A DNA stretch of 64,000 nt, from contig JAHEGY010000008.1 of NCBI GenBank assembly GCA_024644875.1, forward strand, positions 1 through 64,000, given 5' to 3'. The first letter of the stretch is position 1. Each line of letters begins with the position of its first letter. The DNA is from Cyclobacteriaceae bacterium. GTDB lineage: Bacteria > Bacteroidota > Bacteroidia > Cytophagales > Cyclobacteriaceae. The position numbers were made by a program, and so were the translations under genes. A model generated the notes under the pieces. That model was not told where the DNA came from and searched no databases. It saw only the letters and a list, made by a program, of their open reading frames with translations. Shown here in pieces: positions 1 through 64,000 of the stretch.

Positions 1-42
1 AAAAAAGGAAAGGAACAGGGGGAGGACAAATCCCTGTTCCTT
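1..42 (-). terminator. Rho-independent terminator after ftsZ
   Basis: Bases 10-20 and 32-42 form a perfect 11-bp inverted repeat around an 11-base loop. Read on the minus strand, the hairpin is followed by a T-rich tract at positions 9-1. It lies about 80 bases past the ftsZ stop and is the only clear terminator associated with the 13-gene dcw operon, so it most likely ends that transcript. The plus-strand side has no T run. Confidence 0.8.
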
Positions 43-123
43 ATTAAAAAATACTGAATTATAAAAAAACCAAATACAAAGCACTCATTAACACCATATT
101 AATGAATCCTCACATTATTAACA

Positions 124-1632
124 CTAATCAACATTATCATGCAGAAACTTGTTATTACCCAGGATCTGGTTGTCATCATTCAGATTATACCTGGATACTT
201 CATGCTCTGAAGAATGGGGCACATCCTGAAGCTTTACCTTTTTTCTCAGGTAAGCGGGCATATCCCATTTCTCCTTGTACTCATCTTCAGTAACATTGTA
301 GTTTTTTACTTTCTTAAGTTTTTCGGATCGTTCCTTAGCCTGCTGAAGCATTCGCTCTTTTTTCTCATCCAGTTCTTCACTATCCGTCACCATATTGTTA
401 TCTATTTCATGGGCCGACTGACTGACCGGTGAATTAAGATCGACAAGTTCTTCCTGTTGTGGAGCATCTTCCTCCTCTACCGGTCGCCGGGATGGAGGTT
501 CGAAAGCATATCCCCTTTCCAATGTCTGATTTTCAGACTCCTGAGGAACCGCCGGCATCTCATTTTGTTCAGATTTCAACAATTCTTCATCAAATAGCTT
601 TATCTGCTTGCTCGATTCCAGGTCAATTACCCTTTTTTGTTCTTCATAAGCTATATTATTGGCTGGCATATCAAATCCGGTAGCGATAACGGTAACATTT
701 ATCGCTTCTTCCAGGTTTGGATCCACACCATGTCCAAAAATAACCTCTGCTTCATCCCCGGCTCTTTCCTGTATGTAATCCGTGATCTCCGATAGTTCAT
801 CCATCTGTAACTCGGCTTCGTTCCCGGAGGTGATGGACAATAATATCTTTTTGGCACCCAGTATATCAGTATTATTTAATAAAGGTGAAGAGATGGCAAT
901 TTCTGCTGCTTTTAGTGCCCTTTGTTCTCCGGATATCGTTGAGGATCCCATAACAGCAGCACCTGAATCTTTCATTACGGTTTTAACATCCTCGAAATCA
1001 ACATTGACATATCCCGACACAGTAATGATCTCTGCAATTCCTTTTGCTGCCGTCGTCAATACATTATCGGCCTCAGCAAATGCCTTGGTTACAGGCAGGT
1101 TTCCATAAATTTCCCTTAACTTGTCATTTACAATTACCAGAACGGTATCACAGTTCTCCTTCAGCTCGGTGATTCCGGTATCCGCAATAAATGATTTTTT
1201 CTTACCTTCGAACTTAAAGGGCTGGGTCACTATCCCAACGGTAAGGATATCAAGGTCTTTGGCAACCCGTGCTATAATAGGAGCAGCTCCGGTACCCGTT
1301 CCGCCACCCATGCCAGCTGTTATAAATACCATTTTTGTGTTCTCGCTGAGCAGATTTCTAATCTCTTCCTTATTTTCTAGCGCGGCATCTTTCCCGACTT
1401 CAGGATTGGCACCGGCACCCAGACCTTCGGTCAGTGTGGTTCCAATCTGTAGTTTACTGGGTACCGGGCTGCTTTGTAATGCCTGCAGGTCGGTATTGCA
1501 TATAACAAACTCAACCCCTTTTATTCCCTGATTGTACATATGATTGACAGCATTGCTGCCACCTCCACCTACACCAATAACTTTTATGATTGATTTATGG
1601 TGGGCCGGTATGTCAAATTCAAATGAATTCAT
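124..1632 (-). CDS. ftsZ: Cell division protein FtsZ
   Basis: FtsZ is the tubulin-like GTPase that polymerises into the cytoplasmic Z ring. The sequence has the N-terminal nucleotide-binding GVGGGGSNAVN and the tubulin signature GGGTGTGAAP. A long acidic, Gln/Glu-rich linker follows, then the conserved C-terminal peptide DMPAYLRKK that binds FtsA, then an extra tail of about 35 residues. About 502 residues is long for FtsZ generally but usual for Bacteroidota. I chose the ATG at 1632 because GGAGG sits 8 bases upstream; the in-frame ATG at 1647 overlaps that GGAGG and would add five residues. It is the last gene of the dcw operon, 17-32 bases after ftsA depending on the start. Confidence 0.97.
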   Translation of the reverse strand: MNSFEFDIPAHHKSIIKVIGVGGGGSNAVNHMYNQGIKGVEFVICNTDLQALQSSPVPSKLQIGTTLTEGLGAGANPEVGKDAALENKEEIRNLLSENTKMVFITAGMGGGTGTGAAPIIARVAKDLDILTVGIVTQPFKFEGKKKSFIADTGITELKENCDTVLVIVNDKLREIYGNLPVTKAFAEADNVLTTAAKGIAEIITVSGYVNVDFEDVKTVMKDSGAAVMGSSTISGEQRALKAAEIAISSPLLNNTDILGAKKILLSITSGNEAELQMDELSEITDYIQERAGDEAEVIFGHGVDPNLEEAINVTVIATGFDMPANNIAYEEQKRVIDLESSKQIKLFDEELLKSEQNEMPAVPQESENQTLERGYAFEPPSRRPVEEEDAPQQEELVDLNSPVSQSAHEIDNNMVTDSEELDEKKERMLQQAKERSEKLKKVKNYNVTEDEYKEKWDMPAYLRKKVKLQDVPHSSEHEVSRYNLNDDNQILGNNKFLHDNVD

Positions 1633-1664
1633 AGTATTGTCCTCCATTTAGTTTCAAGTTTAAA

Positions 1665-2981
1665 TTAATAATCCTGCCGGTCATCGACATCGTCGATTAA
1701 CAGGCTTTTGGTTTTTTCTATAATGTTAGTAAAGAATTTTGTTCCTGTATTCTTCCTGTCTCCCCTGTATTTATTTGATGAGGATTCGGATTTGCCCTGC
1801 GACTCCATATATCTGTTTTCCCGGTCATCAAGGGCTTTAAATCCAGATAATACCAGGCCAAGGGTTGTCGCGAACATTGGGCTTTTAACAGCATCAATTT
1901 TACTCTTGCCCAGGTGTTCATTGGGATAGCCAATCCTGGCTTCCATGCCCGTCATGTATTCCACAAGCTGTTTCAAACAGGCCATCTGCGCACCCCCACC
2001 GGTTAGGATGATACCTCCTGACAGTTTATTTTCATATCCGGAGGTAATGATCTCGGCATGGATGAGCTCAATGATCTCTTCCAGGCGTGCTTCAATAATA
2101 TGAGCTAGATTTTTTATTGAGATCTCTTTGGGCGGCCTGTTCTTTAAACCAGGAATTGAAACAATCTCATTCGGATTGGCTTCTTCGGCTATGGCCTTCC
2201 CAAATTTAGTCTTTAACAACTCAGCCTGATGATGCATGACCAGGCAACCCTGTTTAATATCGGAGGTGATAATATTGCCTCCAAAAGGAATGACAGCGGT
2301 ATGGCGAATAATATTTTCATGAAAAATAGCAATATCAGTAGTGCCACCTCCAATATCAACAAGACATACACCGGCTTCTTTTTCTTCTTCGCTTAGCACA
2401 GAAAGGGAGGAGGCCAATGGTTCAAGGATCAAATTCTCGATTTCCAGGCCTGCTCTTTTTACACATTTGTTAACATTGTTTATAGCATTGGTCTGCGCGG
2501 TGATAACATGGAAATCCGCTTCAAGTCTTACGCCGGACATACCCACCGGATCCATAATGCCATCTTCGAAATCGACATAATAATCCTGTGGCATTACATG
2601 AATGATCTCGCTCCCGGGAGGTGTTACCGTCCGGTACATATCATTGGTTAGTCTGTTAATATCCTCAATGGTTATTTCATCATCGTTGGTATTCCTTGTT
2701 ATACCCCCATGATGAATGGCGCTTTTAATATGCTGGCCGGCAATACCAACATTAACCACACGAATATTGATCCCGGATTGCTCTTCGGCCTCTTTCATGG
2801 CTGCTTCAATTCCATGAATAGTTTTATCGATATTGGTAACAATCCCCCTGATTACCCCATCTGAAACAGCCTTACCCATTCCGAGAACCTCAAGTTTACC
2901 GTATTCGTTTTTTCGACCAACAATTGCACATATTTTAGTGGTGCCTATGTCAAGTCCTACGATAATTTTATCTTTTTCCAT
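1665..2981 (-). CDS. ftsA: Cell division protein FtsA
   Basis: FtsA is the actin/Hsp70-fold ATPase that tethers FtsZ to the membrane and recruits later division proteins. The N terminus carries the phosphate-1 motif GLDIGTTKICAIVG, and the second phosphate motif DIGGGTTDIAIF lies near residue 210. The adenosine motif GGIILTGGGAQM is near residue 325. The C-terminal tail is polar and ends in a segment with alternating hydrophobic and basic residues (FFTNIIEKTKSLL), which fits the family's membrane-targeting amphipathic helix. At 438 residues it is normal length. It sits between ftsQ and ftsZ, 11 bases after ftsQ. Confidence 0.96.
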   Translation of the reverse strand: MEKDKIIVGLDIGTTKICAIVGRKNEYGKLEVLGMGKAVSDGVIRGIVTNIDKTIHGIEAAMKEAEEQSGINIRVVNVGIAGQHIKSAIHHGGITRNTNDDEITIEDINRLTNDMYRTVTPPGSEIIHVMPQDYYVDFEDGIMDPVGMSGVRLEADFHVITAQTNAINNVNKCVKRAGLEIENLILEPLASSLSVLSEEEKEAGVCLVDIGGGTTDIAIFHENIIRHTAVIPFGGNIITSDIKQGCLVMHHQAELLKTKFGKAIAEEANPNEIVSIPGLKNRPPKEISIKNLAHIIEARLEEIIELIHAEIITSGYENKLSGGIILTGGGAQMACLKQLVEYMTGMEARIGYPNEHLGKSKIDAVKSPMFATTLGLVLSGFKALDDRENRYMESQGKSESSSNKYRGDRKNTGTKFFTNIIEKTKSLLIDDVDDRQDY

Positions 2982-2992
2982 GTTATATTTAT

Positions 2993-3760
2993 TTATTCAC
3001 ATATTATTTGATGCTCATACTCCAGATTTACCCTTGCATAATGGTTCCAGCCTTTATGCGGTAATATTTTCTTATAGAAATATTTCAGTTTTAAGAATTT
3101 CTCCCCGACATTCTCAACCTTACCGAACTCAATGTATTGCTTGGTAACCTGTGGGTAAAGAATGACATCGCCTCTCCGGTCGACATTTACCTGTGATATC
3201 TGTGCTTTCCAGAAAGGGTCCCCGTTGATGAATTTTACCAATCCGAAAAATGAATGATATGCTGAATCAGCCTGTAGATTCCCTGATTTAACAGCGTCCA
3301 GATAATCTCCACTGATCAACAATACCCTGGGTGTATATTTCTCGGATGTCGGGATAACTTTACCTGATTCGCAGATATAACTATCCGGCTTGCCGGACCG
3401 GATAATCCTGGCTATTGGTTTACACAATGATATCTCAATGGTCAGGTTCCCGGAAAGGTCCTTGAAAGCCTGGGTGGTAGAAACGTATTCATTTTGTCGC
3501 ACCCTTCCTTCAATGGCTTTCAGATCTACATCTGCATACTCCCTGCCGATTATAAAATCACTGTCATCTGCCGTGACCAGCTTATGAACTTCCTCCTGAT
3601 CTAGAAAATAATTATTACCCTCATCGTGGATCAGAATATTCAATTCCCGGATCTTTTTAAAGTCCTGTTTCCTGTCCACAAAGGCAATAGCTGAAAATGC
3701 CAGTATGAAAAGCACAAACAGTTTTATTTCATTCCTTATGTTAATTTTCGGAAATTTCAT
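2993..3760 (-). CDS. ftsQ: Cell division protein FtsQ
   Basis: FtsQ is a bitopic inner-membrane divisome scaffold with a periplasmic POTRA-like domain. The sequence has a basic N terminus, one hydrophobic segment at about residues 12-28, and then a periplasmic domain of about 225 residues. FtsQ is poorly conserved in Bacteroidota, so the call rests on topology, size (255 residues) and position between murC and ftsA. Its start lies 20 bases inside the 3' end of murC, which suggests coupled translation. Confidence 0.88.
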   Translation of the reverse strand: MKFPKINIRNEIKLFVLFILAFSAIAFVDRKQDFKKIRELNILIHDEGNNYFLDQEEVHKLVTADDSDFIIGREYADVDLKAIEGRVRQNEYVSTTQAFKDLSGNLTIEISLCKPIARIIRSGKPDSYICESGKVIPTSEKYTPRVLLISGDYLDAVKSGNLQADSAYHSFFGLVKFINGDPFWKAQISQVNVDRRGDVILYPQVTKQYIEFGKVENVGEKFLKLKYFYKKILPHKGWNHYARVNLEYEHQIICE

Positions 3761-5150
3761 ATTTCGTTGATAATAGAATTTTTATAGGTTCAACCAATTG
3801 ATCAATATCTCCGGCGCCAATCGTAACGAGTATATCAAGATCTTTTTCATCAAGCTCTTCGATCACATCCACCTTACTACACAATGATTTCTTTTCTAAA
3901 TGCATCTTTTCAAGGATCAACTCAGATCCCACCCCTTTGATTGGTTTTTCCCTGGCTGGATAAATATCCAATAACAGCACTTCATCGGCCAGATCAAGCG
4001 CCTCCGCAAATTCATCTGCGAAATCCCTGGTACGTGTGTATAAATGTGGCTGGAATAGCGCTGTGATCTTATGCCCCTCAAAGATTGCCCTGAGAGAACT
4101 TAGCAATGCCTTAATTTCTTCAGGATGGTGAGCATAGTCATCTATAAATACCAGGTTATCCGTATAAAGTATGTATTCAAAACGTCTTTTTATACCTCTG
4201 AACGAGGATAGCGCTGCTTTAATCGCTGATCCTGAGATCCCTATTTGTAAACAAACAGAAATGGCAGCAATTGCATTTTCTATATTGTGAAATCCCGGTA
4301 GGGCTAATGGAATATTTTCAATCGTTTCAGCCGGGCTGAAATAATCAAACCTGACCTCTTCCTTTTCCAATCGTATATTTTCCGCCCGTACCGGAATATG
4401 ACTCAATCCATATTCCCTGATCTTAATATCAGGCCGGTCTTCAGGGACCACCATTTCATATAATCCCTTGTATATGATAAGCGTACCTTTCTTTTTCAGT
4501 TTGTTCAGGAAATCCCTGAAACCTTTCTGCATTTCAGAGAATTTTCCGTATATGTCCAGATGATCCGGATCCAGTGCTGTAACTACAGCAATATCAGGAC
4601 TTAAAGTAAGAAAGGACCGGTCGTATTCATCCGCTTCAACAACAGCGTTAAGCACCTGGCCACTTTTCCTGTTAATTATCAGATTCGATTCATAGTTTTG
4701 AAGGATGCCACCGAGAAAAGCCACCATATTCTGGTTTGTTTCTTTAAGTATATGGGCTATTATTGCACTTGTTGTGGTCTTGCCATGCGTTCCTGCTACA
4801 GCTATCGTAAAACTTTTCTTAGTTATTGCCCCCAACACCTCAGATCGCTTCTTGATCTTGTATTTATGATCCTTAAAGTAATTCAGGATCTCACTATCGG
4901 ATGGAATAGCAGGCGTATATACAACCAATACAGCTTTTCGTTTCTCTTTTATTTTCTCTGGAATTGCTGATGAAAAATCTTCATAGGTCAATTCAATACC
5001 TTCTTCCTGAAGCTGCTGCGTTAAGGGGGTTTCTGTTCGGTCGTATCCGGCTACAAATTTGCCCTGCTTTTTAAACCATCGTGCCAGAGCGCTCATGCCG
5101 ATACCGCCGATACCTACAAAGTAAAATCCATATATATTATCCAGATTCAA
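3741..5150 (-). CDS. murC: UDP-N-acetylmuramate-L-alanine ligase MurC
   Basis: MurC joins L-alanine to UDP-MurNAc using ATP, the first amino acid step of the peptidoglycan stem peptide in the cytoplasm. The Rossmann UDP-binding motif GIGGIGMSALA is near residue 13, and the Mur ligase ATP loop GTHGKTTTSAI is near residue 121. The central-domain motif EADEYDRSFL and the C-terminal DDYAHHPEEI follow. At 469 residues it is full length. The start overlaps the murG stop by four bases (ATGA type). Confidence 0.97.
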   Translation of the reverse strand: MNLDNIYGFYFVGIGGIGMSALARWFKKQGKFVAGYDRTETPLTQQLQEEGIELTYEDFSSAIPEKIKEKRKAVLVVYTPAIPSDSEILNYFKDHKYKIKKRSEVLGAITKKSFTIAVAGTHGKTTTSAIIAHILKETNQNMVAFLGGILQNYESNLIINRKSGQVLNAVVEADEYDRSFLTLSPDIAVVTALDPDHLDIYGKFSEMQKGFRDFLNKLKKKGTLIIYKGLYEMVVPEDRPDIKIREYGLSHIPVRAENIRLEKEEVRFDYFSPAETIENIPLALPGFHNIENAIAAISVCLQIGISGSAIKAALSSFRGIKRRFEYILYTDNLVFIDDYAHHPEEIKALLSSLRAIFEGHKITALFQPHLYTRTRDFADEFAEALDLADEVLLLDIYPAREKPIKGVGSELILEKMHLEKKSLCSKVDVIEELDEKDLDILVTIGAGDIDQLVEPIKILLSTKYEISEN

Positions 5151-6283
5151 TTTAGTAACTTTTGAATTTCATCTACAATTTTTTCTGTTGCACCAGTGAG
5201 TGCCAATTTCTTAATATTGACACCCAGGCGCTGCATTTTGTCTTTATCCTTCAGTGTTTCCAATACTGTATCGATCAATTTCTCAGGAGCCTCCTGGTCA
5301 GTGATCAGAATAGCGGCATCATTAGATGTCAGCGCTTCTGCATTTTTTGTCTGATGGTCCTCCGCTACATTCGGAGAAGGGATCAGCACTACGGGTTTTC
5401 CGACGATTGACAGCTCCGATAGAGATAAGGCACCGGCCCTGGAAACGATCACATCAGCCATGGCATAAGCAAGATCTATTTCCCTGAGGAAATCATACAT
5501 ACGCAACCGGCTTACATCATAGCTCTTCATCTTCTGTTCGTAATCATCATAATAAATCTTCCCGATCTGCCATACCAGCTGAACGTTCTGATCGATGATC
5601 TTCTGGATTTTGTTAAACACGCTGATATTTACAGTTCTGGCCCCCAGACTGCCTCCCATGACAAAAACGGTCTTTTTATCCCGGTCGAAGTTGAAGAATT
5701 TAATAGCTGCTGCTTTGCGGCTATCAATATCCAGGATATCTTCCCGGACCGGATTACCCGTTTTTATGATCTTATCTTTCGGAAAATAACGATCCATGTG
5801 ATCATATGCCACACAGATTTTATCAACCTTCCTGGCCAGGAGTTTATTGGTAATTCCTGCATAGGAATTCTGTTCTTGGATAAGTGTGGGGATTCGTTTT
5901 AAACTGGTTGTCCATAACAAAGGACCTGAGGCGAAACCGCCGACTCCAACTGCAACATCCGGTCGAAATTTAGCTATAATAACGTACGATTGAACCAAAC
6001 TAATCAGCAATTTTATAGGAAATAAAAGGTTCGTAATTGAACGTTTACGTCGAATCCCACTTATCCAAATTCCTTTTATCGGAAATCCTGCCTCAGGGAC
6101 CTTCTGCATTTCCATTTTACCTTTTGCACCTACAAAAAGGATCTCGATATTCGGCATCCTTTCTTTCAGTTTATTGGCAATGGCAATGGCAGGGTAAATA
6201 TGGCCCCCGGTGCCTCCACCGCTGATTATAACCCGATATTTAGTTTCTTTATATTTCAAGCTGCTATGCTGCTTTTGGTACAT
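5147..6283 (-). CDS. murG: Lipid II synthase MurG (undecaprenyl GlcNAc transferase)
   Basis: MurG is the GT28 glycosyltransferase that adds GlcNAc to lipid I, giving lipid II at the inner face of the membrane. The glycine-rich loop ISGGGTGGHIYPA is near the N terminus. The C-terminal domain has the donor-site segments MGGSLGA and SRAGALSLSELS, and EDHQTKNAEAL. I prefer the ATG at 6283, which has AGGA about 10 bases upstream and removes nine non-conserved residues. An in-frame ATG at 6310 is possible. Either start overlaps the 3' end of ftsW, by 20 or 47 bases. Confidence 0.95.
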   Translation of the reverse strand: MYQKQHSSLKYKETKYRVIISGGGTGGHIYPAIAIANKLKERMPNIEILFVGAKGKMEMQKVPEAGFPIKGIWISGIRRKRSITNLLFPIKLLISLVQSYVIIAKFRPDVAVGVGGFASGPLLWTTSLKRIPTLIQEQNSYAGITNKLLARKVDKICVAYDHMDRYFPKDKIIKTGNPVREDILDIDSRKAAAIKFFNFDRDKKTVFVMGGSLGARTVNISVFNKIQKIIDQNVQLVWQIGKIYYDDYEQKMKSYDVSRLRMYDFLREIDLAYAMADVIVSRAGALSLSELSIVGKPVVLIPSPNVAEDHQTKNAEALTSNDAAILITDQEAPEKLIDTVLETLKDKDKMQRLGVNIKKLALTGATEKIVDEIQKLLN

Positions 6284-7418
6284 TTTTAATATTTCCTGAA
6301 CGGCCTCCAAACTCTTCTATTTCCCCTCTGCTTACACTCAGGATAATTCCCAGTGCCATACCAGTAAATAATAGGGAAGTCCCCCCCATACTTACCAGGG
6401 GTAATGGCAATCCTGTTATAGGAACCAATCCCACGGCAACCCCCATATTGATCATGGCCTGGAGGACAAGGGCAAAACACAAACCGGCCGATAACAAACC
6501 TCCAAAAGCCCTGTCACTTTTAGAGGCTGTAATTATCCCACGCCATAGTAAAGCCAGGTATAAGACAACGACTGCCAGTCCTCCAGCCAGACCATATTCT
6601 TCAATAATGATGGCATATATAAAATCGGAGTAAGGATGTGGCAGGAAATTTCTTTGATCACTATTCCCGGGACCTTTTCCGGTCACACCTCCTGTCGCTA
6701 TCGCTATATAAGACTGCTTGGCCTGGAATGGGATCTCCGTCGGATCCAGATAATCTTTAAGTCGGCTGACTACGGTCTCTCCCCGCTGTCCTATTGAAAA
6801 AGCCAATGCCCCGGCAAGAATTCCTACCAGGACCAGAAGGGCAAGATATTTCACCGGTACTCTTCCAATAAAAAGGATAAGCAGACAGGTAACCAACAAT
6901 AATGTGGCTGAAGAGAAATCAGTTAAAGCAATAAGACCACAAATAAGACCACACCATAATAACATGGGGATCAGTGTATCCTTTAGATCCTCGATATGCT
7001 GCTGACGCTTTGACAACATGGCGGCCAGATTGGTGATCAATGCCAGTTTTGCCAAGTCAGAAGGCTGAAACACTTGATTGATGACAGGAATTGTAAGCCA
7101 TCTGGAAGCTTCGTTTATCGTAACTCCAAATTTCCATGTTATCAACAATAATGGGACAGATATCCATAAAAACAGTCTGGAGATCCTGGAATAATACCTG
7201 TAATCAATTTTGTGTGCAATCCACATAGCCATAAAGCTGAGCAATACCAGCATGGTATGCTTTAATAGGTAGTACTCTGTATTACCCCCCATATGGCGGT
7301 AAGCTAATGTTCCTGTTGCACTGTAGACTACGAATATGCTGAGGACAGACAATAGAATCACTATGAACCAGATAATTGGATCACCCTTTAAATGTTTTTC
7401 TATAAATGTCCTGTACAT
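6264..7418 (-). CDS. ftsW: Septal peptidoglycan glycosyltransferase FtsW
   Basis: FtsW is a SEDS-family polytopic membrane enzyme that polymerises lipid II at the septum together with PBP3. The 384-residue protein has about ten hydrophobic segments. The conserved SEDS stretches QPSDLAKLALI, GGVTGKGPGNSDQ and the FIYAIIIEEYGL loop are present, and PLPLVSMGGTSLL is near the C terminus. It lies four bases after murD and overlaps murG. Confidence 0.96.
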   Translation of the reverse strand: MYRTFIEKHLKGDPIIWFIVILLSVLSIFVVYSATGTLAYRHMGGNTEYYLLKHTMLVLLSFMAMWIAHKIDYRYYSRISRLFLWISVPLLLITWKFGVTINEASRWLTIPVINQVFQPSDLAKLALITNLAAMLSKRQQHIEDLKDTLIPMLLWCGLICGLIALTDFSSATLLLVTCLLILFIGRVPVKYLALLVLVGILAGALAFSIGQRGETVVSRLKDYLDPTEIPFQAKQSYIAIATGGVTGKGPGNSDQRNFLPHPYSDFIYAIIIEEYGLAGGLAVVVLYLALLWRGIITASKSDRAFGGLLSAGLCFALVLQAMINMGVAVGLVPITGLPLPLVSMGGTSLLFTGMALGIILSVSRGEIEEFGGRSGNIKNVPKAA

Positions 7419-7422
7419 AATC

Positions 7423-8793
7423 CTATATTTTCTTAGCTTTTTCGATTAGTTTATCGACCGCTTCCTTAAACTTATTACCCCTGTCAACATAGTTTTTAAA
7501 CAGGTCAAAACTGGCGCAGGAGGGTGAAAACAATATCACATCCCCGGGACCGGCAAGGCTAAAAGCGTTTCTTACAGCCCTGCGTATATCGATAGTCTCC
7601 TTAATTTCACGAATATGACCTTTAAAAGCATTTACTATTTTGCTGTTATCCCTGCCGAGGCAAATAATGCCTTTTACCTTATCTATTACATGGGATAGCA
7701 ACACATCGTAGTCATTGCCCTTATCCACTCCCCCGGCAATCCATATTATTGGACGGTCATAACTTTCCAGCGCCTTAATGGTTGCATCGAGGTTCGTGGC
7801 CTTGGAATCATTAATGAAGGCTACATCTTGAAATTCGGCTACCTTCTCTAACCTGTGCGGCACATTATTAAAAGACTTCAGGGCAGCCCTTATCTTTCTG
7901 TCCGACACATTCAATACCTTGGCAATCATTACACTTGCCATGGTATTGACCATATTGTGCGGGCCTGTCAGATTTATGGATCCCATGTTAACTTTAAATT
8001 CCTCTGAATCTCTTGTTGGAAGTGAAAATTTCAGATATCTTCCATTCATCCTGGCATTGATCTCAGGGATCTCGCGCAGGGCCATACCTAATTTTCGGGG
8101 CTTTATGATATTTTCTTCAAGGTAATTGTTGATCACATCATCTTCCTTGTAATAAATAAATATGTCGTCCTCAGTCATATTATTGAGGATCCTGAATTTG
8201 GATTCTATATAATTGTTAAAGTCGTTTTCGTAACGGTCAAGATGGTCCGGTGTAATGTTCAGTAAAACGGCTATATCAGCCTTGAAGTCCTTGATATAAT
8301 CCAGCTGGAAACTGCTTACTTCCAATACGAAATAATCGAATTTGTCTTCGATGACCTCCTTGGAAAAACTGAATCCAATATTCCCCGCCAGGCAAACATT
8401 TAACCCTGCCTGATTAAGAAGGAAATAGGTAAGCAGTGATGTTGTGGTCTTCCCGTTGGTACCGGTAATTGCAATGATCTTTGCATTCGTATACCTGAAA
8501 GCAAATTCTATTTCAGATATGACGGGAATATTTTTCTCCTGTAGTTTTTGAATTATGGGCACGTGGTCTGGAATACCCGGACTCTTGACTACTTCATCTG
8601 CTGTTAAAAGATAATTTTCATCATGTTGACCCTCTTCGTGTGGGATGGAATTCAGCATTAGTACCTCTTTATTTTCAGGTAAGATTTTTCCTGAATCAGA
8701 TACAAAAGGTATCAGGCCCTTGGCCTTTGCCAGGAGTGCTGCTCCTATCCCACTTTCCCCTGCTCCTAATATGACTATTCTTTTTCCTTCCAT
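7423..8793 (-). CDS. murD: UDP-N-acetylmuramoylalanine-D-glutamate ligase MurD
   Basis: MurD adds D-glutamate to UDP-MurNAc-L-Ala using ATP. An N-terminal Rossmann motif (LGAGESGIGAA) is followed by the ATP loop [13 protein letters not shown] near residue 110. The VLEVSSFQLD motif contains the catalytic/metal region, and NDSKATNLDAT and SPSCASFDLF are typical C-terminal MurD signatures. At 456 residues it is normal length. It lies one base after mraY. Confidence 0.97.
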   Translation of the reverse strand: MEGKRIVILGAGESGIGAALLAKAKGLIPFVSDSGKILPENKEVLMLNSIPHEEGQHDENYLLTADEVVKSPGIPDHVPIIQKLQEKNIPVISEIEFAFRYTNAKIIAITGTNGKTTTSLLTYFLLNQAGLNVCLAGNIGFSFSKEVIEDKFDYFVLEVSSFQLDYIKDFKADIAVLLNITPDHLDRYENDFNNYIESKFRILNNMTEDDIFIYYKEDDVINNYLEENIIKPRKLGMALREIPEINARMNGRYLKFSLPTRDSEEFKVNMGSINLTGPHNMVNTMASVMIAKVLNVSDRKIRAALKSFNNVPHRLEKVAEFQDVAFINDSKATNLDATIKALESYDRPIIWIAGGVDKGNDYDVLLSHVIDKVKGIICLGRDNSKIVNAFKGHIREIKETIDIRRAVRNAFSLAGPGDVILFSPSCASFDLFKNYVDRGNKFKEAVDKLIEKAKKI

Positions 8794-8794
8794 A

Positions 8795-10003
8795 TTACCT
8801 GAGCTTTAAGGTTGCTAATGTCAGGATCGCCAGCAATATGCCTACGATCCAGAACCGGGTGACTATTTTTGCTTCATTCAAGTCCTTTTTCTGATAATGG
8901 TGATGTAAAGGGGCCATCTTAAATATTCGCCTTCCCTCTCCGTATTTTTTCTTTGTATATTTAAAATAAGATACCTGCATGATCACAGATAAATTTTCTA
9001 TGAGGAAGATCCCACAGAGTAATGGGATCAACAATTCTTTTCGTATCGTCAAGGCCAGAACGGCAATTATCCCCCCAAGTGACAGGCTGCCTGTATCCCC
9101 CATGAATATCTGTGCCGGGTATGCATTATACCATAGAAATCCTATGCATGCCCCGACAAGGGCTGTACAGAAGATCACAAGTTCACCTGCATTCGGGATA
9201 TACATGATATTGAGATAATCCGATATGATGACGTTACCTGATATGTAAGCCAGGATGGCCAGCGTTAGGGCTATAATTCCTGTGGTACCGGCAGCCAGCC
9301 CATCAATACCATCGGTGATATTTGCCCCGTTGGAAACTGCCGTTATAACTACAATTACCACCAGGATATAAATAATGCTGGTATAGGCATCCGGAAGGAA
9401 AGGCAGGTTGTAATCGAATTCATTGTTCTTGAAGAAAGGAATCGTTGTAATGGTGGATTGTATGTCCTGATATCCAATCACCACCTCGTTAATCCCATCC
9501 TGCTGCACGAAATCCTTGGTAAACTCCCTGACGACGACGTCATCATTATAAAACAAGGTAAGTCCGACGATCAACCCCAGGCCAACCTGGCCGACTATCT
9601 TGAATTTCCCCCTTAATCCTTTTTTGTTTTTTCTGAACACCTTTATATAATCATCCAGAAAACCTATTATGCCCATCCACATTGTTGATATGAGCAATAG
9701 TATGATATATATGTTATCCAGTTTGGCAAAAAACAGGGTGGGGAGGAGTATGGCCATTAAAATCATCAAACCGCCCATGGTGGGTGTGCCTTTCTTTTCC
9801 ATTTGTCCTTCCAGGCCAAGGTCTCGTATGCTTTCACCCACCTGATACCTTTTTAACAGGTTAATGATCTTTTTGCCAAAGAAAATGGTAATTAAAAGGG
9901 ATAGAACGGTAGCCATGCCAGCTCTGAAGGTGATATATTGGAACACCCCGGCACCGATCAGGTCAAATTCTCTATCCAGATAACTAAACAAATAATAGAA
10001 CAT
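8795..10003 (-). CDS. mraY: Phospho-MurNAc-pentapeptide transferase MraY
   Basis: MraY is an integral membrane enzyme that transfers phospho-MurNAc-pentapeptide to undecaprenyl phosphate, making lipid I. The family motifs are clear: GTPTMGGL near residue 73, GFLDDYIKV with the catalytic aspartates, [15 protein letters not shown], the [11 protein letters not shown] loop and the C-terminal HHHYQKK. At 402 residues it is longer than the roughly 360 of E. coli. The extra length is a loop at about residues 165-200, as is common in Bacteroidota. It lies two bases after murE. Confidence 0.97.
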
Positions 10004-10005
10004 GT

Positions 10006-11469
10006 CTATTTTTCCATTAACTTTAACATTTCCTTCAGGATCAATCGATCATCAAAATCAAATTTATTCCCTTTGATTTCCTGATATGTTTCATGACCTT
10101 TCCCTGCTACCAGGATCAGGTCATTGACTTCCGCCATGCTACAGGCCAGCTTTATAGCTTCTTTTCGATCAACCTGTGTAATGGTCTTTTTATAATTTGC
10201 TGGGCTTACACCCTGTTTCATTTCGTCAACAATATCATTGGGGTCTTCATCCCTGGGATTATCGGATGTGAAAATCACTTTATCACTGAAAAGGCAGGCT
10301 ATAGACGCCATTTCCGGTCTCTTTTCCTTATCCCTGTTGCCACCGCAACCTACCACTGTAATCAATTTCTCATTTCCAGTACGCAGGCCGTCCAGGGTGG
10401 ACAGAATATTTTTCAATGCATCCGGGGTATGTGCATAATCGACGATAGCAAATATTCCGGATTCGGGATAAACCATTTCAAACCTTCCTGGTATCTTACC
10501 GATCCCGGACATTTCCTGTATAACATCCTCAGGATTCTCACCCAGCAGTTTGGCGACAGCATAGGATACCAGAATATTATAGGCATTAAATTCTCCCACC
10601 AGCGGAAACCATGCATTTGTTCCATTTATTTCCAGTTCAAATCCTTCCATGGTATTTGTCAGTAGTTTCCCTTTATAATCCGCAGGATTCCTGATGCCAT
10701 AGGTCTTCACTTCTGCAGGGCTATTCTGCACCATAACCTTTCCCCTTTTATCATCAATATTGGTTAATGCCGTTGCGCCTTTTCTCAGATTATCAAAGAG
10801 TTGCTTCTTGGCCTTGATATAGGCATCGAATGACCCGTGATAATCCAGATGATCGTGTGTGATATTGGTAAAGACACCAATATCGATATCCAGTCCTGAA
10901 ATCCGTTTCTGTTCAATGGCATGTGAACTTGCCTCTATAAAACAATGCGTACATCCGCCATCCACCATTTCCTGGATCAGCCGGTTTAATTGTAATGCAT
11001 CAGGAGTGGTGTGTGTAGCTTTTTTCACTTTCCCTTTGATCTTGTTCTCTACTGTAGAGATCAACCCGGCATTATATCCAAGATTCGAGAAGAGCTGATG
11101 CAGAATAGTTACCGCGGTAGTCTTTCCATTAGTTCCGGTTACGGCAACAAGCTTTAATTTCTCCGACGGATTACCATAGAAGTTCGATGCTATCATTCCA
11201 AGGGCCTCAGCACTGTTGCGCACCTTAACAAAGGTCACATGAGCCGGTCTTTGTTCCGGCATTTCATCACAAACTATTGCTATTGCCCCTTTTTCAATGG
11301 CACTGTGCATATAATCATGACCATCTACCTGTGTACCTTTTATGGCCACAAAAAGATCGCCAGGCCTGATCAACCTTGAATCAAATTCAATCTTATTGAC
11401 ATCAATCTTCATATCGCCTGCTGTGGCAATAAGTGATACTTTATATAATATGTCTTTCAACAGACTCAT
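10006..11469 (-). CDS. murE: UDP-MurNAc-tripeptide synthetase MurE (meso-DAP type)
   Basis: MurE adds the third amino acid to UDP-MurNAc-L-Ala-D-Glu. The ATP loop [12 protein letters not shown] is near residue 109, with [12 protein letters not shown] and [10 protein letters not shown] further on. The C-terminal domain carries DNPRDEDP, the DNPR signature of enzymes that select meso-diaminopimelate rather than lysine, so a DAP-type peptidoglycan is inferred. At 487 residues it is normal length. Its start codon shares one base with the ftsI stop. Confidence 0.97.
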
Positions 11470-13577
11470 TATCCCAGATCAAGGTATATTTTACTTCCTT
11501 TTACCGCTTTTTTTCCGGGGCTTGCGGATTGTTTCTTTACTCTCCCGATTCCACTATATCTGACTTCCAGGCCCTGATTCTCCAAAATATAAATAGCATC
11601 CCTCAGGCTCATCCCAACCACGTCAGGCACTAAACCATTACGCGTATCGTTTGACACCCAATTCACATAGTTCGCTTCAGTTTTTGTTTTCACCCATTCT
11701 TTCCCTGACTTTTTGTGATTTGATACACCCAGTTGATTACAGATCATGGTCAGGTCTTCCAGGTTTCCTGATCTTATTACAGGGAATATGGTTTCATCCA
11801 CGTATAGATCATCAGGCATGGGTGGGTGCATCTGAAGGTTGCTGGCATAGATCTTATCTGCGATCTCCTTAAACACCGGTGCGGCGACATCACTACCATA
11901 CTGCCGGTAGCCTTTTGGATTATCGATAACTACAATACAGGAATAAAGGGGTGCCTCCGCAGGAAAATAACCTGCAAATGAGGTATAGTATTTCTTTGTA
12001 TAGCGCCCATTGATCAGTTTCTGTGAGGTCCCGGTTTTGCCGGCAATCGGGTAGTGACTGTGTTTTATATTGGATGCGGTCCCATCAAGAACAACCTCTC
12101 TTAAAAGCAATTTAACTTCCTCGAGAGTCTTATCAGAACAGATCTTTTTGTTAAGTACGATCGAGTCGAATGTCTTTACCGGCTGCCCGGCCTTCACGGT
12201 TGCCTTTACGATGATTGGCTGAATCATTTTACCATTGTTGGCCACTGCATTGTAGAAAGTCAGCGTCTGCAGTGGGGTCATGGTCAGCTCATGCCCTATT
12301 GACATCCAGGGCAGGCTTACTCCGCTCCAGGTTTTATCGGTCGTCTCTTTTATGTAGGGATGCCCTTCCCCAACCATTTGAAATCCCAACGGTCGTCCAA
12401 GCCCCATACCCTTTATAAAATCTATGTACCGCTGGGGATTTGTTCCAAAATGGGCATACACAAGCTTAGAAATGGCGATATTACTTGACTTGGCAAAGGC
12501 TTCCTTGACTGTAATCTTACCGAATCCGCCGGGCTTATGGTCAGGCATCGTCCTGTCATAATATTGATATTCCCCTTCACCTGTTTCGATACTATCGTCA
12601 AGGGATATGTTGGTTTCTTCCAGGAGGGCAATCATGGAGGCCAGTTTGAATGTTGATCCGGGTTCGGTCAGACCCTGGCTTCCCACAGCGTAATTATATC
12701 TTTCGGCATACCCGCCTGAGCTTGTTTTGCTGAGATTGGAGATCGCTTTAATTTCCCCTGTCTGCACTTCCATCACCACAACACATCCATAATCCGCATC
12801 ATGTTCCTTGAGCGCACCCAGCAAAGCATCCTGGGAAACATCCTGTAAATTGACATCTATTGTCGTCATTATATCAAGACCATTCTCCGGCCTGATCTCC
12901 GTTCCGTCGTATACTTGTCGCCATCTTCCACCTGCCACTTTTCTGAAAAGGGCTTCTCCGCTGCTCCCTGCCAGGTATTGATTGAAACTGTATTCAAGTC
13001 CGGCCCCCTCATTGCTCTGATTGACATATCCAATGGTCCTGTAACCCAGGTATGAAAAGGGGTGGAACCTTTTGTCTACTTTTTCAAAGATCACACCTCC
13101 TTTCATTCTCCCGTAACGGAAAAGGGGCCATTTGGCCATTTCCTTTTTTTCCTGATAGGTGATCTCCTCCGCATTGATCACAATATATTCCCGTCCTTTC
13201 AATCTTGCTGCCTCTATCATGCGTTTATAATCAGAGGCTCTTTTATCTTTGAAGAACTTACTTAATCGATAACTCAGGGAATCGATGTCTTTTTTGAAGA
13301 CAGATTCTTCAGACACGCTGGGATCCAGGGCAACCTTATAAAAGGGCAACGAAGTAAGCAGTAAGCTGCCGTTATCAGAATAAATATTCCCCCGTGTGGC
13401 TTTTATGGTCCTGTATTGCAAACCGATCTCATCTGCGAGACTTTTCCATTGCTCCCCCTCAATAACCTGAAGGTCTAGAATACGGTATGCAATGGCCAGA
13501 CCGAATAAAAGAAAGGCCAGGAATGCAACCCGGACACGGAGCAATATGGATTTTCTAATATTCACTTTCAGGTACAA
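11469..13577 (-). CDS. ftsI: Septal transpeptidase FtsI / PBP3 with C-terminal PASTA domain
   Basis: This is a class B penicillin-binding protein that cross-links septal peptidoglycan in the periplasm and is the partner of FtsW. One N-terminal membrane anchor lies at about residues 14-32, followed by the pedestal domain. The transpeptidase motifs are all present: SxxK as STFK, SxN as SSN, and KTG in AGKTGTSQK. The last 60 or so residues (VPDVVGMSLRDAIYILENQG) form one PASTA domain, which is usual for Bacteroidota FtsI. The start lies 23 bases inside ftsL. Confidence 0.95.
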   Translation of the reverse strand: MYLKVNIRKSILLRVRVAFLAFLLFGLAIAYRILDLQVIEGEQWKSLADEIGLQYRTIKATRGNIYSDNGSLLLTSLPFYKVALDPSVSEESVFKKDIDSLSYRLSKFFKDKRASDYKRMIEAARLKGREYIVINAEEITYQEKKEMAKWPLFRYGRMKGGVIFEKVDKRFHPFSYLGYRTIGYVNQSNEGAGLEYSFNQYLAGSSGEALFRKVAGGRWRQVYDGTEIRPENGLDIMTTIDVNLQDVSQDALLGALKEHDADYGCVVVMEVQTGEIKAISNLSKTSSGGYAERYNYAVGSQGLTEPGSTFKLASMIALLEETNISLDDSIETGEGEYQYYDRTMPDHKPGGFGKITVKEAFAKSSNIAISKLVYAHFGTNPQRYIDFIKGMGLGRPLGFQMVGEGHPYIKETTDKTWSGVSLPWMSIGHELTMTPLQTLTFYNAVANNGKMIQPIIVKATVKAGQPVKTFDSIVLNKKICSDKTLEEVKLLLREVVLDGTASNIKHSHYPIAGKTGTSQKLINGRYTKKYYTSFAGYFPAEAPLYSCIVVIDNPKGYRQYGSDVAAPVFKEIADKIYASNLQMHPPMPDDLYVDETIFPVIRSGNLEDLTMICNQLGVSNHKKSGKEWVKTKTEANYVNWVSNDTRNGLVPDVVGMSLRDAIYILENQGLEVRYSGIGRVKKQSASPGKKAVKGSKIYLDLG

Positions 13578-13932
13578 TTATTTTAACCGGGGGTGTTTCG
13601 TTCTCCACGAGCCCCATTTTATTTACTTTCCTGGCTACTTCTGATTGCTTACTTGAGAACATATAATCAGCCTTCAAAGAGGTGTAATCAGCCCGGAGTT
13701 CCTCTACTTCAATTTCAAGTTTTTCAATTTTTCGAGTGGTTTTCTCTGAGAAATGGTTGTTGCCTATGTAGAAAATAGTTATAAACGTGACAAAAAGGAT
13801 CTGAGGGATATATTTTAAGGGTATCCCCTCTTTGAGCAAGCGGTCAAGGTTAAAAACGTTGCCTATCCATGTAAATACACTTCCCTTTCCTGAAATACTG
13901 CCTTTCTTAACTTTATACGTATTGTTTGCCAT
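13555..13932 (-). CDS. ftsL: FtsL-like bitopic division protein
   Basis: This is a 125-residue protein between rsmH and ftsI, the normal place of ftsL. A basic cytoplasmic N terminus of about 40 residues is followed by one transmembrane segment (IPQILFVTFITIFYIG). A Glu/Lys-rich stretch (KIEKLEIEVEELRADYTSL) then has heptad spacing suited to the FtsL coiled coil. FtsL is too divergent to recognise by motif, so the call is from topology and synteny. It begins three bases after rsmH. Confidence 0.85.
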   Translation of the reverse strand: MANNTYKVKKGSISGKGSVFTWIGNVFNLDRLLKEGIPLKYIPQILFVTFITIFYIGNNHFSEKTTRKIEKLEIEVEELRADYTSLKADYMFSSKQSEVARKVNKMGLVENETPPVKIIVPESEY

Positions 13933-13935
13933 AAT

Positions 13936-14841
13936 TCAGATTTTTTCTGCTATTCTTAACCTCGCACTTCGTGCCCTGTTATTTTTTCGGACTTCATTAT
14001 CTGAAGCCATTACAGGTTTCCTGGCAATTGCTTTAAATGGCTTTAAAGAATTCCCGTAAAAATCTTTAACCTCTCTTCCCTCAAAACTTCCGGTATTGAT
14101 GAAGTTTTTAATTAATCTGTCCTCCAGGGAATGGTAGGCCATTATTACGAGACGTCCTCCACTTTTCAATAAATCCGCCGACTGATTCAGCAAATCCTTA
14201 AGTGCTCCCAGCTCATCATTTACTTCTATACGCAAGGCCTGGAAAACCTGGGCATAATATTTATTTCGCTTGTTCGGGGGTACAAACCTTTGAAGAATAT
14301 TTACTAATTCACCTGTTGTCCGAACAGGAGCCTCAATTCGCGCCCTTATTATATTATCTGCCAAAGTCCTGGCGTTTCTTATTTCACCATAGTTTCCCAG
14401 AACAAGCTGAAGTTCTCGTCCGGGATATGTATTTATTATCTTTTTCGCTGTTAAGTCCTGGCTTCTATCCATCCTCATATCAAGCATCGCATCATATCTT
14501 GTAGAAAATCCCCGCTCCGGTTCGTCAATCTGGTGCGATGAAACACCCAGGTCAGCCAACAGACCATCCAACTTCTCAACCCCTTCTAGCTTCAGAAACC
14601 TTTTCAGGTATCTGAAATTCGAATCAATGAATGTAAATTTCCCTGTGTCGAACTTTTCTGCGTTTTTTCTTGCTTCTTCATCCTGGTCGACTCCAAATAA
14701 CCGGCCCGCAGTTAATTTTTTAATCACCTCCCGGCTATGTCCTCCTCCACCGAAGGTTGCATCAACATAAATCCCGTCAGATTTAATGTTCAAGCCTTCT
14801 ATACATTCACTCAACATTACTGGGACATGGTAATCCTTCAT
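13936..14841 (-). CDS. rsmH: 16S rRNA (cytosine1402-N4)-methyltransferase RsmH
   Basis: RsmH (MraW) methylates N4 of C1402 in 16S rRNA using S-adenosylmethionine. The N-terminal YHVPVMLSECIEGL and the SAM loop DATFGGGGHSREV are diagnostic. DLGVSSHQIDEPERGFS and the C-terminal VIMAYHSLEDRLIKNF are also conserved. The ATG at 14841 gives the usual short N terminus. An ATG at 14847 adds two residues and overlaps the mraZ stop by one base. Confidence 0.96.
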   Translation of the reverse strand: MKDYHVPVMLSECIEGLNIKSDGIYVDATFGGGGHSREVIKKLTAGRLFGVDQDEEARKNAEKFDTGKFTFIDSNFRYLKRFLKLEGVEKLDGLLADLGVSSHQIDEPERGFSTRYDAMLDMRMDRSQDLTAKKIINTYPGRELQLVLGNYGEIRNARTLADNIIRARIEAPVRTTGELVNILQRFVPPNKRNKYYAQVFQALRIEVNDELGALKDLLNQSADLLKSGGRLVIMAYHSLEDRLIKNFINTGSFEGREVKDFYGNSLKPFKAIARKPVMASDNEVRKNNRARSARLRIAEKI

Positions 14842-14846
14842 GGACA

Positions 14847-15290
14847 TTATATATCGAGGTACTTCTGTACGTGATCCGAAAACTCGTTCTGATTATCATA
14901 CAGTTGCTCCTTGTACAGTTCAGGATTCCATAGTTCCACTTTATTGCCCATGCCGACAACAACTACCTGCTTTTCCAGTTGGGCATAATTCAGCATTTGC
15001 TTAGGTATTAAAAAACGACCCGAGTTATCCAGTTCCACTACGGTATTGCCCCTGAAAAAATTTCTCTGCAACTTCCTGTAGTCCGGATTGAACTCACTCA
15101 GACCAGCTACCTTGGCATATAATTTTTTGAATTCAAGTATTGGATATACTATCAGACATTTTTCGAAACCCAGGCCAACAACCAGCTCATTACCAGAGGT
15201 TTCAGGCAAGCCATTCTTGATGCGGGCAGGAAGTACAAGCCTTCCTTTTGCATCTAGTTTACATTCATATTCGCTTGTAAAAAATGTCAT
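14847..15290 (-). CDS. mraZ: Transcriptional regulator MraZ
   Basis: MraZ is a ring-forming DNA-binding protein of the SpoVT/AbrB fold that binds repeats at its own promoter and controls the dcw operon. The two AbrB-like halves are visible: ECKLDAKGRLVLPARIK near residue 8 and VVELDNSGRFLIPKQML near residue 85. At 147 residues it is normal length. It is the first gene of the operon. The repeats lying 60-90 bases upstream look like its own binding sites (see the separate entry). Confidence 0.96.
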   Translation of the reverse strand: MTFFTSEYECKLDAKGRLVLPARIKNGLPETSGNELVVGLGFEKCLIVYPILEFKKLYAKVAGLSEFNPDYRKLQRNFFRGNTVVELDNSGRFLIPKQMLNYAQLEKQVVVVGMGNKVELWNPELYKEQLYDNQNEFSDHVQKYLDI

Positions 15291-15318
15291 CAGTCAGTGT
15301 ATTCGTTCTGAACACCTA

Positions 15319-15349
15319 CAAATATAGAAAAACAAATGGCAAAACCAAC
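15319..15349 (-). promoter_or_regulatory. Bacteroidota-type promoter of the dcw operon
   Basis: On the minus strand, TATATTTG at 15326-15319 matches the Bacteroidota -7 consensus TAnnTTTG exactly. GTTG at 15349-15346 is a three-of-four match to the -33 TTTG, with a 19-base spacer. Transcription would begin near 15312, leaving a leader of about 22 bases before mraZ. Confidence 0.6.
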
Positions 15350-15380
15350 CACTTTATACCACTTTGTCCCACTTTGCCCA
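15349..15380 (-). promoter_or_regulatory. MraZ-box-like direct repeats
   Basis: On the minus strand AAAGTGG occurs three times at 15375-15369, 15365-15359 and 15355-15349, with exact 3-base spacers (10-base period). A fourth partial copy, TGGGC, starts at 15380. This matches published MraZ sites as I recall them: AAAGTG(T/G) with 3-base gaps in Mollicutes and TGGGn repeats in E. coli. The repeat nearest the gene touches the -33 element, so binding could compete with or position RNA polymerase. Confidence 0.75.
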
Positions 15381-15690
15381 AAAAATAAAAAAAAATAGAT
15401 ATAAATACTATTTCTATATAAAAATTTTGAGTTAAGATGTCGTGGTAATTGCACTATAGGGGTAAAACATTGCACTTATCAAATAACCTTTTAAAGATCC
15501 TTTCGTTTAAACGATTTATACATCCTTGAAATTTTCAGAATTAGGGCTTTTTAATTGATCTGAAATTAGGTGGGAGATTGTGGGAGCCTGCTTTAAGTGA
15601 ACATGGGTTCAGGGAAGATTTATAATCCTGGAAATTAAGCCTCTAGTCCAAGGACAGTTGGGTATATTTGAACAGAAAAATACTTAATAA
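15381..15690. other. Intergenic region between mraZ and the TlpA-like gene
   Basis: About 310 bases, A/T-rich next to the MraZ boxes. The only element I can support is a plus-strand promoter near 15663. No reading frame with coding character and no hairpin was seen. Confidence 0.5.
15663..15670 (+). promoter_or_regulatory. Candidate -7 element for the TlpA-like lipoprotein gene
   Basis: TATATTTG is an exact TAnnTTTG match 20 bases before the ATG at 15691. No good -33 TTTG lies 19-21 bases further upstream, so this is a half-supported promoter. Confidence 0.4.
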
Positions 15691-16923
15691 ATGATAAACA
15701 AGTTACTTATTTCCATCAGTCTGATTCTGGTCATATTTTCATGCCAAACCAAAAGGGGATCGGAAATTATCCACAGCCCTTCAACCGGCCTATGGCGTGG
15801 CATTATTCATACCCAGGGCCAGGAACTTCCATTTAATTTCAGCCTGGAAAAGAATGATATGGGTCAAATTATGGTAAACCTGATCAATGGTGAAGAAAAG
15901 ATCCCTATTGAAAATGTGAGGATCCAGGATGATTCCATTTATATACCCATGCATATTTTTGATGCTGACCTGGTAGCAAGTTTCAGTGATCACGAAATGA
16001 CCGGATATTGGAGGAAAAACTATGCTGAAGGCTATCTTATTCCATTTACTGCACAACACGGGAAAACTTTTCGATTTATCGATAAACCAGGAGAAGTTAG
16101 AGTAAATATTCAGGGCCGATGGGAAGTATACTTTGAAAACAGTTCCGGAAAAAAGCTGGCAATTGGGGAATTCTATCAAAACGGTTCCAACATAACAGGG
16201 ACCTTTCTCCGTCCTTCTGGCGATTACCGGTTCCTGGTCGGAGAGGTCGATGGCAATCAGTTATATATGAGCACCTTTGACGGGGAACATGCCTATTTAT
16301 TTAAGGCAACTATAGATGGTGATCAGATGACCGGAGACTTCTATTCAGGAAAGACAAGACATGATACCTGGAGCGCCATACGAAATGATGAGATCAAACT
16401 GGCCGATGCACATTCATTGACATATCTTAAAGATGGATATGAAATGGTGAATTTTTCCCTGCCTGACATGAACGGAAAGCTGGTTTCCCTGCAGGATCCG
16501 AAATTCCAGGACAAGGTGATCATTATTCAGATTTTTGGAACCTGGTGTCCAAACTGCATGGATGAAACAAGATTTTTATCCGAGTGGTACCTCGAAAATA
16601 AAGCGCGTGGCGTTGAGATCATTGCCATTGCATTTGAAAGAAAAGATGATCTCGATTATGCCAGGACAAGGATTGAGAAACTAAAGAATAGGTTCAACGT
16701 TCAGTACGATTTTCTTTTTGGCGGGAAGTCTGACAAAACCTATACCAGGAAGGCATTGCCCATGCTGGAAGGCAGCATTTCATTCCCTACAATGATTGTT
16801 ATTGACAGATCGAAAAAAGTCAGAGATATACATACCGGATTCAGCGGGCCTGGAACAGGAGCATATTATGATACATTCGTGAAAGAATTCAATATCCTGA
16901 TGGAGGAAATTCTTTCAGAGTAG
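15691..16923 (+). CDS. TlpA/ResA-like thioredoxin-fold lipoprotein
   Basis: A lipoprotein signal (hydrophobic residues 4-17, lipobox VIFSC, Cys18) predicts export and lipidation. The first 250 or so residues are beta-rich with two similar-looking segments (GLWRGIIHTQGQELPFNFSL and GRWEVYFENSSGKKLAIGEF) and have no name I can give. The C-terminal 150 residues are a redoxin domain with the redox motif WCPNC near residue 287 and a cis-proline loop SFPT. Likely role: reduction or exchange of disulfides in the periplasm or at the outer membrane. It stands alone, with its stop abutting an oxidoreductase remnant on the other strand. Confidence 0.85.
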   Translation: MINKLLISISLILVIFSCQTKRGSEIIHSPSTGLWRGIIHTQGQELPFNFSLEKNDMGQIMVNLINGEEKIPIENVRIQDDSIYIPMHIFDADLVASFSDHEMTGYWRKNYAEGYLIPFTAQHGKTFRFIDKPGEVRVNIQGRWEVYFENSSGKKLAIGEFYQNGSNITGTFLRPSGDYRFLVGEVDGNQLYMSTFDGEHAYLFKATIDGDQMTGDFYSGKTRHDTWSAIRNDEIKLADAHSLTYLKDGYEMVNFSLPDMNGKLVSLQDPKFQDKVIIIQIFGTWCPNCMDETRFLSEWYLENKARGVEIIAIAFERKDDLDYARTRIEKLKNRFNVQYDFLFGGKSDKTYTRKALPMLEGSISFPTMIVIDRSKKVRDIHTGFSGPGTGAYYDTFVKEFNILMEEILSE

Positions 16924-17120
16924 TAACTCCAACCCCGGAATACCTGCATGATCTCTTCCCCGGAAACATTGGCAAAGAAGTTACTGGCATGATCCCATTT
17001 GATTCTCCGGCCCAGTTTTAGAGCCAGTGTGCCCATATGTGCAGCCATGGATTCCTCAAAGCCATAATCTATATTATATTTCAGTTGTTTTCCAGCTCGT
17101 ATACTATCCAGCCAATACTC
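16921..17120 (-). pseudogene. C-terminal remnant of a Gfo/Idh/MocA-family oxidoreductase
   Basis: The minus strand reads WLDSIRAGKQLKYNIDYGFEE and then SMAAHMGTLALKLGRRIKWD, followed by RGWSYYSE. This is the typical C-terminal end of Gfo/Idh/MocA oxidoreductases (a WLDxIRxGK segment, then an HxGxxALxLGRxIxWD segment). About 67 codons survive. A stop codon (TAA) immediately precedes the fragment, the Rossmann domain is missing, and the frame runs on into the antisense of the TlpA-like gene. I read it as a gene remnant left after deletion. Confidence 0.7.
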
Positions 17121-17633
17121 TTAATATCACCAGTATGGAGAGTTGTTTATTCGAATAGGTTAATGTATTGAATATGGGAAGCTTGTTTTTCATAACAATT
17201 CCTTTAGACGGAAAAATAGGAAAAAATAATCATGCAAATGCAATCTCTTTTCACCTTGAGATTAATACTGAAAAACGATTTTAGGATTTAGGAATCATTT
17301 TTGAAATGCTGGCTTCTTAACTAAAATATTTATGTAAACAGAAATTTTATTTGCGACAGAACCTAAATTTGTCCTTAATATTAATTTTTCCTGATCCTTT
17401 TGACAGGAATATTTATGGGGTTTTTAATTACTAATGGGGTATTAAATACAATTCGATCTGAGTAATGAAACTTGTCCCACTCCGCACACAAGTGTTCGGA
17501 TAAGAACATATGGATAACCCCATTTTCAGCATAAACAATTGAATTACAGCAGCTTAATTTTAATGGTATTGAAATTGCTAATAAATCTAAGGGAGATTGC
17601 GACCTTACAAAACTCCTGCTGAATATTGAAGAC
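17121..17633. other. Degenerate intergenic region
   Basis: About 510 bases with no convincing gene. A 97-codon frame on the minus strand (17381-17674) has no recognisable features. The frame of the small ORF at 17634 is open upstream from 17535 but without a start codon. Together with the adjoining oxidoreductase remnant this suggests decayed sequence. Confidence 0.4.
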
Positions 17634-17885
17634 ATGAAAAGAATAGATTTCAAATCAATAGAAAAATATTTCAATGTACAGAAAATTGCCGCACTGTTTT
17701 TTGTACTATTAGTCCTATTCGCTTATCATATCACCATCGGGCATGACAATCCTTTAGAAATCCAGAAACAAAAGATAGTCAATATGGTCAAGAACCAACA
17801 GGAAGAGGGAATCAGCACCATGGCCATTACTTCCCTCCCATTCTGGCTGGCACTGACTGATAAGTTAACGAATGAAGATCGATAA
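17634..17885 (+). CDS. Small single-span membrane protein, unknown
   Basis: An 83-residue frame with a charged N terminus, one clear transmembrane segment (KIAALFFVLLVLFAYHI, about residues 19-35) and a polar tail. I recognise no family. The frame remains open for about 100 bases upstream of the ATG, so it could be a fragment of a longer decayed gene. It precedes the ABC permease by about 115 bases on the same strand. Confidence 0.35.
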   Translation: MKRIDFKSIEKYFNVQKIAALFFVLLVLFAYHITIGHDNPLEIQKQKIVNMVKNQQEEGISTMAITSLPFWLALTDKLTNEDR

Positions 17886-18001
17886 AGATCCGGTAATTGG
17901 CTAATACCCGAAAAAACTCTCCTGCCATTCAACCTTTTCCTCTTTTTTTTCATCCTATAGTAATATAGACCTGAAGCAAATTCAAATTTACCCCGGAAAA
18001 C

Positions 18002-20389
18002 ATGTTTAAAAACCTGATCAAGATTTCCCTTAGAAACATAAAAAAAGAAAAGGGTTATAGTTTTATAAATATTCTGGGCCTGATAATTGGCATTACCTCC
18101 TGCCTTTTTTTGGTTCTTTATATCATTGATGAATTAAGTTATGATAATTTTCATGTCGAAGGTGACCATGTATACCGTGTAGTAACCAATATTACTGAGG
18201 TAGACAACGAATTTACGTGGGCTGTGGCACAAACCCCGTTTGCTCCTACGGTAAAGAAAGATTACCCTGAAGTTGAGAAATATGCCCGTCTGTCGGGAAC
18301 CGGCCGGATGATGTTTGAAAAAGGGTCTGAGAACATGTATGAAGAAGATTTTTTCTATGCCGACTCCGCTACTTTTGAATTATTTACCTTTAAATTTATC
18401 CAGGGTGATCCAGAAACATGTCTTTACGAACCCAATTCAATAGTACTTACAAAAGATATCGCCATAAAATATTTCAATGATACCGATGTAGTCGGCGAAA
18501 CGCTTATCGGGGAAAACCTTTCTCTGAAGGTTACGGGTGTTATTGAGAATATCCCTAAAAACACACATATCAATTCAATAGATGCATTTATTTCCTGGAG
18601 TACCCTTCAGGATTTCCGGAGAGAAGGAAACTGGGGAAATTTTGGAGTTCGAACCTATATATACTGTCCAAGTCTAACAGACCCGGTTGCTTTCCAGGAC
18701 AAACTTCATGAGGTGTATGATAATTACTGTGCTGAGATCTTTGCGGACCTGGGTATTGACTTCAATTATATATTGCAGAATATACAGGATATACATCTAT
18801 ATTCGAAAATAGGCGACGAAGCGGAATCCGGGGGTGATATAGCCTATGTTTATATTTTTTCAGCAGTTGCATTTTTCATCCTTCTTATCGCCAGTATAAA
18901 TTATATGAACCTGTCAACTGCCAGGTCAATGAAGCGTGCCAGGGAGGTTGGTATCCGTAAGGTTATGGGTTCACACAGAAGGCAGATCATCATTCAATTC
19001 CTTACTGAGTCGATGATCTATACCCTTATCTCTTTATTGATCAGTGTAATTCTTGTTCTGGCATTGATCCCGTTTTACAATGATTTAATGGATAAAGCCA
19101 TTTCACTGGAAATACTGCTTAATCCTGTTATCCTCATATCTCTGCTTGGCATCGTAGTATTTGTGGCCATATTGAGCGGTTCATATCCTTCCTTTTTCCT
19201 TTCTTCCTTTAAGCCGGTTGAGGTATTGAAAATTAACAGTGGAAGCAAAGGTGGAAGTTCTCTGGTCAGGAAATTCTTAGTGATTTTGCAGTTTGGCATA
19301 TCGGTAACTATGATTATCAGTACATGGATCGTATATGATCAGTTAAACTACCTACGAGAGAAGGACCTTGGATTTGATAAGGACAAGATCATCAGGATAA
19401 GCATGTTCAATCAGGATATGAGAGATAAGTTTGAAGTGCTGAGAAATGAATTAAAAAAATCAAATTCTGTCGTGGAGGTAGGATCAGCCACAACTTCTCC
19501 AGGCTATGGGATTGGCAAGAACCTTATCAATGTGGAGAATGATGCAGGTGAGATGGTTGAAAGGGGAATTGATCTTTACGGTATTGATTACGATTATATT
19601 CCCACCCTGGGCTTTGAGATCCTTGAAGGAAGGAACTTTTCAAGAGAGGTCACCTCGGATACCTCCCAGGCAGTAATTGTTACCGAATCAATGGCCAAAA
19701 GGATGAACTGGGATAATGCAATTGGTAAGAAATTCCAGTTTGGGACTGGGGAAGAAGATCCCTTTGTTGAGGTGGTTGGGGTAATCAAAGACTATCACCA
19801 CAGTTCTTTATATGATGTAATTGAACCCGTTTTATTTTACTTGCGAATAGATAATCATATTGCTCATATTAAATTAAGGGGTGGCGATATTCCACAAGCC
19901 ATTCAGGAAGTAGAGATCGCATGGAAAAATGTCTTTCCTAACCGGCCACTTGAGTATAATTTTCTTGACGAGCAATTTGAAGAACAATATGCCAACGATC
20001 AGCGCAGAAGTGAGATTTTTTCAATATTCTCGGTATTAACGATAATAATTGCCTGTCTCGGTTTGCTGGGATTAGCCTCTTTCACAACAGAACAAAGAAC
20101 CAAAGAAATAGGGATCAGGAAGGTAGTTGGTGCTAATATCGGGACAATAGTTTTTATGATATCGAAGGATTTTCTGATCCTGATCGGGATCTCTATTGTA
20201 CTGGCTATTCCCATCGCCTATATTTTCATGGATAAATGGCTGCAGAACTTTGCCTACCAGACTGATATTCACTATATAACATTTGTTTCAGCGGCGCTTT
20301 TAGCAATATTCATAACACTGTCAACGATCAGTTTTCATACAATAAAGGCCGCCATATCGAATCCAGTTAAAGCACTGAGAGAAGAATAA
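18002..20389 (+). CDS. MacB/FtsX-type ABC transporter permease
   Basis: A 795-residue permease in the large two-module form common in Bacteroidota. An N-terminal transmembrane helix (about residues 20-40) is followed by a MacB-like periplasmic core domain, then helices near 285-310, 340-365 and 380-405. A second helix and periplasmic domain follow, and three C-terminal helices (about 680-790). The paired motifs SMKRAREVGIRKVMGS and TEQRTKEIGIRKVVGA mark the FtsX domains. Such proteins usually drive export or mechanotransmission in the envelope with a cytoplasmic ATPase. No ATPase gene adjoins this one, so partner and substrate are unknown. Confidence 0.9.
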   Translation: MFKNLIKISLRNIKKEKGYSFINILGLIIGITSCLFLVLYIIDELSYDNFHVEGDHVYRVVTNITEVDNEFTWAVAQTPFAPTVKKDYPEVEKYARLSGTGRMMFEKGSENMYEEDFFYADSATFELFTFKFIQGDPETCLYEPNSIVLTKDIAIKYFNDTDVVGETLIGENLSLKVTGVIENIPKNTHINSIDAFISWSTLQDFRREGNWGNFGVRTYIYCPSLTDPVAFQDKLHEVYDNYCAEIFADLGIDFNYILQNIQDIHLYSKIGDEAESGGDIAYVYIFSAVAFFILLIASINYMNLSTARSMKRAREVGIRKVMGSHRRQIIIQFLTESMIYTLISLLISVILVLALIPFYNDLMDKAISLEILLNPVILISLLGIVVFVAILSGSYPSFFLSSFKPVEVLKINSGSKGGSSLVRKFLVILQFGISVTMIISTWIVYDQLNYLREKDLGFDKDKIIRISMFNQDMRDKFEVLRNELKKSNSVVEVGSATTSPGYGIGKNLINVENDAGEMVERGIDLYGIDYDYIPTLGFEILEGRNFSREVTSDTSQAVIVTESMAKRMNWDNAIGKKFQFGTGEEDPFVEVVGVIKDYHHSSLYDVIEPVLFYLRIDNHIAHIKLRGGDIPQAIQEVEIAWKNVFPNRPLEYNFLDEQFEEQYANDQRRSEIFSIFSVLTIIIACLGLLGLASFTTEQRTKEIGIRKVVGANIGTIVFMISKDFLILIGISIVLAIPIAYIFMDKWLQNFAYQTDIHYITFVSAALLAIFITLSTISFHTIKAAISNPVKALREE

Positions 20390-20429
20390 TAAATAATTCC
20401 ATAGATCATTGAGCGCATAATACTCGAAA

Positions 20430-20447
20430 GTTATCAAATGAGATAAC
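20430..20447. promoter_or_regulatory. Inverted repeat upstream of the SDR gene
   Basis: GTTATC and GATAAC form a perfect 6-bp inverted repeat around six bases, 58 bases before the SDR start. There is no following T run, so it is not a normal terminator. It could be an operator half-site pair, or chance. Confidence 0.2.
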
Positions 20448-20505
20448 CCTTGTCATAATCTTTGGAATATTGCTATTTTTACTTTCATTTTTAACTCAAT
20501 TCAAT

Positions 20506-21294
20506 ATGGATCTAAGTTTAAAGAATAAAAATGCCCTGGTTTGCGGAAGCACACAGGGTATAGGAAAAGCAATTGCCATCGAGTTAGCACGAAATGGAGC
20601 GAATGTTATTCTTTTTGCAAGAAATGAAGCAAGCTTAAAAAGTGTCGTACAGGAACTGGATAAGACTCAGGGACAATCACACGATTACCTGGTGGCAGAT
20701 TTTCATAAACCCGAAAATGTTCTAAAAGCAATAGATCAATTTCTGACATTGGGAAAAGCCATACACATTCTGGTTAACAATACCGGTGGACCTCCTCATG
20801 GAACAGTCATGGAATCAGATGCGGATAAGTTTATGGCCGGATTCAGTGCACATATCATTAACAACCAGAATCTCGTCACCCGCCTGGCACCCGGCATGAA
20901 AGATTCAGGATATGGCCGGATTATAAATGTTATTTCCATCTCTGTAAAGACTCCAATAGCAGGCTTGGGCGTTTCGAACACTATACGTGGGGCTGTAGCC
21001 AGCTGGGCAAAAACCCTTGCGAATGAGCTGGGCCCATTTGGAATTACTGTAAATAATATCCTCCCCGGATATACGAAAACAGGGCGTTTGGATGATTTAT
21101 TCAGTAAGAAAGCTGAAGAGGCAGGTATAACTCATGAAGAATTCGAGAAGCAGGCTGCGGATAAGATTCCAGCTAAAAGGCTCGGAGGGCCCGAGGAAAT
21201 GGGAAATGCTGCAGCATTTCTGGCATCCCCTTCAGCAGGATATATCAATGGCATTAACCTTCCGGTGGATGGAGGCATAACCCCAACGCTATAA
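20506..21294 (+). CDS. Short-chain dehydrogenase/reductase family protein with altered active site
   Basis: A Rossmann-fold SDR related to 3-oxoacyl-ACP reductases. The cofactor loop is GSTQGIGKAIA near residue 13, the NNAG-type motif reads NNTGG, and the C-terminal PGYTKTGRL and INLPVDGG are SDR-like. The usual catalytic YxxxK is replaced: aligned from the conserved serine motif (NVIS), Tyr becomes Ser157 and Lys becomes Arg161 (SNTIR). Other SDRs with an SNxxR motif exist, so this is probably a subfamily trait rather than damage; whether it is a reductase is uncertain. I chose the ATG at 20506 because the upstream in-frame ATG (20470) adds a non-conserved hydrophobic stretch. Confidence 0.85.
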   Translation: MDLSLKNKNALVCGSTQGIGKAIAIELARNGANVILFARNEASLKSVVQELDKTQGQSHDYLVADFHKPENVLKAIDQFLTLGKAIHILVNNTGGPPHGTVMESDADKFMAGFSAHIINNQNLVTRLAPGMKDSGYGRIINVISISVKTPIAGLGVSNTIRGAVASWAKTLANELGPFGITVNNILPGYTKTGRLDDLFSKKAEEAGITHEEFEKQAADKIPAKRLGGPEEMGNAAAFLASPSAGYINGINLPVDGGITPTL

Positions 21295-21599
21295 GTATTA
21301 AATAAGCATACTGCTTTTAATCAGGTTCACAAGCTTTGTCTGATAGGGGATCTGGCATATAGTTTAACCGGTATTTCCCGCTTGGATGCTTAAAGATTAT
21401 GAGTACGTGATTCGCTCAAACCTCATGAAGGCAATACGCCTTTTTGACGGATCTATATCGTTTCAAAATAACACATAGAACAATTGACCGAGGATATAAG
21501 CCAATCATTTTTTAGTCTTTAAGGATTCTAAACCAAATCTTTGTAACTTAGGAATAGAGGTTTTATCATGAAACCGTTATTAAAAAAACTACCTCGATC
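21295..21599. other. Intergenic region before the C_GCAxxG gene
   Basis: About 305 bases. I find no coding frame, hairpin terminator or clear promoter match; a loose -7-like TAACTTAG occurs near 21544. Nothing else is supportable. Confidence 0.4.
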
Positions 21600-22226
21600 A
21601 TGAAAAAGGTGATAAATCGTCGTGATTTTATAGTAGCGGGTTCTGCGACTGCAGGATCGGTGTTGCTGGGTAATTGCAGTTCTAAGCGTGATAATACAAA
21701 AGGTGATTCAGTTTTGGAAGAACCTGATGCTATGAGCATTAGCAAAAGCATGCCAAAGGAACAGGTATTTCAATTGCTCGATCAGAAAGTAGATCATTAT
21801 ATGGAATTGTCCCACCATTGTGCTCAATCTGCCTTTCTGGCACTCTCAGAGCAATTTGGGCTGGGTAATTCCGAAATGGTAAAGGCTCTTAGCCCTATAC
21901 CCGGCATTGCTGAGAGAGGTGAAACCTGTGGAGCAGTTTCAGGGGTCTTACTTGCCCTTGGACTCGTTTTTGGCAAAAACAGTATAACAGACTGGCAGGG
22001 ATACAGGGATTCACTTAAGCCTGCGAATGAATTCTGTGATCGTTTCGAGGAGGAACTGGGGAGTTTGAGGTGCAGAAACATAGTAGATTCAGAATTTGGG
22101 ATGGAATTAGACCTGAGGAATGAAGATGATCTTAAAAAATTCCAGGAGGCTGGCGCAACGCATAAATGCAGCAAAGTTGTCAGGGCTGCCGTACGAATAG
22201 CAGCAGATCTTATATTGAAAGCCTGA
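21600..22226 (+). CDS. C_GCAxxG_C_C family protein with Tat/lipoprotein signal
   Basis: The N terminus has a twin-arginine motif (NRRDFIV), a hydrophobic stretch and a lipobox-like LLGNC, so a folded, possibly cofactor-bearing lipoprotein exported by Tat is likely. The mature part matches the C_GCAxxG_C_C family: HHCAQSAFLAL near residue 67, ETCGAVSGVLLALGLVFG near residue 104, and later cysteines in CDRF, LRCRN and HKCSK. The family is thought to be redox-active, with conserved cysteines, but has no settled function. The last three codons lie inside a 36-bp tandem repeat. Confidence 0.85.
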   Translation: MKKVINRRDFIVAGSATAGSVLLGNCSSKRDNTKGDSVLEEPDAMSISKSMPKEQVFQLLDQKVDHYMELSHHCAQSAFLALSEQFGLGNSEMVKALSPIPGIAERGETCGAVSGVLLALGLVFGKNSITDWQGYRDSLKPANEFCDRFEEELGSLRCRNIVDSEFGMELDLRNEDDLKKFQEAGATHKCSKVVRAAVRIAADLILKA

Positions 22227-22310
22227 TTGGGACTCTGCTTGGAAGTCTGTTTGAAAGCCTGATTGGGGCTCTGCTTGGAAGTCTGTTTGAAAGCCTGAAT
22301 GGATTCCTGA
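22215..22310. repeat. 36-bp tandem repeat (minisatellite) overlapping the C_GCAxxG gene end
   Basis: Units begin at 22215, 22251 and 22287, each starting TTGAAAGCCTGA. The first two are complete 36-mers differing at two adjacent bases (GA versus GG/CT context near the middle), and the third is diverged. Each unit contains half-unit echoes of the form GRAAGYCTG. Because 36 is divisible by three, the array stays open in the plus frame after the gene's stop and in an antisense frame (Gln/Ser/Lys-rich). The gene's TGA stop lies inside the first unit. Confidence 0.85.
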
Positions 22311-22394
22311 TTAGAAAACTGCTTGGAAGCCTGAGAAGTAGTTTCCGCGGCCAATCAAATTCTGAGTGTTACAGGGTCCTAATTTTGATTTCCC

Positions 22395-23924
22395 CTAATA
22401 ATATCCCTTAAAGCGGTTGTCAATTTTCTTGTGGGTGGTCCGCTTCAGCGGGATCTGCATACCGCCCGTTTCTTCTAGCCAGGTCCACAAATCGTTCAGC
22501 ATCAGCTCGATCTGTTCCTGATGTTCCGGGCTCCTTATCAGATTATTCATCTCCCAGGGATCATTTTCGAGATCATAGAATTCATTAGAATCCCAAAGGC
22601 CATGATAACGAATAAACTTATACCTGTCTGTTCTAACCGCGTGAACCGTAGGGGTCTGGGGATATGCGTATTCCCAGTAATATTCATAGAAGATCCTATT
22701 ACGCCAGTCATCAACATTTTGGCCTTTCAATAACGGCCCAAAAGATTTCCCCGGCATATAATCCGGAGCTACCAGACCCGCCATATCAAGAACGGTAGGT
22801 GCAATATCAATGTTCTGGACCAGGTTTTTTACCTTTGACCCGGGTTTTATCATGCCAGGGGCCCACGCAAGAAGCGGTACCCGCCAGGATTCTTCATAAG
22901 CCTGACGTTTATCAATAAGTCCGTGTTCTCCAAAGGAAAATCCATTATCTCCCATATACAATACAAGGGTATTGTCTTTCAGATCTGAATTCTCAACATA
23001 ACTGATTACTGAACCCAGGCTTTCATCTAGTGCAGTCAATGTCTCACAATATGCTTTAAAAAATGTATCAAAATTATGGGCACCATGGTACATGTCATCA
23101 ACGCCATGCCAGCTATTGCGCTGTTGCTTCACCCATTCCGGAATTTCATGCTCCTTATAATCATCAGCGGCTGTCAGGTAATAGGATGGTGGTATTACTA
23201 CTTCCTCATTTTCATACATGCCTTCATGCCTTTGTGCAGGTTTGAAAAGGGCATGAACGGCCTTATGGGACAGATACATAAAGAATGGTTTATCCTTGTT
23301 CCTATTCTTCATCCATTCCAGCGCATGCTCAGTCAACAGATCAGTAACATAGGTGTCCTCATCGTATTCAAATCGTTCACCATTGATATTAAGACTGGGT
23401 TTATAATAATTTCCCTGCCCCTTAAAGCTTTCCCAGTGATCAAATCCTGGTCTAGGATCATCGTGCCCATGTCCCATATGCCATTTTCCAAAATATGCAG
23501 TTTCGTAGCCAGCCTTTTGAAGGTACTGGGGGAAAAATATAAGATCTTCGGGTACCGGGGCCTGATTATCTACTACTGTATGCGTATGAGAATACATACC
23601 AGTCAGTATAGAAGCCCGGCTTGGCGAACACAACGATGTGGTAACAAAAGCATTTTCAAGATGGCAGCCCTCAGCAGCCATTTTATCCATGGCAGGTGTT
23701 TTCAACCAGGGAACTTTTCCTGTAAAACCCATAAAATCATAACGATGATCGTCACTCAAAACGAAGATCACATTCTTCAGGTCTGATGTAGCGCCTGACT
23801 TTTCCAGAATTAAGGACATTGCTTCCCGGGCCTCATCAATATTGTCGCCCTGAGGTTGGCAGCCTGTCAGGATGAAAAGTATGGACAGGGAAGGGATTAT
23901 TAAATTTCTAAAATTAATTTTCAT
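22395..23924 (-). CDS. Type I sulfatase lipoprotein
   Basis: A formylglycine-dependent sulfatase of the alkaline-phosphatase fold, predicted to hydrolyse a sulfate ester in the periplasm or on the outer membrane. The lipoprotein signal ends in LTGC. The metal site SDDH follows, with the sulfatase signature CSPSR (Cys99 being the residue converted to formylglycine) and GKWHMGH. At 509 residues it is full length. The substrate cannot be read from sequence. It is the last of three same-strand genes with a GH9 enzyme and a second sulfatase; no sulfatase-maturing enzyme lies in the window. Confidence 0.9.
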   Translation of the reverse strand: MKINFRNLIIPSLSILFILTGCQPQGDNIDEAREAMSLILEKSGATSDLKNVIFVLSDDHRYDFMGFTGKVPWLKTPAMDKMAAEGCHLENAFVTTSLCSPSRASILTGMYSHTHTVVDNQAPVPEDLIFFPQYLQKAGYETAYFGKWHMGHGHDDPRPGFDHWESFKGQGNYYKPSLNINGERFEYDEDTYVTDLLTEHALEWMKNRNKDKPFFMYLSHKAVHALFKPAQRHEGMYENEEVVIPPSYYLTAADDYKEHEIPEWVKQQRNSWHGVDDMYHGAHNFDTFFKAYCETLTALDESLGSVISYVENSDLKDNTLVLYMGDNGFSFGEHGLIDKRQAYEESWRVPLLAWAPGMIKPGSKVKNLVQNIDIAPTVLDMAGLVAPDYMPGKSFGPLLKGQNVDDWRNRIFYEYYWEYAYPQTPTVHAVRTDRYKFIRYHGLWDSNEFYDLENDPWEMNNLIRSPEHQEQIELMLNDLWTWLEETGGMQIPLKRTTHKKIDNRFKGYY

Positions 23925-24061
23925 ATATAAAGTTTTTTAAAAACGGTAGACACAGATTTATCAGGTTAAATTTCGATATAATGCACAATAATAAGGTTTT
24001 CAATTTCTTTTTTTATTAAGCTAAGAAGATGAATATCAAATCAGCATAACCTTTGACCACC

Positions 24062-25801
24062 TTATTCTACAATCAGAGTCTCATCACTGGTATCAACCAG
24101 GTATCCCAGCACGAATATATAAGGCGCATTCCAGTTGATGCAGATCTCATTGGAGGCAAAGCTTTCAACTTCATCAATATAAGACCGGGCCGGAAGCGGG
24201 CTTTCGTATTCTTTGCCAGCCGAACCCAGGTTGCCTTCATCCTGTCTTGATATATTAGGCCCACCCACGACAAAACCCGGAAACGGATCCAATATGCCAT
24301 CTGCCTCAGACTGGCGGTGATGGATATGCATGGGTGTCTTACTTCCAAAACCAGTAATAAAGGAGTAGCCTGTTGCATTTTTCCCGAATATATAATCCAG
24401 GGTTTCATACATGGATTCTTTATAGAGCAGATCCCCGGTATAGTGATGTGCAACCGTGAACAACACGGCAGCATTCAAAAAATCACTGTTAGATCCCCAT
24501 TTAAAATGATCAACAGGGATCCGATAGGGATGATTTTCAATAACATTCGTAAGGCTGTCAGCCAGCGAAAGCAAACGGTCTTCTATAATTTTTTTATCAG
24601 CTTCTTTCAGGGGGCTTTTTGGACTGAGCAATGAATAATAACCAATATTATCGACATAATTCCTCCAACTTTCCTCCACCCTGAATTCCATTCCTGATAA
24701 ATCGTCTTGTATTAAATCATGATATTTCTCCTCCCCGGTTGAGATGTAGAGTTCAGCAGCTGCCCAGAAGAACTCTTCATCCAGAATTACGTCGTTATAG
24801 GCTCCTGTCTGGATATCTTCAGGATTCTTAGCGTAATATGCTTCAGGATTATTCATTGCCCATGACCATGCTTTTAAAGCTGACGCCAGGCAGGTTTCTC
24901 CAAAGACCGGATCAAATTCCTTATATAATCTTGAAGCCATTGCCATGCTGGCAGCAAAGTCCAATGTGGCAGCGGTTGATTTTCCAATAATATACCGGTC
25001 ATTGACAGCTTCTACCGGCATGACAAAACCTTCAAAATTTTTGGTCGTAAGTTTATGGAACACCCCACCATCATCGTCCTGCATGGTCCTCATCCAGTCC
25101 AGTTCGAATTTGATTTCATCCAGCAGGTCATTTTTGCCATTTCCGCTTTCAGGTATCCATAAGGAACCATCCTGGAAAACATAAGGATTAATGTCATTCA
25201 AAGCCAGCATCGTCCCTACAGTTATCCCTGCATTCACGATATACTTCCCATAATCTCCGGCATCATACCATCCCCCGGGTGAGGATTTGTATCCTGTACT
25301 CCGGCCGGTGGATTCATGAAAATAACAAACTGTATCCGGATGGCCTCCGGGTCGACGGTATACACCAGCATACTTCTGATCAATATCTATGGTCATTCTT
25401 TGCAGATAAAAGGATTTTAAGCCATCGATAGCGGCGTCCAGATAGAGATTACTGCCTATTTGAAATGGATAGGAGGTTTCTTGATCTTCAAGACGGATCC
25501 TAAAGGTTCCGTAATCGTTGAAAGTTGAAAAATCACCCAACTTAACCGATTCACCAGAGGATTTCCATTCACCCCTATCAATGAGAATTCCTTCATGGAT
25601 AACATCTCCAGATTCATTGATGATCTCAAATGCCTCTGATTCTGTGTCACTAACAATAAATCTTTTCGGGCTGTTAATTTCATAGCCAATCTGGTTGATC
25701 CTTATCTTATCTGACACCATGGTATTGCTGTCATCCTGCTGGGAGCATTGGAAAGATAAAAATATGATAAAAAATACAATAAAAAACTGATGACTCTTCA
25801 T
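24062..25801 (-). CDS. Glycoside hydrolase family 9 (endoglucanase-type) lipoprotein
   Basis: GH9 enzymes are inverting beta-glucanases, mostly cellulases, some active on other beta-linked glycans. The lipoprotein signal (SFQC) is followed by the N-terminal Ig-like CelD_N domain (RINQIGYEINSPKRFIV, about residues 33-115). The (alpha/alpha)6 catalytic domain has GGWYDAGDYGKYIVNAG near residue 182 with catalytic-base aspartates, HHRQSEADG near residue 491, and NEICINWNAP near residue 550 with the acid glutamate. At 579 residues it is complete. Surface anchoring suggests it acts on an extracellular polysaccharide, and two neighbouring sulfatases hint at a sulfated one. Confidence 0.9.
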   Translation of the reverse strand: MKSHQFFIVFFIIFLSFQCSQQDDSNTMVSDKIRINQIGYEINSPKRFIVSDTESEAFEIINESGDVIHEGILIDRGEWKSSGESVKLGDFSTFNDYGTFRIRLEDQETSYPFQIGSNLYLDAAIDGLKSFYLQRMTIDIDQKYAGVYRRPGGHPDTVCYFHESTGRSTGYKSSPGGWYDAGDYGKYIVNAGITVGTMLALNDINPYVFQDGSLWIPESGNGKNDLLDEIKFELDWMRTMQDDDGGVFHKLTTKNFEGFVMPVEAVNDRYIIGKSTAATLDFAASMAMASRLYKEFDPVFGETCLASALKAWSWAMNNPEAYYAKNPEDIQTGAYNDVILDEEFFWAAAELYISTGEEKYHDLIQDDLSGMEFRVEESWRNYVDNIGYYSLLSPKSPLKEADKKIIEDRLLSLADSLTNVIENHPYRIPVDHFKWGSNSDFLNAAVLFTVAHHYTGDLLYKESMYETLDYIFGKNATGYSFITGFGSKTPMHIHHRQSEADGILDPFPGFVVGGPNISRQDEGNLGSAGKEYESPLPARSYIDEVESFASNEICINWNAPYIFVLGYLVDTSDETLIVE

Positions 25802-25842
25802 ATCTAAAAATTTTAAAGAAAAATTTGAAGCAATTAAAAACC

Positions 25843-25874
25843 CAAAACTAAACAGTAATATTCAGAAACACGAA
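25843..25874 (-). promoter_or_regulatory. Candidate promoter of the GH9 gene
   Basis: On the minus strand TAGTTTTG at 25850-25843 matches TAnnTTTG exactly, with TTCG at 25874-25871 as a three-of-four -33 match after 20 bases. It lies between the upstream sulfatase stop and the GH9 start, so GH9 may have its own transcript. Confidence 0.45.
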
Positions 25875-25879
25875 CATTA

Positions 25880-27697
25880 CTATTTCTTTGATACTTCCAT
25901 CAAAATCGGGGCATAGATCTTTCCCCTGTATTGGTGCCAGGCTTCTGCTATACAAGGTCCTTCCTTGAGTTCAACACCTTTAAAGATGATTAAATTATCC
26001 TGAATATTAGTGGCCACAGTTCGTTGAACAGTTCCAAAACGTATCGAAGTTGTGCCAGGAACTTCAACCGGTTTGAAGAACCTGACTTCAATGTCATACA
26101 ATCCGGATTCATGTACCATAACGTCCCAGTAACCCATTCCGGAATCACTCATCCATTGCTTTGCTGAGGCCCCTTTTGTATCATTTCTTCCAAGTGTCAC
26201 CGGATCCTGAAAATTAGTGCCAATATGTATCGGCTGAATGTTTAAATGATCACTCTCCATTATCTCGCCATACCAATGATCAAAGTCATTTCTCAAAGAA
26301 TCAACCAGTATAGCTGATGAATTACTAATATCCATTTCCTCATTCGGATCAGACAATATATCATACAATTCAAAATCAGAATTCTTCATCATATAATCGC
26401 CATGGGCTACCAATTTGTAAGTCCCGGATCTGTAGGCAATATTATGATAAGGTTCCAGATAGCCCCTGTGCCAGTAGTGGGCAAGCTCTCGTTTAATATT
26501 ATCGCCATTTTCACCTTTCAGAACCGGTAAAAGACTAATGCCGTCAACGGGATTCCTGGTATTAACCTGTAGGCCACATATATCCAGCAAGGTAGGTAAT
26601 ACATCAATATGAGCTGAAATGAACTCTCTATCTCCCGGATCGAGTGTTCCCGGCCAGTGCCAGAAAGATGGCACACGTATTCCCCCTTCATACACAGAAC
26701 CTTTCCGGTTTCTTAATCCTCCGTTATATCTCCTCTGCTGCGGTCCGTTATCCGTAATAAATATGATTAATGTATTCCCGGCAATACCTTTATCTGCAAC
26801 TGTTTTCCATATTCTGGAGATATTATCATCAATATTGGTGACCATGGCATATACCTTACGCGCGGACTCTATATCCCGGTCCGTCATATGAGCCATATCG
26901 GATCCACTGGATGGAAATAGATCAGGTAGCATGTTTACTGTATCATACAATTGCAAATAATCCTCCGGAACCTGCAATGGTGTATGAGGCGCATTATATG
27001 ATATATATGCAAAGAAAGGTGTTTCTCCGTTCTCCTGAATGAATTCTATGGCCAGATCTGTAAATACATCAGAGCAATAGCCATGGGTTTCTGTTTTTAT
27101 CCCGTTAAATTCCAAAACAGGATTAAAATAACTGGAGTCCCCCTTTACAAAATTTTCATAGTAATCCCCGGGTTGTCCAATACCTCCACCGGCATGTACC
27201 CATGATATATCAAAACCCTGATCCTGCGGTCTATATGGATATGTATCTCCAAGGTGCCATTTCCCAAAAATACCGGTTCTGTAACCCGCCTGTTTTAAAT
27301 ACTCGGCTATTGTGGTTTCCTGATCAGACATGATAGCCCCACCATTGTAGGTGTCAAAAACACCTGTACGCAAGGAATACCTGCCGGTCATTAAACTCGA
27401 CCGGGTTGGTGCACAAACAGGCGAAACATAAAAATGGGTCAACCTTGTGCTATTGAATGCCAGTGAATCCAGAGTGGGGGTCTGAATGACTGTATTTCCA
27501 TGAAAACCGAGGTCACCGTATCCCTGATCATCAGTTATCAAAAGAATTATATTTGGCAATCCCTTTTGTTTTTTCGTTTCACTTTCCCGGCATCCAGTCA
27601 GCACGATCAAAACGGACAGAAATAATAGGCAATAAGGCTTGAAACTAATTCTTAACAGCGCTTTTATTTGTTGTAAATAAAAAAATACTCCGTGCAT
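25880..27697 (-). CDS. Arylsulfatase A-like sulfatase lipoprotein
   Basis: A second formylglycine-dependent sulfatase, 605 residues. A long N-terminal segment leads to a lipoprotein signal ending LTGC. The metal motif ITDDQGYGDLG, the signature CAPTR (Cys95, the formylglycine site) and GKWHLGD are all present. A C-terminal beta-rich extension of about 120 residues follows the catalytic domain (from about residue 485) and may bind carbohydrate or shape the active site. Domain order is unlike the 509-residue sulfatase nearby, so the two probably act on different sulfate positions or substrates. Confidence 0.9.
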   Translation of the reverse strand: MHGVFFYLQQIKALLRISFKPYCLLFLSVLIVLTGCRESETKKQKGLPNIILLITDDQGYGDLGFHGNTVIQTPTLDSLAFNSTRLTHFYVSPVCAPTRSSLMTGRYSLRTGVFDTYNGGAIMSDQETTIAEYLKQAGYRTGIFGKWHLGDTYPYRPQDQGFDISWVHAGGGIGQPGDYYENFVKGDSSYFNPVLEFNGIKTETHGYCSDVFTDLAIEFIQENGETPFFAYISYNAPHTPLQVPEDYLQLYDTVNMLPDLFPSSGSDMAHMTDRDIESARKVYAMVTNIDDNISRIWKTVADKGIAGNTLIIFITDNGPQQRRYNGGLRNRKGSVYEGGIRVPSFWHWPGTLDPGDREFISAHIDVLPTLLDICGLQVNTRNPVDGISLLPVLKGENGDNIKRELAHYWHRGYLEPYHNIAYRSGTYKLVAHGDYMMKNSDFELYDILSDPNEEMDISNSSAILVDSLRNDFDHWYGEIMESDHLNIQPIHIGTNFQDPVTLGRNDTKGASAKQWMSDSGMGYWDVMVHESGLYDIEVRFFKPVEVPGTTSIRFGTVQRTVATNIQDNLIIFKGVELKEGPCIAEAWHQYRGKIYAPILMEVSKK

Positions 27698-28083
27698 AAA
27701 AATATCAGGTTTAATAAATCGTAATTTAAGTAATATTCAGAATGTTAAAAAGATAATTTGAGTTGAAAAAGTTCTTTATAATTGCTTTTTTTGTACCATT
27801 AAAATGGAATAACTTAATCCAAACTATAATTATTTTGTTATTTTTTTGGATTTAATTAATATATTTTGCATATTGGAGCATGGTAAGAGTTGATTTAAAG
27901 GTACTACCCATTAACTGTTCACACAATTAGAGCCTTATGAGTCACAACATATACTTACTGATTGTGTTCTATAATTTATCATAATGCTTGTTTAAATTAT
28001 AGCGTACTGATATACTTGCAGTTTTTAGGAAGTAATTAATTGAAGAATTCAAGAATATTAAGTAGAAAGACAGTTAAAATTAT
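27698..28083. other. Divergent intergenic region between sulfatase and serine hydrolase
   Basis: About 385 A/T-rich bases between divergently transcribed genes. It holds a candidate promoter for the serine hydrolase (27987-28018). I find no clear -7 match for the sulfatase and no coding frame. Confidence 0.45.
27987..28018 (+). promoter_or_regulatory. Candidate promoter of the serine hydrolase gene
   Basis: CTTG at 27987-27990 and TATACTTG at 28011-28018 are separated by 20 bases. Each is one base from the Bacteroidota consensus TTTG / TAnnTTTG. It predicts a leader of about 60 bases. Confidence 0.35.
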
Positions 28084-29355
28084 ATGAGGTTGAAAAGAAA
28101 ACATATCGTTTTTTTCTTTATCACTTTATTATTTATAGCCTTATCGGATATAAAACAGGCCAGTGAGACCGCTTTAACTACGCCTGCCCCTCAAATAAAC
28201 CCATTAGTCAAAGCGCTTGCCCTGGAATATGATGAATATTTTAAAGAGAAAATACAAAGCAAGCACATTCCGGGCGCAGCCATTTGCATCATAAAAGATG
28301 ATAAAATAGTCCACATAAAAGGTTATGGCATCAAAGACATCTCGACCAGAGACTCTGTGGGCATACATACCGTATTCAGGCTTGGTTCTGTATCTAAGAG
28401 TATAGCCGCCACGCTTGCGGGCATACTGGTTGAAGACAGCCTTTTAAACTGGGACAATAATGTTAAATCCTATCTTCCTGATTTCAGGCTGAAAACTGAA
28501 GCGAGCACTAATGAGTTAAAAATCAGGCATATACTTTCACATACCACGGGTCTGATCAGGCATTCATACACCAATTATATAGAAGATGGCAAGTCCCTTG
28601 AAGAGATGATTCCCGAATTGTCGAATGTAAATCTCATTGGCCCTGTAGGATCAGTATACAGCTATCAGAACCTGGCATACAGTTTAATCGATCCGATAAT
28701 CGAAACCTCCACAGGAATGGATTACGAGACAACCCTGGAAGAAAGGTTATTCAGGCCTCTGAACATGAAGAATTCCTCCGCCTCCTACGAGGGAATAGTT
28801 GAAAATTCAGATATCGCTTATCCGCACCATTATTATAAGGGAAGGCTTAGAAAATCAAGAATAACAAAAAAATATTATAATGCTGCTCCTGCAGGAGGTA
28901 TTAATGCAAGTATCTGGGATATGGCTAATTTCCTGATCGCCATCAATGGGCAAAAACCATGGGTCATAGGGCAACCGGTACTTGATGAATTGTTCAAGCC
29001 TCAGGTAAACACCTATATTAAATATCAGTATTTTGGTGGTTGGCCAAAAATGAGAAAATCATATTATGGCCTGGGTTTCAGGATACTTGATTATAGTAAT
29101 AAGAAAGTAGTTTATCATGGGGGGTATGTGAATGGTTATAAAACTGGTATGGCCATTCTGCCTGAGGAAAATATTGGCATTTGTATCCTGACCAACTATT
29201 CAGGAAATCTTGCTAACAGGGGAATACGGGATTTCATAGATATGTACATCAATCATGAGCAGTATATCAAGGATTATGAAAATATAAGTACCATTAGTTC
29301 CATCAATCCCAGTTTTACTCCTGAAAGGTCATATCACAGCCTTCCACCCCAATAA
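28084..29355 (+). CDS. Exported serine hydrolase of the beta-lactamase (class C/PBP-like) family
   Basis: A signal peptide or anchor (about residues 8-22) precedes a penicillin-binding-like fold. The three catalytic motifs are present: SxxK as SVSK (Ser102, Lys105), YxN as YQN (Tyr194, Asn196), and HGG at His345 in the place of KTG. Enzymes of this broad family include D-amino acid peptidases, esterases and beta-lactamases, so the substrate is unknown and beta-lactam resistance should not be assumed. At 423 residues it is complete. Its stop is 10 bases from the convergent pentapeptide-repeat gene. Confidence 0.88.
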   Translation: MRLKRKHIVFFFITLLFIALSDIKQASETALTTPAPQINPLVKALALEYDEYFKEKIQSKHIPGAAICIIKDDKIVHIKGYGIKDISTRDSVGIHTVFRLGSVSKSIAATLAGILVEDSLLNWDNNVKSYLPDFRLKTEASTNELKIRHILSHTTGLIRHSYTNYIEDGKSLEEMIPELSNVNLIGPVGSVYSYQNLAYSLIDPIIETSTGMDYETTLEERLFRPLNMKNSSASYEGIVENSDIAYPHHYYKGRLRKSRITKKYYNAAPAGGINASIWDMANFLIAINGQKPWVIGQPVLDELFKPQVNTYIKYQYFGGWPKMRKSYYGLGFRILDYSNKKVVYHGGYVNGYKTGMAILPEENIGICILTNYSGNLANRGIRDFIDMYINHEQYIKDYENISTISSINPSFTPERSYHSLPPQ

Positions 29356-29365
29356 TCGAAAAGTT

Positions 29366-30205
29366 TTATTTGCCTACAAGCTTGGGTTTTGCCTTCATTA
29401 TTTTCTGAAAGAAATCATCATCAAATTGAGCCAGATACAGGGTTTTTACATGTTCAAATTGTTCTACAGTCAATCCAACGGCATTTCTCAGGTCGGCCTT
29501 GTATAAATTGGTGAAATCAAAGTTAGTACCTGTCAGGTTAGCACCATTCAGATTAGCTTCCATAAGGAAAGCATTATTAAAATCAGCTTTTATTAAAAAA
29601 GCATTTTCCAGATTGGCTTTTATCATGTTTGCATCCCTGAAATTTGCACCACTTGCAAAAGATCTGCGTAGGTTGACCTGATTAAGGTTTGAATTCTCAA
29701 AATTTGCACGGTTCATTCTGGAAGACTCAAAATTTGCCTGGATAAGGTTTGAATTGGAAACATTCGCGTTATTCAGGTTTGCCCCTTTTAAGATCACATA
29801 GTTGAGGTTAGTTTTAGAAAGGTGACAATTTACGAGGTCAATATTAAATATCTTATGCCTGTTGAGTCTTTTAATATTACCCACTGTCCTGAAAGCAGCC
29901 TCTTCCGATTCCCACATCCGGAAATCATCAATTTCATCCTGATATGCTCTGATCCGGGCTCGTTTCTGTCCTACGCCCGTAAGCCAGAATATCAGAATAC
30001 CGATTACGGCAATATCAAATATCATCCCATGAGCCTCAGCAAGTATGTTTACAAAAAAATCATGCGTGTCTGATAAGTAAAGAGGAAAACTTAATCCAAC
30101 CACAATCAGAGAAAGTACAAAAAGGACACTAAACGAAACAATGATTGGTTCTTCCAATATCCTGTCAACAAACCTGTGAATTTTTTCTTTTCTTCTTGAA
30201 TCCAT
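29366..30205 (-). CDS. Membrane-anchored pentapeptide-repeat protein
   Basis: Two hydrophobic segments (about residues 20-43 and 61-79) place the N terminus in the membrane. A charged linker follows. From about residue 120 to 245 there are some 24 pentapeptide units of A(N/D)LxX type (for example ANLNNANVSNSNLIQANF), which fold as a right-handed quadrilateral beta helix. The C terminus is a 35-residue helix-like cap. Function is unknown; the soluble Qnr-type gyrase mimics lack membrane segments, so that role is unlikely. It begins three bases after the dehydrogenase stop, last in the rsmA-mgtE operon. Confidence 0.85.
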   Translation of the reverse strand: MDSRRKEKIHRFVDRILEEPIIVSFSVLFVLSLIVVGLSFPLYLSDTHDFFVNILAEAHGMIFDIAVIGILIFWLTGVGQKRARIRAYQDEIDDFRMWESEEAAFRTVGNIKRLNRHKIFNIDLVNCHLSKTNLNYVILKGANLNNANVSNSNLIQANFESSRMNRANFENSNLNQVNLRRSFASGANFRDANMIKANLENAFLIKADFNNAFLMEANLNGANLTGTNFDFTNLYKADLRNAVGLTVEQFEHVKTLYLAQFDDDFFQKIMKAKPKLVGK

Positions 30206-30208
30206 TTC

Positions 30209-31150
30209 CTAACTACGATTATGTAAAGATACAATTTTCCGGACCAGTACATCATTTATCCTTTTATAGGATTCATAACTCCACCCACCTACATGAGGGG
30301 TGAATACAACATTGTCCCGTTCAACCAGGTTAAAAAACCTGTCCCTCTCCTCACTTGTAAGTTTATCCAACTTCTCCTTTTCTAAAACATCGAGCGCTGC
30401 ACCCAGGATCTTACCCGTATCCAGCAGTCGGATCAGATCTGTAAGCGGCAGAATTGGGCCCCTGGCTGTATTGACCAGGTATAATTCTTTTTCGAACTTA
30501 TTAAAGAAATCAAAATCATAAAAGCCATGGGTCTCCCCGGTCAGTGGCACATGAAAGCTCAGTATATCAGCTTCATGATAAAGCTGCTCCATATCAGAGG
30601 CAATAGCGTACTTATCACCATAATCTTTCTTGTATTTATCATAGGCCAGCACCCTGCATTCAAAGCCGGATAATCTCTGAGCAAAAGCTGAACCCATATT
30701 CCCATAACCAATAATTCCGACTACTTTGTCTTTGATTTCCGTTCCCCGGTTTCCTTCTCTATTCCAGTTCGATTTCCTGATCTCCCTATCTGAGAGGTGT
30801 ATCTTATTTAATAAAGTCAGAAGAATGCCTGCAGCATGCTCCCCCAGCGCATCTTTGTTCCCTTCCGGTGCATTCAGGATAGCAATTCCTTTATCCTTAC
30901 AGTAAGATTCATCGATTTTATCGGTACCAGCCCCTGCCCTTGCGACATATTGCAAATTAAGGGCTAGGTCTATCATCTCACGGTCAAGATCAGTTTTACT
31001 TCTGATAATGATCCCATCATATTGATAAATGCAATCTTTTAGCATTTCACGGCTGATTCCCGGCAGGTAATCTACTTCAAAACCTGCGTTTTTCAGATCT
31101 GGCACGATACTAGGGTGCATTTCGTCTGCGATGATTATTTTCCTCCCCAT
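30209..31150 (-). CDS. D-2-hydroxyacid dehydrogenase (phosphoglycerate dehydrogenase-like)
   Basis: An NAD-dependent dehydrogenase of the D-isomer-specific family. The NAD loop GIIGYGNMGSAFAQ is near residue 142. The catalytic residues are visible as Arg in NTARGPIL, Glu in DVLEKEKL and His in TPHVGGWS. The length (313 residues from this start) fits the catalytic core without the ACT domain of full-size SerA, so it may be a short SerA or another 2-hydroxyacid dehydrogenase. The ATG at 31150 fits the family N terminus (MGRKIIIADEMH) and lies 13 bases past mgtE. A start at 31195 would add 15 residues and overlap mgtE. Confidence 0.88.
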   Translation of the reverse strand: MGRKIIIADEMHPSIVPDLKNAGFEVDYLPGISREMLKDCIYQYDGIIIRSKTDLDREMIDLALNLQYVARAGAGTDKIDESYCKDKGIAILNAPEGNKDALGEHAAGILLTLLNKIHLSDREIRKSNWNREGNRGTEIKDKVVGIIGYGNMGSAFAQRLSGFECRVLAYDKYKKDYGDKYAIASDMEQLYHEADILSFHVPLTGETHGFYDFDFFNKFEKELYLVNTARGPILPLTDLIRLLDTGKILGAALDVLEKEKLDKLTSEERDRFFNLVERDNVVFTPHVGGWSYESYKRINDVLVRKIVSLHNRS

Positions 31151-31163
31151 AAAATTAATTTCT

Positions 31164-32528
31164 TCACATATGATACAAATAATGCGCAATAACAAAATAT
31201 ACCCCCAGTCCCAACAAGTCGTTTGCAGTAGTTATAAAGGGTCCGGAAGCAAGGGCTGGATTTATTTTAAATTTATCAAGAATAAGGGGGGTAATAGTGC
31301 CCATAATAGACGCCAGCATGACTACAGCGAATAGGGCAATCGAAACAACGAAACCCAATTTTGATGGCTGACCCAGGATCAGGTTGAATAATAATGTTAT
31401 AATAGCCAGGACAACCGCATTAAGAAAAGAAACCAGTAAACCTTTGTAGAATCTTTGTATATTCCCGGGATCTATACCAGATTTATCGGCTAAACTCTGT
31501 ACAACAATGGCCGAGGACTGGATCCCAACATTACCTCCGGTGGCCGTTATCAACGGTATAAAAAATGCCATAGCGGGGATTAAAACAATATCCTCTTCAA
31601 ATAAACCCATGAACCAGGCCCCTAATAATCCCCCCCCCAGACCGATGATCAGCCAGGGCAAACGGGCTCGTGTAATCATCCATACACTATCATCCTCTTC
31701 TACATCTTCTGATATACCTGACATGAGTTGTCTTTCAGCCTCAGCCATCTCCGCCATTACATCTACTACATCATCCACCGTGATCCGTCCCACCAGCTTT
31801 CCTTTTCCATTAACTACAGGAACGGCATCAAGATCATATTTCCGCATGACTGAAACTACCTCCTCCTGATCCATATAGGTCTCTACTGAAACGATCTCAG
31901 GCTCATAAATATCTTTTATCAGGGTTTTATTAGTGGCCAGGATTATCCTTTTCAGGCTGGTTCTTCCAAGCAGAATACCATTATTATCGACAACATAAAC
32001 GGAATATATCTTCTGCACATTTTCTGCTTGACGGCGGATCTCATCGATACACTGAACCACATTCCAGTTAAGATTGGCCTTTACCAGTTCCTTGGCCATC
32101 AGGCCGCCGGCACAATCCTCTTCATACCGCATGAGATCAACAATATATGCAGCCCGCTCTTCATTATCAATTCCAGCAATGATCTCTTCCCTGAGCTTAA
32201 CCGGCAGTTCGTTTATAATATCAACTGCATCATCGGTCTCTAGATTATCAAGCAATCTGTTGATTTTCTCAGGCTCTACATTTTTCAGGAACTTGGATCG
32301 TACATCAGGATCAAGCTCTTTGATGATGTTTGAAGCAATTTCATCATTCAGAAGGCTCAGTACATATTTTGCACCTTCCAGGTCGAGTTCATCCAGTACA
32401 GAAGAGATATCCCTGGGATCAACCCCATCCAGTGATTTAACTATGAACTGATTATCTTCAGCTTCTATAGCCTCCTCGAGCCGGTCAATATACTCACGCG
32501 ATAATTCAAATGTGGTCAATTCTTCCAA
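31164..32528 (-). CDS. mgtE: Magnesium transporter MgtE
   Basis: MgtE is a homodimeric Mg2+ channel gated by its cytoplasmic Mg2+ sensor. The sequence shows the N-terminal superhelical domain (LLDNLETDDAVDIINEL, residues to about 130), a CBS pair (about 135-260, with VDNNGILLGRTSL and VNGKGKLVGRITVDD), and then five transmembrane helices with the pore signature FFIPLITATGGNVGIQSS. At 454 residues it is normal length. It overlaps rsmA by 13 bases. Confidence 0.96.
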   Translation of the reverse strand: MEELTTFELSREYIDRLEEAIEAEDNQFIVKSLDGVDPRDISSVLDELDLEGAKYVLSLLNDEIASNIIKELDPDVRSKFLKNVEPEKINRLLDNLETDDAVDIINELPVKLREEIIAGIDNEERAAYIVDLMRYEEDCAGGLMAKELVKANLNWNVVQCIDEIRRQAENVQKIYSVYVVDNNGILLGRTSLKRIILATNKTLIKDIYEPEIVSVETYMDQEEVVSVMRKYDLDAVPVVNGKGKLVGRITVDDVVDVMAEMAEAERQLMSGISEDVEEDDSVWMITRARLPWLIIGLGGGLLGAWFMGLFEEDIVLIPAMAFFIPLITATGGNVGIQSSAIVVQSLADKSGIDPGNIQRFYKGLLVSFLNAVVLAIITLLFNLILGQPSKLGFVVSIALFAVVMLASIMGTITPLILDKFKINPALASGPFITTANDLLGLGVYFVIAHYLYHM

Positions 32529-33295
32529 ACCAATTCTATTTTTTCTGTAAGTTCTGTAAAATCTTCTACTGAAAGCTGCTCAGCTCTCTTTCCTAAAATA
32601 TCAAGCTTATGAATTTCTTCTGGCAAATTTAGAGATTTTAAAGCGTTCCGCAACGTCTTTCGGCGGTTTTGAAATCCAAGTTTTACAATTCTAGTAAAAA
32701 TGGTCTCATTACAGGGTAAATGATTGGTATTATTTCTAGTTAATCGAAGAACAGATGATCTAACTTTTGGAGGCGGATCAAATACCTCTGGTTCAACCGT
32801 GAAAAGGTATTCGATATCATAAAAGGCAGAAAGAAGGACTGAAAGTATTCCATATGTTTTGCTACCTGGACCAGCTGATATCCGCTCTCCAACTTCCTTC
32901 TGAACCATTCCTACGATTAAAGGGACAGTATCACGGTTTTCCAGGATCTTGAAAAAGATCTGGGAAGAAATATTATACGGAAAATTCCCAATGATACTAA
33001 TTGGTCCGTTATGCAATTTTGCCAGGCTCATTGATAAAAAATCTCCCTGTAAAATATTATGGCTATACTTCGGGAATTTCTTCTTCAGATAGGCCGTAGA
33101 CTCCTTGTCTATGTCTATCATCAACAGATTATCCCCATATCTACGCAGAAGGGTCCTGGTCAATACACCAGTTCCCGGCCCGATTTCAAGTGCCTTTTCA
33201 CCAGCTTCAGGAGAAAACGCATCCACTATCCTGGATGCGATGTTTTCGTCGACCAGAAAGTGCTGCCCAAGATATTTTTTCGGTGATACTTTCAT
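32516..33295 (-). CDS. rsmA: 16S rRNA dimethyladenosine transferase RsmA (KsgA)
   Basis: RsmA dimethylates A1518 and A1519 of 16S rRNA with S-adenosylmethionine during small-subunit assembly. KKYLGQHFLVDENIASRI opens the protein, ALEIGPGTGVLTRTLL is the SAM loop, and NFPYNISSQI is the catalytic NLPY-type motif. The C-terminal QNRRKTLRNAL is also conserved. I chose the ATG at 33295; the in-frame ATG at 33319 adds eight residues. It is the first gene of the rsmA-mgtE-dehydrogenase-pentapeptide operon. Confidence 0.96.
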   Translation of the reverse strand: MKVSPKKYLGQHFLVDENIASRIVDAFSPEAGEKALEIGPGTGVLTRTLLRRYGDNLLMIDIDKESTAYLKKKFPKYSHNILQGDFLSMSLAKLHNGPISIIGNFPYNISSQIFFKILENRDTVPLIVGMVQKEVGERISAGPGSKTYGILSVLLSAFYDIEYLFTVEPEVFDPPPKVRSSVLRLTRNNTNHLPCNETIFTRIVKLGFQNRRKTLRNALKSLNLPEEIHKLDILGKRAEQLSVEDFTELTEKIELVWKN

Positions 33296-33360
33296 CCGGA
33301 TAAATAAACGCCAAGGCAAAAAACCTGTTTTGACATTTTATTAATTCCAATATTTATTTT

Positions 33361-33392
33361 CTTGTTAAAGGGTAAAAAGGTAACTAGATTTG
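33361..33392 (+). promoter_or_regulatory. Candidate promoter of pdxA
   Basis: CTTG at 33361-33364 and TAGATTTG at 33385-33392 are separated by 20 bases. The -7 is an exact TAnnTTTG and the -33 is one base off. The leader to pdxA would be about 30 bases. Confidence 0.55.
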
Positions 33393-33426
33393 AGCAAAAT
33401 GAAAAGTTACTTTTCAATTTAACCGA

Positions 33427-34470
33427 ATGGAAAAAAGCAAAAAAAGTAAATCAAGTAATAAACCCATAATAGGAATTTCTTTAGGTGATATTAATGGAGT
33501 CGGCCCTGAGGTCATCATTAAATCTTTGTTAGATCCCCGAATTATTAATATTATAACACCAGTTATTTATGGCTCGACCAAAATACTATCCTATTACCGA
33601 AAAAATCTTGGGATTGAAGATTTTAATTATTCTCAGGTAAGGGATAATTATTTTAATCAAAAAAAGATTAATGTTGTCAATTGCTGGAATGAAATGGCGG
33701 AGATCAATGCCGGAACATCTACCAAGGAGGGGGGAAGTTATGCCTTTAAAGCACTTGAACGTGCTGTAAAGGATTTGAAGGAAGGAAAAATAGATGCCAT
33801 AGTGACCGGCCCCATCAATAAAAACAATATACAGAGCGATCAGTTCAACTTCCCCGGGCAAACTGAATACATCACCAAAGAAAGTGGCAAAAAAGATAGT
33901 CTGATGATGATGGTTGGAGAAAGCCTTCGGGTTGGTCTTGTCACAACCCATCTCCCGATAAAAGACGTCCCCGCTCAGATAACTACCAAAAATGTATCTG
34001 CCAAGTTAAAAATATTTATTGATTCTCTTAAGAAGGATTTTGGCATCACTAAACCAAAAGTTGCTGTTCTGGGACTAAATCCACATGCAGGTGAGGATGG
34101 TTTGCTGGGAAAAGAGGAACATGAGATCATAAAACCTGTTATAGAAGAATTCAAGAATAAAGGCCATCTAACATACGGGCCTTATCCTTCAGATGGCTTT
34201 TTTGGAGCTGCACAATATAAAAACTTTGACGGCATACTGGCGATGTATCACGATCAGGGGCTTATTGCTTTTAAAACATTATCCTTTGAGATTGGGGTGA
34301 ACTATACAGCCGGACTGGAGGTCATACGCACCTCGCCGGACCACGGAACTGCGTATAATCTTGCCGGCAAAAATCTCGCAAGCGAGATCTCAATGAGGTC
34401 AGCCATTTATCTGGCCAAGGACATATTTAATGTTAGGCAACCTGTGGCTGATGAACATAATGAAGGATAA
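33427..34470 (+). CDS. pdxA: 4-hydroxythreonine-4-phosphate dehydrogenase PdxA
   Basis: PdxA oxidises 4-phosphohydroxy-L-threonine in the DXP-dependent pathway of vitamin B6 synthesis. The N-terminal ISLGDINGVGPEVI, the central VTGPINKNNI and the metal-site region YHDQGLIAFKTLSF are characteristic, as is the C-terminal RTSPDHGTAYNLAG. At 347 residues it is normal length. It starts a plus-strand run toward rpmF and accC but is separated from the DUF177 gene by about 100 bases that include a new promoter candidate. Confidence 0.96.
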   Translation: MEKSKKSKSSNKPIIGISLGDINGVGPEVIIKSLLDPRIINIITPVIYGSTKILSYYRKNLGIEDFNYSQVRDNYFNQKKINVVNCWNEMAEINAGTSTKEGGSYAFKALERAVKDLKEGKIDAIVTGPINKNNIQSDQFNFPGQTEYITKESGKKDSLMMMVGESLRVGLVTTHLPIKDVPAQITTKNVSAKLKIFIDSLKKDFGITKPKVAVLGLNPHAGEDGLLGKEEHEIIKPVIEEFKNKGHLTYGPYPSDGFFGAAQYKNFDGILAMYHDQGLIAFKTLSFEIGVNYTAGLEVIRTSPDHGTAYNLAGKNLASEISMRSAIYLAKDIFNVRQPVADEHNEG

Positions 34471-34539
34471 GCTTACAAGTTGACTATGATTTTTTGCCAG
34501 AAAATTTCAGGTTCAATTCTTTTTAAATAATAATATTCT

Positions 34540-34547
34540 TATTTTTG
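34540..34547 (+). promoter_or_regulatory. Candidate -7 element for DUF177-rpmF
   Basis: TATTTTTG is an exact TAnnTTTG match 23 bases before the DUF177 start. The -33 position is not convincing. Confidence 0.35.
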
Positions 34548-34570
34548 CAAGCCAATTTCTATTTGGAAAA

Positions 34571-35095
34571 ATGAGCGGTCTTACAAAATACTGTATTGAT
34601 ATTGTCAGTCTAAAGAACCAGGAATATCAATTTGAGTATAATATAGAACCTTCTTTTTTTCAACACTTTAGAGAAAGTGAGATAGAAAAATGTTCTTTTG
34701 ATTGTTTAGTGGTACTTCGAAAAACCGATGGCTTTATTGAAGCCAACTTTAATATCAAAGGATCTGTAGAACTTGAATGTGATCGTTCACTCGATAAATT
34801 TGACCATGCAGTTGATATAAAAAGAAGGATGATATTTAAGTTCGGTGATGAAGACAGGGAAATAGATGACGAGATAGAAATGATAGCCAAGGATCGGCAA
34901 TCCATTGATTTGTCACATTTCTTCTTTGAATTCATATCTATGGCGATCCCCATGAAAAAACTTCATCCAAGGTACCAAAATGAAGAACAAACAGATGAGG
35001 AAATGTATTTTTCCTCAGAACACGAGGATCTTGAAAACCGGGAGAAAGAAATAGATCCCCGATGGGAAGCATTAAAAAAACTAAGGGATAATTAA
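34571..35095 (+). CDS. DUF177 (YceD-like) protein
   Basis: A 174-residue acidic protein immediately upstream of rpmF. DUF177/YceD proteins sit in front of rpmF across bacteria and have been linked to large-subunit rRNA and ribosome accumulation. The recognisable family core is the central segment GSVELECDRSLDKFDH followed by an acidic stretch (DEDREIDDEIEMIAKD). The usual zinc cysteines are reduced to a single conserved position. The C terminus ends with the typical DPRWEALKKLRDN. It lies 12 bases before rpmF. Confidence 0.88.
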   Translation: MSGLTKYCIDIVSLKNQEYQFEYNIEPSFFQHFRESEIEKCSFDCLVVLRKTDGFIEANFNIKGSVELECDRSLDKFDHAVDIKRRMIFKFGDEDREIDDEIEMIAKDRQSIDLSHFFFEFISMAIPMKKLHPRYQNEEQTDEEMYFSSEHEDLENREKEIDPRWEALKKLRDN

Positions 35096-35107
35096 ATAAA
35101 TAAAAAA

Positions 35108-35296
35108 ATGGCGCATCCAAAACGAAAAATTTCTAAATCAAGAAGGGATAAGCGTAGAACGCACAAGAAATTAACCGAAAAAACCATTGCAATATGCCCA
35201 ACAACTGATGAGCCGCATCTTTATCATAGAGCACATTGGTCAGAAGGCAAATTGTATTACAAGGGTAAAGTTGTATTAGATAAGGAAGAAGAATAA
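35108..35296 (+). CDS. rpmF: 50S ribosomal protein L32, zinc-free form
   Basis: A small basic ribosomal protein. The N-terminal [20 protein letters not shown] is typical of L32. The zinc ribbon of classical L32 has four cysteines; here only Cys30 remains, and the other positions read Thr33, His43 and Glu46 (in [15 protein letters not shown]). It is therefore a C-minus type that should not need zinc in the usual way. The same pattern is found in other Bacteroidota, so it is probably ancestral to this lineage. A strong terminator follows nine bases after the stop. Confidence 0.95.
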
Positions 35297-35304
35297 TGCT
35301 CTGC

Positions 35305-35329
35305 ATCCCGTCACCAGACGGGATTTTTT
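35305..35329 (+). terminator. Rho-independent terminator after rpmF
   Basis: ATCCCGTC and GACGGGAT form a perfect 8-bp stem with a 4-base loop (35305-35324), followed by a run of T to 35329. It separates rpmF from efp. Confidence 0.85.
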
Positions 35330-35447
35330 AGTTGTACAGTATAATTCTGTATAACCCCTTCACTATTAAAATTATATATACCGAACAAATAAGATCTCTG
35401 AAATTTTTCTATTAAGAAGATATTTTATTTATTAATTATTAAAATCT

Positions 35448-35455
35448 TATATTTG
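35448..35455 (+). promoter_or_regulatory. Candidate -7 element for efp
   Basis: TATATTTG is an exact TAnnTTTG match 21 bases before the efp ATG and lies downstream of the rpmF terminator, where a new promoter is needed. The -33 region is only A/T-rich. Confidence 0.45.
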
Positions 35456-35476
35456 GGGAGTTAAATTTTTGAAAGA

Positions 35477-36040
35477 ATGGCAACAACTGCTGATTTCCGT
35501 AATGGATTGTGCATCGAGTATAATAACAACCTGTATACCATAGTGGAATTTCAACATGTAAAACCAGGGAAAGGCGCTGCATTTGTTAGAACCAAACTTA
35601 AGAATTTGAAATCAGGCAAGGTAGTGGAAAACACCTTTAATTCAGGTGTTAAAGTGACAACAGCTCGTGTTGAAAGAAGACCTCATCAATTTTTATACAA
35701 AGATGACATGGGATATCACTTTATGGACAGCAATTCCTTTGAACAGGTTTTCCTTCAGGAAGATTTCATCGAAAATGCTGATCTTCTGAGGGACGGCCAG
35801 GAAGTTGAGATATTATACCATGCCGAAACAGAGACACCATTAAGTTGTGACATGCCACCTTTCGTAGAATTAACAATTACCTATGCGGAACCTGGCGTTA
35901 AAGGTGATACTGCAACAAATGCCACCAAACCAGCCACTATGGAAACCGGGGCTATAATACAAGTACCTCTTTTTATCAATGAGAATGAGAAAATAAAGGT
36001 TGACACAAGAACGCGGACATATTCTGAAAGAGTTAAATAG
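35477..36040 (+). CDS. efp: Translation elongation factor P
   Basis: EF-P binds between the P and E sites and relieves ribosome stalling on proline runs. The three-domain protein has the domain I loop QHVKPGKGAAFVRTKLKNL, with the modifiable-position lysine in PGKG. The C-terminal signature GVKGDTATNATKPATMETG and FINENEKIKVDTRT is clear. At 187 residues it is normal length. It is separated from rpmF by a terminator and precedes accB by about 140 bases. Confidence 0.96.
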   Translation: MATTADFRNGLCIEYNNNLYTIVEFQHVKPGKGAAFVRTKLKNLKSGKVVENTFNSGVKVTTARVERRPHQFLYKDDMGYHFMDSNSFEQVFLQEDFIENADLLRDGQEVEILYHAETETPLSCDMPPFVELTITYAEPGVKGDTATNATKPATMETGAIIQVPLFINENEKIKVDTRTRTYSERVK

Positions 36041-36178
36041 ATATAAAAGGATACGATTAATAATGATTAGCCAATATTCTGAAGATCCTGATAAAAATAA
36101 TTATTAAGAATCCACCAGATTGCCTGATTACCCCGATAGGGTAACAAGGCATTGGGTTGTAATTTTAAATGATTAAAG

Positions 36179-36661
36179 ATGAAAATTAAAGAGATCAGAG
36201 ACCTTATTGATTTTATTTCGCAATCTGAATTAAATGAGGTAAATATTGAGACTACTGATTTCAAGATATCTGTAAAAAAGAGTCCTGATATTAGCGTTAA
36301 CAGCGGTGAAATAATGGTTTCACCAACAAATTCTCCAGCAAATACACCTGCTGCGGGCACCGTTTCCGAAACTGTTGAAATAAAAACAGATGCCTCAGAA
36401 GAAAAGACCAAACCGGCAAGTAACCTCAAGGAGATCAAATCACCCATGATTGGAACTTTTTATACGGCCGCTAATCCGGAATCACCACCCTTTGTGGAGC
36501 CAGGAGATAAGATTAAGCCTGGTCAAACAGTTTGCATTATAGAAGCCATGAAGCTTTTCAATGAGATAGAAGCTGAGATCTCCGGTACAATTGTTGAAAT
36601 TCTGGTGGATAATGCCACACCAGTTGAATTCGATCAACCTCTATTCCTGGTTGATCCTTAA
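36179..36661 (+). CDS. accB: Biotin carboxyl carrier protein of acetyl-CoA carboxylase
   Basis: AccB carries biotin between the carboxylase and transferase halves of acetyl-CoA carboxylase, the first step of fatty acid synthesis. An N-terminal helix region (MKIKEIRDLIDFISQSELNE) is followed by a Ser/Thr/Pro-rich linker. The C-terminal biotinyl domain has the biotin acceptor lysine in IEAMKLFNEIEAE. At 160 residues it is normal length. accC follows after 32 bases. Confidence 0.95.
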   Translation: MKIKEIRDLIDFISQSELNEVNIETTDFKISVKKSPDISVNSGEIMVSPTNSPANTPAAGTVSETVEIKTDASEEKTKPASNLKEIKSPMIGTFYTAANPESPPFVEPGDKIKPGQTVCIIEAMKLFNEIEAEISGTIVEILVDNATPVEFDQPLFLVDP

Positions 36662-36693
36662 TAATTTGTTAAGCTTAAGGTTAAAAAAAGATT

Positions 36694-38037
36694 GTGTTTA
36701 AGAAAATTCTAATAGCCAACAGAGGAGAAATTGCTCTCAGGATCATAAGGACCTGCCGGGAGATGGGCATTAAAACTGTAGCAGTATACTCAACTGTTGA
36801 TGCTGAAAGTTTACATCTCAGGTTTGCTGATGAAGCAGTTTGTATAGGACCTCCCCCTAGTAACTTATCATACCTGAGTATTCCCAATATCATTGCAGCC
36901 GCTGAAATCACCAACGCAGATGCTATTCATCCAGGATATGGATTTATGGCGGAAAATGCAGAATTCTCGCGTATCTGCCAGGAGTACAATATTAAGTTTA
37001 TCGGAGCATCTCCTGACATGATCAATAGGATGGGCGATAAGGCTACTGCCAAGGAAACTATGAAAAAGGCTGGGGTACCAACTATACCAGGGTCCGAAGG
37101 TCTGCTTAACGATATTGAGGAAGCAAAAATAATTGCCAAAGAAATAGGTTACCCGGTTATGCTAAAAGCCACTGCCGGCGGAGGAGGAAAAGGAATGCGC
37201 ATCGTTAACGATCCGGATGAATTCGCAAAAGCCTGGAACGGCGCAAAACTCGAATCCAAAAATGCCTTTGGGAATGACGGCCTCTATCTTGAAAAATTCA
37301 TTGAAGAGCCGCGGCATGTCGAAATTCAGGTAATAGGTGACAGCGAAGGCACGGTATGTCATTTATCTGAAAGAGATTGCTCCATACAGCGAAGGCATCA
37401 GAAATTGGTCGAGGAAACACCCTCCCCAATTGTTACGGATGAACTTCGAAGAAAAATGGGTGATGCTGCAATAAAAGGGGCATCTGCTATTGGATATGAA
37501 GGTGCCGGAACCATTGAATTTCTCGTGGATAAACATGGAAATTTTTATTTCATGGAAATGAATACCAGGATCCAGGTGGAGCACCCCATAACTGAACAGG
37601 TGACCGATTCGGACATCATGGCCGACCAGATAACTGTAGCGGCAGGCCTGCCTATACATGGGGAAAGTAGGTTCCCGAATAGATATGCTATGGAATGCCG
37701 TATCAATGCTGAAGATCCTGGAAATAATTTCAGGCCAAGCCCCGGAAAGATCACAACCTGTCATTTCCCCGGAGGCAGAGGCGTCAGGGTGGATAGCCAT
37801 GTTTATACAGGTTATACCATACCGCCAAATTATGATTCTATGATCGCCAAATTGATCGTAACGGCCACTACAAGGGAAAGGGTGATCATGAGAATGAAAA
37901 GAGCATTGGAAGAATTCGTTATAGAAGGAATAAAATCCACTATTCCGTTTCATCTAAGATTAATGGATAATGAAACCTTCAAATCAGGAAAGTTCACCAC
38001 TGCTTTCCTTGATGATTTTGATTTCACAGGTCTCTAG
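36694..38037 (+). CDS. accC: Biotin carboxylase of acetyl-CoA carboxylase
   Basis: AccC carboxylates the biotin on AccB using ATP and bicarbonate. The N terminus [16 protein letters not shown] starts from a GTG codon. The ATP-grasp loop [13 protein letters not shown] is near residue 158, the active-site [11 protein letters not shown] near residue 228, and [18 protein letters not shown] near residue 285. At 447 residues it is full length. It forms a two-gene unit with accB. Confidence 0.96.
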
Positions 38038-38101
38038 ATATTGAGCCATTACCTGACATAAGAGGAAGTATAATTCTCAGGATAATCTGATTTTTAATAA
38101 A

Positions 38102-38683
38102 TTATTTTTCCCTTGAAATTTTGGTCTCCCGGGCATAAGCCTCCAATTGATGGTACCATGCTGTTCCGAACTTTCTGATCAGTGCGTCTTTTAAAAATCT
38201 GTAAACAGGGACCTTCACCTCACGCCCAAGAATACATGCGGGATTGCATATATGCCATTGATCATAGTTTACGGCTATATTAGTAACATTTTTACTGATA
38301 CGTACCGGATAAAGATGACAGGAGATGGGTTTAATGAAATCAGATCTCCCATTTTCATAGGCCAATTCGATGCCACATTTCAGGATCCCCTTTTCATCAT
38401 ATATCGCATATGCACACTCCCTGCCATTTATAGTCGGCGTCGAATAATCCCCTTCAAAATCATAGACATATAAACCCTGTTTTTCGATCTCATGCCGTCC
38501 TTCTTCTGTCAGATAAGGAGCAATCCCATTGAAGTTCTTTTTAAGTTTTGCCAGTTCATCTTCATCCAATGGCGCTCCAAGATCTCCCTCAACACAACAA
38601 GCCCCCTTACATTTCTCAATATCACACACAAAATATTCCAATAGAACATCATCAGATATGAGTGTGTCATCAATCTTTATCAT
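38102..38683 (-). CDS. DUF3109 family cysteine-rich protein
   Basis: A 193-residue cytoplasmic protein of the DUF3109 family, common in Bacteroidota and of unknown function. Cysteines cluster as CDIEKCKGACC near residue 19, with others in RECAYAIY, LKCGIE, CHLYP and CNPACILG. That arrangement would suit a metal or Fe-S site, as in YkgJ-type proteins. The ATG at 38683 gives the family N terminus (MIKIDDTLIS); an upstream ATG at 38707 adds eight residues. It is a single gene convergent with accC. Confidence 0.85.
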   Translation of the reverse strand: MIKIDDTLISDDVLLEYFVCDIEKCKGACCVEGDLGAPLDEDELAKLKKNFNGIAPYLTEEGRHEIEKQGLYVYDFEGDYSTPTINGRECAYAIYDEKGILKCGIELAYENGRSDFIKPISCHLYPVRISKNVTNIAVNYDQWHICNPACILGREVKVPVYRFLKDALIRKFGTAWYHQLEAYARETKISREK

Positions 38684-38704
38684 ATTACAAAAATGATTAA
38701 AAAT

Positions 38705-38712
38705 CAAAAATA
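38705..38712 (-). promoter_or_regulatory. Candidate -7 element for the DUF3109 gene
   Basis: On the minus strand TATTTTTG is an exact TAnnTTTG match about 21 bases before the preferred start at 38683. It overlaps the longer alternative start, which supports the shorter protein. No -33 match was seen. Confidence 0.35.
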
Positions 38713-38809
38713 CTCAGCATTATGCCTGGATTTAATTGAAAAACTTCGAAAAAGAAAAGACGAATTGAATTTCATGATTATTATTGCATAATCTAGAAAA
38801 ATGTGCATT

Positions 38810-41266
38810 ATGAAGAATATAATTACCCTCTTAATTCTGATGGCTACCTTTTCATGTAAAACGAATCAGCCAGTACCCACGGCAACTCCTCAGGAAACTC
38901 AACACAAAATACAGCTCGACAACATGAAGAAGCTGGCAGGTTTTTTTAACTTGTATTGGGATAATAATACCGGGAAAGTCTGGCTTGAGATCGATAAACT
39001 GAATGTTGAATTTCTGTATGTTAATTCACTGACGACCGGGATTGGTTCCAATGATATAGGCCTTGACCGGGGTCAGTTTGGACAGAACAGGGTGGTAAAG
39101 TTCATCAAAAATGGCCCTAAGGTCCTGTTGGTCCAACCAAATTATAAGTACAGAGCGATATCTGAAAATCGGCATGAAAAAAAGGCGGTGCATGAATCGT
39201 TTGCCCAATCCGTTCTATGGGGTTTTGATATTGCAGATCAACGACTGAACAGCTATATTGTAGATGCCACGAATTTTTTCCTCAACGACGCACATAATGT
39301 AAGCAGAACTCTGGGCAGAATGGACCAGGGGAACTATAAGGTTGACATGTCCAGATCGAGTATAGATCAGAATAAACTAAAAAGCTTCCCTGAAAATACC
39401 ATCGTCGAGGCGACACTCACATTTAAAGGGCAGGCAAAGGGGTATTATGTGCGGCAGGTTGTGCCTACACCCGGATTAATTACAGTAAACCAGAGGCATT
39501 CATTTGTAAAACTTCCGGATCCGGGTTATAAAATGAGAAAATATGATCCCAGAAGCGGTTATTTCGAAATTTCATACTTCGATTATGCGGTTCCATTTAC
39601 TGAACCTATTGACCAGAAATTTATCGTCAGGCATAGATTAGAGAAGAAGGATCCTGGTCAGGATATCAGTGATCCTGTGGAACCGATAATATATTATCTT
39701 GACCCTGGTGCGCCGGAGCCCATAAGGTCTGCACTGCTGGAAGGCGCATCCTGGTGGAACGAGGCATTTGAGGCAGCTGGCTTTACCAATGCTTTCCAGA
39801 TCAAAATGTTGCCGGAAGATGCTGATCCCATGGATGTAAGATATAATATTATACAGTGGGTTCATAGATCTACCAGGGGGTGGTCATATGGCCATTCCGT
39901 TATAGATCCCAGAACAGGTGAGATTATTAAAGGTCATGTGTCACTCGGCTCTCTACGAATAAGGCAGGATTTTCTGATTGCTCAGGGATTGCTATCGCCT
40001 TATCATGATGGCAATGTTGATCTGGCCGAAGCCAGGGAAATGGCGCTTGCCAGGATCCGACAGCTTTCGGCCCATGAAGTAGGTCACACCCTGGGACTGG
40101 CGCATAATTATGCTGCCAGTGTTCAGAACAGGGCATCGGTGATGGATTATCCCCACCCCCTGATAAAACTCGACGATCAGGGAGAAATTGACCTCTCTGA
40201 AGCATATGACACAAAAATCGGGGAATGGGATAAAATGGCTATTCGATATGGATATGGTATTCCCACCGGAAATGAAGATAATTTTTTATTCCAGTCCATT
40301 CAGGAAATTTTGGATAGTGAATTATATTATATTTCTGATAAAGATTCCCGGCCTGAAGGCAGTGCTCATCCATATGCCCATTTATGGGATAACAGCACAA
40401 ACGCGGCCGACGAACTAAACCGTATCATAGAAATCAGGAAAATTGCACTAAATAATATGGGGCTGAACAGCATCCCGGAGAACTTCCCATTATCTTCACT
40501 CGAAGACGTTATCGTGCCGGTTTATCTGATGCATCGGTATCAGCTGGAAGCCGCCTCAAAACTGATAGGAGGATTATTATATACATATGCTCACAAAGGA
40601 GATGGTCAGCTCATTACAGAAATGATACCTGCAGAAAACCAGGAGATGGCATTAAAGGCTATTCTTCGTACACTACAGCCCGAATTTCTGGAGGTACCTG
40701 AAGACCTCCTTCAGTTATTGCCCCCGAAAGCTTTAGGATATGATCAAACGAATGAAAACTTTAGGAGTAAGACAGGCTTGACCTTTGATCCCCTGTCAGC
40801 CGCAGAAAGTTCGGCAAGTTTTTCGATAAGGCTCTTGCTAAATCCACAAAGGGCATCAAGAATGGTGGAATATAAATCCAGGGAGAATACCTTACCCGGC
40901 TTTGATAATGTATTGACTGAACTGATCGGTAATACATGGAAAAAAACTTATAAAAACACCTATTACAGGGAGATCAACCGGATCGTAAGGATGGAACTTT
41001 TAAACCAGATGCTCCGGATGGCAGAAAACCCGACAGCGTCGACACAGGCCAGCGCTATCACATTAGCCGGGATCTATCAGCTTGAAGAATGGCTCCAGGC
41101 CAAATACAGATCGGAAAAAAGTGACACAGAAAAGGCACACCTTTTATATGCCCTGGAAAGTATCAAAAGGTTCAAAGATAATCCTGGTCTTTTTAAGCCA
41201 ATTAATCCAGATCCACTTCCTATGGGATCACCAATTGGAAATAATATGCTAAACTGTGATTTTTAA
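38810..41266 (+). CDS. Zinc-dependent metalloprotease lipoprotein (DUF5117/DUF4953 type)
   Basis: A large exported metallopeptidase. The lipoprotein signal ends in TFSC. The catalytic zinc site AHEVGHTLGLAHNY (HExxHxxxxxH with His425, Glu426, His429 and His435, counting from the ATG three codons upstream) is the extended metzincin form, and SVMDYPHPL downstream supplies a Met-turn-like segment. About 270 residues of beta-rich N-terminal domain precede the peptidase and an alpha-helical domain follows. The start is taken at 38810 because it gives a tight signal peptide. Substrate unknown. It is followed by two M14-type genes on the same strand. Confidence 0.9.
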   Translation: MKNIITLLILMATFSCKTNQPVPTATPQETQHKIQLDNMKKLAGFFNLYWDNNTGKVWLEIDKLNVEFLYVNSLTTGIGSNDIGLDRGQFGQNRVVKFIKNGPKVLLVQPNYKYRAISENRHEKKAVHESFAQSVLWGFDIADQRLNSYIVDATNFFLNDAHNVSRTLGRMDQGNYKVDMSRSSIDQNKLKSFPENTIVEATLTFKGQAKGYYVRQVVPTPGLITVNQRHSFVKLPDPGYKMRKYDPRSGYFEISYFDYAVPFTEPIDQKFIVRHRLEKKDPGQDISDPVEPIIYYLDPGAPEPIRSALLEGASWWNEAFEAAGFTNAFQIKMLPEDADPMDVRYNIIQWVHRSTRGWSYGHSVIDPRTGEIIKGHVSLGSLRIRQDFLIAQGLLSPYHDGNVDLAEAREMALARIRQLSAHEVGHTLGLAHNYAASVQNRASVMDYPHPLIKLDDQGEIDLSEAYDTKIGEWDKMAIRYGYGIPTGNEDNFLFQSIQEILDSELYYISDKDSRPEGSAHPYAHLWDNSTNAADELNRIIEIRKIALNNMGLNSIPENFPLSSLEDVIVPVYLMHRYQLEAASKLIGGLLYTYAHKGDGQLITEMIPAENQEMALKAILRTLQPEFLEVPEDLLQLLPPKALGYDQTNENFRSKTGLTFDPLSAAESSASFSIRLLLNPQRASRMVEYKSRENTLPGFDNVLTELIGNTWKKTYKNTYYREINRIVRMELLNQMLRMAENPTASTQASAITLAGIYQLEEWLQAKYRSEKSDTEKAHLLYALESIKRFKDNPGLFKPINPDPLPMGSPIGNNMLNCDF

Positions 41267-41331
41267 AATAATTGGATTATCATTGACAATTACGAACCGA
41301 TTTTTTTAAAATTCAACTTCTTATAAGCTCG

Positions 41332-42996
41332 ATGAGAAAATACAAATATTTGCTCTTCATAGGTATTGCCATACTGCTGCATTTTAAAAGCATTATGATG
41401 CTGGGGCAGGTCACCTACAGGGATCATATGGAAATGTCTCAGACCCTGAAAGATCTTCAGTCAAAACATTCCGGGATCACTAAACTGATCTCGCTGACAA
41501 AAACCCAGGGAGGTAAGGATATCTGGGCCCTGGAGATCGGTAAAGTTAGCAGTAAGAATCAGCCAGGATTGGCGATACTGGGGGGTGTAGATGGTAGTTA
41601 TATTTCAGGACCGGAATTATCCCTGAGGTTTGCGGAGGAATTATTGTCCTCTAGCACCACTGACAGTATCCGAAACTTGCTTGATAGCGTATCATTCTAC
41701 ATTATCCCAAATGTAAGTCCTGATGCCTCGGAACAGTATTTCAGTGATTTGAAATATACCAGAAATAAGAACTCAAGGGGAACTGATGATGACAGGGATG
41801 GCAGACTAAATGAGGATCCTTACGAGGATCTTAACAGTGATGGCAAAATTACTTCTTTAAGGATAAAAGATCCTAAAGGAACCTGGATCACGCACCCGGA
41901 CGATGAAAGGGTCATGATCCCTGCTGATAAAAAGGAGGGAGAAAAAGGACAATACATCCTGATCACTGAGGGATTTGATAACGATCTGGATAAAAACTTT
42001 AATGAAGACGGGCCTGGTGGGATTATATTTAATAAGAACCTCCCCTATAAATTTGAACATTTCAAGCCAGGTGCCGGAGATTATCCGGTATCAGAAATAG
42101 AGACCAAGGCAGTTCTTGATTTCTTATATGAAAAGTGGAATGTTTTCGCAGTTCTGACTTTTGGGCCCTCAGATAACCTGTCTGCACCTCAACAATTCAA
42201 CAAATCAGATGCGGAGAAGCAGGTAATTTCAAGTATCCTGGAATCTGATGCAACGATCAATTCATTTATATCCAAAAAATATAATGAGATAAGCGGGGAG
42301 AAAAGTCACCCGGAGACAAGGATTTCCAATGGAGGTTTCATGCAATGGGCATACTTTCATTATGGCCGCCTGAGCTTTGGCACGCCAGCCTTTTATATAC
42401 CTGAAATTAAAGTAGAACCCGATACTCTGGAATCTTATAAAAAGAAAAAGGAAGAGTTTAATCCTGAGGTCAATTTTATGAGATGGGCTGACAGCACTTT
42501 GCAGGAAGAATATTTTCTTGACTGGACAGCGATTCAGCATCCTGACTTTCCAAATCACCATGTTGAAGTAGGTGGATTATATCCTTATGTGAGGAACAAT
42601 CCACCGGCAGGCATTATGGACAGTATTTCCAGGACACATAATGAATTTATAGTCTGGCTATCCGCTCAGCGACCTGTTATACAAATTATCAATATTCAAA
42701 CTGAAAGCATTGGCAAGAATTTATTCAGGCTTGATATGGATATATACAACCAGGGATATTTCCCTGCCTTAAGTGAAATTGGCATTAATACCCGGTGGGT
42801 AAAAAAGCCGAAAATTAGTCTTACCCTTGATAATGGTCAGGACATCATCAGTGGCCACCCGATCCAGTTACTGGATAAATTGGACGGAGATAGCGGGCAC
42901 CATATTAGCTGGCTTATAAGGGAAAAAGGAACCGTTAAGGTAGAAGCAGGTGCCCCACAAATGGGTATACAAGTAATTGAAGTTGAATTGAAATAA
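41332..42996 (+). CDS. Catalytically inactive M14 carboxypeptidase-like protein
   Basis: An exported 554-residue paralogue of the next gene, clear from shared segments such as FYIIPNVSPDASEQY versus FYIVPTINPDARDNY. M14 enzymes bind zinc with HxxE plus a later His. Here the HxxE pair aligns with Asp87 and Tyr90 (GVDGSYISGPELSL) and the third ligand with Gly278 (TFGPSDN). The general-base glutamate region (SFGTPAFY) also lacks the Glu. The gene is intact and full length, so it looks like a maintained pseudoenzyme rather than a decayed gene. Acidic Ca2+-loop-like inserts (DDDRDGRLNED, DLNSDGKI, FDNDLDKNFNED) are kept. It lies 10 bases before the active paralogue. Confidence 0.82.
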   Translation: MRKYKYLLFIGIAILLHFKSIMMLGQVTYRDHMEMSQTLKDLQSKHSGITKLISLTKTQGGKDIWALEIGKVSSKNQPGLAILGGVDGSYISGPELSLRFAEELLSSSTTDSIRNLLDSVSFYIIPNVSPDASEQYFSDLKYTRNKNSRGTDDDRDGRLNEDPYEDLNSDGKITSLRIKDPKGTWITHPDDERVMIPADKKEGEKGQYILITEGFDNDLDKNFNEDGPGGIIFNKNLPYKFEHFKPGAGDYPVSEIETKAVLDFLYEKWNVFAVLTFGPSDNLSAPQQFNKSDAEKQVISSILESDATINSFISKKYNEISGEKSHPETRISNGGFMQWAYFHYGRLSFGTPAFYIPEIKVEPDTLESYKKKKEEFNPEVNFMRWADSTLQEEYFLDWTAIQHPDFPNHHVEVGGLYPYVRNNPPAGIMDSISRTHNEFIVWLSAQRPVIQIINIQTESIGKNLFRLDMDIYNQGYFPALSEIGINTRWVKKPKISLTLDNGQDIISGHPIQLLDKLDGDSGHHISWLIREKGTVKVEAGAPQMGIQVIEVELK

Positions 42997-43006
42997 TGTA
43001 ATTGTA

Positions 43007-44767
43007 ATGAAAAACAAAGTCATTTACCTCATTTATACACTCCTCATATCCGGTGCCTTTTTGTCCATTCCGGAAAGTAAAGCACAGCGTGTCGAGGATA
43101 TTTTTAAGGCAGCTGGCACCCCTTCAAATCCAAAGGTTCCGGTCAGCTGGAACAGGTATTATACCTATGATGGAATTTCATCAATATGTGATGAACTGGT
43201 TAGTGCCTATCCGGATCTGATCAGTAAAACATCTGTTGGCAAGTCATACGAAGACCGTGACATCTGGGTGCTTGAGATTACTGATTCCAAAACAAAATCA
43301 CCGGAAGACAAACCTGGATTTTATATCGACGGTAATATTCACAGTAATGAGATCCAGGGTTCTGAGATTAGTTTATACACCGCCTGGTACCTGGTTGAAT
43401 CCTTTAATGAGAATGCTTTCATCAATTCTTTGCTAAAAGAAAAGGTGTTCTACATAGTTCCTACAATAAATCCGGATGCACGTGATAATTATATGAAGGC
43501 ACCAAATACAGCCAATACACCTCGTTCTGGGATGATCCCCTTCGATGATGACCGGGATGGACTTGAAGACGAGGACGGTCTCGATGATATAAATGGAGAC
43601 GGACATGTAACCTATATGCGCCGAAAAAATCCCAATGGACGATATAAAATTGATCCTGATAATCCAAAATGGTTGATAAGGGCTGACCCTGACGAAGCTG
43701 GTCAATATGAATTCCTTGGTTCCGAAGGCTTCGATAATGATGGAGATGGAAGGGTTAATGAAGATCGGGTTGGTGGGTATTATGATCCAAACAGAGATTG
43801 GGGATGGGATTGGCAGCCCGATTATATTCAAAGAGGCGCATTAAAATACCCGTTCTCAGTTCCGGAAAACCGGGCTGTCGCAAGATTTGTGATGGAGCAC
43901 CCTAATATCGCAGGTGCTCAAAGTTATCATAACAGCGGTGGGATGATCTTGAGAGGTCCCGGATCTTCCTCTGATGAAATTTCATTTCATGACACAGACA
44001 AGTCTGTTTATGATGCTATTGGAAAGCTGGGATCTAAAATCATCCCGGGATATGAATATATGGTATTGTATACTGATCTATATCCTGCATTTGGAGGCGA
44101 ATTGAGTTGGTTCCATGGAGGCAGGGGAATATTTACGTTTACTAATGAGTTATTTACCAGTAGATATTTCTTTAATAAGGAATATAAAAACTACAACGAA
44201 AGGATGAAAGATGCCTTTGAATTCGACAAATACCTTTTATTTGAGGACGCATATGTGGAATGGACGCCTTTTGACCACCCGATTTATGGTGAGATTGAAG
44301 TCGGCGGATTCAAAAGAAACTATTCTCGGGCTGATCCGGGATTCCTGCTTGAAAGTGATGCACACCGTAATATGGCTTTTACGATCTATCATGCCTACCA
44401 TACGCCTAAACTTGTTGTAGAGGAAGTGGAGGAAAAGGATCTTGGAAAAGGGCTCAAGGAAATAACAGTAACTATCGCCAACAAAAGAATGATCCCGACA
44501 CATTCCGGTAATGATATTCAAAACAGGATCAATCCTCCTGATTATATAAGCATTACAGGTTTGGAAGTTCTAGCCGGCATGGTGGTTATAGATGAAGATC
44601 TTAAGATCACCAAAGAACAACAATATAACCCCCATCAGATTGAGGTAGAAAACATACCCGGCATGGGTGTTGTTAAGGTACGGTGGATTGTGTCCGGTGA
44701 CAAGGATTTCAGCATAAGTGTGGAAAGCCAGAAGGGAGGCAATCTTACATGGTCCAAAAAGTCATAG
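43007..44767 (+). CDS. M14 family zinc carboxypeptidase
   Basis: An exported M14 peptidase with a signal peptide (cleavage likely near KAQ, residue 26). Zinc ligands are His112 and Glu115 (GNIHSNEIQGSE) and His308 (SYHNSGG), and the catalytic base is probably Glu381 (TFTNELF). It carries acidic loops resembling EF-hand/thrombospondin type 3 calcium sites (DDDRDGLEDEDG, DINGDGH, FDNDGDGRVNED) inserted in the catalytic domain at about residues 178-255. A beta-sandwich-like domain follows after about residue 470. At 586 residues it is complete. It is probably co-transcribed with the inactive paralogue upstream. Confidence 0.9.
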   Translation: MKNKVIYLIYTLLISGAFLSIPESKAQRVEDIFKAAGTPSNPKVPVSWNRYYTYDGISSICDELVSAYPDLISKTSVGKSYEDRDIWVLEITDSKTKSPEDKPGFYIDGNIHSNEIQGSEISLYTAWYLVESFNENAFINSLLKEKVFYIVPTINPDARDNYMKAPNTANTPRSGMIPFDDDRDGLEDEDGLDDINGDGHVTYMRRKNPNGRYKIDPDNPKWLIRADPDEAGQYEFLGSEGFDNDGDGRVNEDRVGGYYDPNRDWGWDWQPDYIQRGALKYPFSVPENRAVARFVMEHPNIAGAQSYHNSGGMILRGPGSSSDEISFHDTDKSVYDAIGKLGSKIIPGYEYMVLYTDLYPAFGGELSWFHGGRGIFTFTNELFTSRYFFNKEYKNYNERMKDAFEFDKYLLFEDAYVEWTPFDHPIYGEIEVGGFKRNYSRADPGFLLESDAHRNMAFTIYHAYHTPKLVVEEVEEKDLGKGLKEITVTIANKRMIPTHSGNDIQNRINPPDYISITGLEVLAGMVVIDEDLKITKEQQYNPHQIEVENIPGMGVVKVRWIVSGDKDFSISVESQKGGNLTWSKKS

Positions 44768-44913
44768 AAATACTTTCTGACTAATAAAATAGTCTGGGAA
44801 GTAATTAAATTTGAACCCGTGATCAAGACGTTCAGGTTTGACCGGGACAGGACATCGAAAATTTGTTCGACATTTTATCATTGAATACATCATTATCCGC
44901 TTAATTTGCATAG

Positions 44914-47190
44914 ATGAATGAAACCAGTTCACCAGATTATCTAAAAGAACTAAATGATGCGCAACGAATGGCCGTTCTTAATATTGAAGGGCCCTCGTTG
45001 ATCATTGCCGGGGCTGGTTCCGGGAAAACCAGGGTTCTGACTTACCGGATAGCACATCTTATAAAATCACATCATGTAGATCCATTCAATATTCTCGCAC
45101 TCACATTCACAAATAAGGCCGCCAGTGAAATGCGGGAACGTATAGAAAAAATAGTCGGAAATGATGCAAAAAATATCTGGATGGGCACCTTTCATTCGGT
45201 CTTTGCAAAAATTTTAAGAATAGAAGGTCATTTAATTGGCTTCCCAAGCAATTTTTCGATTTACGATACCGACGATTCAAAATCCCTGTTGAAAACTATT
45301 ATAAAAGAGCTCAACCTGGATGATAAGGTATATAAACCCAATGTAGTCTATAACAGGATCTCGGGTGCTAAAAACAGGTTGATATCCTGGAGGGAATACC
45401 AGAACAATCCGGTATATAAGGCCGATGATGTAAGTGCCATGAAGCCTGAATTGGGAAAGATCTATCAGATATATGTAGAGCGATGCTTCAAAGCTTCTGC
45501 TATGGATTTTGATGATCTGTTATTCAATACTTATATTCTCTTCCGGGACCATGCGGATGTATTGAATAAGTATCAGCAATTTTTCCATTATGTACTGATC
45601 GATGAGTTTCAGGATACCAATATTGCCCAATACATTATCACAAAGAAATTATCAGCTGTCAGACAGAATATCGCAGTGGTAGGTGACGACGCTCAAAGTA
45701 TTTACGCTTTCCGCGGGGCAGAAATACACAATATTCTGAACCTTGAAAAAGACTACCCCGATCTTCAGGTCTATAAACTGGAACAGAACTACCGCTCGAC
45801 CCAGAATATTGTAAACGCGGCCAATACGGTCATTAAAAGAAACAAGGCCCAGTTACCTAAAAAATTATGGACGAGCAATTCAGAAGGAGATCTTATCGAA
45901 TTGATCAAAGCCAACTCGGATAATGAAGAAGGGAAACTGGTTGCTTCTGCCATTTTCGAGGCAAAGGCTAACCATGCTTTGCATAATGAAGACTTTGTCG
46001 TACTTTACAGGACGAATAGCCAATCCCGTGCTATAGAGGAAGCTTTACGCAGGATGAACATCAAATACAGAGTTGTAGGTGGCCTTTCATTCTATCAGCG
46101 CAGGGAGATCAAAGACCTGCTTTGTTACCTGCGGTTCTCTGTCAACCATAATGATGAAGAAGCCCTTAAACGAATTATTAACCTTCCGAAAAGGGGCATT
46201 GGAGCGGGCACCATCAATAAGATCATTGTAAATGCCAACGAAAACCAGCTGAGCTTATGGGAGGTAATATCAAATATTAACGAATTCGGGGCTGGTCGCG
46301 CCGTTGGAAATATCCTTGAATTTTCAAACCTGATCAAACGGTTTGAAATTGAAATTCAAAAGAAAGATGCATACGAAGCTTCGAATCTGATTGCCAAAGA
46401 ATCCGGATTATTACGTGATTTATATGAAGATAAAACCATTGAGGGGCTAAACCGGTATGAAAACGTTCAGGAATTGCTGAACGCTATTAAGGAGTTTGTA
46501 GACAATGAAGAGAATGAGGACAAAAGCTTGTCATCCTTTTTACAATCAGTGGCTTTGATCACAAACCTTGATGAAGATGATAAGGAAGACCAGGACAGGA
46601 TAACGCTGATGACGATTCACATGGCTAAGGGGTTGGAATTTAATCACGTATTTATTGTTGGCATGGAAGAAGATCTTTTCCCGTCACAGATGATGCTTTC
46701 CAGCAGGGCGGATCTTGAAGAAGAAAGGAGGCTGTTTTATGTGGCAATGACCCGTGCCAGAATTAAGCTGGTTTTGTCATATGCCATAACCCGGTACCGT
46801 TTCGGGAGGTTAAAAAGTTGCGATCCAAGCAGGTTTATTGATGATATAGATCCGCAATATATTAAAATGACTAGAAGTGCTTTCCCTAAAATTGAAAATA
46901 ATATTGTTACATCACCTTTTTCAAGACAAGGTAATAATAGCTATGCCGGCAATCTTAAAAAAGTGATCAATAAGGCCCCGGTTAAAAAACATACCCCATC
47001 CCCTGGCTTTCAACCAAGTGATACAACCAACCTTGAAAAAGGAATGAAAGTAGAACATCTAAAATTTGGATATGGGAAGGTTGTTGAGATGGATAGTGAT
47101 GGAGCCAATAAAAAGGCTAAAGTTAAATTTGATAATTTTGGGGAGAAGACATTATTGCTTACTTTTGCAAAGCTCAGGATATGTAATTAA
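44914..47190 (+). CDS. UvrD/PcrA-type superfamily 1 DNA helicase
   Basis: A 3'-5' SF1A helicase for DNA repair and clearing of replication obstacles. The Walker A motif AGAGSGKTRVLTYR is near residue 31, motif Ia ALTFTNKAASEM, motif II DEFQDTN, motif III VVGDDAQSIYAFRGAE, motif IV QNYRSTQNI, motif V TIHMAKGLEF and motif VI VAMTRAR. The C-terminal Tudor-like tail (VEHLKFGYGKVVEMDSDG) is PcrA-like. At 758 residues it is full length. It heads a run with the DUF4290 gene and murA. Confidence 0.95.
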   Translation: MNETSSPDYLKELNDAQRMAVLNIEGPSLIIAGAGSGKTRVLTYRIAHLIKSHHVDPFNILALTFTNKAASEMRERIEKIVGNDAKNIWMGTFHSVFAKILRIEGHLIGFPSNFSIYDTDDSKSLLKTIIKELNLDDKVYKPNVVYNRISGAKNRLISWREYQNNPVYKADDVSAMKPELGKIYQIYVERCFKASAMDFDDLLFNTYILFRDHADVLNKYQQFFHYVLIDEFQDTNIAQYIITKKLSAVRQNIAVVGDDAQSIYAFRGAEIHNILNLEKDYPDLQVYKLEQNYRSTQNIVNAANTVIKRNKAQLPKKLWTSNSEGDLIELIKANSDNEEGKLVASAIFEAKANHALHNEDFVVLYRTNSQSRAIEEALRRMNIKYRVVGGLSFYQRREIKDLLCYLRFSVNHNDEEALKRIINLPKRGIGAGTINKIIVNANENQLSLWEVISNINEFGAGRAVGNILEFSNLIKRFEIEIQKKDAYEASNLIAKESGLLRDLYEDKTIEGLNRYENVQELLNAIKEFVDNEENEDKSLSSFLQSVALITNLDEDDKEDQDRITLMTIHMAKGLEFNHVFIVGMEEDLFPSQMMLSSRADLEEERRLFYVAMTRARIKLVLSYAITRYRFGRLKSCDPSRFIDDIDPQYIKMTRSAFPKIENNIVTSPFSRQGNNSYAGNLKKVINKAPVKKHTPSPGFQPSDTTNLEKGMKVEHLKFGYGKVVEMDSDGANKKAKVKFDNFGEKTLLLTFAKLRICN

Positions 47191-47226
47191 TCCTCATAAA
47201 TAAATAGCTCACCTAAAAATATAGGA

Positions 47227-47865
47227 ATGAATGATTATAATACACAGAGAGATCCCCTGATCTTGAAGGAATATGGAAGAAATGTGCAGATGCTTGTAGA
47301 TTACCTGCAGTCCTTAGAGGACACTGATAAGAGAAACGCCAGCGCCAAAGTGCTTGTCGATCTGATGAAGCAAATTAATCCTTCCATAAAAGAAGGCAGC
47401 GAGGATACTCAGAAACTTTGGGACGACCTCATCATAATGTCTGACTTTGAATTGGATATTGATAGCCCTTTCCCCAAACCCAGCAGAGATATACTTACTA
47501 AGAAACCAGACAGGTTAGGCTATAAAGATAAGAAAATAACGTACAAGCATTATGGCTTGAATATTCAATTATTAGTCGATCATGCTATGACGCTTGAAGA
47601 CCCCAAAGAACAGGAAGAAGCCGTCATATACATTGGTCGATTAATGAAAAGTTTTGCCAGTATCTGGAACCGGGATAATCTTGATGATGGAGTGATCCTT
47701 CATAATATAAAAGAATTATCCGGGGGAAAACTGGATATTGATCTTAACAAAGTAAGAGAAAACAACTTATTCAATAATCTGGTCAGGGAAAAACCCAAGA
47801 GCTATTCTAACAACAACGACAGGGACAGAGGACGGAACAAAAGACCCAGAAGAAAAAGAAATTAA
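47227..47865 (+). CDS. DUF4290 family protein with internal duplication
   Basis: A 212-residue protein of a Bacteroidota-specific family without known function. Two halves repeat the same plan: YGRNVQMLVDYLQSLED and ending FELDID near residue 76, then YGLNIQLLVDHAMTLED and ending GKLDID near residue 171. It is therefore likely an all-helical tandem duplicate. The last 18 residues are very basic (RDRGRNKRPRRKRN), which could bind nucleic acid. Its stop shares a base with the murA start (TAATG), so the two are translationally linked. Confidence 0.88.
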   Translation: MNDYNTQRDPLILKEYGRNVQMLVDYLQSLEDTDKRNASAKVLVDLMKQINPSIKEGSEDTQKLWDDLIIMSDFELDIDSPFPKPSRDILTKKPDRLGYKDKKITYKHYGLNIQLLVDHAMTLEDPKEQEEAVIYIGRLMKSFASIWNRDNLDDGVILHNIKELSGGKLDIDLNKVRENNLFNNLVREKPKSYSNNNDRDRGRNKRPRRKRN

Positions 47866-49169
47866 TGCTTTCTTTTGAAATTGAAGGCGGACACGTTTTA
47901 AATGGTGACATAACTCCCCAGGGGGCAAAGAACGAAGCACTTCAGATTATAAGTGCCACCTTACTTACCTCCGAACCTGTTACAATACAAAATATACCTG
48001 ATATCAGGGATGTTAATGCCCTGATTGATATCCTGAGAGACCTGGGGGTATCAATAGAGAAAACCAGTCAGGATACTATAATATTCCAGGCTGAAGATCT
48101 GGATATTTCCTACCTTGAAACAGAAACCTATAGCCAGAAAGCTTCCTCCTTAAGGGGATCGATAATGATCCTGGGTCCTTTACTGGCAAGGTATAAAAAA
48201 GCCAAGATCCCAAAACCAGGTGGTGACAAAATTGGGCGAAGAAGGTTAGATACCCATTTTTTCGGTTTTGAAAAACTAGGGGCAAAATTCAATTACATCA
48301 AAAGTCAGGATTATTTTACTATAGATGCCACAAATCTAAAAGGAAATAGTATGCTTCTTGATGAAGCCTCGGTAACAGGAACTGCAAACATACTAATGGC
48401 CGCAACCCTGGCCCGGGGTAAGACCGTAATTTATAATGCCGCCTGTGAACCATATGTGCAGCAACTTTGCAGGATGCTGAATTCCATGGGAGCTGACATC
48501 AGTGGAATTGGGAGCAACCTGTTGACGATTAATGGAGTAGGATCCCTGCATGGAGCAATTCATACACTTCATCCTGACATGATTGAGATCGGAAGCTTTA
48601 TAGGACTGGCAGCGATGACACAGTCAGAGATCATTATAAAAAATGTTTCCAGAGAATATCTGGGTCTTATTCCTGAAGTGTTCAATCGTCTGGGGATACA
48701 AATGAAATTTATGGACCAGGACCTTCATATACCAGCTCATGATCATTATGAAATAGAAACCTTCATTGATGGTTCAATTATGACAATTTCGGATGCCATC
48801 TGGCCGGGTTTTTCTCCTGATTTATTAAGCATTGCCCTGGTGGTCGCAACACAGGCAAAGGGAACAGTATTAATACATCAGAAAATGTTTGAAAGCAGAC
48901 TCTTTTTTGTAGACAAACTGATTGATATGGGTGCGCAAATAATATTATGTGATCCGCATAGGGCAACGGTAATTGGACTTGACAGGAAGTTTACACTAAA
49001 AGGCATTCAAATGAGTTCTCCTGATATTCGTGCCGGCGTCGCGCTCTTAATTGCCGCCCTTTCAGCTGAAGGTACTAGTGTAATATCCAATGTGGAACAA
49101 ATTGACAGGGGCTATCAATTTATTGATAAAAGGCTAAATGCACTGGGTGCAAAAATCGAACGATTGTAA
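47865..49169 (+). CDS. murA: UDP-GlcNAc enolpyruvyl transferase MurA, Cys-to-Asp form
   Basis: MurA transfers enolpyruvate from PEP to UDP-GlcNAc, the committed step of peptidoglycan synthesis. The N-terminal GAKNEALQIISATLLTSEPV, the central SSLRGSIMILGPLLARY, the loop PGGDKIGRRRLDTHFFGFEKLGA (abbreviated key part PGGDKIG) and the C-terminal SPDIRAGVALLIAAL are clear. The loop residue that is Cys115 in E. coli is Asp121 here. Natural Asp forms (for example in mycobacteria and chlamydiae) are active and insensitive to fosfomycin, so the same is inferred. At 434 residues it is normal length. Confidence 0.95.
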   Translation: MLSFEIEGGHVLNGDITPQGAKNEALQIISATLLTSEPVTIQNIPDIRDVNALIDILRDLGVSIEKTSQDTIIFQAEDLDISYLETETYSQKASSLRGSIMILGPLLARYKKAKIPKPGGDKIGRRRLDTHFFGFEKLGAKFNYIKSQDYFTIDATNLKGNSMLLDEASVTGTANILMAATLARGKTVIYNAACEPYVQQLCRMLNSMGADISGIGSNLLTINGVGSLHGAIHTLHPDMIEIGSFIGLAAMTQSEIIIKNVSREYLGLIPEVFNRLGIQMKFMDQDLHIPAHDHYEIETFIDGSIMTISDAIWPGFSPDLLSIALVVATQAKGTVLIHQKMFESRLFFVDKLIDMGAQIILCDPHRATVIGLDRKFTLKGIQMSSPDIRAGVALLIAALSAEGTSVISNVEQIDRGYQFIDKRLNALGAKIERL

Positions 49170-49171
49170 AA

Positions 49172-49187
49172 CTGATAGATTTATCAG
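49172..49187 (-). terminator. Weak terminator hairpin between murA and dnaN
   Basis: CTGATA and TATCAG form a 6-bp stem with a 4-base loop, overlapping the dnaN stop. On the minus strand it is followed by TTTT, so it could end the dnaN transcript. The stem is short and A/T-rich. Confidence 0.35.
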
Positions 49188-50308
49188 GTATAATTGTTCA
49201 GCATAACAGGCATTACCAGCATCAGAAGGTCTTCTCCATCTCCTTGTTCCTTTGGAACGATCAGGCCTGCACGATTAGATTCAGAGAGTTTTAAAAATAT
49301 CTCAGGGTTTTCCATATTGGAAAGCATTTCAATCAGGAATCTGGCATTAAATCCTATTACAATATCTTCGCCATCATGTTCACAACTCAACCGTTCATTA
49401 GCTTCATTGGAGAAATCCAGGTCCTCGGCAGATATTTGCAGTTCACTTCCGGTAATCTTAAGTTTCACCTGGTTTGTCGTTTTGTTAGCATAAATGGCTA
49501 TACGCTTCAGGGAACTCAGAAACTCTGTGCGATTGATCGTCATAATATTATCATTATCAGCTGGGATCACATTTTCATAATCCGGGTACCGCTCATCTAT
49601 CAGGCGGCAGATCATCCGGACATGGCTGAATTCAAAAAAAGCATTTGACAGATTATACTCTACCGAAACACTTGAATTTTCGGCCGGCAAAACATTTTTT
49701 AATAGATTTAATGCCTTCCTGGGTATAATTATAGCATTTTGATTATCAGAAGTGATATCACTTCTCTGGTATTTGATCAATCTGTGTCCGTCAGTAGCGA
49801 CAAAGGTGGAATTACCTTCTTCGATATTCAGATATACACCTGTCATGGCAGGTCGTAATTCATCATTACTGGTTGCAAATATGGTATTTGATATGGCTGT
49901 TAAGAGCATTTCAGATGACATTTCAACTGAAAACCCATCACTAACATTCGGGACTTTTGGGAAATCAGTGGCATTCTCACCAGACAACTTATATCGACCA
50001 TTATCAGAATTTATTTCTATACTATATGACTCCTCATCAATGGAGAATGTTACTGGTTGTTCAGGAAGGTTTTTGAGTGTATCCAGTAATATTTTAGCAG
50101 GTACTGCGATGCTTCCCGTTTCTTTTGCTTCAACATCAATCTCAGTGATCATTGAGGTTTGCAGATCTGATGCTGTAATGGTTAGCTTACCTGATTCTAT
50201 TTCAAATAAAAAGTTTTCAAGTATTGGCACTACAGGATTGGTTGTGATCACTCCATTAATATTCTGGAGTTCCTTGAGTAGTGCTGATGATGTAACTATG
50301 AATTTCAT
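49184..50308 (-). CDS. dnaN: DNA polymerase III beta sliding clamp
   Basis: DnaN forms the dimeric ring that tethers DNA polymerase III and other repair enzymes to DNA. The protein (374 residues) shows the three-domain clamp pattern: MKFIVTSSALLKELQNINGV at the start, the domain boundary ENATDFPKVP, the second-domain TDGHRLIKYQ, and the C-terminal VMPVMLNNY that lines the hydrophobic partner-binding cleft. It is a single gene, divergent from the phosphorylase and convergent with murA. No dnaA or recF is adjacent, so no replication origin is implied. Confidence 0.96.
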   Translation of the reverse strand: MKFIVTSSALLKELQNINGVITTNPVVPILENFLFEIESGKLTITASDLQTSMITEIDVEAKETGSIAVPAKILLDTLKNLPEQPVTFSIDEESYSIEINSDNGRYKLSGENATDFPKVPNVSDGFSVEMSSEMLLTAISNTIFATSNDELRPAMTGVYLNIEEGNSTFVATDGHRLIKYQRSDITSDNQNAIIIPRKALNLLKNVLPAENSSVSVEYNLSNAFFEFSHVRMICRLIDERYPDYENVIPADNDNIMTINRTEFLSSLKRIAIYANKTTNQVKLKITGSELQISAEDLDFSNEANERLSCEHDGEDIVIGFNARFLIEMLSNMENPEIFLKLSESNRAGLIVPKEQGDGEDLLMLVMPVMLNNYT

Positions 50309-50477
50309 ATCTTCTGAAAAATATATATGTGAATTTATCAGTTAAAGTTATAAATAATATTCTAAATAATTATTAAAATGGATATCCCTAAATATAATGT
50401 TTATTAATATTGTATTCAACACAAATAGAGGGATATATTTTTATTTATCTTATATAATCAGATCAACTTGAAGCATT

Positions 50478-51290
50478 ATGCTGGAGAAAATCAAAGAAAC
50501 AACAAAATACATAAAAAACATAGTGACGGATGAGCCTCAGGTTGGCATTATCCTGGGTACTGGATTAGGAGCCTTGGTCAATGAAATAGATATCAGGGAG
50601 ACCATACCTTACGAAAGCATTCCAAACTTCCCGGTTTCAACTGTTGAGAGCCACTCAGGAAAATTGATTTTTGGAACCCTTGGCGGCAAACGGGTTGTGG
50701 TTATGCAGGGCAGGTTTCACTATTACGAGGGATATGATATGCAGCAAATTGCATTCCCTGTGCGCGTAATGAAATTTCTAGGAATCGAAAAGCTTTTTAT
50801 ATCAAATGCCTCAGGAGGATTAAGAAGCGACCAGTCAATAAGTGATCTAATGATACTCAGGGACCATATCAGTTTGTTACCCGACAACCCGCTTAGAGGA
50901 AAAAATCATGATGAATTAGGACCACGATTCCCGGATATGAGTGATGCATATGATGCGGACCTGATCAATATGGCACTGGAGATCGCCAGGAATAATAATA
51001 TAAAAGTGCAAACTGGTGTATATGCTGCAGTGCCAGGCCCAAACCTTGAAACACCTGCTGAATATAAATATCTTAGTATTATTGGTGCGGATGCTGTTGG
51101 TATGTCTACAATTCCTGAAAATCTTGTTGCACGGCAAATGGGCATCCCCTGTTTTGCCATTTCTGTTATAACGGACATAGGTGTGGAAGGGAAGATCAAG
51201 AAAGTGACCGTAGAAGAAGTTATCGAAGCTGCTACAAAGGCTGAGCCAAAGATGACATTACTTATGAAAGAGCTGATCAGCTCTATTTGA
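50478..51290 (+). CDS. Purine nucleoside phosphorylase
   Basis: A trimeric-type (PNP/MTAP family) phosphorylase that splits purine nucleosides with phosphate for salvage. The phosphate-binding GTGLGALVNEI is near residue 28, MQGRFHYYEGY near residue 76 and SNASGGLR near residue 110. The base-binding ESH equivalent (TVESHSGKLIFG), YAAVPGPNLETPAEY and the C-terminal VITDIG also match. At 270 residues it is normal length. It is a monocistronic-looking gene. Confidence 0.95.
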   Translation: MLEKIKETTKYIKNIVTDEPQVGIILGTGLGALVNEIDIRETIPYESIPNFPVSTVESHSGKLIFGTLGGKRVVVMQGRFHYYEGYDMQQIAFPVRVMKFLGIEKLFISNASGGLRSDQSISDLMILRDHISLLPDNPLRGKNHDELGPRFPDMSDAYDADLINMALEIARNNNIKVQTGVYAAVPGPNLETPAEYKYLSIIGADAVGMSTIPENLVARQMGIPCFAISVITDIGVEGKIKKVTVEEVIEAATKAEPKMTLLMKELISSI

Positions 51291-51601
51291 TATTAGATTC
51301 AATTTAAAACATCGAGGTTCACTTATACCGATTCCTCAGATCCTTATAACGCAAGGAGAAAGATTGCCCTTCAGAAAATTTTGAATTTTCAAATCAGGAT
51401 TCAGGGAATGTATTCTTTAATAGGCAGGGTGTTGCAAGCAAAATAAATCCTGAGTTACGTCTAGAAATAAACAGGCATTTTGGTTCCAATGAAACCGGAA
51501 CTAATTCTGTAATACATTTGAGATATAAAACCGGGTTTAATCTAGTAGGAGGTTCGTGTTAAAACCAGAATTAGGCCTTTAAATTTGTGTAAAAAGAGGA
51601 A
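51291..51601. other. Intergenic region with a duplicated vWA-gene tail
   Basis: About 310 bases between convergent genes. It holds no complete gene. At 51497-51518 a 22-base segment repeats the 3' end of the vWA gene at 51598-51619 (20 of 22 identical). On the minus strand the copy reads ISNVLQN then stop, against FIANVLQD in the gene. The rest shows nothing I can name. Confidence 0.5.
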
Positions 51602-51619
51602 CTAATCCTGCAATACATT
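51497..51619. repeat. 22-bp direct repeat, 101 bp apart, spanning the vWA gene stop
   Basis: Copies at 51497-51518 and 51598-51619 differ at two positions. The second copy includes the last codons and stop of the vWA gene. The first preserves the same minus-strand reading frame and a stop, suggesting the vestige of a duplicated or neighbouring vWA gene. Confidence 0.6.
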
Positions 51620-52654
51620 AGCAATAAAAGTAGATTTCAACCCAATCCAAACGATCAAAAATAAAATGGCCCAGGTAAGATATATCATGTAATAATCCTG
51701 GGTATCCTTGAATCTTGTTTCTTTAATTTCCGCCTTTTCATACTGGTCGATCAGAGCAAATACGTTTTCCAAAGCTTCATTATCAGATACCCTGTAAAAC
51801 TCTCCATCACCCAATTCTGCTATCTTCCTGAGGTTAGTTTCATCTAGCGTATTCTCCACATATCGGGTTCTTCCAAAAAAATCCTTGCCGAAGGGCACCC
51901 TGCCTTCTTTACCTATAGCTATGGTGTATATTTTGATATTGAACGACCTGGCAAGCTCTGCCGCAGTGATTGGATCAATGTTTCCTGCAGTATTGTCTCC
52001 ATCGCTCAATAATATAAGGACCTTGGATTGGGATTCTGAATCTCTCATTCTGTTGGTCCCTACCGCCAGGGCGCTGCCTATAGCAGTTCCCCGGTTTTCT
52101 ATCATATCAAAATCAAGTTCCCCAATATGCGCTTTCAACAGATCATAATCGAGGGTAAGGGGGGACAAGGAATAAGCATCACCTGAAAAAATAACAATGC
52201 CGATCCTGTCTTGAAATCTTCCCTGTATAAATTTAAGTGCTGTTTCTTTGGCAGCTTCCAGACGGTTTGGCTTGAAGTCTTCAATCTGCATACTTTCAGA
52301 AATATCGATGACCAGCATTATATCAATGCCTTCTGTCCATTGTTCAACTTTTTCATTTGTTTTCTGAGGCCGTGCTATACTAATGATTATCAGGGCAAGG
52401 ATCAATGAGATCAATATGTCAGGGATAAACCTCAGCAAACTAGCTGGTTTCCATTTCAAACTGCTTTTTGGTAAGGCTATGAGTAATTTTTGCTTTAATC
52501 TTGCCTGGACAACATATTTTATTAAGAGTACAAGAGGAATGGCCCATAAAGACCATAGCACTTGTTTATATTCCCAGGAGAAATTCTGGAGTGTGGCAGG
52601 ATAGAACCATTCAAGGCTATACCAAACAGCTGGAAATAAACTCTGACTATCCAT
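51602..52654 (-). CDS. BatA-like von Willebrand factor A membrane protein
   Basis: A membrane-anchored vWA protein of the Bacteroides aerotolerance (Bat) type. It has transmembrane segments at about residues 30-46 and 72-90 and a C-terminal one near 325-343. The vWA domain has a complete MIDAS: DISES near residue 117, a conserved threonine in NRGTAIGSAL, and SDGDNTAG near residue 215. Bat proteins are thought to chaperone or assemble envelope complexes, but their role is not settled. The start overlaps the previous gene by eight bases. The usual second vWA gene and the TPR gene are not found downstream. Confidence 0.9.
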   Translation of the reverse strand: MDSQSLFPAVWYSLEWFYPATLQNFSWEYKQVLWSLWAIPLVLLIKYVVQARLKQKLLIALPKSSLKWKPASLLRFIPDILISLILALIIISIARPQKTNEKVEQWTEGIDIMLVIDISESMQIEDFKPNRLEAAKETALKFIQGRFQDRIGIVIFSGDAYSLSPLTLDYDLLKAHIGELDFDMIENRGTAIGSALAVGTNRMRDSESQSKVLILLSDGDNTAGNIDPITAAELARSFNIKIYTIAIGKEGRVPFGKDFFGRTRYVENTLDETNLRKIAELGDGEFYRVSDNEALENVFALIDQYEKAEIKETRFKDTQDYYMIYLTWAILFLIVWIGLKSTFIANVLQD

Positions 52655-53537
52655 CTCTTAGTTCTTTAAGTCTTACTTCATACCGCTCAATTGAGTATTC
52701 AAGGAGCTTTTCAAAATGTTCATGAAGGGGTCTTTCCTTTATGTTTCCATAAATATACCGGTCAATTGAACGTAAATTATCCTTAAGTCTCTGATCAGCG
52801 TGCAGGCCGATCAATTCTTTGGTAGTAAGTTTAGTATAAGGTTCCCGCTCAAGTTTTTCCATATACTTTTTCCATTCTCTCAATATTTCCTCTGGATCAA
52901 TGCCTGCCCTGTTATCTCGCAATGCTCCCAATTTAAGATAAAATCTATTGACAAAACGCTTATGTTTTCTTCTCATTAAGAGGATCCGGATCCACCTGGA
53001 TAACCTTTTACCAAAGAATAGAAGCCCTCCAAGTGTTAAAAGCAAAAGGAATCCAATTACCAGCATAAAAACCGGGTAATTGAACCTGTCAGATATCTTA
53101 AAAAATAAGGTATTTTCTTTCAGCTTCACTGAATCCGGCATCTCCCGGATGATGTGATAAAGATTGATCGAATCTGGTGAAGTATAGACCGTTACACAAT
53201 CTTCTTCCTGCTGGATATATATTGGCAATTGAAGATATTGAACAGTATCAATTTCAAAAGTTGATAAATAATATATAACACTGTCAAAGCTTAAGCTGCT
53301 GTCAGAGATTGTCTGAAAATATTGCCTGTTGTGATATTCGAATAATTGAAAATCATGCGTCGAGTCAGGGAAAATGATATTTAATGACCTGGGATACAAG
53401 ACGGATAAACTGTACGGAACTTCTTCCCCGATTTTTACTGTATCTCTCAGGAATGATCCTTTTATAGAAACGTCCTGTGCACCTATGGAGAAACTAAAAA
53501 TCAGAAACAACAATAATATGCCACTATGTTTAAACAA
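52647..53537 (-). CDS. Membrane protein of the Bat operon (unnamed)
   Basis: A 296-residue protein with a signal peptide (cleavage near SIGAQ, residue 20), a beta-rich extracytoplasmic part to about residue 145, one transmembrane helix (PVFMLVIGFLLLLTLGGLLFF) and a basic, helical cytoplasmic tail. Proteins of this shape sit between the DUF58 and vWA genes in many Bacteroidota Bat operons. I recognise no catalytic motif. It overlaps its neighbours by eight bases on both sides, so it is surely part of the same operon. Confidence 0.85.
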   Translation of the reverse strand: MFKHSGILLLFLIFSFSIGAQDVSIKGSFLRDTVKIGEEVPYSLSVLYPRSLNIIFPDSTHDFQLFEYHNRQYFQTISDSSLSFDSVIYYLSTFEIDTVQYLQLPIYIQQEEDCVTVYTSPDSINLYHIIREMPDSVKLKENTLFFKISDRFNYPVFMLVIGFLLLLTLGGLLFFGKRLSRWIRILLMRRKHKRFVNRFYLKLGALRDNRAGIDPEEILREWKKYMEKLEREPYTKLTTKELIGLHADQRLKDNLRSIDRYIYGNIKERPLHEHFEKLLEYSIERYEVRLKELRDG

Positions 53538-54408
53538 ACCGCTTCGCTTTATTTCTAACCTTAAATAATTTTATCAGTTTCGGGACGTAATCTTCATTGG
53601 TGTCTATAGATAGATAATTAGCATTCTGCTTACGACACAGGTTTTCCAGTTCTATTTTGTTGCCGCTAAATGTGTTATGAAGCCCCTGACGGAAATTCCC
53701 CGACGATGTATTCATCCAAAGAACTTTACCACTTTCTTTATCATATAATGGAACAATACCCAGTTTTGGAAGGTCCGTTTCTCTCCTGTCAGATATATGT
53801 ATGGTGACCAGGTCATGCTTTCTGGCTAGTGCTTTCATGTTTTTTTCAAATCCTTCATCAATAAAATCAGAAATAAAAATCACAATACTCTTACGCTTTA
53901 GGCGGTTTAAGGTATATAAGATGGCCCGGCTTATATCTGTCTTCAAGGATTCAGGTTTTAAATTAAAGATCTCGCTGAAAATCCGATACGCATGCTTAAC
54001 TCCTTTATTAGGCTTTACGTATTTTTCCTTTTGATCAGAAAAACATATTAATCCAACCTGGCTCGCCTCTTTCAGTGCTGAAAGTGCCAGGACAGCACAA
54101 ATTTCTTTCGCAATTTGTATTTTTTGTCGCCCCGGATTCCCGATTTCCTGGGAAGCACTCACATCGAGCACAAAAAACACCGTCTGTTCTTTCTCTTCCT
54201 TAAAAGTTTTTACATAAGTTCCATGCCCTTTCGCTGACACATGCCAGTCAATCGATCGAACATCATCACCGTATTGATATGACCTAACATCGTCAAACTC
54301 AAGGCCGCTTCCTTTAAAAACGGAATGGAAATTACCTTGCATATGAGAGTTAATTGCCTTCCTTACAGTAATTTCATATTTACGAAGCTTTTTAAGAAGC
54401 TCCTTCAT
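53530..54408 (-). CDS. DUF58 domain protein
   Basis: A 292-residue cytoplasmic protein of the DUF58 family, which has a vWA-like fold and usually partners a MoxR AAA ATPase. The DUF58 motif SEFDDVRSYQYGDDVRSIDWH reads here as GLEFDDVRSYQYGDDVRSID near residue 35. A degenerate MIDAS-like stretch (FVLDVSASQEIG) and ISDFIDEGF follow. It starts this three-gene operon. No moxR gene precedes it, since the next upstream gene is on the other strand. Confidence 0.9.
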   Translation of the reverse strand: MKELLKKLRKYEITVRKAINSHMQGNFHSVFKGSGLEFDDVRSYQYGDDVRSIDWHVSAKGHGTYVKTFKEEKEQTVFFVLDVSASQEIGNPGRQKIQIAKEICAVLALSALKEASQVGLICFSDQKEKYVKPNKGVKHAYRIFSEIFNLKPESLKTDISRAILYTLNRLKRKSIVIFISDFIDEGFEKNMKALARKHDLVTIHISDRRETDLPKLGIVPLYDKESGKVLWMNTSSGNFRQGLHNTFSGNKIELENLCRKQNANYLSIDTNEDYVPKLIKLFKVRNKAKRFV

Positions 54409-54457
54409 AGGCTCTTTTTATCTTTAAAATTAGAACTTATTTGAGTAATTTTCGGTT

Positions 54458-54799
54458 ATGAAAAAAACTTTTTTATTATTGCTGATTACAGTTTTAATCA
54501 GTTGCGTGCGCAAAGATAAACCCCCTGAGGGAATCATGTCGAAACAAGAGATGGTTTCTTTCCTTATTGATTTGCATATTATGGAGGCAAAAATCACAAC
54601 GGTCAGATTCCCAAATGATTCTGTTAAACTTTTTTTTCCTGAAATTGAGAAAGAACTTTTTTTAAAACACAATGTCTCTGATTCAGTATATTTTAAAAGC
54701 TATCAGTATTACCTCAATGATATGTTTGCCATGGAGGAGATCTATACGGCGGTTGTGGACAGCCTTAGCCTGAGAGAAAGAGTATCAAATAAAAAATGA
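54458..54799 (+). CDS. DUF4296 family lipoprotein
   Basis: A 113-residue lipoprotein (signal ending LISC, Cys16) followed by the DUF4296 helical core: PPEGIMSKQEMVSFLIDLHI, then MEAK and YQYYLNDMFAMEEIYTAVVDSL. The family is restricted to Bacteroidota and has no known function. It starts 11 bases before mutS2 and is divergent from the DUF58 gene across about 50 bases. Confidence 0.85.
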   Translation: MKKTFLLLLITVLISCVRKDKPPEGIMSKQEMVSFLIDLHIMEAKITTVRFPNDSVKLFFPEIEKELFLKHNVSDSVYFKSYQYYLNDMFAMEEIYTAVVDSLSLRERVSNKK

Positions 54800-54810
54800 T
54801 CTGATCCGGA

Positions 54811-57219
54811 ATGTTATATCCATCGAATTTAGAGGAAAAAATTGGTTTTGATAAGATCAAACAGGCTATTCGTAAGAAATGCACAGGTGAATATGGGCAA
54901 TCTTATGTGGACAATATAAAATTCAGTTCAGATTTTGAGCTTATAAAAAAATTATTGAACCAGACCGATGAATTTGTAAGTATTCTGCAATCCGGTTTGC
55001 CTTTTCCGGGAGGTGAATATTTCAACGTCAGAAAACACCTTGTAAAAGCGTCAAAAATTGATGCATATCTGTCAGATGAGGAATTCCATGAATTGAAATT
55101 AACAATATCTAAAACTGAGGACCTTTTAAAATTCTTTAAAAAATATCACGATCAGTTTGAACATTTAACGCTGTTAACGATCGGCATCTATCTCAATCCC
55201 CAGCTTTTATACTCGATAAATAAGGTTATCGATGAAAGTGGAAAGATCAGGAACTCTGCAAGTGATGAATTAATAAAGATCAGAGGTAAGATCCAGGAAC
55301 TTGAATTCAAGGTTCGTGCAAAACTGGAGCGCATTTTAAAGAAATTTATAAAAGACGGATATTCCAGTGAAGAAGTAAATATCACAATAAGGAACGGCCG
55401 TCTTGTTATTCCTGTCCGTGCAGAGTTTAAAAGAGTTACAGGAGGTTTTATACATGATGAATCAGCAAGCGGGCAGACTGCCTTTATCGAACCATCATCT
55501 CTTGTAGAATTGAACAATGATATCCGGGACTTATATTACAAAGAAAAAAGGGAAATAATCAGGATACTTATCGCCCTCACCGATTTGATCAGGCCGGAGG
55601 TGGATAATTTACGAAAGTGTTATGAGTTTGTTGGCATAATGGATTTTATAAAGGCAAAAGCTTTATATGCCATTGAATTGAAGGCAATATTGCCGGAACT
55701 GGTGAATACTGCAAAAATTGAGTGGCTGCAGGCCCGGCATCCTATATTATATTTGTCACACCAGTTATCCGGGAAACCGGTTATTCCTCTGGACATTACA
55801 TTAACTCATGAAAATAGAATACTGGTAATATCCGGTCCAAATGCAGGAGGAAAATCGGTATGCCTGCAGACCGTAGGATTAATTCAGTTTATGCTGCAAT
55901 GCGGTCTTCTTGCTCCTTTATTGGAAGGATCCAAAACCGGAATTTTTCAAAGGATATTCATTGATATTGGAGACGAGCAATCTTTGGAGAATGACTTGAG
56001 TACTTATAGTTCTCATCTGATGAATATGAATAGTTTCCTGAAATTTGCTACGAAGAAAACTTTGTTTTTGATAGATGAATTCGGGACTGGCACAGAGCCT
56101 CAATTTGGCGGGGCTATTGCTGAATCGATCTTAAGGGAATTAAGCAAAAAAAGATCATTTGGGATCATAACAACGCACTATACTAATCTGAAAAAATTCG
56201 CCGAAAAGACACCTGGGATTATTAACGGAGCCATGCGGTTTGATATCACCAAAATGGAGCCATTGTTTGAACTACATATCGGCAAACCAGGCAGTTCTTT
56301 TGCATTGGAAATTGCAGGGAAGATCGGCCTGCCGAATGAGATCATTCAATATGCCAAACAGGGCATTGGAACCTCACATGTTAATTTTGAGAGGTTGCTT
56401 GGTGAGCTGGAAGTGGAAAAGAAAGCGTTTGAAGTGCAAAAAAGAAAACTGTCTGAAAAGGAAAGCAAATACACCAAACTTGTTAAGGAGTATGATTTAT
56501 TAAAAAGGGATTTGGAGAAAAACCGAAATAAAGCAATTAAGGATGCCAGACAGGAGGCAAATGATATCATATCAAAAGCAAATAAGGAGATAGAAAAAAC
56601 GATCAGGCTAATAAAAGAAGCAAAGGCAGACAAGGAAAAAACCAGGAAACTTCGAAGAAAGCTGGAGGAATTTAAAGAAAATATCAAGCCCCCGGAACCA
56701 TCTGTCAAGAAAGTCATAAGTAAAAAACCCGGGATAAAAGTGATTGAAGGAAATATTGAACCAGGGGATTTTGTACGAATTGTTGACCAGGGAAGCGTAG
56801 GTCAGGTACTGAACATAAAAAGAAACACTGCTGAAGTAGCAATAGGTGACCTGAAATCAAATATAAAACTATCCAGGCTGGAAAGGATCTCAAAGAAGGA
56901 ATATGGGTATCAGGAAAGGGGATCTACACATTCCGCAAAGATCATTAGTTCCGATTTAAACGAGAAACTAAAGTTTTTTGAGACCACGCTGGATCTCAGG
57001 GGAAAAAGAGCGGAAGACGCACTTACCATTCTTAACCACTACCTGGACGATGCGCTGCTTTTAAGCATGAACGAGATCCGGATACTACATGGTAAAGGAG
57101 ATGGTATCCTTAGAGATGTTATCAGAGCTCACTTGAGCCAGATCGATTATATTGACAGCGTTTATGATGAAGATGTTGATAGAGGTGGATCCGGGATCAG
57201 TATTGTACACCTGAAATAA
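54811..57219 (+). CDS. mutS2: Endonuclease MutS2
   Basis: A MutS-family ATPase with a C-terminal Smr nuclease domain. MutS2 proteins act on branched DNA or on collided ribosomes, depending on species, and not in classical mismatch repair. The Walker A motif GPNAGGKSVCLQTV is near residue 346, with LIDEFGTGTEP and ITTHYTNLKKFA following. A long charged coiled coil covers about residues 520-630. The Smr domain (LDLRGKRAEDALTILNHYL and ILHGKGDGILRDVIRAHL) occupies the last 80 residues. At 802 residues it is normal length. Confidence 0.96.
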   Translation: MLYPSNLEEKIGFDKIKQAIRKKCTGEYGQSYVDNIKFSSDFELIKKLLNQTDEFVSILQSGLPFPGGEYFNVRKHLVKASKIDAYLSDEEFHELKLTISKTEDLLKFFKKYHDQFEHLTLLTIGIYLNPQLLYSINKVIDESGKIRNSASDELIKIRGKIQELEFKVRAKLERILKKFIKDGYSSEEVNITIRNGRLVIPVRAEFKRVTGGFIHDESASGQTAFIEPSSLVELNNDIRDLYYKEKREIIRILIALTDLIRPEVDNLRKCYEFVGIMDFIKAKALYAIELKAILPELVNTAKIEWLQARHPILYLSHQLSGKPVIPLDITLTHENRILVISGPNAGGKSVCLQTVGLIQFMLQCGLLAPLLEGSKTGIFQRIFIDIGDEQSLENDLSTYSSHLMNMNSFLKFATKKTLFLIDEFGTGTEPQFGGAIAESILRELSKKRSFGIITTHYTNLKKFAEKTPGIINGAMRFDITKMEPLFELHIGKPGSSFALEIAGKIGLPNEIIQYAKQGIGTSHVNFERLLGELEVEKKAFEVQKRKLSEKESKYTKLVKEYDLLKRDLEKNRNKAIKDARQEANDIISKANKEIEKTIRLIKEAKADKEKTRKLRRKLEEFKENIKPPEPSVKKVISKKPGIKVIEGNIEPGDFVRIVDQGSVGQVLNIKRNTAEVAIGDLKSNIKLSRLERISKKEYGYQERGSTHSAKIISSDLNEKLKFFETTLDLRGKRAEDALTILNHYLDDALLLSMNEIRILHGKGDGILRDVIRAHLSQIDYIDSVYDEDVDRGGSGISIVHLK

Positions 57220-57279
57220 AAAATCCCAGGCCCGGTTATAATAAACAGACATGGGATCTTGAATATTAATATCTATATC

Positions 57280-57753
57280 CTATTTCGTAAGATTTGCAGT
57301 ATAGGCTCCACTAAGATCGGCTATCCTTCCTCCAGCCATAGCTGTTAAACCAGGATGTGAAAATGATATGCTCATAGAGCTGGCAGTGATATTGTTAATA
57401 TTAAATTCCGAAACAGGTGAAACATTAGACAATACTACTATATCGATCGATGAACCGTTAAAACTCCATGATGCATTGCTTTGGGCATTAAAGAAATCCG
57501 GCATTCCGGACGAGTTGAACGTAGTGGGATTATTATCGTCACTCGCATTGAATGACATTGTCGCGCCATTTAAAATTGTCGGATCAACACCCTGTGGAAC
57601 AGTAGCACTTTCTATTGTCCAGGTACCACGCATGGTTTGAGCTCTCTCTTGCTGAGGAGTTAATTCATCAACAGGATCATCACCGCCACAACTTGCAAAA
57701 AAAACAAATCCCGCAATCAGGCCCATACTTAAGAATAAAAATAACTTTTTCAT
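57280..57753 (-). CDS. Lipocalin-like lipoprotein
   Basis: A 157-residue lipoprotein (signal ending FFASC) with a short acidic spacer and a beta-rich domain beginning RGTWTIESATVP, as in the lipocalin-like families of Bacteroidota. No ligand-binding residues can be named. The ATG at 57753 starts at MKKLFLFL, a normal signal peptide; the upstream ATG at 57780 adds nine residues. It stands alone between mutS2 (convergent) and the lpx gene block. Confidence 0.75.
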   Translation of the reverse strand: MKKLFLFLSMGLIAGFVFFASCGGDDPVDELTPQQERAQTMRGTWTIESATVPQGVDPTILNGATMSFNASDDNNPTTFNSSGMPDFFNAQSNASWSFNGSSIDIVVLSNVSPVSEFNINNITASSMSISFSHPGLTAMAGGRIADLSGAYTANLTK

Positions 57754-57835
57754 GATCAAAATTTTATCTGGTTTAAACACTCTATTGTTCTCTTAATATA
57801 ATTAATTCCTGAATTATAACGAATTGTAACCCAAA

Positions 57836-58453
57836 TTATTTATAATTCTCAATTTTAATAAAATCTTCTGCAAAGGTATATTCTTCCGCTGTATTTGAAG
57901 CAATTACCACCACCTTATTTTCCAGAATCGCCGTTATCTCCTTATAATACCACTTCTTATTTTCCTTATCCAGGTTTGTTGTCGGTTCATCGATCAGTAA
58001 TATTGGACTTGATGAATAGATGCCCAGGGATAGTTTCAACCTTTGCTTCATACCCGAAGAAAAGTGTTTTACAAATTTTTCCTCATTCCCTTCCAGCCTG
58101 CTTTTAGTAATAACCTCATTGATATTCATCCCTTCTTTCAGGGATTTAAAACTGAAATGAAACTTTAAAAATTCCGCCAGGGTTAATTCTTCGACCAGTT
58201 CTGTATAGGGGGCAATAAAATCAATTGATTTATAAAACTCCTCGGGGGGTATGGCATTGTCTTCCTGTAAATATGATACTGAGCCTGATGAGGGCAATGT
58301 CCATCCGGAGATGATCAGCATTAACGTTGATTTACCTGATCCGTTCGGACCGATAACGGCAAGTGGTAAGCCTGTTGATATAGATTTATTTATACCCTTA
58401 AAAATCCACTCTTTATTATATTTTTTACCGGCTCCTTCAAGGATGATCTGCAT
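57836..58453 (-). CDS. ABC transporter ATP-binding protein, short form
   Basis: A 205-residue ABC ATPase. Walker A is GPNGSGKST near residue 36, the signature is HFSSGMKQRL, and Walker B is PILLIDEPTTNLD. It resembles the short CcmA-like ATPases. No permease gene adjoins it. It follows lpxA by four bases and is probably co-transcribed with the lipid A genes, though a role in lipopolysaccharide export is only a guess from position. Confidence 0.9.
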   Translation of the reverse strand: MQIILEGAGKKYNKEWIFKGINKSISTGLPLAVIGPNGSGKSTLMLIISGWTLPSSGSVSYLQEDNAIPPEEFYKSIDFIAPYTELVEELTLAEFLKFHFSFKSLKEGMNINEVITKSRLEGNEEKFVKHFSSGMKQRLKLSLGIYSSSPILLIDEPTTNLDKENKKWYYKEITAILENKVVVIASNTAEEYTFAEDFIKIENYK

Positions 58454-58457
58454 GAGA

Positions 58458-59240
58458 TCATACGTTATTGAATCCTTTCATAATGCCCCGGTCTGAATTC
58501 CGGATGAAATTGATAATATCATCCCGTTCCGTTGAAGGCGTCATTTCAAGTTCCAGGACATCTAATGCTTTAGAATTATTAAGTCCTTTCAGGTAAATCT
58601 GCCGGTATATCTCCTGGATCTCATTTATTTTTTCATTCGGATAACCTCTTCTTCTCAATCCTATGGAATTAATACCGGTATAACATAAAGGTTCTCTTGC
58701 TGCTTTGGTATATGGTGGCACATCTTTTCTTACCAGAGATCCCCCGGCAATCATTACATGACAGCCTATTTTAACGAATTGATGAATAGAAGATGATCCT
58801 CCAATAATCGCCCAGTCATCTACCTGAACATGACCCGCCATCTGCACACAGTTGACGAGAATACACTGGTCACCGATAATACAATCATGTGCAACATGAA
58901 CATAGGCCATCAACAAGCTGTTTTTACCTATGGTGGTCCTGTATCGCTCAACCGTTCCACGGTTAATGGTAACATACTCGCGTATTACCGTGTTATCACC
59001 TATCTCCACTGTTGTATCTTCCCCGGCAAACTTAAGATCCTGAGGAATAGAAGATATGGTGGCCCCGGGGAATATTTTACAATTTTTCCCGATCCTCGCA
59101 CCTTCCATAATTGTAACATGAGAGCCAATCCAAGTGCCCTCTTCAATGATCACATTCTTATGAATACAGGCAAATGGCTCAATAACTACATTGTCAGCAA
59201 TTTGCGCTTCCGGGTGTATATATGATAATGGCTGGTTCAT
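58458..59240 (-). CDS. lpxA: UDP-N-acetylglucosamine acyltransferase LpxA
   Basis: LpxA puts the first acyl chain on UDP-GlcNAc in lipid A synthesis. The hexapeptide-repeat left-handed beta helix fills residues 1-190, with the catalytic histidine region MAYVHVAHDCIIGD near residue 119. A C-terminal helical domain contains GLRRRGYPNEKINEI. At 260 residues it is normal length. It overlaps lpxC-fabZ by four bases. Confidence 0.96.
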   Translation of the reverse strand: MNQPLSYIHPEAQIADNVVIEPFACIHKNVIIEEGTWIGSHVTIMEGARIGKNCKIFPGATISSIPQDLKFAGEDTTVEIGDNTVIREYVTINRGTVERYRTTIGKNSLLMAYVHVAHDCIIGDQCILVNCVQMAGHVQVDDWAIIGGSSSIHQFVKIGCHVMIAGGSLVRKDVPPYTKAAREPLCYTGINSIGLRRRGYPNEKINEIQEIYRQIYLKGLNNSKALDVLELEMTPSTERDDIINFIRNSDRGIMKGFNNV

Positions 59241-60631
59241 TTGTTTTTCTTAACAATACTTGCTGACATTACTGATTCTGTTACTATGGTATTACCAACA
59301 AATGCCTGTGATTTCATTCGGGCAATTCCCCTTCTTATAGGTTCAAGTAATTCACATTTCAAAATTAACTGATCCCCGGGGAGTACCATCTTTCTGAACC
59401 GGCAATCTTCAATTTTCATGAAATACGTCCAATAGTCCTTTGGATCTCCCAATGCATTTAGGGCTAAAATCCCGCCTGTCTGGGCCAGGGCTTCAACAAT
59501 CAATACACCCGGCATCACCGGATTTCCGGGGAAATGTCCCTGAAAGAAGGGTTCGTTATAGGTCACATTCTTTATCCCAGCGACAGTGGTCTCATCAAGG
59601 TGTATGATCTTATCAACCAGCAAAAAGGGAGCTCTGTGAGGAAGCGTTTCCCTGATCTGATTGATATCCATTACAGGAGGTAATTTTGGATTATATGGCG
59701 GGATATTAATTGACTTCGGATCACTCATTTCCTTCTTAAGCTTCCTGGCAAAAGCCACATTAGAAGCATGACCGGGTCTGGCGGCAAGGATCTGGGCTTT
59801 AATTGGACGGCCGGCTAGAGCAAGATCACCCATTACATCCAGCAGTTTATGCCTTGCCGGCTCGTTTCGATATCTTAATTCAACATTATTCAGGATCCCT
59901 TCCTTTTTAACCTCAACTTTAGGCTTGTTAAATAATTGAGCCAGATAATCCAGTTCATTGTCTTCAACAACCCGGTCAACCACAACAATTGCATTATTCA
60001 GATCTCCTCCTTTAATGAGGTTATTTTTATACAACATTTCAAGTTCATGCAAAAAGCAGAAGGTCCTGCAGGAAGCAATTTCTTTTGAAAATTGATGAAG
60101 GTCGGTAATATTTGCGTGCTGACTACCTAAGACAGGTGAATTGTAATCAATCATTACAGTAACCCGGTAATCGTCCAAAGGTAGTGCAGCTATTTCTACA
60201 TCATGTGCACTATCTCTGTAAAATATAGGTTCCCTTACCTCAAAGAAATTTCGCAATGCATTTTGTTCCTCGAATCCAACACTTTCCAGGGCATCTACAA
60301 ACATCTTGGAACTTCCATCCATAATAGGTATTTCAGGACCATCAAGTTGAATAAGCACGTTGTCCACCTGCATGCCCACAAGTGCTGCCATAGTATGCTC
60401 AACGGTAGCTACCTTAGCACCTTTTTTTTCAAGAGTTGTCCCTCTTGACAGATCAACTACATTGTCAACATCAGCTTCAATAATTGGATTCCCTTCAATA
60501 TCAACCCTTTGAAATTTAATGCCATGATTCGGCTTAGCAGGAAGGAAGGTCATTTTAGCATTTACACCCGTATGAAGCCCAACGCCCTCAATGGTCACCG
60601 GCTTCTTAATGGTGTGCTGTTTAATATTCAT
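59237..60631 (-). CDS. lpxC/fabZ: Bifunctional LpxC-FabZ fusion
   Basis: This is one polypeptide with two enzymes. Residues 1 to about 310 are LpxC, the zinc deacetylase that commits UDP-acyl-GlcNAc to lipid A: zinc ligands in TVEHTMAAL and RHKLLDVMGDLAL, and catalytic His in ARPGHASNVAFAR. Residues from about 321 are FabZ, the 3-hydroxyacyl-ACP dehydratase: LPHRAPFLLVDKI and the active-site GHFPGNPVMPGVLIVEALAQ. The fusion is known in Bacteroidota. It joins two enzymes that compete for the same hydroxyacyl-ACP pool. It precedes lpxA. Confidence 0.96.
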   Translation of the reverse strand: MNIKQHTIKKPVTIEGVGLHTGVNAKMTFLPAKPNHGIKFQRVDIEGNPIIEADVDNVVDLSRGTTLEKKGAKVATVEHTMAALVGMQVDNVLIQLDGPEIPIMDGSSKMFVDALESVGFEEQNALRNFFEVREPIFYRDSAHDVEIAALPLDDYRVTVMIDYNSPVLGSQHANITDLHQFSKEIASCRTFCFLHELEMLYKNNLIKGGDLNNAIVVVDRVVEDNELDYLAQLFNKPKVEVKKEGILNNVELRYRNEPARHKLLDVMGDLALAGRPIKAQILAARPGHASNVAFARKLKKEMSDPKSINIPPYNPKLPPVMDINQIRETLPHRAPFLLVDKIIHLDETTVAGIKNVTYNEPFFQGHFPGNPVMPGVLIVEALAQTGGILALNALGDPKDYWTYFMKIEDCRFRKMVLPGDQLILKCELLEPIRRGIARMKSQAFVGNTIVTESVMSASIVKKNK

Positions 60632-61001
60632 AAATCTTTGGTCTAATGGAATTACTAGTTTAGCAGTCGATAGATAGCATTTAAATCTATTAAAGTCTAT
60701 TCAAATTCAAATTTATTTGATCTTTCTCAGCGTTTTTTAAACTCTTAACGGGCACCTGAAAATTGAATTTAAATTATTAACCTGCAAGTATACGATTTTT
60801 CTAACTTTTGCGCCACATCTTGTACAATACTTCTTAAAAATCAGATATTAATAAGATATATCTCCCATATATTATAACTCCAATAATTATTCTGAATACC
60901 GGATTTATTGAGATTAATTGATAGCAGAGGGAAGAATAATTTCAAGGATAAAAAGGGTTGGGTTTTCAGTAAAGATCAGACATACGGCCAAAGCCGGTAT
61001 A
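60632..61001. other. Intergenic region between lpxD and lpxC-fabZ
   Basis: About 370 A/T-rich bases inside the lipid A block. I see a candidate -7 element at 60708-60715 and no coding frame. The length suggests that lpxC-fabZ has its own promoter rather than relying on read-through from lpxD. Confidence 0.45.
60708..60715 (-). promoter_or_regulatory. Candidate -7 element for lpxC-fabZ
   Basis: On the minus strand TAAATTTG is an exact TAnnTTTG match about 77 bases before the lpxC start. No -33 match is visible at the usual distance. Confidence 0.3.
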
Positions 61002-62042
61002 TTATCCCTCCTGGAAATTTCTGACACTTTCTTCCAACTTTAATATCTTCTCCTGAAGTTCCGGTAACTTTTTAAATACGATAAAGACACGCCTGAAATC
61101 ACCTACTGGAATGGCAGGACTTCCCAAAACGATCTGTCCTTCTGTTGGAATAGATTTCGTAATGCCAGCCTGGGCGCCAATAGTGACCTTATCAGCAATA
61201 TCAACATGACCTGCTATGCCTACCTGCCCTGCCAAAACACAATTTTTCCCAATTTTTGTAGATCCGGAGATCCCCGCCTGGCCAGCTATCACTGTATTTT
61301 CTCCAATTACCACATTATGAGCTATTTGTATCAGGTTATCAAGCTTTGCGCCGGCTTTTATTATGGTGGATTCCAATGTGGCGCAATCCAGAACCGTATT
61401 TGCACCAATATCAACGTTATCTTCCAGAATAACATTTCCGAGTTGCGGAATCTTTTTGTATGTGCCGTCTTTTTGTGGTGCGAATCCAAATCCATCACTT
61501 CCTATGATGGCCCCTGCATGAATATGACAATTATTGCCGATCTGTACATTTGAATAGATCTTAACTCCGGGATTAAGAATTGTATTATCACCTATCTTTA
61601 CTCCATCTCCTACATACACATGTGGATATATCTTAACATTTTTCCCGATTTTAACATTTTCGCCTATATAAGAAAAAGCCCCCCTGTAAACCTCTTCTCC
61701 AGTTACACTTCCCTTTCCTATAAAGCTGGGTTCTTCTATTCCTACTTTAAGATAACTCATCATTTTATCATATTCTTCAAGTAAGATCGAAAAAGCCAGG
61801 TATGGATCTTTCACTCTTATTAAAGTAGGCTTGATTTCCCTGGCAGGCATGAAATCACTCTTTACAATAACTGCAGAGGCCTTCGTTTGATATATGAAAT
61901 TTTCATATTTTGGATTTGACAGGAATGAAATGCATCCTTTCTTCGCGTTTTCAAGGGTACTCAAATTGTCAATGACTATAGTATCATCACCTACTACTTC
62001 TCCTTGTAATAAACCGGCTATTTGTTGTATTGGGAATTTCAT
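61002..62042 (-). CDS. lpxD: UDP-3-O-acylglucosamine N-acyltransferase LpxD
   Basis: LpxD adds the second acyl chain to UDP-3-O-acyl-GlcN. The N-terminal uridine-binding domain (to about residue 100, with CISFLSNPKYENFIY) is followed by about ten hexapeptide-repeat coils, the catalytic histidine region DNLIQIAHNVVIGE near residue 237 and a C-terminal helix. At 346 residues it is normal length. It starts 15 bases after the HD-domain gene stop. Confidence 0.96.
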   Translation of the reverse strand: MKFPIQQIAGLLQGEVVGDDTIVIDNLSTLENAKKGCISFLSNPKYENFIYQTKASAVIVKSDFMPAREIKPTLIRVKDPYLAFSILLEEYDKMMSYLKVGIEEPSFIGKGSVTGEEVYRGAFSYIGENVKIGKNVKIYPHVYVGDGVKIGDNTILNPGVKIYSNVQIGNNCHIHAGAIIGSDGFGFAPQKDGTYKKIPQLGNVILEDNVDIGANTVLDCATLESTIIKAGAKLDNLIQIAHNVVIGENTVIAGQAGISGSTKIGKNCVLAGQVGIAGHVDIADKVTIGAQAGITKSIPTEGQIVLGSPAIPVGDFRRVFIVFKKLPELQEKILKLEESVRNFQEG

Positions 62043-62057
62043 GATTGATCAAAAGAT

Positions 62058-63314
62058 TCACAAAGATACACTTTTGGGAAAGCATAGATAATATTTATTC
62101 ACAATTTTGCTCAGGGCCTTAATATTGGGTAAATCAGAAGCCGAAGCGATATCCACAATATCTCCGTTTTTCATCAATACATTTATATTTGAATTACCCA
62201 TTTCATAGGCTGAGTTGCTCAATTTACCATCATTGATGAAGTATGAAGCATCCTTTTTCGAAACAGGAAACTTCTCAATGAAGACCTTTCTGAGTGAATC
62301 AACCTTATTCTTTGGAACCGGTCTGTTATATATGTCAATTTTAAAAAGATGGCGCTCGACAAGCATCCTGCATAATTCCGATAGTACCCGGTCATCATGA
62401 TCCACCCAGATCTTTATGGCTCCCCATAGGTCATAATCATCCAATGATAAAAATGCCATAAGGACATCTTTTTCTTCCTGGAAATCCTCCAGTGAATATT
62501 CATTAAGAAGGAACAACTGTAAGGCCCTATTCCTGGCAGTAAGCTTTCCTTTACCCGCAAGCCGCTTGGCCCTTTTTATTATATTAATTAACAGATTTTC
62601 AGCTGCTACTGTTGTTTTATGAAGGTATACCTGCCAATACATCAGACGCCTGGAACTAAGGAAATTCTCTATACTGTATATGGCTTTCTCCTCAACAACG
62701 ATCTCATTATCCCGAACATTCAGCATTTTTAAAATTCTTTCGAATCCTATCTTCCCTTCACTAACACCAGTAAAGAAACTATCCCTGTTTAAATAATCCA
62801 GCCGGTCAACATCCAGCTGACTTGCTACGAGTTGACTTAAAAACTTTTTAGGGTAAGTGCCCCTGAATATTTTTAAAGCGATATCAAGTTTTTTGTCCAT
62901 TTCCTGGTTGAAGAGTTGCATAATCAATGCTGAAATCTTTTCGTGTTCTATTCCCCTGATCAGGCTGAATTCAAGCGCATGGGAAAAAGGACCATGTCCG
63001 ATATCATGTAATAAGATAGTGATCAATGCGCTTTCAAATTCATCATCGCTGATATCTATACCTTTGTTCCTCAAACTTGTCAGCGCCACATCCATTAAAT
63101 GCATAGAACCTATGGCATGATGGAAGCGGGTATGAGTAGCCCCGGGGTAAACGAAGTCCGTTAATCCCAGCTGATTGATCCTTCTTAAGCGTTGAAAATA
63201 CGGATGTTCAATAATTCTAAAAATAATTCCGTCTGGAATTCTAATAAATCCGTAAATTGGATCATTAATTATTTTTCTCTTATTCAAACTTAATGTATTT
63301 GGAATTCCGTACAT
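62058..63314 (-). CDS. HD-domain phosphohydrolase (SAMHD1/dGTPase-like)
   Basis: A metal-dependent phosphohydrolase of the HD superfamily. The core is visible as FHHAIGSMHLM (first His), LLHDIGHGPFSHALE (HD pair) and the later LDVDRLDYLNRDSF (aspartate). The N-terminal KRKIINDPIYGFIRIP is typical of this Bacteroidota group. Related enzymes hydrolyse deoxynucleoside triphosphates, but the substrate is not shown here. I take the ATG at 63314, since the in-frame ATG at 63353 would overlap the divergent porX start; 63320 is also possible. It is followed directly by lpxD. Confidence 0.88.
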   Translation of the reverse strand: MYGIPNTLSLNKRKIINDPIYGFIRIPDGIIFRIIEHPYFQRLRRINQLGLTDFVYPGATHTRFHHAIGSMHLMDVALTSLRNKGIDISDDEFESALITILLHDIGHGPFSHALEFSLIRGIEHEKISALIMQLFNQEMDKKLDIALKIFRGTYPKKFLSQLVASQLDVDRLDYLNRDSFFTGVSEGKIGFERILKMLNVRDNEIVVEEKAIYSIENFLSSRRLMYWQVYLHKTTVAAENLLINIIKRAKRLAGKGKLTARNRALQLFLLNEYSLEDFQEEKDVLMAFLSLDDYDLWGAIKIWVDHDDRVLSELCRMLVERHLFKIDIYNRPVPKNKVDSLRKVFIEKFPVSKKDASYFINDGKLSNSAYEMGNSNINVLMKNGDIVDIASASDLPNIKALSKIVNKYYLCFPKSVSL

Positions 63315-63347
63315 AAACATAGTAAGGAATTCAATATTCAGATAATT

Positions 63348-64000
63348 ATGCAAAGATATACTATTTTATGGGCGGATGATGAAATTGATCTATTGAAACC
63401 ACATATAATGTTTCTGGATAAAAAGGGGTATGATGTCACCCCCGTTAACAGTGGGTCTGATGCTCTTGAACATTGTGAATCAACTAATTTTGATGTAGTG
63501 TTCCTGGATGAAAATATGCCAGGCATGTCAGGATTAGAAACGCTTACACACATAAAATCCATGAAACCAAGTTTGCCGGTCGTGATGATCACCAAAAGTG
63601 AGGAAGAGCATATTATGGAAGAGGCAATAGCATCAAAAATTGCTGATTATTTAATAAAACCACTAAATCCAAACCAGATCCTGCTTAGTGTTAAAAAAAT
63701 CCTCGATAATAAGAGGCTGGTCAATGAAAAGGTAAATCTGGATTATCAGCAGGAATTTCAGAAGATCAGTATGGCGGTAAATGGTAATCTGGATCACAAC
63801 GAATGGGCGGATATATACAAAAAACTGGTTTACTGGGAACTCGAATTTGAAAACACCCAGAATAAGGAGATGACTGAGATCCTCAATATGCAGATGCTGG
63901 AGGCAAACACAAATTTCGCAAGGTATATCAAAAAAAATTATCAGTATTGGATGGATGAGGACAATGAAGACAAACCTATATTATCCCATCGGTTGTTCGA
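63348..64000 (+). CDS. porX: PorX-like response regulator, N-terminal part (cut by window edge)
   Basis: The gene is open at the right end; 217 codons are visible. The receiver domain starts RYTILWADDEIDLLKPHI (acidic pair) and has the phospho-acceptor aspartate in VVFLDENMPGMSG near residue 52, the threonine region VVMITKS and the lysine in DYLIKPLNP. The helical linker that follows (VNEKVNLDYQQEFQKIS) is characteristic of PorX, whose C-terminal PglZ phosphodiesterase domain would lie beyond the edge. PorX with the PorY kinase controls type IX secretion genes. It is divergent from the HD gene with only about 33 bases between them. Confidence 0.9.
   Translation, partial: MQRYTILWADDEIDLLKPHIMFLDKKGYDVTPVNSGSDALEHCESTNFDVVFLDENMPGMSGLETLTHIKSMKPSLPVVMITKSEEEHIMEEAIASKIADYLIKPLNPNQILLSVKKILDNKRLVNEKVNLDYQQEFQKISMAVNGNLDHNEWADIYKKLVYWELEFENTQNKEMTEILNMQMLEANTNFARYIKKNYQYWMDEDNEDKPILSHRLF

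Follow-up and report, generated by a model that had tools for sequence, protein, structure and literature searches.

We report a tandem pair of peptidase family M14 genes in which the upstream copy, gene 1, is judged from its sequence to be a pseudopeptidase, with its fold kept under selection and its catalytic residues lost. We judge it very probable that this dead copy serves the live one, gene 2, as a partner. We put the probability at about 60% that gene 1 is an ancient, maintained pseudocarboxypeptidase and the dedicated partner of the adjacent active M14 carboxypeptidase, the two forming an exported heteromer; within it, gene 1 would either hold peptide C-termini or present them to gene 2, or would stabilise gene 2. 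This partnership is suggested by ligand losses in all 62 gene 1 relatives versus intact sites in gene 2 relatives, together with reciprocal monophyly, low dN/dS, near-strict co-inheritance that includes unlinked pairs, and an intact predicted fold.

Gene 2 lies 10 bases downstream of gene 1 on the same strand of the window, i.e. the whole stretch of 64,000 nt that was analysed. The pair and its parts are located as follows, with residue frequencies given for 60 aligned gene 1 relatives.

41332..42996, + strand: gene 1, M14 pseudocarboxypeptidase, apparently exported; complete ORF, 554 aa
41332..41409, + strand: gene 1 putative N-terminal signal peptide, approximately residues 1-26, recognized by eye (RKYK, hydrophobic core, LGQ)
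41590..41601, + strand: gene 1 pseudo HxxE motif, D-G-S-Y, codons 87-90; ExxH in most relatives
41785..41844, + strand: gene 1 first acidic, calcium-loop-like insert, DDDRDG...DLNSDG, residues 152-171; its acidic positions are conserved in gene 1 and gene 2 alike
41977..42009, + strand: gene 1 second acidic insert, DNDLDKNFNED, residues 216-226; conserved in both copies
42031..42036, + strand: gene 1 Asn234-Lys235, at the position of the substrate carboxylate anchor Asn144-Arg145; N in 47/60, K in 42/60 or R in 11/60 relatives
42163..42165, + strand: gene 1 Gly278, where the third zinc ligand His196 would be; G 46, S 12, E 1 and T 1 of 60 relatives
42352..42354, + strand: gene 1 Tyr341, equivalent to the substrate-binding Tyr248 and retained; Y in 59/60 relatives, F in 1
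42385..42387, + strand: gene 1 Pro352, where the general base Glu270 would be; P in 55/60 relatives, never Glu
43007..44767, + strand: gene 2, M14 carboxypeptidase, active site intact by sequence; complete ORF, 586 aa

Both proteins match PF00246 in Pfam (E 4.6e-20 for gene 1, 1.4e-37 for gene 2) and are 28% identical over 493 columns. An AlphaFold2 model of gene 1 that used 39 relatives reached a pLDDT of 88.7 and a pTM of 0.88, and in its comparison with VIA-align 2 carboxypeptidase T ranked first (Z 31.5, 2.9 A, 292 residues, 19% identity). Gene 1 thus belongs to family M14 both by its Pfam score (72.8 bits, cut-off 21.6) and by its predicted fold. Human carboxypeptidase N, whose C-terminal domain is transthyretin-like, aligned over residues 26-544 of the model (Z 26.5), making an M14B-like C-terminal beta-sandwich likely in gene 1.

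Read by eye, the N-termini of both proteins look like Sec signal peptides, and the signal peptide of gene 1 relatives ends in a clear AxAQ. The acidic positions common to both copies are D152/D154/D156, D166-D170, D216/D218/D220 and E225/D226 in gene 1 numbering, and the inserts that contain them may bind calcium in both proteins. The preliminary description of this locus had depicted two full-length genes 10 bases apart, both with signal peptides, the first with a preserved M14 fold and calcium-loop-like inserts, and this picture is borne out, the fold by prediction and the signal peptides by eye. Upstream of gene 1, at 38801-41266 of the window and ending 65 bases before it, is a gene for a met-zincin (DUF5117/DUF4953) whose HExxH motif reads HEVGHTLGLAH. 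The neighbourhood is not conserved in relatives. Flanking genes were common only within close groups and not between distant relatives, and a conserved wider operon was therefore rejected.

Active-site residues were compared in the numbering of bovine carboxypeptidase A (CPA; His69, Glu72, His196, Glu270). Asp87, Tyr90, Gly278 and Pro352 of gene 1 correspond to His112, Glu115, His308 and Glu381 of gene 2 in a MAFFT alignment against gene 2 relatives. All four correspondences were reproduced when a HMMER profile of gene 1 was aligned to carboxypeptidase T, an alignment that does not contain gene 2. Gene 2 has the residue set of an active M14 metallocarboxypeptidase, together with Asn262-Arg263, and its active-site and anchor residues are conserved among its relatives. 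Gene 1 lacks both the zinc ligands and Glu270, in the window copy as well as in all relatives. Its Glu356 is offset by four residues from the base column, and relatives do not conserve it, so gene 1 is without a base glutamate. Neither the profile alignment nor the structural comparison placed zinc ligands elsewhere in gene 1.

None of 62 distinct full-length gene 1 sequences has His69, Glu72, His196 or Glu270, and losses that recur in all of them are not due to chance. Among the 60 aligned sequences, the His69 column holds E (32), D (13) or K (12), and also Q, S and A; the Glu72 column holds H (46), Y (3), Q (3) and others but never E. His does not occur in the His196 column, and the Glu270 column contains, besides the predominant Pro, D (2), R, Y and N. 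Two further divergent copies beyond the 60 lack all of these residues as well. The residue numbers and ligand losses given in the preliminary description, the missing base glutamate of gene 1 and the complete set in gene 2 were all correct. It had named zinc ligands elsewhere in the protein or scattered, decay-like losses as contrary findings; we saw neither, the losses being fixed in every first copy. In gene 2 relatives, a set that takes in some locus duplicates and truncated rows, His69 and Glu72 are present in 69/69, His196 in 61/62 with data and Glu270 in 62/62.

The sole His196 loss among gene 2 relatives is in a duplicated copy. One of two tandem gene 2 copies (L101:508-2232, genome G507) has Leu for the third zinc ligand (LYLNTGGW) and may, from its sequence, be a second, independent dead copy. 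At the start of another contig (L205:1-1700, G581) an M14-like ORF has NIDADE in place of HxxE and resembles gene 2 more closely than gene 1 in BLAST. Several standalone M14 proteins of ~640 aa (L146-L155) combine an HxGE motif with Asp in the His196 column (NSMDTR), where the alignment may be off.

The frequent occurrence of ExxH or DxxH in gene 1 relatives (E 32 or D 13, and H 46, of 60), together with a nearly invariant His343, could be taken to mean that gene 1 has switched chemistry and that the swapped motif and His343 together make up another kind of metal or catalytic site. The general base is not retained and the motif is not fixed, Lys occupying its first position in 12 relatives and the window copy reading DxxY, so that a new ExxH metal site is a weak candidate and a switch of chemistry appears highly improbable.

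Counted searches covered Bacteroidota genomes, with taxonomic breadth counted by group code. Searches at the level of the order detected gene 1 in 25 of 194 genomes, and those of the phylum in 31 of 395 at a threshold of E 1e-60; in total, at least 56 of the sampled Bacteroidota genomes, belonging to many families, carry it, and a profile search added further divergent copies. Eight loci are in named genomes, among them Cellulophaga, Psychroflexus and a Flammeovirgaceae MAG. All 31 holders in the 395-genome sample also have gene 2. Six more of the 395 genomes had gene 2 alone at E 1e-60; a gene 1 relative lies immediately upstream in five of them, and the sixth locus starts at a contig end. 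With all samples taken together, both genes are present in 54 of the 56 genomes with gene 1. In one of the two exceptions (G109) the contig ends inside gene 1, and in the other (G111) gene 1 is present and gene 2 was not found in a 92% complete assembly of ~350 contigs. The Fisher p value for co-occurrence of 2e-50 ignores phylogeny and is read only as 'not chance'.

Between gene 1 and gene 2, most gaps measure -4 to 13 bases. In five genomes (G377, G025, G083, G726 and G815), gene 1 and gene 2 sit on separate contigs, neither with the partner beside it, and both are retained. Separate genes were present at every locus read, unlike the single polypeptide of Carboxypeptidase D, and no natural fusion of gene 1 and gene 2 was seen. 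A divergent second dead-live pair (L112, L113, L115, L127), whose first gene encodes 600-690 aa, occurs beside the main pair in G282; this version, present in G282, G275, G456 and G475, shows the same residue losses.

In a phylogenetic tree rooted with a standalone M14 protein of ~640 aa that has an intact HxxE motif, all gene 1 rows were separated from all gene 2 rows with 99% SH-aLRT support; the two groups are reciprocally monophyletic with matching internal branching, in a tree obtained by a quick method and with two gene 1 rows as long branches. This topology shows a single duplication, after which the zinc site and the general base were lost once, in an ancestral gene 1. Within-family distances of gene 1 and of gene 2 are correlated (r = 0.89, with 0 of 5000 permutations as high), a correlation that shared species history also yields. 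Pairwise dN/dS values between close relatives were mostly 0.008-0.10 for gene 1 and mostly 0.003-0.06 for gene 2, and 0.16 for both genes in a more distant pair (L119/L122). The dead copy is thus under purifying selection, in line with the maintained pseudoenzyme proposed at the outset, and evolves at ~2x the rate of gene 2.

This faster rate is also what would be expected if gene 1 were a decaying duplicate hitchhiking with gene 2, and one gene 1 copy is apparently frameshifted. That copy (L100:6233-7866, G305) is split into two frames (186 aa and 365 aa) upstream of two tandem gene 2 copies, by an apparent frameshift or an assembly error. We rejected decay and give it practically no credence, since dN/dS is far below 1, a single ancestral loss has been retained across many families and unlinked pairs are kept; the confident predicted fold speaks against it as well. 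Hitchhiking does not account for the unlinked pairs, because both genes were kept in five genomes despite being apart.

In active enzymes, Tyr248, Asn144 and Arg145 anchor the C-terminus of the substrate. All three positions are largely kept in gene 1, with Lys or Arg at position 145 in 53/60 relatives, and Tyr248 is less conserved in gene 2 than in gene 1. These residues may still bind a C-terminus in gene 1. The mapping of Arg127 across the large insert is unreliable, and Arg144 of gene 1 (R in 30/39) is a candidate only.

Retention of the anchors would equally suit an exported protein that binds peptide C-termini or cell-wall peptides and serves the pathway of gene 2 without contacting it, and so would the persistence of the pair where its genes are separated. 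When the in-frame L118 pair was read through as one fusion protein and modelled with AlphaFold2 from a shallow 18-row alignment, the model was poor (pLDDT 69, pTM 0.47) and argues neither for nor against an interface. One alignment (A3) that combined fused with single rows was discarded since single gene 1 rows fell on the gene 2 half. Such a free-standing role is nevertheless rather unlikely, as the short gaps in most genomes and the near-strict co-inheritance suggest fixed stoichiometry or assembly.

The gene order, with gene 1 almost always encoded just before gene 2, and the lack of an obvious propeptide in either protein (by eye) are consistent with gene 1 inhibiting gene 2 in trans or acting as its folding chaperone, in the manner of a zymogen prodomain made as a protein of its own. 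Known M14 prodomains have a different, small fold, and a chaperone would not obviously need the substrate anchors and calcium loops that gene 1 keeps. We consider this function distinctly unlikely.

For the partnership of gene 1 with gene 2, a physical heteromer would be the likeliest mechanism. Both proteins would leave the cytoplasm through Sec and assemble in the periplasm or at the cell surface; gene 1, unable to cut, would use its Tyr248, Asn144 and Lys/Arg145 anchors to hold or present peptide C-termini to gene 2. Alternatively, it might stabilise gene 2. Some observations stand against a partnership: the fusion model is poor and no natural fusion was seen, the ~2x faster evolution of gene 1 is equally compatible with a more loosely tied, independent role, a shared pathway could by itself lead to co-inheritance, and G111 has gene 1 with gene 2 not found. 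The preliminary description had suggested a regulatory, chaperone or substrate-capture partner. Co-inheritance, mirrored trees and retention of both genes when separated support a functional tie to the active copy, and these three roles stand as alternatives.

The proposed arrangement would resemble Carboxypeptidase D domain III (CPD-III) and the inactive subunit of two-gene M16B peptidases. CPD-III is an inactive M14 domain beside active ones, proposed to present substrate, and its loss lowers Drosophila viability (PMC11266112). As in the pair described here, an inactive M14 unit is kept beside an active one, and each unit has a C-terminal beta-sandwich domain, as predicted for gene 1. The Carboxypeptidase D domains are in one chain and in animals, whereas gene 1 and gene 2 are separate genes in bacteria. 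In two-gene M16B peptidases (SPH2681/SPH2682, TTHA1264/TTHA1265) active and zinc-less homologues form one peptidase (PMC12731061, PMC11266112). These pairs and mitochondrial processing peptidase alpha/beta share with gene 1 and gene 2 the separate genes for active and zinc-less homologues, which are neighbours in bacteria. M16 peptidases differ in having an unrelated fold and a shared clamshell chamber; in M14, by contrast, a single chain holds the whole active site, so that gene 2 should be able to form its own without gene 1. Carboxypeptidase T of Thermoactinomyces, the closest solved fold to gene 1, is an active single enzyme of 323 residues; gene 1 is longer, with large acidic inserts and a predicted C-terminal beta-sandwich domain.

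The M14 pseudopeptidases covered by a 2024 review are from vertebrates or yeast (PMC11266112), and our searches of the open-access literature gave no hit for a bacterial M14 pseudoenzyme. AEBP1/ACLP, CPXM1, CPXM2 and Ecm14 are extracellular, as gene 1 is predicted to be, and have the M14 fold without activity (by sequence in the case of gene 1), but are vertebrate or fungal and not described in PMC11266112 as half of a two-gene pair. AEBP1, CPXM1, CPXM2 and Ecm14 keep His69 and Glu72 and have residue 145 changed (to E, H, N and H, respectively), as it is in all five reviewed M14 pseudopeptidases including CPD-III (PMC11266112). CPD-III keeps His69 and loses substrate anchors (Q127, T145; PMC11266112), whereas in gene 1 all zinc ligands are gone and Asn144, Lys/Arg145 and Tyr248 remain. 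The residue pattern of gene 1 is therefore roughly the reverse of that in the reviewed eukaryotic proteins, which keep His69 (four of them also Glu72) and change residue 145. Tentatively, and with considerable doubt, one might see in gene 1 a prokaryotic M14 pseudopeptidase that has given up the zinc site and kept the C-terminal carboxylate anchors, acting as a non-cutting receptor for peptide C-termini within a two-gene secreted carboxypeptidase of Bacteroidota. The conserved pair in culturable Cellulophaga and Psychroflexus would make the service of a dead carboxypeptidase to a live one directly testable, and with it the substrate-presentation idea proposed for CPD-III.
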